Source of the DNA: Bacillota bacterium
Lineage (GTDB): Bacteria > Bacillota > Sulfobacillia > Sulfobacillales > Sulfobacillaceae
Reading direction: 5' to 3'
NCBI GenBank assembly: GCA_021797825.1
Contig: JAJZZA010000030.1
Span: forward strand, 1-38,275
DNA length: 38,275 bases
Part shown: positions 1-38,275 of the stretch, piece by piece
Layout of the letters: each line of letters starts with the position of its first letter
Numbering within the stretch: the first letter of the stretch is position 1
The notes under the pieces: generated by a model
Told to the model about the DNA's origin: nothing
Database searches by the model: none
The model's input: the letters and a program-made list of their open reading frames with translations, nothing else
Made by a program: the position numbers and the translations under genes

Positions 1-142
1 CGCTCTGCCGGCTTATGTCGGTCGGAGCAACCGTCGCACGGCTCCGCCAGATGGCCTCCGCCCGTTTGACCAGGGATGGTGACGCGGCCACCGACGATGG
101 TGCGCTCAGCCGGGATGGATCGTTCCTCCCGCCTCACTAGGC
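1..142. other. Window edge, no supported gene
   Basis: No gene is supported here. A plus-strand frame is open from the window edge to a TAG at 138-140, and a minus-strand frame is open from the GTG near 137 to the edge. Neither translation is recognisable. The segment is downstream of the methionine operon, so a terminator would be expected, but only a weak four-base-pair stem (GCCT/AGGC) with no T-run follows the stop at 143. Confidence 0.3.
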
Positions 143-2017
143 TCACGCCTCCGAGGGCTTACCGCGGGTGAGCCTGCGAATGTGGCTCAGCAGCGGTAGC
201 AGCGGTTCCACCCGGTTATATGATGGAACCAAATAGACTCCTTGCACCAATCCGTGCAGCGTCTCCATCAAAGCCGCCGCCATCTCGATCCCGAGCCCGT
301 TTCCGTCCGGGACGCCCTCCATTTTGTGCAGCACGGGTTCGGGAATGACGATACCCGGCACCTCGTTGTGCAGATACAGGGCCTGCCGATACGACACCAA
401 GGGCATCAGCCCCAACAGCAAGGGAACCGGCAGCGGACCCATGCGGTCCAAAAACCGGTAAAACTGCTCCGGGGAATAAATGGGCTGCGACATGGCAAAG
501 GTCGCGCCGGCGTCAAGCTTTTTGCGAAATCTGGCTATTTCCTGGTCCAAGGGGTCGGCATTGGGGTTGACGCCCACCCCGATATCGAACGCCGTCGGAG
601 CCCCTAGCTTCTGCCCGGCCGCATCCACCCCCTGGTTGAATCCGGCCAAGACCCGCGCCAGACCGATTGAGTCCAAGTCATAGACGGCCGTGGCGTGCGC
701 GTAGTCACCCAGTCCCGGCGGATCCCCGGTCAGCGCCAGAACGTTGCGAATCCCCAGCGCATAGGCTCCCAGCAAATCACTTTGCAGCCCCATCAGGTTG
801 CGATCGCGGGTTGTAAAGTGAAGTATCGTCGCCAGCGGCACATTCTCGGCGATAATGCGGGTGGTGGCCAACGCGCTCAGGCGCACCCGGGCCATGGGCG
901 AGTCCCCCACATTGATCGCATCCGCCCCGGCCGCGTAGACCGTTCGTGCCGCCTCCAGCAAGCGGTGCGGATTGACTCCGCGCGGGGGATCCAGTTCCAC
1001 GCTGACTACAAAGTGGTCCGCCGCCAGTTCTGAAATGCGCAGACCCGCCTCCGTGTCGGGGGCCCGACCGAGAGCGGGTTCCTCCTGGGGAATCATCGGC
1101 TCCGGCAAAACCGATACCGGCCGAGTCAAACTGTTGTAAATCGCCTCAACGTGCCGGGGAGTGGTTCCGCAACATCCGCCCACCACCACGCAGCCCGCCT
1201 GATAGAGCGTGGGCGCAATCGCCGCCATATAGTCCGGCGCCGCCGGGTACTGAACCTGGCCCTCTTTGATGGTGGGTTGGCCGGCGTTGGGAAACGCCGC
1301 CATCGCCACCCCGTGGGCCCGGGCCACGGGCGCCATCCGCAAAACGGCGTCCAACAACGGGGACGGCCCGCTTCCGCAATTGGCGCCCACCAAGGCCGGC
1401 GGACCTCCCTGCAAGGCCATCACGGCCTGCACCGCTTCTTCCGGGCTTAACCCGTAGAGGGTGGTCCCGAGCGGAGAAAACGCAAAGAGCACCATCACCG
1501 GCAGGTCCGACTCGGCCCGGATCGCTGCCATCGCGGCCCGAACCGTGGCGAGATCCGACATGGTCTCCACCACGAAGCCGTCCACACCACCCGCCAACAG
1601 ACCGGCGACGGCCTCCTGATAAATCGCCACGGCCTGGCCATACGCCACCCCCGACCCGATCGCGGCGTCCACCTGCGCAGCCAAGGGGCCGAGCGAGCCG
1701 ACGATAAAGGCGGGTTCGCCGTAGACGTCGCGGGCATGGCGGGCAAGCTGGGCGGCGCGGCGGTTGATGTCCACCACGCTGGCCGAGAGGCCCATCGCGC
1801 CCATTTTTGACGCGTTGGCCGAAAAGGTGTGGGTCTCCAGCAGACGCGCCCCCGCCCGCAGGTACTCCAGATGGCAATTGAGCACCATATCCGGCTGATG
1901 CAGCGGCAGGAGCGGCAAATCCTTGGCGTCGACACCCTGAGCCAAAAACCAGGTGCCGATGCCGCCGTCCGCCACCAGCCAACCCGGCCGGGCCAATGTC
2001 GCGGCCAATTGGTTCAC
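143..2017 (-). CDS. yitJ: Bifunctional homocysteine S-methyltransferase / MTHFR
   Basis: A 624-residue cytosolic fusion of two enzymes. Residues 1-300 form a homocysteine S-methyltransferase barrel. Its zinc cysteines are visible as C214 in GANCG and C282-C283 in GGCCGTTP. Residues about 330-615 form methylenetetrahydrofolate reductase, with VELDPPRG near 340-346 and LTGDPPG near 429-435. The reductase makes 5-methyl-THF and the N-terminal domain methylates homocysteine to methionine. The length and domain order match Bacillus YitJ and its relatives. No cobalamin domain is present, so the methyl donor of the N-terminal domain is unclear (S-methylmethionine, SAM or a folate are options). The start is a GTG overlapping the upstream stop as GTGA, so translation is probably coupled. 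It is the last gene of the SAM-riboswitch operon. Confidence 0.93.
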   Translation of the reverse strand: MNQLAATLARPGWLVADGGIGTWFLAQGVDAKDLPLLPLHQPDMVLNCHLEYLRAGARLLETHTFSANASKMGAMGLSASVVDINRRAAQLARHARDVYGEPAFIVGSLGPLAAQVDAAIGSGVAYGQAVAIYQEAVAGLLAGGVDGFVVETMSDLATVRAAMAAIRAESDLPVMVLFAFSPLGTTLYGLSPEEAVQAVMALQGGPPALVGANCGSGPSPLLDAVLRMAPVARAHGVAMAAFPNAGQPTIKEGQVQYPAAPDYMAAIAPTLYQAGCVVVGGCCGTTPRHVEAIYNSLTRPVSVLPEPMIPQEEPALGRAPDTEAGLRISELAADHFVVSVELDPPRGVNPHRLLEAARTVYAAGADAINVGDSPMARVRLSALATTRIIAENVPLATILHFTTRDRNLMGLQSDLLGAYALGIRNVLALTGDPPGLGDYAHATAVYDLDSIGLARVLAGFNQGVDAAGQKLGAPTAFDIGVGVNPNADPLDQEIARFRKKLDAGATFAMSQPIYSPEQFYRFLDRMGPLPVPLLLGLMPLVSYRQALYLHNEVPGIVIPEPVLHKMEGVPDGNGLGIEMAAALMETLHGLVQGVYLVPSYNRVEPLLPLLSHIRRLTRGKPSEA

Positions 2018-3000
2018 GCCCAGCCTGCTTCCTCACGCACCGCGCGTGCGGCTTCCGCCACCACCGTCAGTTTGGCCAGCGCCTCGTCCCAGGTTCGCGT
2101 CTTCAGGCCGCAATCGGGATCGATGTAAAGCTTGTCCGCGGGAACAATTTCGAGGGCGCGCCGAATCCCGGCTTTGACCTCGTCCACCGACTCGGTGCGG
2201 TGCGAGTGCACGTCAACCACCCCGAGCGCCAATTCCTTGTTGTGCGGCCAAGGGTAGCGCCCAATCAGGTCGAGCAAGGCATAATGGCCGTTGGCCGCTT
2301 CGAGGTCAAGCTGATCGACCGGAAGATCGAGGAGCCGAGGGTAAATCGACTCAAACCGGCCGTAACAGACGTGACTCACGGTATGCGCGCGAAGTCCCCG
2401 GGTGACGATGTCCATGGCTTCAATCGCCAGATCGATTTCCTCCGGACGCACCGACAAGGCCGGCTCGTCAATTTGAATGTATTCGGCGCCCGCATTCTCC
2501 AAGGCCTTGGCTTCCTCATGCACCAGTTCGGCCAGGGCCAGCACCAGCGACCGGCGGTCGGGATAGTAGGCGTTGTACGACCAGTCGCAGATGGTATAGG
2601 GACCGGTCAGCATGCCCTTGACCGGTTTGGCGGTCAACTGGCTGGCAAACCGCCAGGACTCGACCGTCAATCCGGCGCGGCCTCCATTGCCTACCGCCGC
2701 TTCGACAATCGGTTTGCGGTAATAGCGGTTGCCATACGACCGCACCGGCAGCGATTCCGTAAATCCGCTCCAGTTCTCGGCAAAATACGCCACCATGTCG
2801 CCACGCTCCATTTCGCCGTGAACGAGCACGTCGTATCCCAAGTCTTCTTGCACCGCAATGACGGTGCGGGTGGCCTCGCGTTCGGCCGCCCTGAGCTCGT
2901 CTCGCGTTATCTCCCCGCGCCGAAAACGGGCGCGTGCCGCCTGCAGCGACGGCGGTTTCGGAAAACTCCCCACACTGGTGGTTTGCAGCGTCTTAGCCAT
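2014..3000 (-). CDS. Core MetE methionine synthase (catalytic domain only)
   Basis: A 328-residue protein equal to the C-terminal half of cobalamin-independent methionine synthase. The zinc ligands of that family are all visible: H210 and C212 in SHVCYG, E234 in DLEAANGH and C297 in DPDCG. The homocysteine and folate pocket motifs VHGEMERGDMVAYF (60-73) and QIDEPALS (176-183) are also present. Full-length MetE is about 750 residues and has an N-terminal barrel that helps bind methyl-THF-triglutamate. Here that half is absent, but a separate MetE-like gene lies immediately upstream, 3 bp away. The protein could be the catalytic subunit of a split MetE or a folate-independent 'Mes'-type core MetE. 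Its close likeness to bacterial MetE motifs slightly favours the former. Confidence 0.88.
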   Translation of the reverse strand: MAKTLQTTSVGSFPKPPSLQAARARFRRGEITRDELRAAEREATRTVIAVQEDLGYDVLVHGEMERGDMVAYFAENWSGFTESLPVRSYGNRYYRKPIVEAAVGNGGRAGLTVESWRFASQLTAKPVKGMLTGPYTICDWSYNAYYPDRRSLVLALAELVHEEAKALENAGAEYIQIDEPALSVRPEEIDLAIEAMDIVTRGLRAHTVSHVCYGRFESIYPRLLDLPVDQLDLEAANGHYALLDLIGRYPWPHNKELALGVVDVHSHRTESVDEVKAGIRRALEIVPADKLYIDPDCGLKTRTWDEALAKLTVVAEAARAVREEAGWA

Positions 3001-3003
3001 GAC

Positions 3004-3981
3004 CTACCGCCCCTTTTGCCCGTTGATGAGATTTTTTATCGCGCCCAGTGCCAGCACCTTCTGTTCCGCGCGGTCCGGCGGAAGCAGTTCCAATCCGGAG
3101 CTGGGATGCAGCCAGACGCGATCCGCCCCCTGCCGCCGCAAGACCGGTTCCAAACGGCTGAGCACCTCGTCCGGATTCTCCGCCCGCACACTCCGGGCAT
3201 CCAGCAGACCCGCGCCCACCTCAAACGGCCACACGGTCTCCGCCAACGCCGCCAGCACGGCGGGGTCGGACACGGCGTCGACATAGACCCGGGCCACCGG
3301 CAAACCTTCCAGCCCGCCAAGCCAGCGCGCCGACAATCCCCAGTACAGCGCGATCGATTGCACCAGCTGCGCCCCTCCGGTAAGAGCGGCATACACGTCG
3401 CGCACCTCGCCCCGCTCGGCCCCGGGCAAGGCGGCCAGCGCGGGCTCGTCCCACTGCACCTCGACCGCCCCGGTGCCGGTCAGCGAGTCCGCTTCCAGCC
3501 GCAGCACATCGACCACATCCGCCAGCCAGCGCGCGCGATCCCGGTAGCTTTGATCCTCGGACAAAGCCAACACCGTAAAAGGCCCGGGCAGCGCCACCTT
3601 GAGCGGAATGCGCGAAAGGGCTGCCGCTTCGCGCGTCCACGCCGCCAAAGTTCCGCCCTGAAACTGCAGACGGCCGGTAATCACCGGATGCCGGTAATAG
3701 AAGTTGTTGTCAAACAGCCGCAACAGGCCAGACGGGCGAAAATTGTCAATATCCCGGGCCAGCGGATCGAACAAGTCGTACCAACGAATTTGTCCATCGG
3801 TGGTCACATCGAGGTGGGCGGCGTCAGCCAGATTGACCACGCGGGCGGTGACGTCACGAAATGTCGTCGATAACTCGCGGGGACCAATCGCTCCCCGTTC
3901 GAAGCGCTGCACGGCGGAACGCACGCTGGCTCCCGAACCCGCCGGGATCTTGGGAAAGGACCCGAGGACGCATGTTTTCAT
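3004..3981 (-). CDS. MetE-like protein lacking zinc ligands
   Basis: About 325 residues, the same size and fold signature as the downstream core MetE: an N-terminal LGSFPK, LPGPFTVLALSEDQSY mid-protein, and QWDEPAL matching QIDEPAL. It has lost the metal site. The HxC position reads ALYWG, the glutamate region reads YVDAVSDP, and the last cysteine position reads HPSSG. This resembles the non-catalytic N-terminal barrel of MetE, which is thought to have arisen by duplication. The likely role is a partner subunit that positions the methyl donor (inference). The ATG at 3981 is preferred over an in-frame TTG at 3990: the AGGAGA site lies about 11 nt before the ATG but only about 2 nt before the TTG. 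It is the first gene after the SAM riboswitch. Confidence 0.8.
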   Translation of the reverse strand: MKTCVLGSFPKIPAGSGASVRSAVQRFERGAIGPRELSTTFRDVTARVVNLADAAHLDVTTDGQIRWYDLFDPLARDIDNFRPSGLLRLFDNNFYYRHPVITGRLQFQGGTLAAWTREAAALSRIPLKVALPGPFTVLALSEDQSYRDRARWLADVVDVLRLEADSLTGTGAVEVQWDEPALAALPGAERGEVRDVYAALTGGAQLVQSIALYWGLSARWLGGLEGLPVARVYVDAVSDPAVLAALAETVWPFEVGAGLLDARSVRAENPDEVLSRLEPVLRRQGADRVWLHPSSGLELLPPDRAEQKVLALGAIKNLINGQKGR

Positions 3982-4032
3982 AAGCGGCAATCTCTCCTGT
4001 TCTGTTCTGTGTCAACTCCCGCTATCCGGGAC

Positions 4033-4062
4033 AAAAAAACCGCCTCTCATCAAGAAGAGGCG
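4033..4062 (-). terminator. SAM riboswitch terminator
   Basis: Read on the minus strand, a perfect CGCCTCT/AGAGGCG stem (4062-4056 with 4047-4041) is followed by seven T residues. It lies between the SAM-I aptamer and the first met gene. The 3' strand of aptamer helix P1 (AGAAGAG, 4082-4076) can pair over seven bases with CTCTTCT (4059-4053) in the terminator's ascending arm. That is the classic antiterminator alternative. Confidence 0.93.
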
Positions 4063-4077
4063 TCAGCAAGCTGCGCT

Positions 4078-4183
4078 CTTCTCATCTCCAAGAACATCTG
4101 TTCTTCAGGAATTGGCACCCTCCCACGCATGCGGGGTTGCCGGGTTTCATCGGGCCAGTCCCTCCACCACTCTGGATAAGAAG
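4078..4183 (-). promoter_or_regulatory. SAM-I (S-box) riboswitch
   Basis: The minus strand carries the conserved S-box core in order: CTTATCCAGAG, GGTGGAGGGACTGGCCC, GATGAAACCCGGCAACC, GGTGCCAATTCCTG and GAGATGAG. Helix P1 is nine perfect pairs, 4183-4175 with 4086-4078. A terminator follows directly, so SAM binding should stabilise P1, allow the terminator to form and switch off the three met genes. This is the strongest regulatory call in the window. Confidence 0.97.
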
Positions 4184-4209
4184 TCAAAGCGAGTATTCAG
4201 TTGTTAAGC

Positions 4210-4239
4210 AAAATATCACGAACCATGGCCGATCGTCAA
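4210..4239 (-). promoter_or_regulatory. Probable sigma-A promoter of the met operon
   Basis: On the minus strand TTGACG (4239-4234) is followed after 18 nt by TATTTT (4215-4210), just upstream of the SAM-I aptamer. Transcription would begin near 4203, about 20 nt before helix P1. The position fits a riboswitch leader. The -10 box is only a fair match. Confidence 0.6.
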
Positions 4240-4294
4240 GAGCACCGGGCGGCCCCTGGCCACAATGTCACCCCGTCGGCGCAAACCCAGCTAA

Positions 4295-4304
4295 CACCTC
4301 CTTT
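4295..4304 (-). other. Orphan ribosome-binding-site-like sequence
   Basis: The minus strand reads AAAGGAGGTG, almost a full complement of the 16S rRNA 3' end, between the efflux operon stop (4401) and the met promoter. The best start behind it is a TTG that opens only a 22-codon frame ending in TGA. A second tiny frame (ATG near 4383) stops just before it. No recognisable product is encoded. It may be a decayed gene start or a short leader peptide. Confidence 0.3.
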
Positions 4305-4400
4305 CAGGGTGTACGGCACGCCCGCCGCCTCGCTGCGCGCCCGCCCTCCCGGTGCCCGACCGCCTGCCCCAGCGCCATTTCACGGCGACGACCTTTCGGG

Positions 4401-5321
4401 TTAGAGGCCGACGGTGACCCGCGTGCGGCCGAACGGTGCCGGGGTGCGGATGGCTTGGCCGATTGTGAGGCCTTTGGTCACAATCGCCTGGTTGAGTCCG
4501 ATCAAACCCAGCGTGACCGGCTGCACCTGGCCGCTGGCCAGCGTCACCCCGTATCCTCCCCCGGGCAAGGCGGCGATGGCGGCGATGGGCACGGCCACGC
4601 CCGTGGCCCTGGCCACCGGCACAAAGAGCTGACAGGACATTCCCAGCCAGGGCGTGGCTGCTCCGGGCGGGATGGCCAGACTGAACACCAGCGGATAGGA
4701 GACCACCGCCCCGCTGACCATGGGCGTCTGATCAACCGCCGCAATTTTGCCGGTATAACGCACACCCGGTTCCCCCGGAATGATGATGGCGGCGGATTGC
4801 CCGACGTGAAACCAATGCACCGCCATTTCGCTGACCGCAGCGGTCACCTCCAGGCTGTGGGTATCGGCAATGGTAATGGTGTCCGCGGCCGTCCCGGTGC
4901 TGACCACACTTTGCCCGGAGACCGGCTGCCGACCCGTGCTGCTCGCGCCAATGGCCCCCGATCCCACGCTGGGCACCAGATCGCCGGCGTTTAGCGATAG
5001 ACTGACCACGGTGCCGGCGACAGGTGCGGTGAGGGTGGTGCCGTTAACCGTGGTGGCCAGCGACTGTCCGCTGACCACTTGCTGCCCGATGGCGACCAGG
5101 ACTTGCGCAACCGTGGTCTGGGGTCCGCTGTAGGCGACCGACACGTCGTTGGTGCTGGCCACGGTTCCGGCCAGCGGCTGGATCCGGGTGACCGTGCCGG
5201 ACTCGACGCGCACGGTGTAGGGCGCCGCCGCCGCGTGCAGCGAGCGAGGCGGCACGATGGCAAACAGCCCCGCCGCCCCGGCGGCTAACGTGGCACCGGC
5301 TAAGAACCAGGCAGATTTCAT
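4401..5321 (-). CDS. Second efflux adaptor (HlyD/MacA-like)
   Basis: A 306-residue membrane-anchored adaptor. An N-terminal hydrophobic anchor (AGATLAAGAAGLFAIV) is followed by a biotinyl-lipoyl-like hairpin region (PLAGTVAS, APVAGTVV) and beta-barrel segments typical of RND/ABC adaptor proteins. It would link the MacB-like permease to the outside; in a Gram-positive cell it probably gates substrate on the outer face of the membrane. The ATG at 5321 is chosen because it has a GAGGAG site (AAAGAGGAGAGACC) and lies 16 bp after the permease stop. The open frame continues upstream into the permease gene but without coding sense. It is the last gene of the four-gene operon and is clearly diverged from the first adaptor. 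Confidence 0.8.
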   Translation of the reverse strand: MKSAWFLAGATLAAGAAGLFAIVPPRSLHAAAAPYTVRVESGTVTRIQPLAGTVASTNDVSVAYSGPQTTVAQVLVAIGQQVVSGQSLATTVNGTTLTAPVAGTVVSLSLNAGDLVPSVGSGAIGASSTGRQPVSGQSVVSTGTAADTITIADTHSLEVTAAVSEMAVHWFHVGQSAAIIIPGEPGVRYTGKIAAVDQTPMVSGAVVSYPLVFSLAIPPGAATPWLGMSCQLFVPVARATGVAVPIAAIAALPGGGYGVTLASGQVQPVTLGLIGLNQAIVTKGLTIGQAIRTPAPFGRTRVTVGL

Positions 5322-5337
5322 TGATGGTCTCTCCTCT

Positions 5338-6549
5338 TTAGTCGATGCGCAGCGCGTCGACGGGATGCAGCCCGGCAGCCCGACTGGCGGGCCACAGGCC
5401 AAAAATGAGTCCGACTCCCAACGAAAACGCGAAGGCCAAAAGCGCGGTGGTCGGGGAAAAAGCCACCACGGTCCCCAGCGCGTGGCCCAGCACCTCGGAA
5501 ATGGCGGTGCCGAGCCCGATGCCTAAGATGCCGCCCAGTCCTGACAAGGTCAGCGACTCCACCAGGAACTGGGACATGATCGCCAGATACGATGCGCCAA
5601 TCGCCTTGCGGATTCCAATCTCGCGGGTCCGTTCGGTGACCGAGACCAGCATAATGTTCATAATCCCAATCCCGCCCACCACCAGGGATATTCCCGCGAT
5701 GCCGCCCAGCACCATTTGCATGGTGGTCGTGATCGAATTCAGGGTGGAGAGAATCTGCGACTGGGTGGTCAGCGAAAAATTAGCCGCGCTGCCTAACCAG
5801 GTCAACAGTTTCAGGTCGAGCCGGGTGGTCAGCGGGGCGATGGCGGCGCTGGACCGGGCGGACAAATAGATGGTGCTGATCGAGGTTTGTCCCAGCACGC
5901 TTTCCGCCACGCTCCAGGGGATCGCCACAAAGCTGTCTTGACTTTGGCCCAATGCCGATCCCTTGGGAGCCAGCACGCCTATCACCTGAAACGGCACTCC
6001 GTCGATGGTCATCGAGTTGCCGACCGGATCGGCGGCCCCAAAGAGCGTCGTGGCTTCTTGCGATCCCAGCACCGCGACGTTGGCATCGCTGGCAATATCG
6101 AGCGGACTTAAGAAACGGCCAGCCGCCAACTGATAGTTCATCACCGGTTGATAACTGGCGTTGGTCCCGACCAAGCCCGCCGCGCTGGAGGTGGCTCCCA
6201 CCCCAAAGGTGGCCGTTCCCGCCATGACCGGCGCAACCGCGGCGATGCCCGGCACCTGTCCCAGCGACAAGGCCTCGTTGGGCGTAAGCTGGCCGGGAGG
6301 CAGCAGGGGAGCCGCCGCGCTGCTGGCACTGAGCGCTGCGGCGCCCGGCGCTTGGTTGGTCTTGATGACGATCAAATTCGATCCCAGTCCTTGGATTTGT
6401 GACGAAATCGAGGCGCTGGCTCCGCGGGCCAGGCCAATCAGCGCAATCACCGCAGCCACTCCGATGATGACTCCCAACATGGTCAGCAGCGACCGCATTT
6501 TTTGCGCCCAGATCGACTTCATGGCCACTTTCAAGGTTTGGCTAAGCAT
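5338..6549 (-). CDS. MacB/FtsX-type ABC transporter permease
   Basis: A 403-residue permease with the MacB layout. A short cytoplasmic N-terminus and first membrane helix (LLTMLGVIIGVAAVIALIG, about 21-40) precede a large extracytoplasmic domain (about 45-280). Three C-terminal helices include the FtsX signature near VTERTREIGIRKAIGA. It works with the ATPase encoded upstream, whose gene it overlaps by 8 bp. Such pumps export macrolides, peptides or lipids; the substrate is not visible. The ATG at 6549 lies in CCATGC, inside the last codons of the ATPase gene, so translation is coupled. Confidence 0.9.
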   Translation of the reverse strand: MLSQTLKVAMKSIWAQKMRSLLTMLGVIIGVAAVIALIGLARGASASISSQIQGLGSNLIVIKTNQAPGAAALSASSAAAPLLPPGQLTPNEALSLGQVPGIAAVAPVMAGTATFGVGATSSAAGLVGTNASYQPVMNYQLAAGRFLSPLDIASDANVAVLGSQEATTLFGAADPVGNSMTIDGVPFQVIGVLAPKGSALGQSQDSFVAIPWSVAESVLGQTSISTIYLSARSSAAIAPLTTRLDLKLLTWLGSAANFSLTTQSQILSTLNSITTTMQMVLGGIAGISLVVGGIGIMNIMLVSVTERTREIGIRKAIGASYLAIMSQFLVESLTLSGLGGILGIGLGTAISEVLGHALGTVVAFSPTTALLAFAFSLGVGLIFGLWPASRAAGLHPVDALRID

Positions 6550-7231
6550 GGCTCACCTCCCGGTCGCCGACAATCCGGCCGTCGCGAATTTCAATCACCC
6601 GCTTGGCGTGCCGAGCCACTTCGGCATCGTGGGTAATCACCACCAAAGTCCGCCCCGCCTGGTTGAGCCCCGAAAAAATCTGCAGCAGGTCCTGTCCCGA
6701 CTGGCTGTCCAAGTTGCCTGTCGGTTCATCGGCGAGGATGACCGGCGGATCAGCGACGATCGCCCGCGCAATCGCCACCCGCTGCTGTTGGCCTCCAGAC
6801 AGTTGGTTGGGACGATGATGCAGGCGGTCGCCCAGACCGACCAGGCTTAAGGCGTCTTTGGCGCGTTCACGCTGACGGCGGCCATTGACCCCCTGGTAAA
6901 GCAGCGGCAGCGCCACATTTTCCTGAGCATTTAAGGTCCCCAGCAAATTGAAACTCTGAAAAACGAATCCAATGTGTTGGCGCCGGATCGGAGCCAGTCG
7001 CGCCTCTTTCAGTTTCGACACGTCCTGCCCCGCCAGCACATAGCGTCCGGGTGCGGGAATGTCGAGGCAGCCCAAAATATGCATCAGCGTCGACTTGCCG
7101 GAACCTGACGGACCGACAATGGCCACATAGTCCCCTTGGTTAATGGCAAGCGAGACGCCCTTTAGCACATGCAGGGTCTGGGTGCCCATTTTGTAGGACT
7201 TTTCCACCGCTTGCAGTTCAATCAACGGCAT
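6542..7231 (-). CDS. MacB/LolD-type ABC ATPase
   Basis: A 229-residue nucleotide-binding subunit. Walker A is GPSGSGKST (40-48), the Q-loop lies in FVFQSFN (89-95), the signature is LSGGQQQ (144-150), Walker B is VILADEP (164-170), and the H-loop histidine is near 201 in ITHDAEV. Its length is typical of the stand-alone ATPases of MacB-like exporters. It powers the adjacent permease. The start ATG has a GAGGAGG site 9 nt upstream and lies 5 bp after the first adaptor gene. Confidence 0.95.
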   Translation of the reverse strand: MPLIELQAVEKSYKMGTQTLHVLKGVSLAINQGDYVAIVGPSGSGKSTLMHILGCLDIPAPGRYVLAGQDVSKLKEARLAPIRRQHIGFVFQSFNLLGTLNAQENVALPLLYQGVNGRRQRERAKDALSLVGLGDRLHHRPNQLSGGQQQRVAIARAIVADPPVILADEPTGNLDSQSGQDLLQIFSGLNQAGRTLVVITHDAEVARHAKRVIEIRDGRIVGDREVSHA

Positions 7232-7236
7232 CGCGC

Positions 7237-8277
7237 TTAGCCTCCTCGCCCAAAGCCGCCGCCACCCAATCCGCCCCCGCCCAGTCCCGGACCGGTTGCC
7301 GCGCTGGCCGCCGGGTTGGGAATCAACACGGCTTTTCCGGCCGCAACCCCGCTCACAATTTGCGTTTGCGAGAGATTCATCAGGCCAATCTTGACGGGCA
7401 CTTCCACCGCGGCAGTGCTGGCCGTCAGCGCTCCCGCCGCGGACCCCCCGCGCCGCAACAAGCCCAAACCTCCCGGGTGACCCCCGGATTTGCGGAAACC
7501 CCCGGCGCCCCCGCTGAAGCCGGCAAATTGTTTCAGACGGGCGGACAGCTTGGAGCCGGGTTCGAGCACGAAGAACTGCCCATTTAACGTCACTAAGGCC
7601 GCCGTGGGCACATAGACCGCATTCTGCACGGTTCCGGTATTAATCACCGCCGCGAGGCTCATCCCCACCAGGATATGCGTCGGCGCGGAAATTTTCAGTG
7701 ACGCCGGATACTCGACAATCCCCGCGCTGTTGGCCGTGCCCTGCTGGCCGACCGCCGTTACCGTGGCTAAAAAGGTCTGCCCGGGCAGCGCCGGCAAGCT
7801 GACGGTGGCGGTTTGCCCGGCCGCCACTTCCCGGACGAATTGCTCGGGGATTGCGACGGAGGCATACAGCGTGGAGGTGTCCGCCACGGTCACCAGGGTT
7901 TGTCCTGCGTTGACGTAATTCCCGGCCGCCGTCGCCAGCCCGATCACCGTGCCGGCAATTGGGGAGACGACGGTTTGTCCACCGGACAGCGTCCCGATAG
8001 TTGCCCCCGCCGCAACATTTTGATTCAATTGAACCGCCAGAGTGGAAACCGTCCCCGAGGCGGGACTTTGGACGACGGCCAGGGTGCTGGGTTGCACGTT
8101 CCCGGCAACGGACACTTGACCGGTAAAGGTGCCCTCGACCGCCCGGCTGGTCAAGTAGGCGGGAACGCTGGCGGAGGTCGCGGCCACCGCGTGGGGTCGG
8201 TGCAGCAGATAGAACGCGGCGCCGCCGACAATGCCGACCCCTACCAGCCCGATCAGGGTTTTAGCCCACCATTTCAC
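7237..8277 (-). CDS. Efflux adaptor subunit (HlyD/MacA-like), operon first gene
   Basis: A 346-residue adaptor with an N-terminal membrane anchor (TLIGLVGVGIVGGAAFYLL). The lipoyl-like halves contain QSPASGTV and SPIAGTVIG, and beta-barrel segments follow. It ends in a glycine-rich tail (GGGGLGGGGFGRGG). It would serve the MacB-like permease/ATPase pair. The start is GTG with GAGGAG 8 nt upstream. The promoter region is shared with a divergent marR gene and carries a perfect dyad, so MarR repression relieved by a ligand is likely. The Gly-rich tail is low-complexity and probably exposed outside the membrane. Confidence 0.85.
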   Translation of the reverse strand: MKWWAKTLIGLVGVGIVGGAAFYLLHRPHAVAATSASVPAYLTSRAVEGTFTGQVSVAGNVQPSTLAVVQSPASGTVSTLAVQLNQNVAAGATIGTLSGGQTVVSPIAGTVIGLATAAGNYVNAGQTLVTVADTSTLYASVAIPEQFVREVAAGQTATVSLPALPGQTFLATVTAVGQQGTANSAGIVEYPASLKISAPTHILVGMSLAAVINTGTVQNAVYVPTAALVTLNGQFFVLEPGSKLSARLKQFAGFSGGAGGFRKSGGHPGGLGLLRRGGSAAGALTASTAAVEVPVKIGLMNLSQTQIVSGVAAGKAVLIPNPAASAATGPGLGGGGLGGGGFGRGG

Positions 8278-8346
8278 GGCAAAGACTCCTCTTCTTCAGG
8301 AAATTGGGGATACGCGGGAACTGCACCCAAAAGAATAGGGTATATT

Positions 8347-8366
8347 ATTTAGTTTGTAAACTAAAT
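8347..8366. promoter_or_regulatory. Probable MarR operator
   Basis: A perfect inverted repeat, ATTTAGTTT-GT-AAACTAAAT (nine-base arms, two-base centre), sits in the 120-bp gap between divergent marR and the efflux operon. The size and AT-rich arms suit a MarR dimer. On the minus strand it falls between TACAAT and TAATAT, spaced 17 nt, so a bound repressor could block the efflux promoter and probably its own. Confidence 0.75.
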
Positions 8367-8397
8367 TGTATCTGAAGAAACGAAGGGCGGACAAGAC

Positions 8398-8892
8398 ATG
8401 GACCGGGAGGAATTGGCGGTTGAACTGCAAAAGGTGATTCGGCAAATTCAGATGGGATTTCGCAGCCAACGGCCCGGGGGGCTCATCCGCCCTGGTGAAA
8501 TGCGTGCGCTATGGGTCATCGCGCATCACGGTCCGCTGGAAAAATCCGAACTGGCGGCCGCGCTAGGCATTACCAAACCACTCGTCACCTCGCTGGTGCG
8601 CCGCCTGGAGGAGTTGGCGCTGATCACCCAGACCATCCCCGAATCCGATCGGCGCCGGCGCATCCTCTTCTTGTCGGCTCGCGGCCAGGAGGCGCTGGAC
8701 GAGGTCAAAAACCTGCGCCGCGAACGGATGCGTGAAGTCTTTGCACGGCTGACCGCTGACGAACAGGACCAACTCTACGCCCTCTTGGTAAAACTGCGGG
8801 GACCGGCGGATGAGGACAGCGCGTTCGCGTCCCAACCCCCGGCACGATGCCACCCCCGCCCGCACGGCCATTTTGGTCGGCGGGGGTGCTAG
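8398..8892 (+). CDS. MarR-family transcriptional regulator
   Basis: A 164-residue winged-helix regulator. The recognition region includes LAAALGITKPLVTSLVRRL (about 57-75) and the wing reads ESDRRRRILFLSARGQEAL. It is divergent from the efflux operon and has a perfect dyad upstream of its ATG, so it very likely controls that operon and itself. Typical MarR proteins end near residue 145. Here the last 15 or so codons run through a strong GC-rich hairpin, giving an unusual tail (CHPRPHGHFGRRGC). That suggests the original stop was lost or that the terminator is embedded in the gene. Confidence 0.9.
   Translation: MDREELAVELQKVIRQIQMGFRSQRPGGLIRPGEMRALWVIAHHGPLEKSELAAALGITKPLVTSLVRRLEELALITQTIPESDRRRRILFLSARGQEALDEVKNLRRERMREVFARLTADEQDQLYALLVKLRGPADEDSAFASQPPARCHPRPHGHFGRRGC
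8851..8888. terminator. GC-rich hairpin, probable bidirectional terminator
   Basis: CACCCCCGCC (8851-8860) pairs perfectly with GGCGGGGGTG (8879-8888), and an inner GGCC/GGTC pairing tightens the loop. It lies at the end of marR, overlapping its final codons, between two genes that converge. There is no long T-run after it, so terminator strength is inferred from stem stability alone. Confidence 0.5.
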
Positions 8893-9003
8893 CTTGCCAG
8901 GGGCGCGGTCCGACCGGGCAGCCGGATACGCCATTCCGGCGCCATCGTGCCAATTACGCATCGGTCGACCCCGGGATGGCCCAGCGGTGGGTGCCGGCCT
9001 GGC

Positions 9004-9035
9004 TGACCCCTTGACGCACATCGTGACCGGGGTCA
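9004..9035 (-). terminator. Inverted repeat at the end of the ArsR-like gene
   Basis: TGACCCC (9004-9010) and GGGGTCA (9029-9035) are perfect arms that include the stop codon of the ArsR-like gene. Either a weak terminator or a protein site is possible. No T-run follows. Confidence 0.3.
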
Positions 9036-10145
9036 ATCCCACCGCAAAAACGCTGGCACGGCATCCCGTTGCAAGGTTTGCAAGTCCCCCGCCAGCTCTT
9101 CTAACGCCGGCAGGTTGGCGCGATACAGCACGTAGTGCCCCTGCGCGATGCGTTCGACCAGGCCCACCGCATGAAGCCGCCGCAAATGGCGGGAGACCGT
9201 TCCCGCGCTGAGGCGCAAGGCGTGGGCAATGGCGCCGGTGGTGCCCTGCGCACCAACCAAATGCCGAATAATGAGGAGACGGGTCGGCTCACTCAAGGCC
9301 TCCAACCTGGACTCCAAACGGGCCGGGGCGGGCACCGGCGCCGCCCAACGGCGGACGGCCTGGGACTGGTAGGTCACACTCAACCGGTTTTGCCACCCCT
9401 CTACCCAAAGATGCGGCCAGCAAAAGACACTGGGAAAGAACTCCACCACCGTGGTTGGGGTTATCACAAACTCCGAATTCCACGGAACGTGCACTTGCAG
9501 GGCATCGGTGTCCCGGTCCAGGCGCAGCCGCGGCGAAATGGCTTGCCACCAGCTCGGGGCGTCCGCAGTTTCCGCCGGCGCGGTGCGACCGGCGATATCG
9601 TTTGCCAGGTCCGCCGCCACGGCTTGCCACACCTGCTCAAATTCTTGCGTCCAAAACTCTCTGAGTAGCCATCCTAAGCGATCGCGCACCGCACCTAAAT
9701 TGTGCTCCCATTGCCGCCACCATTCCGGTTGGGTTAGCAGCGTCACATTTTCCCACTCGGAATTTCGTGCCATCCGCAGGTCAAATTCCTGCGTCCAGCG
9801 ATGTCCGCTATGCTGGTAGACGGCTCGCAAGTGGTCCGGGTTCAGTCCCATAAACCGTTCCCATTCGGCGATGAAAGGAGGACGCAACTGCTGGGGGTTC
9901 GGCAGCGGAATCATCGCCTGCAGCCACCCCAGGAAAAACGGTGCCATCTCGTCGATGCGTTCCGTGAGGGAGGTTCCCAGCCGTTGGCGAACATCCAGCG
10001 CCCACCGCAAAAACACCCCATGGTCGGTCGGCCTGGAAAACACATGGAGCGCCCAGCACACTTCGCGCAAGGGGGACAGGTAGAAATCCCTGGCCGTCGG
10101 CTTAGCTGAGGGAGCGCGCAAAGCCGTTTTCACGTGGATAATCAC
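9033..10145 (-). CDS. ArsR-like winged-helix regulator with large N-terminal domain
   Basis: About 370 residues. The C-terminal 90 residues form an ArsR/SmtB helix-turn-helix: LEALSEPTRLLIIRHLV followed by RLSAGTVSRHLRRLHAVGL and a wing ending in HYVLYRA. The N-terminal 270 residues are a long Trp-rich region, as in ArsR relatives with an extra ligand or dimer domain. No Cys-rich metal site of the SmtB type is seen, so metal sensing is unlikely. An in-frame TTG at 10172 is possible, but a GTG at 10145 has AAAGGA 9 nt upstream and is preferred. The gene follows the MFS gene on the same strand and has its own promoter. Its target is unknown. Confidence 0.75.
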   Translation of the reverse strand: MIIHVKTALRAPSAKPTARDFYLSPLREVCWALHVFSRPTDHGVFLRWALDVRQRLGTSLTERIDEMAPFFLGWLQAMIPLPNPQQLRPPFIAEWERFMGLNPDHLRAVYQHSGHRWTQEFDLRMARNSEWENVTLLTQPEWWRQWEHNLGAVRDRLGWLLREFWTQEFEQVWQAVAADLANDIAGRTAPAETADAPSWWQAISPRLRLDRDTDALQVHVPWNSEFVITPTTVVEFFPSVFCWPHLWVEGWQNRLSVTYQSQAVRRWAAPVPAPARLESRLEALSEPTRLLIIRHLVGAQGTTGAIAHALRLSAGTVSRHLRRLHAVGLVERIAQGHYVLYRANLPALEELAGDLQTLQRDAVPAFLRWD

Positions 10146-10195
10146 GCTGTGCTGTCCTTTTAACTGACTCAATTCTTCGCCGCGAACACACTCCG

Positions 10196-10224
10196 ACTAT
10201 ACAGGTTGCGCGGATCCCGGGGAA
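10196..10224 (-). promoter_or_regulatory. Putative promoter of the ArsR-like gene
   Basis: On the minus strand TTCCCC (10224-10219), a 17-nt spacer and TATAGT (10201-10196) lie about 50 bp upstream of the start codon. The -10 is good and preceded by TG; the -35 is weak. Confidence 0.45.
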
Positions 10225-10312
10225 GGTCCCCCGCCTGCGCGAAAACCCGACCAAAACCGGGCACGTAACGGTCTTGCCGGTGGCTGGGTGCGGACCGTCG
10301 GGACATCGCCGG

Positions 10313-11497
10313 TCACATCTCGCGCGGAACCGGCCAACGGGACGCGGAGCCTGGACGAAAAAACCGCCACACATAAAACATGCCGCTGCCCAAAAAGCCG
10401 GCGAGCACGACCCCGGTCATCACGGGATCGACTTCGGCCCACCCGATCAGCGGATACGACGCCGCGCTCATGGTGTCGCTGGTGGCCCGGAGAATACCGG
10501 TGGCGCGGCCGGTATCGTTGGACTTTTCCCGCTGCTGTACGGCCGCCGTCCAAACCACACTGTAGAGATTGACCATAGTTCCGATCACAGCCAAGCACAT
10601 CATCATGTTCCAGCCGCTGACGGCATCGGTGGTGCCCAGCACGGCCAGAATCCCCATGCCATAGAGTACCATAATCGACAGCTTGCCCAAAATTATCTGA
10701 GGATGGCGAAAAATGGTCCATTGCCCCATCAAGTTCCCCAGCACCAAGACGGCGTTTTCGATGCCCAACGCGGTCGCACCCAGATGATAGCGGAGAAGTT
10801 CCAACGGCAAGGCCGCGTTAGACAGAAAGGACGGGACTTGCGAGAGCCCGCCGACAACGCTCAGCGGCCAGATGGCGGAAAGACCGGGCGGGGATTGCGC
10901 CGGGTGGATCGACCGTGGCGTGCTGGTCAGGGTCTGGGGCAAGAACAGCAGCACCAGTCCCCCCAATGCCAGCGCGATCAGGCTGCCAGTCCAAAATGGC
11001 ATGCGAAACCCCTCGCGGGCCACCATCCAGCCACCGATAACGGCTCCCCCCATCCCTCCCACCGCGACGCATCCATTAAACACCGCGAGCCGGCGCACGC
11101 GATGCCCGGACGGCACGTTGTATCCCACCAGCGCCAGCATCGAGGTCCAGTAGACCCCGGCCGAGGCCCCCTGCAATAACCGCAACCCCACCATGCTCCA
11201 AGGTCCCAAAAGCAAGCCGTAGCCAAACGACACCGCCGCCAACACGCCAAAGCTGACCAGCAGACCGGTTTTGGGGCCCCGGCGATCAAACCAGTATCCC
11301 GCGAGGAGACCGGTGCCCGCCCGGCCGATCGCCCAAGTCGAATACGCGATGCCCAGCACCATCGGTCCCGCCCCGCTGTTGACGATGGCCAACGGCGTGT
11401 CGACCCCGATCATCAGCGCCACAAAGGACTGTCCTGCGGCAATGACCGCCACCACCCGCATGAGCGATACCGCGGAGCCACCCTTAAACGCTACCAA
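10313..11497 (-). CDS. MFS transporter
   Basis: A 394-residue integral membrane protein with about 12 hydrophobic segments. It has the MFS loop 2-3 motif, seen here as GYWFDRRGPKTG (about 67-78). Transport direction and substrate cannot be read from sequence. It starts 12 bp after the aminopeptidase stop and is probably the last gene of the peptide operon; export of a product or uptake of a related nutrient would both fit. The TTG at 11497 has AGGGTG upstream; an ATG at 11461 (residue 13) is an alternative start just before the first helix. Confidence 0.82.
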   Translation of the reverse strand: MVAFKGGSAVSLMRVVAVIAAGQSFVALMIGVDTPLAIVNSGAGPMVLGIAYSTWAIGRAGTGLLAGYWFDRRGPKTGLLVSFGVLAAVSFGYGLLLGPWSMVGLRLLQGASAGVYWTSMLALVGYNVPSGHRVRRLAVFNGCVAVGGMGGAVIGGWMVAREGFRMPFWTGSLIALALGGLVLLFLPQTLTSTPRSIHPAQSPPGLSAIWPLSVVGGLSQVPSFLSNAALPLELLRYHLGATALGIENAVLVLGNLMGQWTIFRHPQIILGKLSIMVLYGMGILAVLGTTDAVSGWNMMMCLAVIGTMVNLYSVVWTAAVQQREKSNDTGRATGILRATSDTMSAASYPLIGWAEVDPVMTGVVLAGFLGSGMFYVWRFFRPGSASRWPVPREM

Positions 11498-11509
11498 AAC
11501 ACCGGCACC

Positions 11510-12895
11510 CTAAGCCTGGGCATGGGTCGCGGCCCACTGTCGGCATAATTCCACCAGCATGGCAACCCCGTAGCCGGTCGCGCCGAGGCCCGTATCCGTT
11601 CCGTCAAACGCCAACCCGGCAATATCCAGGTGCGCCCACGGCACGCCTCCGGCAAAGTGGCCAATGAAGAGGCCCGCTGAAATCGTTCCCGCCGGGCGGC
11701 CGCCGCTATTTTTCAAATCGGCAATGCGGCTGTGGTTTAGGTGCGCGTATTCCACATCGTGCGGCATCTCCCATACCGGTTCTTCCATGCTGTCGCCAGC
11801 GTTGGTCACCAGACGCGCGAGGTGTCCGTCATTGGTAATCAGAGCTGCCCGGATGGCCCCCAAGGTCACCACGTTGGATCCGGTTAAGGTGGCCATATCC
11901 ACCACGCCCGCCGCCCCCTCCCGCACGGCCATCGTCACCGCATCAGCCAGCACCAAACGCCCCTCGGCATCGGTCGAGATCACCTCGACCCGCGTCTTAT
12001 CCAACATGGTCAACACATCCCCCGGGCGATATGCCTGCCCATCCGGCAGATTTTCGGCCAACGGCGCCCAGGCCATAACATTCAGCGGCCACCCCTGCTC
12101 CGCCACCACCCGCAGGGCCGCCATGACCGCGGCGGATCCGGCCATGTCGCCCTTTAGTCGGCCCAAACCCTCGCGCGGCTTCAGCGAAATTCCCCCGCTG
12201 TCAAACGTGATGCCCTTGCCGACTAAAGCCAGCCAAGGGCCGCTGCCGTTGCCCTGATAGCGGCCCGCCAGCAACACGGGCGGGCGGGCGCTGCCGGCGC
12301 CCACGGCCAGGATGCCTCCCGCCTCCATCGCCGCCAAGTCGTCCCGCGAATAGACCCGAAATTGCACGGCGGGCGGAGCTCCGGCTTGATACCGGGCAGC
12401 CAGGCGTTCGGGCGGCTTCTCGTTGGGCGGCATGTTGACCCCATCCCGGGTCCAGGATTGCGCCACCGCGATGCGGGCAAGCAGTTCCACCCGTTCCCGC
12501 TGGGGGGGATCCACCACCACGGTCACCATCGGCAGGGCCGGGTCTGGCTCCCGATAGCGATATAAGCCGTGCTCCACCCCAAAGACCACCGAGGGCCAGT
12601 GGGCGCTGTCTAAACCGCCAAGCCAAAGACCCAACCCCGAGGCGCCGAGCTTAAGCAGCGAGCGCGCCGCCTCAACATAGGCCTTGCGCCGCAATTGCCG
12701 TGCCGGCGGCGCATTGACCACCACCATCGTGTCTTCTCCATGCACCACCATAACGTGTGAGCCTTCCGGAACGTTAGCCAGGCGGGCGGGTTCGCCCCAC
12801 AATGCGCGGCTGGCGGTAGCCCAGGCCGGGTGCGGGATGATCCAGGCCTGAGGCCGCCCGGGGTCCACATGGTCGCTAATGATCCAAGTTCGCAT
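11510..12895 (-). CDS. Leucyl aminopeptidase, M17 family
   Basis: About 461 residues, cytosolic, a hexameric two-metal aminopeptidase that removes N-terminal residues from peptides. The M17 signature is intact: the metal-binding Lys and Asp in GKGITFDSGG, an Asp in KGDMAGSAAV, and the Asp/Glu pair in STDAEGRL (the family usually reads NTDAEGRL). The N-terminal macro-like domain is rather short. The ATG at 12895 has AAAGAAGG 7 nt upstream; a GTG at 12916 that overlaps the racemase stop is the other option. Its place behind an importer and TldD/E suggests it breaks down imported peptides. Confidence 0.9.
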   Translation of the reverse strand: MRTWIISDHVDPGRPQAWIIPHPAWATASRALWGEPARLANVPEGSHVMVVHGEDTMVVVNAPPARQLRRKAYVEAARSLLKLGASGLGLWLGGLDSAHWPSVVFGVEHGLYRYREPDPALPMVTVVVDPPQRERVELLARIAVAQSWTRDGVNMPPNEKPPERLAARYQAGAPPAVQFRVYSRDDLAAMEAGGILAVGAGSARPPVLLAGRYQGNGSGPWLALVGKGITFDSGGISLKPREGLGRLKGDMAGSAAVMAALRVVAEQGWPLNVMAWAPLAENLPDGQAYRPGDVLTMLDKTRVEVISTDAEGRLVLADAVTMAVREGAAGVVDMATLTGSNVVTLGAIRAALITNDGHLARLVTNAGDSMEEPVWEMPHDVEYAHLNHSRIADLKNSGGRPAGTISAGLFIGHFAGGVPWAHLDIAGLAFDGTDTGLGATGYGVAMLVELCRQWAATHAQA

Positions 12896-12912
12896 CGCCG
12901 AGCCTTCTTTCG

Positions 12913-13647
12913 TCACGATCGGATGTCGCCGTCTCCGCGCGGGGTCTCGTGCTGGCAGGCCACAATCGCCGCGCGGGCCAAAATGTCGCTGGCATCAAAG
13001 ATCGGGCTGGGCCAGGGCGGTTCAGGGGACTCGCCGCGGGGGAAAACGACCGGAGTTTCCGTGCAGGCCAGCACCAGGCCATCGGTCCCTTCCGCCCACT
13101 TCGCCCGCATGGCCGCCGTAAGCCGCCGTCCCCATTCCCCGCGATGGCCCGCCACCTTGACGCCGTCGATAATCGCCATGATTTCCCGTTGGGTCGGATC
13201 ATCGGGATAAACCGCTGCGATGCCCCGACTGGCCAACGCGCGATCATAGAGTCCCACCGCGCGCGTGGGCGTGGTGGCCACAATACCGACCCTCTCCGCT
13301 CCCCGCCGCCCGATTTCGCGGGCGACCAGATCGATCAAATTCAGCACCGGAACCGGAACACTGGCCGCAATGTCCGCATAATAGGCATGGGTGGTGCTTG
13401 AGGGGATCGCCAACACCTCGGCGCCCGCGGCCACCAGGCGCCGCGCCATCGCGGTCAATGCCGGCACCGGCGACGGGCCCCGTCCCGCCAGATGCTCTAA
13501 GCGGCTGGGAACAGTTCGGTCCGCCATCAGCACCACCGACAGATGGCCGTCATCGCTGCGGCTCGGGGTGAGTTCAATCACGCGCCGATAAAAATGCGCT
13601 CCCGCCAACGGACCCAGCCCCGCCAAGATTCCTAAGGTTTTGCTCAT
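12913..13647 (-). CDS. Asp/Glu/hydantoin racemase-like protein
   Basis: A 244-residue protein of the aspartate/glutamate racemase superfamily. It has the N-terminal LGILAGLGPLAGAHFY, a first active-site region AIPSSTTHAYY and the second cysteine region LACTETPVV. In two-cysteine members the first region reads PCNTAH; here the cysteine is serine (PSSTTH) while the second cysteine remains. This could make a one-sided racemase, as in E. coli YgeA-type enzymes with Thr in that place, or another isomerase or lyase. The ATG at 13647 matches the usual family N-terminus; GGAGG lies about 14 nt upstream, which is long. It is encoded between importer permease and aminopeptidase genes. Confidence 0.82.
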   Translation of the reverse strand: MSKTLGILAGLGPLAGAHFYRRVIELTPSRSDDGHLSVVLMADRTVPSRLEHLAGRGPSPVPALTAMARRLVAAGAEVLAIPSSTTHAYYADIAASVPVPVLNLIDLVAREIGRRGAERVGIVATTPTRAVGLYDRALASRGIAAVYPDDPTQREIMAIIDGVKVAGHRGEWGRRLTAAMRAKWAEGTDGLVLACTETPVVFPRGESPEPPWPSPIFDASDILARAAIVACQHETPRGDGDIRS

Positions 13648-13694
13648 GCCGCAGATGACAGCCTCCAAACTATGACGTGGCACCCGACCCGCAG

Positions 13695-13718
13695 GTGCGG
13701 GGCGCCAGGTCCCCGCAC
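13695..13718 (-). repeat. Intercistronic hairpin
   Basis: GTGCGGGG (13695-13702) and CCCCGCAC (13711-13718) form a perfect eight-pair stem with an eight-base loop. It lies in the 88-bp gap between the dppB-like gene and the racemase gene. No T-run follows, so it may slow polymerase or protect the upstream mRNA from decay, lowering expression of the distal genes. That role is inferred. Confidence 0.45.
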
Positions 13719-13735
13719 GCCCCGGCCGGTTTTGG

Positions 13736-14689
13736 TCATTGATATTTGATTCGGGGATCGACGACCGCGTACGCCAGGTCGGCCAATAAGTTCCCTAAAA
13801 TCGTCAAGACCCCCACCATGATCACGATACCCAGCAAAATCGGGTAATCGCGCTGTTGGGCGGCGTTCCAAAACAACAGGCCCATTCCGGGATAATCAAA
13901 GATAATCTCAATAATGAGAGCCCCACTAAACAGGCTGGGCAAAGACATCCCCACCAGCGTAATCAAAGGCAGCACCGAGTTTTTTAAGGCATGGCGGATC
14001 AGCACCGCCCCTTCACTCAATCCTTTGGCCCGCGCCGTGCGAATATAATCCTGCACCAACGTCTCCGCCATCGACGAGCGCATATAACGGCCCCATCCGG
14101 CAACCGATCCAATAACCAGCACCGAGGCGGGAAGCACCAGATGATACAGGTAGGAGCCGACGCTGGGGTGGGTCAGCAGGGGATTATAGAGTCCGCTGGC
14201 GGGAAACCATCCCAGCGTAATCGCAAATGTCGACACCATGAGCACGCCCAACCAAAACGTCGGCATCGCGTAGAGGAAAAACAAGGTGGCGGTCAAGACG
14301 TGATCCACCGGCCGATTCTGCCGGGCCGCCTGGTAAATCCCCACCGCCACCGCAATGAGGTGCGAGATGGTAATCGCCGTCACCACCAATATCAAGGTGC
14401 GCGGCAGGTTGGTGGCGATGAGGCTGGCCACGCTCTGGTGATACGAGTAGGCATAGCCTAAGTTCCCCTGCAGCAATTGCCGAAGCCAAATCAGGTATTG
14501 CAGCCAGAGCGGCTTGTTCAAACCCAGCGAGCGGTTGATTTGGGCAATCAGGGCGGGGGTGGCCTTATCGCCCAGCATCACCACCGCCGGCCCCCCCGGC
14601 ACGACATGGATTAGCAGGAAACTCACCAGCGATAACAAGAGCAAGGTGGGAACCGCCTGCAAAATGCGCGCCACCGTATACCTCATCAT
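13736..14689 (-). CDS. Peptide ABC importer permease, DppB/OppB-like
   Basis: A 317-residue permease with six hydrophobic segments. The N-terminus has the family's VARILQAVPTLLLLSLVSF and VVPGGPA. The EAA loop that contacts the ATPase reads YIRTARAKGLSEGAVLIRHA. It pairs with the DppC-like permease whose gene lies just upstream and overlaps by 4 bp (ATGATGA). Genes of this class normally sit beside two ATPases (DppD and DppF); none is present here, so an ATPase from another locus must serve it. The substrate is probably peptides, but nickel and sugar-peptide relatives look alike. Confidence 0.9.
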   Translation of the reverse strand: MMRYTVARILQAVPTLLLLSLVSFLLIHVVPGGPAVVMLGDKATPALIAQINRSLGLNKPLWLQYLIWLRQLLQGNLGYAYSYHQSVASLIATNLPRTLILVVTAITISHLIAVAVGIYQAARQNRPVDHVLTATLFFLYAMPTFWLGVLMVSTFAITLGWFPASGLYNPLLTHPSVGSYLYHLVLPASVLVIGSVAGWGRYMRSSMAETLVQDYIRTARAKGLSEGAVLIRHALKNSVLPLITLVGMSLPSLFSGALIIEIIFDYPGMGLLFWNAAQQRDYPILLGIVIMVGVLTILGNLLADLAYAVVDPRIKYQ

Positions 14690-15606
14690 AGTACGCGCCC
14701 CCCTCGCACGCTGGAATCCATGCGCGTATCGAGCGCCGCTCGAAAAGCATTGCCAATAAAGCTAATCGACAAGATGGTCCACAGCACGGCCAATCCCGGC
14801 GGATAAACCAGCCACCAGGTGTGTTGCGGCAAATACGCCATCGCATCCGCCAGCATGGCACCCCAGTTGGGAACGGGCGGCGGCAGGCCCATCCCCAGAA
14901 AACTCAGACTGGCGATCACCAGCACGGCGTCGGCCACCATGAAGGTGGCGGCCACAATCACCGTTCCCAAAACATTGGGGAACAAATGCCGGAAAATAAT
15001 GTGGCCGGCTCCTCCGCCTACCGCCAACGACGCTTCGACAAACAGACGGTGTTTGAGCGACAAGACCTCCGCCCGCACCAAGCGGCTCACCCCGTGCCAG
15101 GAGGTCAAGGCGATCAACAAGATCAACAATCCCGGACTAGGCGTCACCAACGAGTCCAGGAAAATCAGCAAAAAGAGTCCGGGAATGGAACGCAATAAGT
15201 CGACGATGCGCATCATCAAGGCATCCACCCAGCCGCCCACATATCCCGCCACCAGTCCATAAACCACACCGATGGCCATCGCCGACACCGCGGCCGCAAA
15301 TCCCACCTCTAAGGACGTCTGGCCCCCCAGCATTAAGCGGGCCAGCATGTTGCGGCCAAGATTGTTGGTGCCCAATGGAAAGCGAGCCGAGGGCGCTTGC
15401 AAAATGGCCGTGAGATGAAGGGTATAGGGATTCGCCCGATAGATGAGCGGCCCGATAAACGAAAAGCCGACCAATCCCACCAGTCCGGCGACACCCAGCC
15501 AGGCTAAAGGATGATGCCAAAAGATCCGCCGAAATCGCGAACCGAAAAGCTCCGAGGCGGGAAGCTCCGGCGGATCGGCCAGCGTGGTCTGCGAAAAAGT
15601 CATCAC
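14686..15606 (-). CDS. Peptide ABC importer permease, DppC/OppC-like
   Basis: A 306-residue permease with the DppC N-terminal helix and the LGTNNLGRNMLARLMLGG motif. The EAA loop region is AEVLSLKHRLFVEASLAVG, and the conserved LSFLGMGLPPPVPNWG segment lies near 240-256. It forms the membrane channel with the DppB-like protein. The start is GTG (15606) with GGAGG 9 nt upstream; an adjacent ATG in the next codon is equally possible. It comes 45 bp after the binding-protein gene. The order here is C then B, the reverse of the usual order. Confidence 0.9.
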   Translation of the reverse strand: MMTFSQTTLADPPELPASELFGSRFRRIFWHHPLAWLGVAGLVGLVGFSFIGPLIYRANPYTLHLTAILQAPSARFPLGTNNLGRNMLARLMLGGQTSLEVGFAAAVSAMAIGVVYGLVAGYVGGWVDALMMRIVDLLRSIPGLFLLIFLDSLVTPSPGLLILLIALTSWHGVSRLVRAEVLSLKHRLFVEASLAVGGGAGHIIFRHLFPNVLGTVIVAATFMVADAVLVIASLSFLGMGLPPPVPNWGAMLADAMAYLPQHTWWLVYPPGLAVLWTILSISFIGNAFRAALDTRMDSSVRGGRVL

Positions 15607-15651
15607 CGGCGTATGCCTCCCTTGCGCCTGGCGTCACCCACTTTTGGGCGA

Positions 15652-17388
15652 CTAATGGCTGATCCACCAATACTGGGGCGAGATGGCGTTGGTAAAGGTA
15701 TTGGCCGACGAGCGCACCCCATGCACATTATTGGCGACTTCACTGAGACCTTCCGGGACCGGCATCCACAAGTTCGGCAGGTGGCGGGCAGCAAACAGCT
15801 GGTAGTTGTCCAGCGCCGTTTGAGCGGCGGCCGCAGAGGGTTGCGGGGTATGCGTGGCCGCGATCAGGGAATCCATGGTGGGATTGGAATACCCGTAGAA
15901 GTTATATCCGCCGTGGGTCTCGTACATCCCTCCGCCAGTGGGATAACTGCCGCCGTAGCTCCAGCCCAGGCCGGTTTGGATCTGCCACTTGGTGGGTTGG
16001 TGATGGTATTGCAGCATGCTCGCAAAGGGCAAGGGGCTTAACGACACCTTGATTCCTTCTTTGGCCCAGTCCTGCTGCATAATCTGCACCATGGCCAAGG
16101 TCGTGCTGTTACCGGCGTCGTACTCCATGTTAAAGGCCAGCTGTTGTCCTTGACTGTTGGTCATGATGTTGTTGACCAAATGCCATCCGTTGGTCTCGAG
16201 CAACTTCGCCCCTGCCGCGGGGTTATACGCATAGAGCGGCTTAGTCAGTTGCGGCGCTAAAAAGGTGGACGGATGCAGCGGCACCGGCCCCGTGCCCGGC
16301 ACCCCCATCCCGTTGTACAGCGCCTGGATGATCGCCTGCTGGTCGATGCCCATCTGCAGCGCTTGGCGGACCGCCAATTGGCGCAAGATCGGACCGACGG
16401 TGGGACTCTTGAAATTTAAGATGGTGCGGTCGATCACGTAGCCATAGGAGGGACTTAGCGTATCCTGGGACAATTGACTCCGTTGATTGTACATCGACAA
16501 GGGCAGATACCCCACTTGCACCGTCCCGGTCTTAAGGCCGTTGACTTCCGAGGTGTCGGAGGTTTGATAGGCCAGGACGAACTTGTTGACATAGGGTTTG
16601 TGCCCATCGTAATGCGCGTTGGGAGAAAAGGTCCAGGAGACATTTTGAATGGCGTTGGTCAGCCGAAACGGCCCGTCCACCACTTTAAAGAAACTCACGT
16701 TGTTGCCGTTGCTCGCCAAGTAACCCAGTTCTTGGTTGACATTGTTGGGATAGCGATTCCAGGCTTGTTCGGGCAACGGGATAAAGTCGCCCAACCCGTT
16801 ATATTCAAACCACATTTGGTTAACCGGCTGCGTCAGGGTGATTTGAAATTCGTGGGCATTCACCACGTGAAAACTCTTGATGAGTTGCGGCACCCCCCCC
16901 GACCCGGCTCCGGCATAAGGCCACGGCGCGGGGGCATTGGGCGAACTGGCGGCTTGAATCAGCTGCCAGGTAAACGCCACGTCTTGGGCGGTGACCGGGG
17001 TGCCATCAGACCAGTGCCATTTGGGGTTCATTTTGACGGTATAGACCGTACCCGCCTGGTTCCAGGTAATGGCGCTGGCAATACTACGCGAAAAATCAAT
17101 GGTGCCGTTGGGCGCAATATGAAACAGCCCCTTGTACATGAGGCTGGCGGCCCAGGCGTCGTAGAGACTGTTGTAGGCCACCGGACGCAGCGGTTGGTAC
17201 CAGTTAATCGCCACCAAGGGGCCTAGCGCCTGAATAATGGTGCCCCCTTGGCTTGGTTGCGTCGTGCCGCTTTTGGCGGGGGAGGGCGGAGTGGAACTCG
17301 GGGTTCCGCACCCCGCCAACAACAGCGGCGTTACGCTTAAGGCCGCGCCCAACAGAATCGCCGGAGAACGGCGGTGACCGATCTTCAC
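15652..17388 (-). CDS. Peptide-binding lipoprotein (SBP family 5)
   Basis: A 578-residue extracellular solute-binding lipoprotein. The signal peptide has a lipobox LLAGC with the lipidated Cys at 27, followed by a Ser/Thr/Pro linker. The body has family 5 features such as SIASAITWNQAGTVYTVKM and WSDGTPVTAQDVAFTW. It captures peptides and hands them to the two permeases. The GTG start has a strong AAAGGAGGG site 7 nt upstream. It lies between tldE and the permease genes, which ties TldD/E to imported material. Confidence 0.92.
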   Translation of the reverse strand: MKIGHRRSPAILLGAALSVTPLLLAGCGTPSSTPPSPAKSGTTQPSQGGTIIQALGPLVAINWYQPLRPVAYNSLYDAWAASLMYKGLFHIAPNGTIDFSRSIASAITWNQAGTVYTVKMNPKWHWSDGTPVTAQDVAFTWQLIQAASSPNAPAPWPYAGAGSGGVPQLIKSFHVVNAHEFQITLTQPVNQMWFEYNGLGDFIPLPEQAWNRYPNNVNQELGYLASNGNNVSFFKVVDGPFRLTNAIQNVSWTFSPNAHYDGHKPYVNKFVLAYQTSDTSEVNGLKTGTVQVGYLPLSMYNQRSQLSQDTLSPSYGYVIDRTILNFKSPTVGPILRQLAVRQALQMGIDQQAIIQALYNGMGVPGTGPVPLHPSTFLAPQLTKPLYAYNPAAGAKLLETNGWHLVNNIMTNSQGQQLAFNMEYDAGNSTTLAMVQIMQQDWAKEGIKVSLSPLPFASMLQYHHQPTKWQIQTGLGWSYGGSYPTGGGMYETHGGYNFYGYSNPTMDSLIAATHTPQPSAAAAQTALDNYQLFAARHLPNLWMPVPEGLSEVANNVHGVRSSANTFTNAISPQYWWISH

Positions 17389-17475
17389 GATAAAACCCTC
17401 CTTTTAATAGTCCTTGTCCCGTCTTCGCGCCCGGTTGGCGGATACTTTTCGCAGCGCTGCGCCCGGCTGCGGCGG

Positions 17476-18813
17476 CTAACGCCGCATGGAGACGTCTACC
17501 CCGTCGATTAATAACGGCGGCACATGGCCCGGGGCTGGCTGCATCATGCCTTGCGCCAGCCACTGCGCGTCTAGACCGACAGCCGCCAATTGCTGCGACA
17601 AAGCCTCAAACGCATTGAGGCTAATCACCGCATTTTTGATTCGTCCGGTGATGACCCCCTGATCCATCAGATAGAGCTCGCTGGCGTTGCCCGCAATGTC
17701 CCCCCGTAGGGGATTGGTGGGACGCGCCCCAATCCAGCCGTTTAAAACCAGCAGGCGAGGAAATCGCCGACCCCACTCGGCCAACCCCAGCTCCCCGGGT
17801 TCAATCGCCAGATTAGCGGGCAGGGCCGCCGGCAGGGCATTGGGTGCGGGTCGGTATCCCATGCCGCGCGGCGCGTGGCCAAGCCGGCGGGCGCTATCGC
17901 GATCCAGCACAAAGTGGCGCAACTCACCCGCCTCAATTAAGGGCCAGCGGCCCGTGGGCGTTCCCTCGTCGTCAAAGGGTGCGGTGCGCGGCCCCCCCGG
18001 CAGCGTGGCGTCGCTGAGGATGGTTAGAGACGGGGAGAGCACCCGCTGCCCGACCTGCGCTTCCCACGGCGAGTTGCCTGCGATCAGGGCGGGACCCGAT
18101 AGTCGCGCCAAGACCGGCATCAGCACACTCATCACCACCGGGGGCAAGAATACGATGGGAAGCCGACCCCCGGCCAGGTGTTGAATGCGACGGCCCCAAG
18201 CGAATCGCTCCGCGACGGCGTTGCCCAGCTCGCCGGCCTGAGTGAGCGCATCCATCCCCACCCGCGTCTCCATAATCGCGTGAAAATCAGTGCCGTCGAC
18301 GCGCCGCCCGCCGGCCGACAGCGCAAAGTAACCCTGCGTCCAGGCCGCTTTGCCGCCGCTGGAGTTCATCAGCCGGGTGTCAAGCTGGTGGTACGCGACC
18401 GAAACCGCCGGCCGGAAGTCATCGGCCAGGCCTTCCAGCCGGGAATAGAGTTCGCGTGCCACCAAGGACATCCGCGGAGCCATCGCCGGATCGAACGCGG
18501 GGACGCCGGGCGAAATCGCCCCCGCGGCCAGCACCGGTTCATCCAGCTTGGTTTCGGGACCGGCAACGGCGGCATCCGCCGCCTGCGCTTGCAGTTGCCG
18601 CCACGATGCGGTCCGTGACGCCGCAAACCCCAAGCGTCCTTCGCGAACCATCCGCACGGCGCGCACCCGTTCCGACCCGTGCTGCACCAGCGGCGTTTGG
18701 CCGCCTTTCATTTCCACCGACCATACATCGCGCCGCTGGTCGGCCCCATCGCCAATTTCCCCCGGTGCCCAGTCGAGTTCAGCGAGCGGGCCGGGGTCTG
18801 CGGTAAAGCGCAT
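17476..18813 (-). CDS. tldE: TldE/PmbA-family protein
   Basis: About 445 residues. This is the non-catalytic partner of TldD in the TldD/E metalloprotease and lacks the HExxxH motif. The C-terminal half has family signatures: RHFVLDRDSARRLG, a later ARPTNPLRGDI and LNAFEALSQQL near the end. TldD/TldE cleave small unfolded peptides in the cytosol; in E. coli they mature microcin B17 and degrade CcdA. The start ATG at 18813 overlaps the tldD stop as TGATG, so the subunits are probably made in equal amounts. The N-terminal region is shorter and more diverged than in E. coli TldE. Confidence 0.88.
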   Translation of the reverse strand: MRFTADPGPLAELDWAPGEIGDGADQRRDVWSVEMKGGQTPLVQHGSERVRAVRMVREGRLGFAASRTASWRQLQAQAADAAVAGPETKLDEPVLAAGAISPGVPAFDPAMAPRMSLVARELYSRLEGLADDFRPAVSVAYHQLDTRLMNSSGGKAAWTQGYFALSAGGRRVDGTDFHAIMETRVGMDALTQAGELGNAVAERFAWGRRIQHLAGGRLPIVFLPPVVMSVLMPVLARLSGPALIAGNSPWEAQVGQRVLSPSLTILSDATLPGGPRTAPFDDEGTPTGRWPLIEAGELRHFVLDRDSARRLGHAPRGMGYRPAPNALPAALPANLAIEPGELGLAEWGRRFPRLLVLNGWIGARPTNPLRGDIAGNASELYLMDQGVITGRIKNAVISLNAFEALSQQLAAVGLDAQWLAQGMMQPAPGHVPPLLIDGVDVSMRR

Positions 18814-20219
18814 CAACGGCTTCGCCCCCCGACCAGACACCGTTCAATTCGCAAAGACGGCGCGTGGTGACTTACCGGAAGCGGCATTTGCCCGGCTTTG
18901 CCACACCCGCCGCCCCCTTCATAGCGGGTAAAATCGCTGCCAATGGCGGTGATTTGGGCCAGGGTGCTAAAGACATTGCCAGTGAGCACCGCGTTGCGCA
19001 GGGGACGGGTAATCTGCCCGTTTTCGATCAGATAGGCTTCTCCCGCCAAAAACGTAAAGAGTTCCCCGTTGGTTTGTCCGCCATGGGAGCCCTTGGCGTA
19101 AATTCCGCGTTCGATGCCTTGGAAGAGATCCGCAAAAGGCGTGTCCCCCGGCGCAATCACCGTGTTGCGCATGCGAACAATCGGCGGAAAGCGGTAATGC
19201 AGGGCCCTGGCGTTGCCCGTCGGGGTTTCGCCCAAGCACGCCGCGGTTTCCCGCGAATGCAAACGTCCGACCAGGACGCCGCCTTTGATCAGGTCGACAT
19301 CCTCCGCCGGCACGCCTTCGTCGTCAATCGGCAGATAGCCCCGGCTGCCGAGGTCCTGGCCGGTGTCATAGATGTGCAGATTGGCTGGGCCAAAATTGCG
19401 TCCGAGATGCATCTCCGCCAGCAGGCCGGAATCGCCGACTTGCCCGTCGGCTTCACTCAGATGGCCAAACGCCTCATGCGCAAATACCCCGGCGAGCTGC
19501 GGGTCCACCACCACCGGATATTCTCCTCCCTCAATTTCCGGGGCTTGCAGCAGCGATACCGCCGCCATGGCCGCATCGCGCACGGCGCCGTGCAATCGCC
19601 GCACCACCGCAAAGTCATTGGAGGAGCCAAAAGAGACGCCGCGTTGCGCCACCTCATTGCGGTCCCGGGCAAGCACCACGATGTTGCCCCCTAAATCCAG
19701 CTTTTCCTGCTCAATCGCGCTGCCCTGACCGTTAGCAAACCAAAGATGGCGATAGCGATCGAAATATCGGCCCGTGACCGACTTGATTAAGGGGTGGGTT
19801 AGACGGGCCAACTCGGCATACTGCAAGAGCAGGGCCACTTTATCGGTCAGCGGCACGGACAGCGGATCCTCTTGGGTTTTTAAACGCTGCATGACGCGCA
19901 CCGGCGCCACCTCACCCAAGCGCCTGCCGATATGGACCGGATCCGCCCACTTGGCCAACAATATGGCCTCATCAACATGGCGGTCAATATGGTCCCATCC
20001 ATCGAAGTGCACGAACCCGACGGCGCCCTGCCGAAATACCCGCACATTGCCCCCCACATCGACCACATGCGTCTGTTGGCGCACCTGCTCATTGAGCGTA
20101 TCAAGCTGGGTGGTCTCGTTGTACTCCAGGCGAATCTCAATGTCGTCCACTTCAGCGTTGGCGGCCAACGCCACCAGGGAAGCCAAGATGCCCTCGTCAC
20201 CAAGATTAGTGCCCGCCAT
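18813..20219 (-). CDS. tldD: TldD metalloprotease subunit
   Basis: A 468-residue zinc protease subunit, peptidase family U62. The metal motif is HEAFGH (H248, E249, H253) and the third ligand is probably C439 in GGGGCGKAGQ, as in E. coli TldD. With TldE it forms a barrel that admits short or unfolded peptides. The ATG has GAGGAGG 8 nt upstream. It is the first gene of the long peptide operon. Having tldD and tldE side by side with an importer suggests the substrate is an external peptide or a processed self-made peptide, but no precursor-like small ORF was identified. Confidence 0.95.
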   Translation of the reverse strand: MAGTNLGDEGILASLVALAANAEVDDIEIRLEYNETTQLDTLNEQVRQQTHVVDVGGNVRVFRQGAVGFVHFDGWDHIDRHVDEAILLAKWADPVHIGRRLGEVAPVRVMQRLKTQEDPLSVPLTDKVALLLQYAELARLTHPLIKSVTGRYFDRYRHLWFANGQGSAIEQEKLDLGGNIVVLARDRNEVAQRGVSFGSSNDFAVVRRLHGAVRDAAMAAVSLLQAPEIEGGEYPVVVDPQLAGVFAHEAFGHLSEADGQVGDSGLLAEMHLGRNFGPANLHIYDTGQDLGSRGYLPIDDEGVPAEDVDLIKGGVLVGRLHSRETAACLGETPTGNARALHYRFPPIVRMRNTVIAPGDTPFADLFQGIERGIYAKGSHGGQTNGELFTFLAGEAYLIENGQITRPLRNAVLTGNVFSTLAQITAIGSDFTRYEGGGGCGKAGQMPLPVSHHAPSLRIERCLVGGRSR

Positions 20220-20826
20220 GTTTCCCGCCTCCTCGCCTGGGTGTGCACAGACTTTGTTAAATTTTCATGCGGGGGATAATGGCGGGAAATTCTATGCCCA
20301 CAATCGAATTCCTGCTTGGGGCCACAAGATTGCTTTTTTATCAAATCCCAGGGGGGAGGTGCGATAGCCCTGCATCGCCAGGGGATGTCAAAAACGGCCG
20401 CGCGTCAGCGCAGCCCGCAAGCCATGGCAACCGGCCGTGGGCCGTGGCCGTATTGCCCGATAAAGACCGTACCCAGGGGAGTTGCGTCAACATTGACCGG
20501 CAATGGTCTGTCGCCCCGCGAAGCGGGTGGGCTGGCTGTCGGCACCCCCTTCTGGCAGGCCCGCAATCGATGTCAAGGTTGCCAAATTTCGCACGGACCA
20601 CGGGCAAATCGTCAGGCAGGCCAGCCTCCGCCGACGGTGCATCACCCGGGTTGGTCAAGCCGGCCTCGCTCTGTGCAATCACCGCTGGCGCCGCCGGGTG
20701 GTCTAACCACCCCCGCTCACGACCGCCGCGTGCCAGCGACGGTCGCTCCCATTCACCCACGGCGAGGCCCTGCGGCAACAAGCCTGCCCGCTCGCCTCAC
20801 CGCGCCCGCTCACATCGGGATATCCC
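20220..20826. other. 607-bp intergenic region with hairpin
   Basis: No gene is supported. The tldD-proximal end (minus strand) has a weak candidate promoter, TTGTGG then ATTATC at 17-nt spacing, about 20275-20303. The centre has a perfect stem GGGTGGT-CTA-ACCACCC at 20696-20712 and a small CCCGC/GCGGG stem near 20516-20528; either could end transcription of the S9 peptidase gene. Long open frames on both strands lack plausible starts and have no recognisable content, as expected in GC-rich DNA. Confidence 0.5.
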
Positions 20827-22608
20827 TTACGGGTTGCGGTGGGCGTCCAAAAACTCAATGACTCGCTGATAAACCCGGATTTCGTTTTCCTTCTTTTGAA
20901 ACCCGTGCCCTTCATCCTCCAGCACCAAATATTCCACCTCGACCCCGTTCGCCCGCAGCGCCTCGACGATTTGATCCGACTCGGCCTTTACCACCCGCGG
21001 ATCATTGGCCCCCTGGATGACCAGCATGGGCCGGGTCATCTGTTCGAGGTAGGTGATGGGCGACTCCCGCACCATCCGTTCGCGGTCGGTGGCGGGATTC
21101 CCCACCCAGCGCGCCATGGACGGCTTCCAATGTTCGGGCACCGTCTCGTACAGCGACAGCAGACTGGACGGTCCAAAGATATCGACATACGCCTGAAAGC
21201 GCTCCGCATGGCGACCGTGGAGCAACAGGGTCATGTACCCCCCATAACTGCCGCCGACCACAAACAAGCGGTCGCGGGACGCCCGCCCGCTGGCCGTCAG
21301 CCAGTCGACGCTGGCCATCATGTCAAGCCGGGGGCCTTCCCCCCAATCCCCCTCCACCAGCTTTTCAAACTCTGCCCCATACCCCGTGCTGCCGCGAAAA
21401 TTAGGCGCCCAAATGTTGTATCCGCGGCTTAGGGCGTACTGGAAAAACGGCCGGAACATTCGGCGTTCCGCGGCTTGCGGACCGCCATGCGGCCAGACGA
21501 TGGTGTAGCCGTGGGCCACCGCCGGCTGCGCCTTAAACCACAGGCTTTCGATCTCCATCCCGTCGAATGACGGGAACCGCAACGTCTCGGAGGGAACCAA
21601 AACGTCCCTGCCGGCTCCCATCACGCGGTTGTTGGTCACCGGCTGCCACCGCTCCCCGTTCAGCTTCCAAATATTAAACGGCTCGACATCGCTTCGTCCC
21701 AAAAGGTACAGTGTGCCCGACGTCCCGCATTCCATCTGCTGGATGACCGCAGCCGGCAAAGGCACCACGCCAAGTTCGTCCGACCCCATCCGGACCCGGT
21801 ACAACCGATCTTGGACTCCCCACGAACCCGCCACGTAAACGGTGCCGGAGTCCCTGTGCAGCGTGATCCCGGTCAGTTCTTCCGCTGCCGAGGTCCAGCG
21901 CGAAAACTGTTCGGCGGCCAGATCAAAGCGGGCCAGATAGGCACGGTCCTGACCGAAATTGGTGGTTAACACCACCGTCGCGTTATCGAGAAAAGCCACG
22001 TCGTGGACGTTCTGCGCGGCCGTGGGATCGGGGGTCAGACACCTGACCACTCCATCGCTGACGAGATATGGCACCTGAAACGTATTGGAAAAATGCATCA
22101 CATAGACGTAGGACCGCTCATCGGGCGAGACCGCGACCAATGCCGCGCTCGCCCCCTCGCCGACGTGGAGCACCTCTTCGCGATCCGTTTCCAGATCGTA
22201 CCGGCAAATGTTTAAGAACTGGGGATTGTCGCGATCCGTCGAGTAATAAATGCGGCGGCCGTCCTCTGAAATTTTGGCCAGGAAATAGGTCTTGCCCGGG
22301 GAGACGCGAACCGGTTGCAGACGGCCGCCGGACCGGGGAATCGCATAGATTTGTGTCTTTTCGTCACCGTCTTGATCCACCCCGGCCAAAATGAACCGTC
22401 CCCGCGGGTCGGTGAGGATTTGCGACGGCATCTGGTCGGCGTAGGTCAGTTGATAAGGATAGGGACAGTCGAGGTCGACACCCCACAAATTGTACCGTCC
22501 ACTGATATTGGCTGACACCACTAAGCGCGATTCATCCCGTTCCAGCGCAAATCCCATTATGGCATATGTGCGAAAAAATTCGTCCAGGTCAGGACGGGGA
22601 AATTCCAT
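20827..22608 (-). CDS. S9-family prolyl oligopeptidase / acylaminoacyl peptidase
   Basis: A 593-residue serine peptidase. Residues 1 to about 340 are a beta-propeller that limits entry to small peptides. Residues about 350-590 are an alpha/beta hydrolase with the triad S454 in GGSYGG, D536 in GANDPRV and H568 in EDEGHGF. It lacks a signal peptide and so acts in the cytosol, cleaving oligopeptides or N-acylated peptides. The ATG has AAGGAGGG 9 nt upstream. It is a single-gene unit downstream of a dyad-containing promoter region and may complement the neighbouring peptide operon. Confidence 0.92.
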   Translation of the reverse strand: MEFPRPDLDEFFRTYAIMGFALERDESRLVVSANISGRYNLWGVDLDCPYPYQLTYADQMPSQILTDPRGRFILAGVDQDGDEKTQIYAIPRSGGRLQPVRVSPGKTYFLAKISEDGRRIYYSTDRDNPQFLNICRYDLETDREEVLHVGEGASAALVAVSPDERSYVYVMHFSNTFQVPYLVSDGVVRCLTPDPTAAQNVHDVAFLDNATVVLTTNFGQDRAYLARFDLAAEQFSRWTSAAEELTGITLHRDSGTVYVAGSWGVQDRLYRVRMGSDELGVVPLPAAVIQQMECGTSGTLYLLGRSDVEPFNIWKLNGERWQPVTNNRVMGAGRDVLVPSETLRFPSFDGMEIESLWFKAQPAVAHGYTIVWPHGGPQAAERRMFRPFFQYALSRGYNIWAPNFRGSTGYGAEFEKLVEGDWGEGPRLDMMASVDWLTASGRASRDRLFVVGGSYGGYMTLLLHGRHAERFQAYVDIFGPSSLLSLYETVPEHWKPSMARWVGNPATDRERMVRESPITYLEQMTRPMLVIQGANDPRVVKAESDQIVEALRANGVEVEYLVLEDEGHGFQKKENEIRVYQRVIEFLDAHRNP

Positions 22609-22922
22609 TGCTCAGAACCCTCCTTGCCGGCCCAATTTTGGTTAACGGTGCCCCAAAATCCGCAGACCCCTGCCGGTTCCCGATCGGTTTTGGGTTCCTC
22701 GCCCATTATGGCATAATTGGCGTCCAACCCGCATCGTGCGGAGCGCCGCAACCTGACAGGACATCGCGCATGTCGCGTCGAAGCCTCGCGATGGATGGAA
22801 AAAGTTGTGACAACGTGCTAACCTCAAGCAGGCAGCGATGTGTCAAACCAGGGATGGACAACGAGGACCCATCCCCAACCCAACACCCCGTCGTAAAATT
22901 TCCTGCAAAGGAGCATGTTTTC
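22609..22922. other. Divergent promoter region
   Basis: 314 bp between the S9 peptidase gene and the divergent DUF3048 gene. It holds the ATTATGGCATAAT dyad described separately, a GTTAACC stretch near 22640 and a short GTTG-TGA-CAAC dyad near 22804-22814. A TAAAAT near 22893 could be a -10 box for the lipoprotein gene but lacks a good -35. Open frames crossing the region have no support. Confidence 0.4.
22702..22717. repeat. 14-bp direct repeat and dyad near the S9 start
   Basis: CCCATTATGGCATA occurs at 22702-22715 and again at 22553-22566, inside the first codons of the S9 peptidase gene. The upstream copy extends to a perfect dyad, ATTATG-G-CATAAT (22705-22717). Two identical 14-mers 150 bp apart are unlikely by chance and could be a paired operator that loops over the start. 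Confidence 0.4.
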
Positions 22923-24008
22923 ATGACCGGATCGCGTCGATTGGCCCCCTGGGCGGCAGCCGCCGCTTTGGCCCTCGGTCTGGCGGGCTGCGGAAGCTCA
23001 AGCCACCCGTCGGCCACCCCCAGTTCCGCCACCTCCCCATCCTCACCCGTGTCGCCTTCCCCACGGCCCGCCGGCAACCTGGATCCGCTGACCGGCAAAA
23101 CCTCGCCGCAACACGGCCCTTTAGTGGCGGTAATGGTGGAAAATTCGGAGTATGGCCGCCCGCAATATGGCTTGTCGTCGGCGGATGTGGTGTATGAAGC
23201 GTACACGGAATTCTTCTACTATTCCCGGTACATGCTATTATTTTGGGGCCACGCGCCCGCTGTCGTGGCTCCGGTGCGTTCGGCCCGCCCCTATTTTGTC
23301 AGTTTCGTGCACGAGTGGCCAGGGGCAGCCTATGCCCACGCCGGCGCCTCCAACCCTGCCTACCCGATGATTGCCCAGGACCACATCCACAATCTCGACT
23401 TGGATTCCAACGCCTACAACCTGGGTTGGCGATCGTCGACCAGGCCGGCTCCGCACAATCTCTTTTCCAACGTGCAAACCCTGATGGCGGCCGCCCGCGC
23501 GCAGTGGGGAAACCCGAAGATTGCGCCCCACTGGCCGTTTTTGACCAATCCCACGGCGGGCACGCCGTCTGTCACCAGCGTCACGCTTACTTGGAACCCC
23601 CGCAACACGGTGGAACAATGGCGATGGGATGCCCCCGCCCAAGGCTGGACGCGCTGGGTGAAATGCCCCGAATGCGCCCAGAATCAATTTACCCAGGTCA
23701 TGGGACTTAACTCGGGCAATCCGGTGGTGGCATCCAATGTCATCCTGGAATACACCCACGAAACCTATTTGCCCGATCCCGCCCACACCGGGTGGATCCA
23801 GATTAGTACCCATGGCAGCGGCAATGCGCTGATGCTGCTAGGGCACCGGGTCATCCACGGCACCTGGCAAAACGCGGGCTCGGGACAGCCCACCCGATTT
23901 TTCATGCCCAACGGCCAGCCAGCCCGGTTTAATCCCGGACAAACCTGGATTGAGGTGGTGCCTGCACCGGGCTCAGCCGCCAACCCGTTTCAACTAACCG
24001 TACAGTAA
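22923..24008 (+). CDS. DUF3048 lipoprotein (YerB-like)
   Basis: A 361-residue secreted lipoprotein. The signal peptide carries a lipobox LAGC with Cys23, followed by a Ser/Pro/Thr linker (24-50) that spans the wall. The DUF3048 region begins at LDPLTGK. It includes VAVMVENSEYGRPQYGLS and VYEAYTEFFYYSR, and further on VAPVRSARPYFV; the C-terminal half contains GWIQIST. The family is widespread in Firmicutes but its function is unknown; B. subtilis YerB is the usual reference. The ATG at 22923 has AAAGGAG 9 nt upstream and begins a proper signal peptide, so the much longer upstream frame is rejected. Confidence 0.88.
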   Translation: MTGSRRLAPWAAAAALALGLAGCGSSSHPSATPSSATSPSSPVSPSPRPAGNLDPLTGKTSPQHGPLVAVMVENSEYGRPQYGLSSADVVYEAYTEFFYYSRYMLLFWGHAPAVVAPVRSARPYFVSFVHEWPGAAYAHAGASNPAYPMIAQDHIHNLDLDSNAYNLGWRSSTRPAPHNLFSNVQTLMAAARAQWGNPKIAPHWPFLTNPTAGTPSVTSVTLTWNPRNTVEQWRWDAPAQGWTRWVKCPECAQNQFTQVMGLNSGNPVVASNVILEYTHETYLPDPAHTGWIQISTHGSGNALMLLGHRVIHGTWQNAGSGQPTRFFMPNGQPARFNPGQTWIEVVPAPGSAANPFQLTVQ

Positions 24009-24024
24009 CGGCAAAACTTTTCTG

Positions 24025-24053
24025 TTTACCATTTTGTGGTATTGCTGTAACAT
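24025..24053 (+). promoter_or_regulatory. Promoter of the small membrane protein gene
   Basis: TTTACC (24025-24030), a 17-nt spacer and TAACAT preceded by TG (24048-24053) lie about 20 bp before the start codon. The leader would be very short but includes the AAAGGAGGGAGGG ribosome site. Confidence 0.5.
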
Positions 24054-24072
24054 ATAGCAAAGGAGGGAGGGA

Positions 24073-24351
24073 ATGTCTACTGCCCATCATGACGCGGGCG
24101 CCAGCAAGGCTCCCGCCGGCAAATCCCGGCGCTCCCGGCGTCATCGCGTGCGGAACTTGATCTTGGCTGTGACCACCTTGATCGGGTTGGCGTTGTGGCA
24201 GCTCGGACCCGTCATTCAGGGGGTGGCGGCGGTCGAGCACGGGCTTCAACAAGCTGAAGGCACCCGCTCCGTATTGGCGGGATTCATCCACGCCGCCATT
24301 CGCCAAGCGCAAGCCACCTTAGGCCCGCTGTTGCAACACCTCGTGCACTGA
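24073..24351 (+). CDS. Small single-pass membrane protein, unknown
   Basis: A 92-residue protein of unknown function. A basic N-terminus (KSRRSRRHRVR, about 17-27) is followed by one hydrophobic segment (NLILAVTTLIGLALWQLGPV, about 28-47) and an amphipathic C-terminal half. The charge pattern predicts the N-terminus inside the cell. The start is well supported by AAAGGAGGGAGGGA just before the ATG and by a promoter. It lies 64 bp after the DUF3048 gene and could be a membrane partner of it, but that is only positional. Confidence 0.65.
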   Translation: MSTAHHDAGASKAPAGKSRRSRRHRVRNLILAVTTLIGLALWQLGPVIQGVAAVEHGLQQAEGTRSVLAGFIHAAIRQAQATLGPLLQHLVH

Positions 24352-24808
24352 CCGCACCCTCGGCTGCCGTCACAACCAGGCCACCGCGGCGGACGAAAAG
24401 GTCGTCTGCGGCGGTGGCTGCTTCGCTGGGAGCGTCACCTGAAGACCACGCCCGCATCGCCCGGTTCGCGCCGGGGACCGCTTTCCCAATTTTGCTCGTG
24501 CCGTTCTCGGTTCCGCCCCTTTGCCGCAGCCCGCGACGCTGCTCTTTACCCACCAGGGCAACCCGCGGCAGGATTTCTCCGTTGCCTGCGCCGGCGGTTT
24601 AAGGGGTGTCGCCGCCAAGGTTTGGGCATCCGGTCAACCGGCCCCCGGGCGATAACCCGAGCGCGCCCCGGCCCAACCCGGTTGCCTGCTGGCCCCGATC
24701 CGGCAGGAGTTTCGACGGCCTCCGGCGAATGGCTCTTGTATCCTCTACGGCAGGACCGAGTGGGGGGCGGGTGATGGTGCCACCCCGGAGGCGGAAGGAG
24801 AAGGCAAC
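24352..24808. other. 457-bp gene-free stretch
   Basis: No gene is supported. It begins with the strong hairpin at 24380-24418 and is otherwise GC-rich sequence whose open frames have no ribosome sites or recognisable content. The ribosome site of the next gene (AAGGAGAAGG) lies at its end. No convincing promoter for that gene was seen. Confidence 0.4.
24380..24418 (+). terminator. Long hairpin after the small membrane protein gene
   Basis: A 16-base stem, GCCACCGCGGCGGACG (24380-24395) with CGTCTGCGGCGGTGGC (24403-24418), has 15 of 16 positions paired (one wobble, one mismatch) and a seven-base AAAAGGT loop. It starts 29 bp after the stop at 24351. No T-run follows, so termination may need Rho or rely on stem strength. 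Confidence 0.5.
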
Positions 24809-25123
24809 GTGTTCCCATTGCTTTGGTTGCTCAGCGTCGTGCTCAGCTACATCATTGCCAAGGCCAAAAACCGCAATCCACTCTGGTGGGCCGGGTGGGC
24901 GATGATTGGCAACGTGGTGGCGCTGCTTGTCCTCGTGGTCAAAGAACCCTTGCCGCCCCACGGATTTTTGCGGCCAAGACCGCTGCCCGGCCGCACTTCG
25001 CGACGTGCGATTCCTTCCGAGCCACTCGCGATGATTCAACAACTATCGGAGTTGCGGGACAAAGGCGTCTTGACCGATCCGGAATTTCAACTTAAGAAAG
25101 CGGAAATTCTGGACCGGATTTAA
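24809..25123 (+). CDS. Small membrane protein with C-terminal SHOCT domain
   Basis: A 104-residue protein. Two hydrophobic segments near the N-terminus (LLWLLSVVLSYIIAKA and a second ending VVALLVLVV) are followed by a Pro/Arg linker. A SHOCT motif ends the protein, with LSELRDKGVLTDPEF about 80-94 and KKAEIL after it. SHOCT domains are short helical modules, often at the end of small membrane proteins, and are thought to bind partners or nucleic acid. The GTG start has AAGGAG about 8 nt upstream. The function is unknown. Confidence 0.8.
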   Translation: MFPLLWLLSVVLSYIIAKAKNRNPLWWAGWAMIGNVVALLVLVVKEPLPPHGFLRPRPLPGRTSRRAIPSEPLAMIQQLSELRDKGVLTDPEFQLKKAEILDRI

Positions 25124-25129
25124 CCGCCA

Positions 25130-25163
25130 GCGGGCCAGACCGTCCGACGACCGTCTGACCCGC
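25130..25163. terminator. Hairpin between convergent genes
   Basis: GCGGG-C-CAGAC (25130-25140) pairs with GTCTG-A-CCCGC (25153-25163), ten pairs with one mismatch. It lies between the SHOCT gene and the convergent Bax inhibitor-like gene, so it could serve both. No T-run is seen. Confidence 0.5.
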
Positions 25164-25182
25164 CCGGGCGACCCGGCTAAGC

Positions 25183-25845
25183 CTAATTGCGGCCCAGTCG
25201 CAAGATAAAGAGGAACAGGTTGATGATGTCGACCAACAGGGCCACCGCCAACATCACCGGCGCACCGGCCGCCGGAACCGTTCGGCCCCGAACCCGCATG
25301 AGGGAGAAATCGGCAATCAGATAGCCGATGAAAACCAGCACACCGATCAAGTTGTAGGTTTTGGACAACGCGACGCCAGCCATTCCCGGAACCACCCACG
25401 ACAACAAGCCGGTCACCAACAGCATCAGCAGACCCAAAAACAAGAGCGGCATCATGCGTGAAAAGTCCCAGGGCAACCACCACACCAGCGCCGCCGAGGT
25501 GGCTATCGCCAATAGCAGCACCCCAAAACTGGACGCGAGCAGCCCTGGATTGGTCAAGGCCACCTGCCAGATAAACGGGGCCGCGATGAGGCCCATGCCT
25601 ATCGCGACCACGATGCCCCAGACCAAAGCCGCGCCCGCCCGGTTGACCCGGCGGGAGACCATAATGGTCCCGACGAGGGCACCCGCAAAGCCGATCCACA
25701 TGCCCGCCGCGCCCAACGCGGGCGCGAAACCCACGCTAACCGCGGAGATCACCAAGAGCAACACCAGCACGCCCAACGTCTTCCCCATCAACGAGCCGGT
25801 GACGCCCTCGGTGATGGGGTACGCATAAGGTGAACGGTTGTACAT
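25183..25845 (-). CDS. Bax inhibitor-1 / YccA family membrane protein
   Basis: A 220-residue protein with about seven hydrophobic segments and a short C-terminal helix ending in charged residues. The family pattern is visible near the end: LSKTYNLIGVLVFIGYLIADF. The related bacterial BsYetJ is a pH-dependent calcium leak channel, and E. coli YccA modulates FtsH; the role here is unknown. The ATG at 25845 has GGGAGGGAG 5 nt upstream, so the upstream extension of the frame is rejected. Confidence 0.87.
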   Translation of the reverse strand: MYNRSPYAYPITEGVTGSLMGKTLGVLVLLLVISAVSVGFAPALGAAGMWIGFAGALVGTIMVSRRVNRAGAALVWGIVVAIGMGLIAAPFIWQVALTNPGLLASSFGVLLLAIATSAALVWWLPWDFSRMMPLLFLGLLMLLVTGLLSWVVPGMAGVALSKTYNLIGVLVFIGYLIADFSLMRVRGRTVPAAGAPVMLAVALLVDIINLFLFILRLGRN

Positions 25846-25870
25846 CGATTCTCCCTCCCATCTCATCTTT

Positions 25871-25899
25871 TTCTTATCACAAAAGTCAAACACCGTCAA
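25871..25899 (-). promoter_or_regulatory. Promoter of the Bax inhibitor-like gene
   Basis: On the minus strand TTGACG (25899-25894), a 17-nt spacer and TAAGAA (25876-25871) lie about 25 bp before the start codon. The -35 is strong and the -10 weak. Confidence 0.5.
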
Positions 25900-26047
25900 A
25901 ATTCCGCCGGTGGAGTCTCTGTGTAATCCGGCCCGGAGGGAAATGGGTGCCAAGATGGCTGAAATGGCCTTGCGCGCGCACCGTGTTTCAGGCCACAATA
26001 CTCTGCAGAGGGTGCCGGCGCCGTCCGGCCTAACGGGGGGAACGCCA

Positions 26048-26428
26048 ATGGGAGACGAGCTCTCCTTTGATGTCTTAGCCGCCGGCCTGCGCCGGGACAG
26101 CCAAGACGTTAACACATTTATCGAAGTGCTTACCAGCCGACTGGAAGCCACGCTGCCCAGTCTGGTGACGGTAAAACGGGCTGGCCTGTTCGGCAAAGAC
26201 CGCCCGGTCCGGCAACTGACGGTGCAGTTTGACCGCTGGCAGTATCAGTTGACCCGCGACCGCGGCCGGCTGGCGCCGGTCCGCATCAAATTGGTGGGCG
26301 GCGTCGGCATCAAGACCGAACCGGTCAGCCTGGAGGAATGGATTCGCGGAGTAGCCGAGGAACTGTGGAATTTTGCAGGCCATCGGGAAGATGCACGGGC
26401 CGCGCTGGAAAAATTTCTCTTGCCCTAA
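26048..26428 (+). CDS. Conserved-looking protein of unknown function
   Basis: A 126-residue soluble protein; I do not recognise a named family. It has a helical N-terminus (DVLAAGLRRDSQDVNTFIEV), a central beta-rich part with VKRAGLFGKDRPVRQLTVQF and VRIKLVGGVGIKTEPV, and a helical end (LEEWIRGVAEEL, EDARAALEKFL). The ATG at 26048 has GGGGGGA about 6 nt upstream. It precedes the two trans-sulfuration genes by 40 bp on the same strand, so it may share their transcript. Confidence 0.7.
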   Translation: MGDELSFDVLAAGLRRDSQDVNTFIEVLTSRLEATLPSLVTVKRAGLFGKDRPVRQLTVQFDRWQYQLTRDRGRLAPVRIKLVGGVGIKTEPVSLEEWIRGVAEELWNFAGHREDARAALEKFLLP

Positions 26429-26467
26429 CCGCCCATCTCATCGCAGACACCCACTGAGGAGGTTCCC

Positions 26468-27622
26468 GTGCCACACGCGCGCCATCCCGAGAGCACGATC
26501 GTCCATATCGGAGCGGGACAAGATCCCGCATACGGGGCGGTCAGCGCCCCCATCTACCAGACCGTAACCTATCAGCACCCCGGATCCGGCTTGGGCCCTT
26601 TTGACTATACCCGCACCGTGAATCCCACGCGCAGCGGCTTGGCCCGGGGCCTCGCCGACCTCGAAGCGGCGGCCGGGGCCAGTCTGTTTTCATCGGGCAT
26701 GGCTGCCATCACGGCTTTGTGCCATCTGTTGGATAAGGAGAGCCATGTGGTCCTTACCGAAGATGTTTACGGCGGCACCTACCGTTTGCTGGTCGATGTG
26801 TTTCAACGCTTTGGGTTAAGCTTTTCGTTTGTCGACACGCGCCACCCGGACCGGGTGGTTAAGGCCTTTCGGCCCAACACCCGCCTGTTGTTCGTGGAAA
26901 CCCCGTCGAACCCGCTGCTGCAGATTACCGACCTGGTCGCCATGCGCGAGATTGCCCATCAGCATGACGCCTGGCTGGCGGTGGATAACACCTTCATGAC
27001 ACCCCTCCGCCAGCGTCCGCTCGACCTCGGCGCAGATTTCAGCATCTACAGCGCCACCAAGTATCTTGCCGGCCACAATGATGTCCTCGCCGGAGCAATC
27101 GTAGCGAGCTCAAGCGAGCTGGCCGCCCGCGTCGACGAGCTGGCCAACGCCACCGGCGGGGTACTGGCGCCGTTTGACGCTTGGCTGGTCATGCGCGGGA
27201 TCAAGACCCTGGCCGCCCGCTTGGATCGTCAGGAAAAAACCGCCCGGCAGCTGGCAACCTTTTTGGCCCAACGCCGGGATGTGGTCCGCGTCTATTACCC
27301 CGGTCTGGAAGCATCCGGCGGCCGTGATGCGCATGCCCGCCAAGCCTCGGGGCCCGGCGCCATGCTGTCTTTTCAGCTTCAGTCCGCCGGGCACGTCCCC
27401 CGTCTGATGGATGCCCTGCAGGTGATTCTGCCCGCCGTCAGCCTGGGTGGGGTGGAATCGCTCATTACCCATCCGTTTACCGAAACGCATCGGGAATTTC
27501 CCGAGCACGAGCGCTATCGGCTGGGAATCGTCCCCGGTCTCCTGCGTTTGTCGGTGGGGCTGGAGCATCCGGGCGATTTGCAAGACGATTTGGCCCAGGC
27601 GCTGGATCGCCTCGGGCGATAA
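26468..27622 (+). CDS. Trans-sulfuration PLP enzyme (cystathionine gamma-synthase/lyase type)
   Basis: A 384-residue Cys/Met-metabolism PLP enzyme. The PLP lysine is K198 in YSATKYLAGH, D173 in AVDNTF holds the ring nitrogen, and the intersubunit phosphate contact is FDYTRTVNPT (45-54). SSGMAA near 75-80 and ETPSNP near 144-149 are canonical. Members make or split cystathionine, or act on O-acylhomoserine or methionine, and sequence alone does not settle which. The GTG start has GAGGAGG 5 nt upstream. It is encoded directly before a second enzyme of the same family, as in Bacillus metI-metC, which favours cystathionine gamma-synthase for this one. Confidence 0.9.
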   Translation: MPHARHPESTIVHIGAGQDPAYGAVSAPIYQTVTYQHPGSGLGPFDYTRTVNPTRSGLARGLADLEAAAGASLFSSGMAAITALCHLLDKESHVVLTEDVYGGTYRLLVDVFQRFGLSFSFVDTRHPDRVVKAFRPNTRLLFVETPSNPLLQITDLVAMREIAHQHDAWLAVDNTFMTPLRQRPLDLGADFSIYSATKYLAGHNDVLAGAIVASSSELAARVDELANATGGVLAPFDAWLVMRGIKTLAARLDRQEKTARQLATFLAQRRDVVRVYYPGLEASGGRDAHARQASGPGAMLSFQLQSAGHVPRLMDALQVILPAVSLGGVESLITHPFTETHREFPEHERYRLGIVPGLLRLSVGLEHPGDLQDDLAQALDRLGR

Positions 27623-27657
27623 CCGCCGGCCCATTTCATCGAAGGAGCGTACCCGCC

Positions 27658-28833
27658 ATGCCCGAGCAGTCCGACCAGACTCCCCGCCCGGATCCCGACA
27701 CCCGCTTCATCCATAGTCCGGCCGATCCGGACGCCGCTTACCACGCGGTCATGCCGCCGGTTTACCGCGCCACCACCTTTCATCAGCCGGACCCTTGGGA
27801 ATCCGGGGCCTATGATTACGGGCGGTCGGGCAATCCCACCCGTCACGCGTTTGAAGAGGCCATGGCTTCCCTTGAGGGCGGCCAGCGGGGATTGGCCTTC
27901 GCCTCCGGCAATGCCGCCCTGACCGCGTTTTTCCTGTTGTTCGGCGCCGGCGACCACCTGGTAGTCACCGAAGACTGCCAAGGCGGCACCCAACGCATTT
28001 TGCGCGGCGTCTTTCGGCGATTCGGCCTCTCCGTCACCTATGCCGACACCAGCCGGCTGGACCAAGTGCAGGCCGCAGTTCGTCCCGAGACGCGAGCGAT
28101 TCTGGTGGAGAATTTTTCTAACCCCTTTCTCTGGGTCACGGATATCCCCGCACTGGCCGACTGGGCCCATGGCCAAGGCTTGTTGCTGGCGGTCGACAAC
28201 ACCTTTGTCACCCCCTATTTGCAAAACCCGCTGAAACTGGGGGCGGACCTGGTCCTGCATTCCGCCACCAAAATGATCAGCGGACATTCGGATTTGACCG
28301 GCGGCATTGCGGTCGCCCGCGACCGGGAATTGGCGGCCCGACTCTATTTCATCCAAAACAGCTGCGGGGCCATCCTCTCCCCGGACGACGCCTATCAGGC
28401 GCACCGCGGGCTTAAGACCTTGCCGGTGCGCATGCGCCAAGCCGCCGCCAGCGCCCTCGCCTTAGCCGGTCAACTGAGTGACCTGCCCGCCGTGGAAGCG
28501 GTCTATTATCCCGGACTGCCTTCCCATCCCGGCCACGCCGTGGCCTGCGCCACCATGCGCGGCTTTGGCCAGATGGTCACTTTTCGCCTGCGCGATCCGG
28601 CCTGGATCCCGGACTTGGTGCAGCACCTCCGCTGGGCTCGGGTGGGCGCCGGATTGGGGGGGACCGAAACCATCGTCTCGCTGCCCGAATTGCATTGCCA
28701 TGCCGCCTTAACCCCGGACGAACGCCGGGCCCGGCACATTACCAGCGACGTCATCCGGGTCTCGGTCGGACTCGAAACCGCGCAAGACATCCTCGACGAT
28801 CTGCTGGGCGCTATTCGCCGGGCCGCATCCTAA
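27658..28833 (+). CDS. Second trans-sulfuration PLP enzyme (cystathionine beta-lyase-like)
   Basis: A 391-residue enzyme of the same family as its upstream neighbour. Key residues are K205 in HSATKMISGHSD, D180 in AVDNTF, and YDYGRSGNPT (52-61). The segment that is usually ETPSNP reads ENFSNP (151-156), close to the substrate and cofactor pocket, which may signal a shifted specificity. Paired with the first enzyme it would take cystathionine to homocysteine for the methionine synthases at 143-3981. The ATG has AAGGAG about 10 nt upstream, 35 bp after the first gene. Confidence 0.88.
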   Translation: MPEQSDQTPRPDPDTRFIHSPADPDAAYHAVMPPVYRATTFHQPDPWESGAYDYGRSGNPTRHAFEEAMASLEGGQRGLAFASGNAALTAFFLLFGAGDHLVVTEDCQGGTQRILRGVFRRFGLSVTYADTSRLDQVQAAVRPETRAILVENFSNPFLWVTDIPALADWAHGQGLLLAVDNTFVTPYLQNPLKLGADLVLHSATKMISGHSDLTGGIAVARDRELAARLYFIQNSCGAILSPDDAYQAHRGLKTLPVRMRQAAASALALAGQLSDLPAVEAVYYPGLPSHPGHAVACATMRGFGQMVTFRLRDPAWIPDLVQHLRWARVGAGLGGTETIVSLPELHCHAALTPDERRARHITSDVIRVSVGLETAQDILDDLLGAIRRAAS

Positions 28834-28985
28834 ACCGTGTCGCGGGCGCCGGACCGCCTACCGGATCTGGCCAGCGGGCGCGCCTCACCAGTCCCCGTAC
28901 GCTGGGCACTACCCCTGCCCGGGAGAAAGACGCCGCGGTTGTCCCGCCATAAGCTTGGGCGCCGGGCCAAGAACTGGGGGTCATA

Positions 28986-30182
28986 TCATCCCCGGGCCGG
29001 TTGTTTGGGCCGCACCCGAACCGCCCCCCAGGCCAACACCACACCGGTTGCCGCCAGGGTGATGCCCATCGTCCCGGTGGTGACCCGAACAAACCCGGTG
29101 ACCGAGGTTAGCGGCAAGAGACGGTAAACCCATACCACCAAACCTGCCGCGGAGGTCCCCATCACCACCCATTGTTTTTGTCCGACCGAATACAGCATGG
29201 CGATATTGAGAAAGCCAGCCGCGATCATCCCCAGCGTATAATATGGCAGCCACGGCACCACCGCCAAAAATCGGGGCCCTAGAATCACCGCCACCACCCA
29301 CGGCCCCGCGCGCCAAAACACCACCTCGGCCAGCGCCGCCAACCCCGCATAAATTCCGGCGGTTATCCATAAAAAGCGGTGAGAATGCGCGGGATGCGCA
29401 ATAATCGAGGTCAACATCACCGTTCCAAAACTGTTAGCGAGAACTTGCACGGTATGCCCGATGGTAGCCAACCCGTTAAACCATCCGGCGGCAACCGGGG
29501 GGAGCGCGCTCTTGGAGATCAGGCCGTCGGCCACCGTCATCAGGACGTTGATGGTCCCCACCACTGCAGTGCCAGCCACCACGTTGGCGCGCGACGGTTC
29601 TCCGATCTCTGCCACCCGCGACGCCAATCTCCGACTCACCCCCCAGGTTAACCAGGCGGCGATGCCTTCCAGCCATCCCACACCCATCAACCCGAAGTGG
29701 ATAAAGGCCGCGCCCAGCGCGGCCAACATGCGAAAGCCGGTGTTCAGCACTCCCAGCAATCCCACCCAGACGAACCAACGGGCCCTTTGCACGATGCCCG
29801 TATTTGCCGCCAGGGCGAGGCTCGGAACCACTTCCAGCGCGAAAACCGCCATTAGCCTGGGGTTCACGTGCAAGATCGCCGCGATGGGCTGCCGGCCCGC
29901 CCAAAGTCCGACCCAGAGTCCGATTCCCATCGCCCAGAGCCCCATCGCTTCGCCCCGACTGGTTGCGGCACGGCGGCCAAGCCGCGTGTACAGCAAAGTC
30001 ACCACCGCGCCGGGCAGCGCCAGCAGTGCCGCAACATTGAGAAACGCGGTCAAGTCGCCATAGTCGCCTGGCCCGAGCACATGCGCCAGCACCACGTGAT
30101 AGGCATAGTTCACCACCCCGATTACGATGGAGGCCAGTCCAAATACCACGTTATTCCGCCAAAATTCCCGATTGTTTGACAC
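28986..30182 (-). CDS. Polysaccharide flippase-like membrane protein
   Basis: A 398-residue protein with about 12 hydrophobic segments. The N-terminus resembles Wzx/MurJ-superfamily exporters: VVFGLASIVIGVVNYAYHVV followed by AHVLGPGDYGDLTAFLNV. It would flip a lipid-linked glycan or carry a related lipid. Length and motif match the 'oligosaccharide flippase' group, but no glycosyltransferases lie nearby to name a substrate. The GTG start has GAGGAGG 8 nt upstream and a promoter about 90 bp upstream. It is convergent with the trans-sulfuration genes. Confidence 0.75.
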   Translation of the reverse strand: MSNNREFWRNNVVFGLASIVIGVVNYAYHVVLAHVLGPGDYGDLTAFLNVAALLALPGAVVTLLYTRLGRRAATSRGEAMGLWAMGIGLWVGLWAGRQPIAAILHVNPRLMAVFALEVVPSLALAANTGIVQRARWFVWVGLLGVLNTGFRMLAALGAAFIHFGLMGVGWLEGIAAWLTWGVSRRLASRVAEIGEPSRANVVAGTAVVGTINVLMTVADGLISKSALPPVAAGWFNGLATIGHTVQVLANSFGTVMLTSIIAHPAHSHRFLWITAGIYAGLAALAEVVFWRAGPWVVAVILGPRFLAVVPWLPYYTLGMIAAGFLNIAMLYSVGQKQWVVMGTSAAGLVVWVYRLLPLTSVTGFVRVTTGTMGITLAATGVVLAWGAVRVRPKQPARG

Positions 30183-30268
30183 CGGCGCCCCCTCCTCTTT
30201 CAGTCTCCCTTGGGGAGGCGCAAAAAATGAGCCCAGGCCGACACCCGAACGGCCTGAGCTCGCCTTTA

Positions 30269-30297
30269 TTTATACGTGGTTCATTCAAAATAGTCTA
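30269..30297 (-). promoter_or_regulatory. Promoter of the flippase-like gene
   Basis: On the minus strand TAGACT (30297-30292), a 17-nt spacer and TATAAA (30274-30269) lie in a short AT-rich island inside otherwise GC-rich DNA, about 85 bp before the GTG start. Confidence 0.55.
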
Positions 30298-30644
30298 CTG
30301 GTCCATCGTTTCGACACTCCGTGCACATTTTCCTATGTCCTCGTTAGTCGTCTTACGTCTAACGTTGTCAGCGGCCCGCCTCGTCCAACTCCATCGCACG
30401 GTTAAGGCGCCCCCCCGCTGACGACCGCGTCCAAGCAAGGCCCAGGCCGTGATCGCCACCCCAAGCCGCCGACCCGGCACCAACCGGGCGCGGCATAACG
30501 CGCCGGGTCCCGGAAAAGCCCTGCGGGGAAACCGGGCCAGAGCCGCCAGGCCACCGCCGGATGCTGCCGCTTGCGGCGACAGCTCCCCCTCTGCCGAAAT
30601 TCGCCTTGCTACCACCCCGGCCGGGTCGCCAGGCGAGGCCCGGG
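30298..30644. other. Gene-free GC-rich stretch with hairpins
   Basis: About 350 bp between two divergent promoters with no supported gene. It contains CGTTAG/CTAACG arms near 30342-30364. It also has a GGCGCG-GCATAA-CGCGCC stem (30487-30504), which competes with a GACCCGGC (30471-30478)/GCCGGGTC (30502-30509) pairing. Open frames here lack starts with ribosome sites. Confidence 0.4.
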
Positions 30645-30673
30645 TTCCCGCCGACGCTGCCTTCTGCTACAAT
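30645..30673 (+). promoter_or_regulatory. Promoter of the MutS-like operon leader
   Basis: TTCCCG (30645-30650), a 17-nt spacer and TACAAT (30668-30673) with an extended TG two bases before the -10. Transcription would start near 30680, about 370 nt before the first MutS-like gene, which implies a long leader. Confidence 0.6.
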
Positions 30674-30679
30674 GTGGAT

Positions 30680-30789
30680 GGAGCAAGCAATGGGTCTCGT
30701 TGGTCATGGTGTTGACCAGAACGTCATCGAAATGCCGGCGGAAATCCGGGCTAATAACACCTACGCATCGCGGGAGGTGTTTTGTTTTG
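30680..30789 (+). ncRNA. Structured leader RNA, class unknown
   Basis: About 110 nt after a promoter. It folds into CGTT-GGTCA (30698-30706) with TGACC-AG-AACG (30713-30723), then a CCGG region near 30735-30750. It ends with an AACACCT/AGGTGTT stem (30756-30762 with 30775-30781) followed by TTTGTTTTG. The last stem could be a terminator, and it also hides a GGGAGGTG ribosome site (30772-30779). It matches no riboswitch class that I know; SAM, THF, ZTP and fluoride cores were looked for and not found. It may be a cis-regulator of the downstream genes or a small RNA. Confidence 0.45.
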
Positions 30790-31053
30790 CGCCAGCGCCG
30801 GGCTGCGGGTGAGGTGACTCGCCTCATCCGCAGGCCGCGCGGGGCGATGGTGGGCCTGACGGTCATTCACCGCCGCGCCAGCCGTGGGGTGGGACTGCCG
30901 GCACCCGGCGGCTCCGCGGGTGCGAAAAGCCCGCAGACTTGGGCGGCACCACCCGCCTTTTCAACATCTTGGCCCGGAAGTCGCGATGAGCGCCGGCACC
31001 GCGCCGGTGGGGCCGGTGCCATCGCGGCGGGGCGTGGGAGGTCTCGCTCGTGA
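30787..31053 (+). CDS. Possible 88-residue Arg/Gly/Ala-rich ORF
   Basis: A TTG start lies 7 nt after a strong GGGAGGTG site, and the frame ends in a TGA that overlaps the GTG start of the first MutS-like gene (GTGA). That layout suits translational coupling. The product is rich in Arg, Ala and Gly (for example TRLIRRPRGAMVG) and has no recognisable domain. The codon pattern is not clearly coding and the DNA is full of hairpins, so this may be a chance frame within a structured leader. Confidence 0.25.
   Translation: MRQRRAAGEVTRLIRRPRGAMVGLTVIHRRASRGVGLPAPGGSAGAKSPQTWAAPPAFSTSWPGSRDERRHRAGGAGAIAAGRGRSRS
30803..30833 (+). repeat. 12-bp hairpin in the MutS-like operon leader
   Basis: CTGCGGGTGAGG (30803-30814) pairs with CCTCATCCGCAG (30822-30833) over twelve positions, one a G-U wobble, around a TGACTCG loop. 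It lies 20 nt past the possible TTG start. It is not followed by a T-run, so it is more likely a regulatory or stabilising stem than a terminator. Confidence 0.5.
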
Positions 31054-32579
31054 CATTTTGCAGCCTGTTGTTTCCCAACCCGGAGCAGCGTCCCTCCATC
31101 GAACCGCGGGACACGCCCGTCTTTTGGGGGGACTTGCATTTGGATCAGATTATCGACGCCATCACCGCCGACAAGGCCGAATACGATTTGCAGCCATTTT
31201 TTCGCACGCCCTTGCATGACCTCGACACCATCCAATATCGCCAGGAAATCATGCGGGACCTGGCAATCCCCGCCCTTTTCGAGCGCATCCAGGCTTTTGC
31301 GAAGCAAATGCGCGCCATGCGCGAACACCGCGCGCAAGCTGACAAACTGTACTACCCGCGTCAAAAAGCGGCCTGGTTTCTGGATGCGGCCGCCATTTAT
31401 TGTCAGGGCGTCACGCGCCTGGCGGCGGACTTGGCCGCAGGCGGGTTCACCGCACGCGGATTGTGCGACTTTCGCGATTATCTGACGCGCTATGTCCAAA
31501 CCGACCGCTTCACCGCCTTTTGTCAGGAGACCCAACAGGTTCTGGACGAGCTGGCCAGCGTGCGCTACCGCCTGCACATCAAAGGACAACGCATTGCGGT
31601 GCACGCTTTCACCGCGGACCACGATTACAGCGCCGACGTGCAGGAAACCTTCGCGAAATTCAGGCAGGGAGCGGTCAAACAATACGACGTGAGATTTCCC
31701 GACGAAGCGGACATGAACCATGTGGAGGCGGAGGTGCTGGAGATGGTCGCAAGGCTCTATCCGGACGTGTTTTCTCACTTGGAGACCTATCACGCGACCC
31801 GTCAGGACTATCTGGATGAAACGGTTGGCGCGTTTGATCGGGAAATCCAGTTCTATCTTGCTGTGCGCGAATATGTCACCCGATTTGAACGGGAGGGATT
31901 GCCCTTTTGCTATCCGCAGGTCTCCCCTAGCAAGGACATTTACGCCGATGAGACATTTGACGCGGCGCTGGCGCATAAATTGCTCACCACCCGCGCGCCG
32001 GTGGTGCGTAATGATTTTTCCCTCACCGAGCCCGAACGCATTCTAGTCGTTTCCGGGCCCAACCAGGGCGGGAAAACCACCTTCGCCCGCATGTTCGGAC
32101 AACTGCATTACTTGGCCCGTCTCGGCTGTCCGGTGCCCGGCACCAGGGCTCGCCTTTTCCTCTGCGATCAGGTGTTGACGCACTTTGAAAAGGAAGAGAC
32201 TCTGGAGAATCTCCGCGGCAAACTGCAGGACGACCTGATCCGGATTCATCAGATTCTCTCGCAGGCCACCCCCCGCAGCATTGTCATCATGAACGAAATT
32301 TTTACCTCCACCACCTTAGAAGACGCGATTTACTTGAGCAAGCAGGTCATGGCGCAAATAAGCCGCCTGGATTTGCTCAGCGTCTGGGTCACCTTCATCG
32401 ATGAACTGGCGTCGTTCAACGAGAAGACCGTCAGCCTGGTCAGCACGGTGGTACCCGAACAACCCGCCGTGCGCACCTACCGAATTGTGCGGCGGCCGGC
32501 GGATGGTCTGTCGTACGCCCTGTCCATTGCCGAAAAACACCACGTCACCTATGCGTGGCTAAAGGAGCGGATACGGTGA
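31050..32579 (+). CDS. MutS-like ATPase, first of a pair
   Basis: A 509-residue protein with the MutS core/lever and ATPase domains but without the N-terminal mismatch-recognition and connector domains of MutS (about 850 residues). The core motif reads DLDTIQYRQEIM (57-68). Walker A is GPNQGGKTT (336-344), against GPNMGGKST in MutS. The Walker B region is SIVIMNEIFTSTTLEDA, with Asn415 where MutS has Asp and Glu416 kept. It probably binds DNA or a DNA structure as a dimer, most likely with the next gene's product. The GTG start has GGGAGG 8 nt upstream. It is not MutS2 (no SMR domain), and mismatch repair is not implied. Confidence 0.85.
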   Translation: MTFCSLLFPNPEQRPSIEPRDTPVFWGDLHLDQIIDAITADKAEYDLQPFFRTPLHDLDTIQYRQEIMRDLAIPALFERIQAFAKQMRAMREHRAQADKLYYPRQKAAWFLDAAAIYCQGVTRLAADLAAGGFTARGLCDFRDYLTRYVQTDRFTAFCQETQQVLDELASVRYRLHIKGQRIAVHAFTADHDYSADVQETFAKFRQGAVKQYDVRFPDEADMNHVEAEVLEMVARLYPDVFSHLETYHATRQDYLDETVGAFDREIQFYLAVREYVTRFEREGLPFCYPQVSPSKDIYADETFDAALAHKLLTTRAPVVRNDFSLTEPERILVVSGPNQGGKTTFARMFGQLHYLARLGCPVPGTRARLFLCDQVLTHFEKEETLENLRGKLQDDLIRIHQILSQATPRSIVIMNEIFTSTTLEDAIYLSKQVMAQISRLDLLSVWVTFIDELASFNEKTVSLVSTVVPEQPAVRTYRIVRRPADGLSYALSIAEKHHVTYAWLKERIR

Positions 32580-34075
32580 AGGCGTATCTCATGTATCCCG
32601 AGCGGGACTTCGACCTGGGCGCCACACTGCCGCCCAATGCCTCTCTCCTGACCCAAGACCTGGAATTGGCCACGCTCTGGGACGCCATGGCAGATGGGGA
32701 CGCATTTCTCCGGGAAGTGGCCCGGCACGCGGTGCTGGACGGGGTTAGCGATCTGGACACCATCCGCTATCGGCAACATATTCTGGCCGATTGCCTGAAC
32801 AATCCGTCGGTGGTGCGAGAGCTCTACGCGCTGGCGACCGCGGCGATTGACGGCGAGAAAAGGAATTACTGGGGTCTTTTCAGCCACTATCCCAGCACCA
32901 TCCTGCATCGGTCGATCGCAGTGCTCAAGATGTTCGCCGACATGCTGACCCAACTCACCCAGATCGCGGAACATCACGCCCAGCAATTTGAGTCTGAGGG
33001 CTTTACGCGGTTTTTTGCGATGGTTGCCCGAGAATTGGGGACGGAATACCTCGCCCGCATCCACCACCATCTCCGCGACCTGCAATTTCGGGACGGGCTC
33101 TGGATGAGTGCGTCGTTGGGAAAGGGCAACAAGGGGACCCATTACATTCTGCACCGCCCGCCCACGGCGAAACAGCCCCGTTGGATCAAGCGGCTGGCAG
33201 CCCAACATCCGCCGGTGTACAGCTATGTGGTCGCCGACCGCGACGAAACCGGCGCCAAGGCCCTGTCCGAATTGCGGGATCGCGGGATCAACCGGGTGGC
33301 TAACGCGTTGGCTCAGTCCACCGATCACATTCTGAGTTTCTTTACCCTGTTGCGCACCGAATTGGCCTTTTACGTGGGTTGCTTAAATCTCCATGAAACC
33401 CTGGGCAAAAAGGGCGAGCCGTTGGCGTTTCCCCACCCGGCGGCGTCCGAGCAACGCCGATTGGATTTTCGGGGGTTGTACGATGTCTGTTTGGCGTTGC
33501 GCCTGGATCATCGCGTCGTGGGCAATACGGTGGCGGCAGACGGCAAAGACCTCATCTTCGTCACCGGCGCCAACCAGGGCGGCAAGTCGACTTTTTTACG
33601 GAGCATCGGGCTAGCTCAACTGATGATGCAGTGCGGCATGTTTGTGGCAGCTGAGGCTTTTTCGGCCAATGTCAGCGAGCACCTGTTTACCCACTACAAA
33701 CGGGAAGAAGACCGGGCCATGAATAGCGGCAAACTGGATGAAGAGGTCGGCCGCATGAGCGACATCGCCGACCAGGTCACCGCTCATTCGTTGGTGCTGT
33801 TCAATGAATCATTTGCCGCCACCAACGAACGGGAAGGTTCGGAAATTGCCCGGCAGATCGTCAGTGCCTTACTGGAAAAACACATCAAGGTGGTCTTTGT
33901 CACCCATTTGTATGAGTTGGCGCGCGGGTTTCACGACAAACACCTGGCCAACGCCTTGTTTCTCCGGGCGCAAAGGCAAGCCGACGGCGGACGGACGTTT
34001 ACCCTTCACGAAGGGAAGCCCTTAAACACGAGTCATGGCGACGATTTGTACCGGCAGATTTTCAAAACCGTTTGA
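32576..34075 (+). CDS. MutS-like ATPase, second of a pair
   Basis: A 499-residue paralogue of the upstream protein with the same layout: DLDTIRYRQHIL (59-70), Walker A GANQGGKST (331-339) and Walker B SLVLFNESFAATNEREG with N410-E411. It also has VTHLYELA, like the MutS H-loop region. The GTG start at 32576 overlaps the upstream stop as GTGA and has AAAGGAG 8 nt upstream, so the longer ATG frame from 32555 is rejected. Coupled translation of two diverged paralogues points to a heterodimer, as with eukaryotic MSH pairs. Both keep the Asn in place of the Walker B Asp, so it is a family trait rather than decay. Confidence 0.85.
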   Translation: MKAYLMYPERDFDLGATLPPNASLLTQDLELATLWDAMADGDAFLREVARHAVLDGVSDLDTIRYRQHILADCLNNPSVVRELYALATAAIDGEKRNYWGLFSHYPSTILHRSIAVLKMFADMLTQLTQIAEHHAQQFESEGFTRFFAMVARELGTEYLARIHHHLRDLQFRDGLWMSASLGKGNKGTHYILHRPPTAKQPRWIKRLAAQHPPVYSYVVADRDETGAKALSELRDRGINRVANALAQSTDHILSFFTLLRTELAFYVGCLNLHETLGKKGEPLAFPHPAASEQRRLDFRGLYDVCLALRLDHRVVGNTVAADGKDLIFVTGANQGGKSTFLRSIGLAQLMMQCGMFVAAEAFSANVSEHLFTHYKREEDRAMNSGKLDEEVGRMSDIADQVTAHSLVLFNESFAATNEREGSEIARQIVSALLEKHIKVVFVTHLYELARGFHDKHLANALFLRAQRQADGGRTFTLHEGKPLNTSHGDDLYRQIFKTV

Positions 34076-34713
34076 CGCCTGCCGAGCAGGGTTGCCGGGA
34101 CCCCATCAGGAAATGTGGCGCCCGGCATCGGCCGTCGAGCCTAACCGGACCTGGCCACTCTCCGCGCAGGGTTCTCCTCCTCTCCGCGAGGGTCCGCATC
34201 GCAACGGGCAAACCATGGGACAACACCCTCGATGCCCTCGGCAGGCTGGGGCGCGATCATGGGCGTTGGCTTGGCGGGGCTTCCGGATGGCCCGCCACTG
34301 GCGACGAGCGCGCGTGCTCCAATCCAATCCCGGTTCTGCCGTTTAACCTATGTATGGGAGTGTTTGTCGTTACTATGCTGCGCCAATACAGACAAATCTG
34401 CCGGTCATCTTGGTTCTGAAGAGGGCCCGGATGGGTCAAGGTGTTGTCGGAGATTGTCGATGGGTTTCGATTGACTGCGTGTCCAAACACTTGTATCTTC
34501 TGCATTGAGGAGCAATACGCCCACCTTGACGAGCCAAGGGCCTACGTACAAGTGCCTGCTTGATGGCATCACGCGCGAGGGGCAGGAATCGGCGCGGGAG
34601 CACTGGAGTGATCGGGGATGCCTATCACGTACTCGGATACCCAAATTGCAGGTTTAATGCAGGAGTTATAACCTAGCTTGCCTACCTATGCCTAAAGGTG
34701 TCTATTATAGGTC
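34076..34713. other. 638-bp gene-free flank of the IS element
   Basis: No gene is supported. From about 34330 the base composition becomes visibly more AT-rich than the neighbouring genes, which suggests acquired or decayed DNA. The last 50 bp carry repeated CCTA motifs (near 34672-34696) and TATTAT (34703-34708), the likely -10 of the recombinase gene. The left end of the IS607 element must lie in this stretch but could not be fixed. Confidence 0.45.
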
Positions 34714-35376
34714 ATGAAACGCACATTAACCAGTCATGAGGTGGCTCGCCTGCTCGGGGTGAACATCAAGACCATTCAACGGTGGGATCGCGAGGGCCGA
34801 CTTAAACCTGCCGGTCGGACGGCCACGGGTCGCCGTTACTATACTGAAGATCAAATTCTGGCCTTCCGACATCAGCGGCCTGCCACGACGGGTCCTCGTA
34901 AGATCGTGGCCTATTGCCGGGTCAGCAGCCAGAGTCAGCGGCCCGATTTGAAAAACCAGCGGCTCGCGTTGGAACAGTTCTGTACCGCCCGCGGACTCGC
35001 CAATGTGGAGTTCCTCGAAGAGATTGGCGGGGGGATGAATTTTGGTCGCAAGCGGTTTTTGGCATTGATGGATGCGGTAGAGGCGGGAGAGGTAAGCGCT
35101 TTGATGCTGGCGCATAAAGATCGTTTGACTCGGTTCGGTTACGAATGGTTCGAGCGATTCTGCCAGCAACACGGGTGCGAAATTCTGGTCCTCAATCAAG
35201 AGCATTTGTCACCCGAGCAGGAACTCGTCCAAGACTTACTCACCATTACGCATGTCTTCTCTGCCCGGTTGTACGGATTGCGGAACTATCGCAAAAGCTT
35301 AAAGGAGGCTATCCATGCCGACGTTAGCGCACAAGATTCGACTCGATCCGACGCCGGATCAGATCCAGTACTTTAA
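34714..35376 (+). CDS. tnpA: IS607 serine recombinase TnpA
   Basis: A 220-residue transposase. An N-terminal MerR-like helix-turn-helix (SHEVARLLGVNIKTIQRWDR, 7-26) precedes a serine recombinase domain with YCRVSS (catalytic Ser at about 71). LMLAHKDRLTRFGYEWFE is the conserved region that follows. This HTH-first order is typical of IS607 and opposite to phage serine integrases. It cuts and joins DNA through a Ser-DNA link. The final 20 codons overlap tnpB. The upstream ribosome site is weak. Confidence 0.95.
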   Translation: MKRTLTSHEVARLLGVNIKTIQRWDREGRLKPAGRTATGRRYYTEDQILAFRHQRPATTGPRKIVAYCRVSSQSQRPDLKNQRLALEQFCTARGLANVEFLEEIGGGMNFGRKRFLALMDAVEAGEVSALMLAHKDRLTRFGYEWFERFCQQHGCEILVLNQEHLSPEQELVQDLLTITHVFSARLYGLRNYRKSLKEAIHADVSAQDSTRSDAGSDPVL

Positions 35377-36634
35377 GCAAGCGTCCGGGACTGCCCGATT
35401 TGTGTGGAATTGGGCGCTGGATGAGTGGAATCGCCGTTATGCTGCCGGGCAGAAGCCCCAGGCCCCTGCCCTGAAGAAGCAATTTAATGCCCTGAAGTAT
35501 CAGCAGTTTCCGTGGTTACGGAACATTCATCGGGACGCCCATGCCCAACCGTTTGCCGACTTAGCCGATGCGTGGCTGCGATTCTTCACGGGGCAAAATG
35601 ATCGTCCAGTGTTTAAGAAAAAAGGGGAAACCTCCGACAGCTTCTATGTGGCGAACGATAAGTTTCAGGTGGCAGATCGCCGCGTGAAACTGCCGAAAAT
35701 CGGCTGGGTGCGCTTGCGGGAATCGCTCCGATTCCCCGGCAAAATCTTGGGGGCTCGGGTCGTCCGTGACGCCGATCAGTGGTTTTTGTCGGTGCCAGTG
35801 TCCGTACCCGATTCTATCTATTACCGGACCCGCACGGGTCAGGGTGTTGAAGGGGTGGATGTCGGTGTCAAGACGTTTGCCACCCTTTCCACAGGGAAAA
35901 AGATCGTAGGACCGAAAGCCCACCGCCGCGCTTTGCGCCGCTTAAAAATACGGCAGCGGGCCATCACTCGCAAGATGCAAGCCGCAAAAACCCCAATCGG
36001 ATTGGCTCCGCAGGATCCGCTCCCTCAAGGAATTCGGCTACCGCGCAGCCGGAATTGGGATAAGGCCAAAAACCATGTGGCCCGGACCCATCTTCGCATT
36101 GCCCATCTTCGCCAAGACTTCTTGCACAAAACGTCCACCCGGCTCTGTCGCGAAAACCAAGCGGTGGGGATCGAGACGTTATCGGTCAAAGGGATGATGG
36201 CGAATCATCGGTTGGCACGGAGCATTGCCGACCAGGGGTTTGGCCAGTTCTATGCTTTATGGCAATACAAAGCGGATCGGTATGGAACGCAATTGATCGA
36301 AGCCGACCGCTGGTTTCCCAGCAGTAAACTCTGCTCAACACCCGGCTGCGGCTATCTCAAGAAAGATCTCACCTTAAAAGATCGTTCGTGGACATGCCCG
36401 GGGTGCGGGGTCACACACGACCGGGATGTCAACGCTGCGATCAATCTTAAAGGGCTGGCCACCCCAACGGCCCTACCTGTGGCGACGCGGCCCGTAAGGA
36501 CCGCGACGGTGCCGGAACACCCCGACATCGGCGGGAAAGTCACGCCTGCCAGACACGAAGCCACACCCGAGAGCTTGCTCTCGGCTTCGGGGCAGGAAGA
36601 AGTCGGGGCGCACCATTGCGCACCGATTTTATAG
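35315..36634 (+). CDS. tnpB: TnpB RNA-guided nuclease (IS607-associated)
   Basis: A 439-residue protein with the OrfB/TnpB layout. The RuvC residues are D182 in GVDVGVKTF, E287 in GIETLS and D371 in HDRDVNAAINL. The zinc ribbon is C340-C345 and C361-C364. All appear intact. TnpB cuts DNA matching the guide carried at the 3' end of its omega RNA and helps the element persist. The ATG has AAAGGAGG 6 nt upstream. Residues after about 380 lack domain character and are encoded by the RNA-like folded end, so this tail may be a by-product of the overlap. Confidence 0.95.
   Translation: MPTLAHKIRLDPTPDQIQYFKQASGTARFVWNWALDEWNRRYAAGQKPQAPALKKQFNALKYQQFPWLRNIHRDAHAQPFADLADAWLRFFTGQNDRPVFKKKGETSDSFYVANDKFQVADRRVKLPKIGWVRLRESLRFPGKILGARVVRDADQWFLSVPVSVPDSIYYRTRTGQGVEGVDVGVKTFATLSTGKKIVGPKAHRRALRRLKIRQRAITRKMQAAKTPIGLAPQDPLPQGIRLPRSRNWDKAKNHVARTHLRIAHLRQDFLHKTSTRLCRENQAVGIETLSVKGMMANHRLARSIADQGFGQFYALWQYKADRYGTQLIEADRWFPSSKLCSTPGCGYLKKDLTLKDRSWTCPGCGVTHDRDVNAAINLKGLATPTALPVATRPVRTATVPEHPDIGGKVTPARHEATPESLLSASGQEEVGAHHCAPIL
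36545..36634 (+). ncRNA. Probable omega RNA (TnpB guide scaffold) 3' end
   Basis: A tiered stem is visible: CCTGCC (36545-36550) with GGCAGG (36591-36596), GAAG (36557-36560) with CTTC (36585-36588), and CCGAGAG (36567-36573) with CTCTCGG (36578-36584). A GCGCA/TGCGC hairpin (36608-36621) follows. All lie inside the 3' end of tnpB, where omega RNAs of related elements are located. The guide would be read from DNA just past the element's right end, probably near 36630-36650. The 5' limit of the RNA is unknown. Confidence 0.55.
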
Positions 36635-36771
36635 CAGAAGAATTCGTTACGCTTCTGGACGGGCGTGCGCGCATCTGGATAGGCATGCAGCAGCGGGTTT
36701 ATCTGGAAAATCGTCTGGCCGTGTTGCTGGCGGCCGCGACCCCGCCGTTACATTCACGTGAAGGGAGACCG

Positions 36772-38040
36772 ATGAGCGCGATGACCCTGCCTGACGACTC
36801 TTTGCAACACCTGTTTGAATGGATCGAACACAGCGAACGTTTAGTAGATCACGATTCCCTCAACCTTTACGCTGGAACCAACCGCCAGAGCCCAGCCGTG
36901 CGGCGAGCCACGGCCTCGACGCTTAACGCGCGGCCGAGCCTGGGCAATCCCGGCGACAAGTATGAGACCGGCCTCGCTTACAGCGATCGGATTGAAGAGT
37001 GGGTCGAACGGCATTTGTGTGCGCTGTTTGGTGCGCATCGGGTGGAATACCGGGTATTAAGCGGTTCGTTGGCCAACCTGTACGCCTATCTGGCCACTAC
37101 TCGGCCGGGCGATACGGTGTACGCGATGCCGGAGCACGCAGCGGGCCATGCCACCCACCATCAGGTGGGCGCGGCTGGTCTTTTGGGTTTAACGGTGCTC
37201 CCCATCCCGTGCCGTCCCGGCACGCACCTGATCGACTGGGACACGTGGCAAACCCAGCTGCCGGCCGTTCGGCCCAGCCTGATCATTCTCGGAACCAGTC
37301 TTCCGTTGCTTCCGGTTGATATTGGCCGTGCGCATGAGCTGGCACAGGTGGTCGGGGCGCGGGTGATGTACGATGCCGCCCACGTGGCGGGCCTGGTGGC
37401 GGTGGGGCGCTTTCAGCGTCCCCTGGTTGAGGGCGCTGACTTGTTAACGATGTCGACCTACAAGACGTTTGGCGGTCCCGCCGGCGGATTGGTCGCCACC
37501 CGCGACGAAGACCTGGCTCATCGGCTGGACGCCATCGCCTACCCCGGGCTGACCGCTAATTTTGACATGGCGCGGATAGCGGGGTTGGCGGTGGCGGCAT
37601 TGGAACTCGAGACGTTTGGCGAGGCGTATGCCGAGCAATGTTTAAGAAATGCCCAACAACTGGTCGCTGAGATCGTACGTCTGGGGATTCCGGTTTGGCG
37701 GCCTGATGGCGAGCAGGCTACCAACTCCCATTTAGTCGCGGTTGAGGCGCTGCGGTGGGGCGGAGGGACCCGTGCGGCGCGAATGGCCGAAGCCAGCCAG
37801 GTGCTCTTTAGCGGGATCCCGCTGCCGCTGGCACCGATCGCCGGTGATTACAATGGAATCAGGTTTGGGGTCCAGGAAATTACGCGGCTTGGAATGCGTG
37901 AACACGATATGCCGGTGGTCGCAAGATTTATCGATCTGGCGCTAAATGCCCCCGACCGCGGCGAAAACACCCGCCGAGAAGTCGCCGAATTTCGGCGCGA
38001 CTTTCAGACCATCCATTTCGGATTTGCCGGCGCCGGCTAG
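36772..38040 (+). CDS. Serine hydroxymethyltransferase-like PLP enzyme
   Basis: A 422-residue fold-type I PLP enzyme related to GlyA. Matches include LSGSLANLYAYL (GlyA HSGSxAN), D201 and H204 in YDAAHVAGLVAVG, and the PLP lysine K231 in STYKTFGGPAGG (GlyA TTHKTLRGPRGG). Differences include NLYAGTNRQSP for the GlyA SENxxS region and RFGVQEITRLGM for the RxGT region, so THF binding or specificity may differ. A transaldolase or aldolase role is possible. The ATG at 36772 has AAGGGAG 5 nt upstream; the frame stays open back into the IS element without clear meaning. Confidence 0.82.
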   Translation: MSAMTLPDDSLQHLFEWIEHSERLVDHDSLNLYAGTNRQSPAVRRATASTLNARPSLGNPGDKYETGLAYSDRIEEWVERHLCALFGAHRVEYRVLSGSLANLYAYLATTRPGDTVYAMPEHAAGHATHHQVGAAGLLGLTVLPIPCRPGTHLIDWDTWQTQLPAVRPSLIILGTSLPLLPVDIGRAHELAQVVGARVMYDAAHVAGLVAVGRFQRPLVEGADLLTMSTYKTFGGPAGGLVATRDEDLAHRLDAIAYPGLTANFDMARIAGLAVAALELETFGEAYAEQCLRNAQQLVAEIVRLGIPVWRPDGEQATNSHLVAVEALRWGGGTRAARMAEASQVLFSGIPLPLAPIAGDYNGIRFGVQEITRLGMREHDMPVVARFIDLALNAPDRGENTRREVAEFRRDFQTIHFGFAGAG

Positions 38041-38141
38041 CGAACCGTGCAGGCAACGAGGGATCCCGGCACGGTGACCACCGCGATCGCCGCGCCGGGG
38101 TGCGAGCACCCGCGGTCCGTGCCGATGCGCCGCCACCATGC

Positions 38142-38275
38142 ATGCCGCCAAAGTTCGACCGGGTGGTCAAACCCCGGTGCCGTGGCGAAGCGCACCTCGT
38201 GCGCTTCGCGGATGACTTCGTGGTGCTCTTTGAGGATGCGGGGGACGCCCAACGATTCGCGCAGGCCCTGCCGCA
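38142..38275 (+). pseudogene. Group II intron reverse transcriptase fragment
   Basis: The frame reads FDRVVKPRCRGEAHLVRFAD and on through DDFVVLFEDAGDAQRF, matching the catalytic YADD block (here FADD) of group II intron maturases. It runs off the window. Upstream the expected PQGG...LANxxLHHxLD block is not in frame: a partial RHHA match appears in another frame near 38129-38140, so a frameshift is likely. No start codon or intron 5' part is seen between the SHMT-like stop (38040) and this point. It is probably a decayed intron copy, though the missing part beyond the window prevents certainty. Confidence 0.65.

Follow-up and report, generated by a model that had tools for sequence, protein, structure and literature searches.

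This locus raises the question of what two overlapping genes for MutS-like ATPases do in a bacterium that has, besides them, a full-length MutS (863-aa frame) and a MutS2 (819-aa frame). The window, i.e., the whole analysed stretch of 38,275 nt (contig JAJZZA010000030.1, from a Bacillota bacterium of the Sulfobacillaceae), carries both genes on its forward strand. They are very probably a fluoride-regulated MutS4A/MutS4B pair, and the sequence comparisons below suggest that their most likely role is in the response to toxic fluoride, and not in phage defence or mismatch repair.

MutS4A lies at 31050..32579 (+), has a GTG start with GGGAGG upstream, and codes for a MutS core plus ATPase of 509 aa. 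MutS4B, at 32576..34075 (+), also codes for a MutS core plus ATPase (~499 aa), and its GTG start overlaps the stop of MutS4A by 4 nt (GTGA, 32576–32579). The preliminary description of this DNA had given the second gene a longer open reading frame (32555–34075, 506 aa). The GTG at 32576 is probably the start, and not 32555, because it forms the GTGA overlap, because AAAGGAG is found ~9 nt upstream of it, because the alignment of relatives to the longer frame begins at residue 8, and because the same 4-nt overlap occurs in 65 of 71 relatives. The coordinates of MutS4A and the overlap of the two genes are thus borne out, and it is the start of MutS4B that moves. The IS element noticed beside the pair is real: it is of the IS607 type (34714–36634, +), codes for a MerR-HTH serine resolvase and a TnpB (with a Cas12f1-like TNB domain), and comes directly after the pair. 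It was rejected as a partner: it is present behind this pair, but it does not recur next to the pair at other loci.

Both genes had been described as paralogues of about 500 residues reduced to the MutS core and ATPase, and this is what one finds: both frames exist, each protein has a single Pfam domain, MutS_V (E = 9e-18 for A, 7e-21 for B), and the mismatch-recognition, connector, nuclease, and SMR domains are absent from both in Pfam. The AlphaFold models (pLDDT of 88.6 for A and 84.9 for B) match MutS, MSH2, and MutS2 across the core, lever, and ATPase, with best matches at Z = 32.3 for A and 31.0 for B. E. coli MutS is matched in VIA-align at Z = 29.5 by A, aligned from chain residue 171, and at Z = 28.4 by B, aligned from residue 261. 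Because the match to E. coli MutS begins around these residues, the predicted structures indicate that there is no mismatch-recognition domain, and that nothing, or no more than a remnant, is left of the MutL-binding connector. The peculiar Walker motifs had also been read correctly. Walker A is GPNQGGKTT in A and GANQGGKST in B, and Walker B has "NE" in both; the Asn is invariant among relatives (113/113 for A, 110/110 for B), and the Gln of Walker A is usual (109 of 113 motifs located in A, and most of those in B).

Mismatch repair (MutS1) was rejected as the function of the pair, since the proteins lack domains I (mismatch recognition) and II (connector), and since a MutS and a MutS2 are encoded separately in the genome. 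Membership in MutS2 was rejected as well. The pair shares with MutS2 the core fold and the lack of a mismatch-recognition domain, but it has no SMR nuclease domain, has the Asn in Walker B, is made of two genes, and falls outside the MutS2 clade, MutS2 being separately present in the genome.

Genes A and B systematically co-occur. A profile search of a species-genome collection identified 80 MutS4A loci, in many bacterial phyla and in three archaeal MAGs. MutS4B adjoins MutS4A in 78 of these 80 named loci, the other two being cut by contig ends, so that A without B is not seen in any complete locus. Among 299 genomes sampled across the phylum, the strong matches to B fall at A loci, with a single extra one that is a fragment at a contig end. 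The pairwise distances of A and B are strongly correlated (Mantel r = 0.87, a value reached by none of 1000 permutations), and in a tree of 82 sequences they form two parallel sister clades, each with a support of 100, apart from MutS1, MutS2, and KamC. By these comparisons A and B are a co-inherited and co-evolving pair, which supports the earlier view of a dedicated pair and gives it a place of its own in the phylogeny of the family.

The same view took the pair as a candidate for an undescribed system, and this is not supported. As defined by Lin, Nei and Ma (2007), in the terms in which PMC5742357 cites them, MutS4A and MutS4B are adjacent, the stop of A overlaps the start of B, and both have the ATPase domain only. 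The window pair shares with the subfamily so described its adjacency, its stop/start overlap, its restriction to the ATPase, and its patchy, horizontally spread distribution. Hence, matched by gene structure and domain content, it is most likely MutS4A/MutS4B. Placement in a characterised subfamily with a known role was to refute the earlier reading, and the pair goes half of that way: its subfamily has a name, and the functions of that subfamily are described as "yet to be defined" (PMC5742357). Among the plasmids of PLSDB, MutS4A is found on 45, of which 21 are predicted to be conjugative and many come from Klebsiella, Enterobacter, and Citrobacter; most of these plasmid genes carry the annotation "DNA mismatch repair protein MutS".

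Distant MutS4-like pairs (L095 125–1648, L097 3656–6720, and L098 9148–12221), with 24–27% identity, are found in one family of the phylum. They keep the Asn of Walker B and show the same split into A and B. Two of them are directly downstream of a protein of ~1035 aa, in a cluster that resembles glycoside hydrolases by sequence inspection only, and have no convincing fluoride riboswitch.

Upstream of the pair there is a fluoride riboswitch aptamer (Rfam RF01734, the crcB motif) at 30693..30770 (+), absent from the preliminary description. In the Rfam scan of the window, run over all 4227 families, it scores 27.9 bits (E = 6.9e-4), short of the curated cut-off of 34. Because of this low score, an independent model, R1, was derived from fluoride riboswitches that are not upstream of MutS4, 19 in all, taken from this genome and related ones. 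R1 matches the site with 34.2 bits (E = 1.4e-7 in 1.28 Mb). In an alignment of 20 sequences including the window, with 94.4% of the cells paired, covariation supports P1, P3, and the pseudoknot (score of 0.340, against 0.140 when shuffled). The window sequence keeps P1 and the pseudoknot, with changes on both sides, and has the conserved residues; related genomes have stronger matches in the same place. Taken by itself, the aptamer folds with an unremarkable energy (z = 0.13) in a program that does not model pseudoknots. A clear SAM riboswitch also lies in the window, at 4079–4182 (−) with 89.6 bits, and two PLP enzymes of Cys/Met metabolism are at 26468–28833.

The aptamer overlaps a putative terminator hairpin at 30756..30781 (+), predicted by RNA folding, in which AACACCU pairs with AGGUGUU and is followed by UUGUUUU. 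The fold of 30754–30797 (−12.9 kcal/mol, z = −1.2) is weak on energy alone, and a simple terminator scan does not list the hairpin; a promoter scan upstream of the riboswitch returned nothing. Terminators overlapping crcB motifs were reported in 2010 (PMC2864571), and the arrangement found here corresponds to the usual layout of an ON switch. Because the 5′ arm of the hairpin is also the 3′ strand of the aptamer pseudoknot, binding of the ligand should prevent termination.

The association is found well beyond the window. Of the named loci, 76 extend 250 nt or more upstream of MutS4A; 51 of these have a same-strand fluoride riboswitch ending at most 600 nt upstream of the gene (median 105 nt) and 25 have none directly upstream; 62 have one somewhere in the locus, and 14 have none at E = 0.01. 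Riboswitches are ~30-fold denser upstream of MutS4A than elsewhere in these loci, and the loci combining riboswitch and MutS4A span 13 phyla. Among 41 related genomes, 13 of 22 MutS4A genes are directly behind a riboswitch, and, as a control, only 1 of 82 MutS1/MutS2 genes is within 6.5 kb of one. Among 398 genomes of the phylum, the riboswitch is present in 18 of the 19 with MutS4A against 138 of the 379 others (Fisher p = 3e-7). One decayed MutS4A (G009:C61:9836–11367, −), with several stops, retains a fluoride riboswitch in front of it, whose score exceeds the Rfam cut-off.

The neighbours of MutS4 are also those of the fluoride regulon. Named by sequence inspection, the recurrent ones are enolase, MFS, dynamin, hydrogenase/NDH subunits, PPase, CrcB, DUF190, Usp, and CPA2 antiporter. 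The dynamin-like GTPase is the second most frequent neighbour other than MutS (23 of 112 loci, e.g., L138 5918–7687). Independent annotation gives a similar picture on plasmids, where the pair is found with eno, crcB, gpmA, ppa, and usp: it is near crcB, eno, phosphoglycerate mutase, Usp, antiporter, and a DHHA2-domain protein in Klebsiella, near eno, ppa, dynamin, and DUF190 in Burkholderia, and near crcB, eno, and Usp in Rhodococcus. The genome of the window has five riboswitch matches, and the other four, on other contigs, precede an enolase, a pyrophosphatase with a HAD protein, and two genes of the NuoH/hydrogenase type. The pair thus has in common with the crcB regulon the upstream riboswitch and the companions enolase, PPase, CrcB, Usp, antiporter, and hydrogenase-type genes. 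A 2010 paper on crcB RNAs listed mutS among the genes behind them and called it DNA repair (Weinberg 2010, PMC2864571), and the same genes were repeated as "DNA repair proteins" later (PMC7266159); the gene found here is instead the MutS4 pair, not MutS1 or MutS2. Genes, pairing, riboswitch, regulon context, and conservation can all be read in the sequences themselves.

From these data we infer induction by fluoride, formation of a heterodimer, and a contribution to tolerance. When intracellular fluoride rises, the aptamer bound to Mg and fluoride would block the overlapping terminator, and transcription would then read into the two translationally coupled genes. Their products would probably form an obligate heterodimeric ATPase of the MutS fold, from which the domains for reading mismatches and binding MutL have been lost. 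Along with the other genes under fluoride switches in this genome (enolase, pyrophosphatase/HAD, and hydrogenase-4-type membrane subunits), it would help the cell to survive fluoride. As for its substrate, our first choice, which we put at slightly less than an even chance, is DNA or another nucleic acid, on which the heterodimer may act as an ATP-gated clamp, protecting or restarting it under fluoride stress. A role on DNA is favoured by the ability of the mutS4 operon of Mycobacterium yongonense to raise recombination in M. smegmatis, in an experiment that was not designed around fluoride (PMC5742357). This step of the explanation is held tentatively because the proteins have no domain for mismatches or for MutL, and because the distant sister pairs lie within a glycoside-hydrolase-like cluster and not near DNA repair genes.

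The pair could instead act on proteins, as an ATP-driven machine of the MutS fold that frees Mg enzymes trapped by fluoride (enolase, pyrophosphatase, and others), much as KamC would do for a B12 enzyme; this has a modest chance of being right. Many members of the regulon are Mg enzymes poisoned by fluoride (PMC11139923, PMC5533749), which binds tightly in complexes with the metal of such active sites (PMC11139923), and the distant pairs lie in a sugar-hydrolase-like cluster. KamC (NF052383, lysine 5,6-aminomutase reactivase ATPase), which is annotated as a reactivase, is likewise a short MutS-like ATPase of ~500 aa, but it groups with MutS2 in the tree and not with MutS4, and its model gives 43.6 bits for A and 72.1 for B against a cut-off of 300. 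A KamC-like reactivase by descent was rejected on these grounds. KamC (L188–L193) branches with MutS2 and adds another lineage of short MutS-like ATPases, one whose annotated role lies outside DNA. That MutS4A/B is a fluoride-induced heterodimeric ATPase outside DNA repair, which remodels and reactivates fluoride-trapped Mg enzymes and whose invariant Walker B Asn adapts its own nucleotide site to fluoride, seems unlikely.

An action on ribosomes, easing translation stress under fluoride in the way of MutS2, which binds collided ribosomes, is distinctly improbable. The MutS2 core (7vuk_B) is among the best structural matches (Z = 30.1 for A and 28.7 for B), as is the ribosome-bound 7qv3_w (29.4 and 28.2), but MSH2 and MutS score equally well, there is no SMR domain, and the clade is apart from MutS2.

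Still less credit can be given to phage or plasmid defence, suggested in the preliminary description, or to a recombination factor driving gene transfer (PMC5742357). The patchy distribution, the adjoining IS element, the conjugative plasmids, and the increase in recombination when M. smegmatis carries the mycobacterial pair are all compatible with such roles. Against them are the fluoride riboswitch and the regulon neighbours, none of the recurrent ones being a defence gene, and the lack of a meaningful match for the pair in PADLOC (best E = 0.022 and 0.052). The published view of MutS4 is one of DNA metabolism and recombination, and the evidence here is one of fluoride. Even the M. yongonense MutS4 island contains enolase and hydrogenase/NDH genes (PMC5742357), the make-up of a fluoride island. 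The same is found in M. branderi, where the pair on a plasmid (the plasmid being L228 1–17056) has enolase and hydrogenase/NDH genes nearby and falls inside both the A and B clades. A proven fluoride island has transposases at its flanks as well (PMC5533749).

That the match in the window is due to chance, this copy not being fluoride-regulated, is scarcely credible: its Rfam score is below the cut-off, but it is on the right strand and in the right place, upstream of a family strongly tied to RF01734, and the R1 E-value, the both-sided changes in P1 and the pseudoknot, the conserved residues, and the stronger matches in related genomes speak against it.

Both MutS4 (2007) and the "mutS" behind crcB RNAs (2010, PMC2864571) were known, the latter having gone unexplained since then, and what appears to be new is that the two are one. 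A literature search covering part of the primary papers found none linking the mutS of fluoride riboswitches to MutS4, and the literature on fluoride, MutS, and CrcB together yielded one plasmid paper, which does not link MutS to fluoride. The M. yongonense island, published as a driver of recombination, has the composition of a fluoride-resistance island and may be one. Many plasmid genes bearing the name "DNA mismatch repair protein MutS" probably have no part in mismatch repair. The identification would give MutS4 a clear inducer, and a phenotype, that can be tested.
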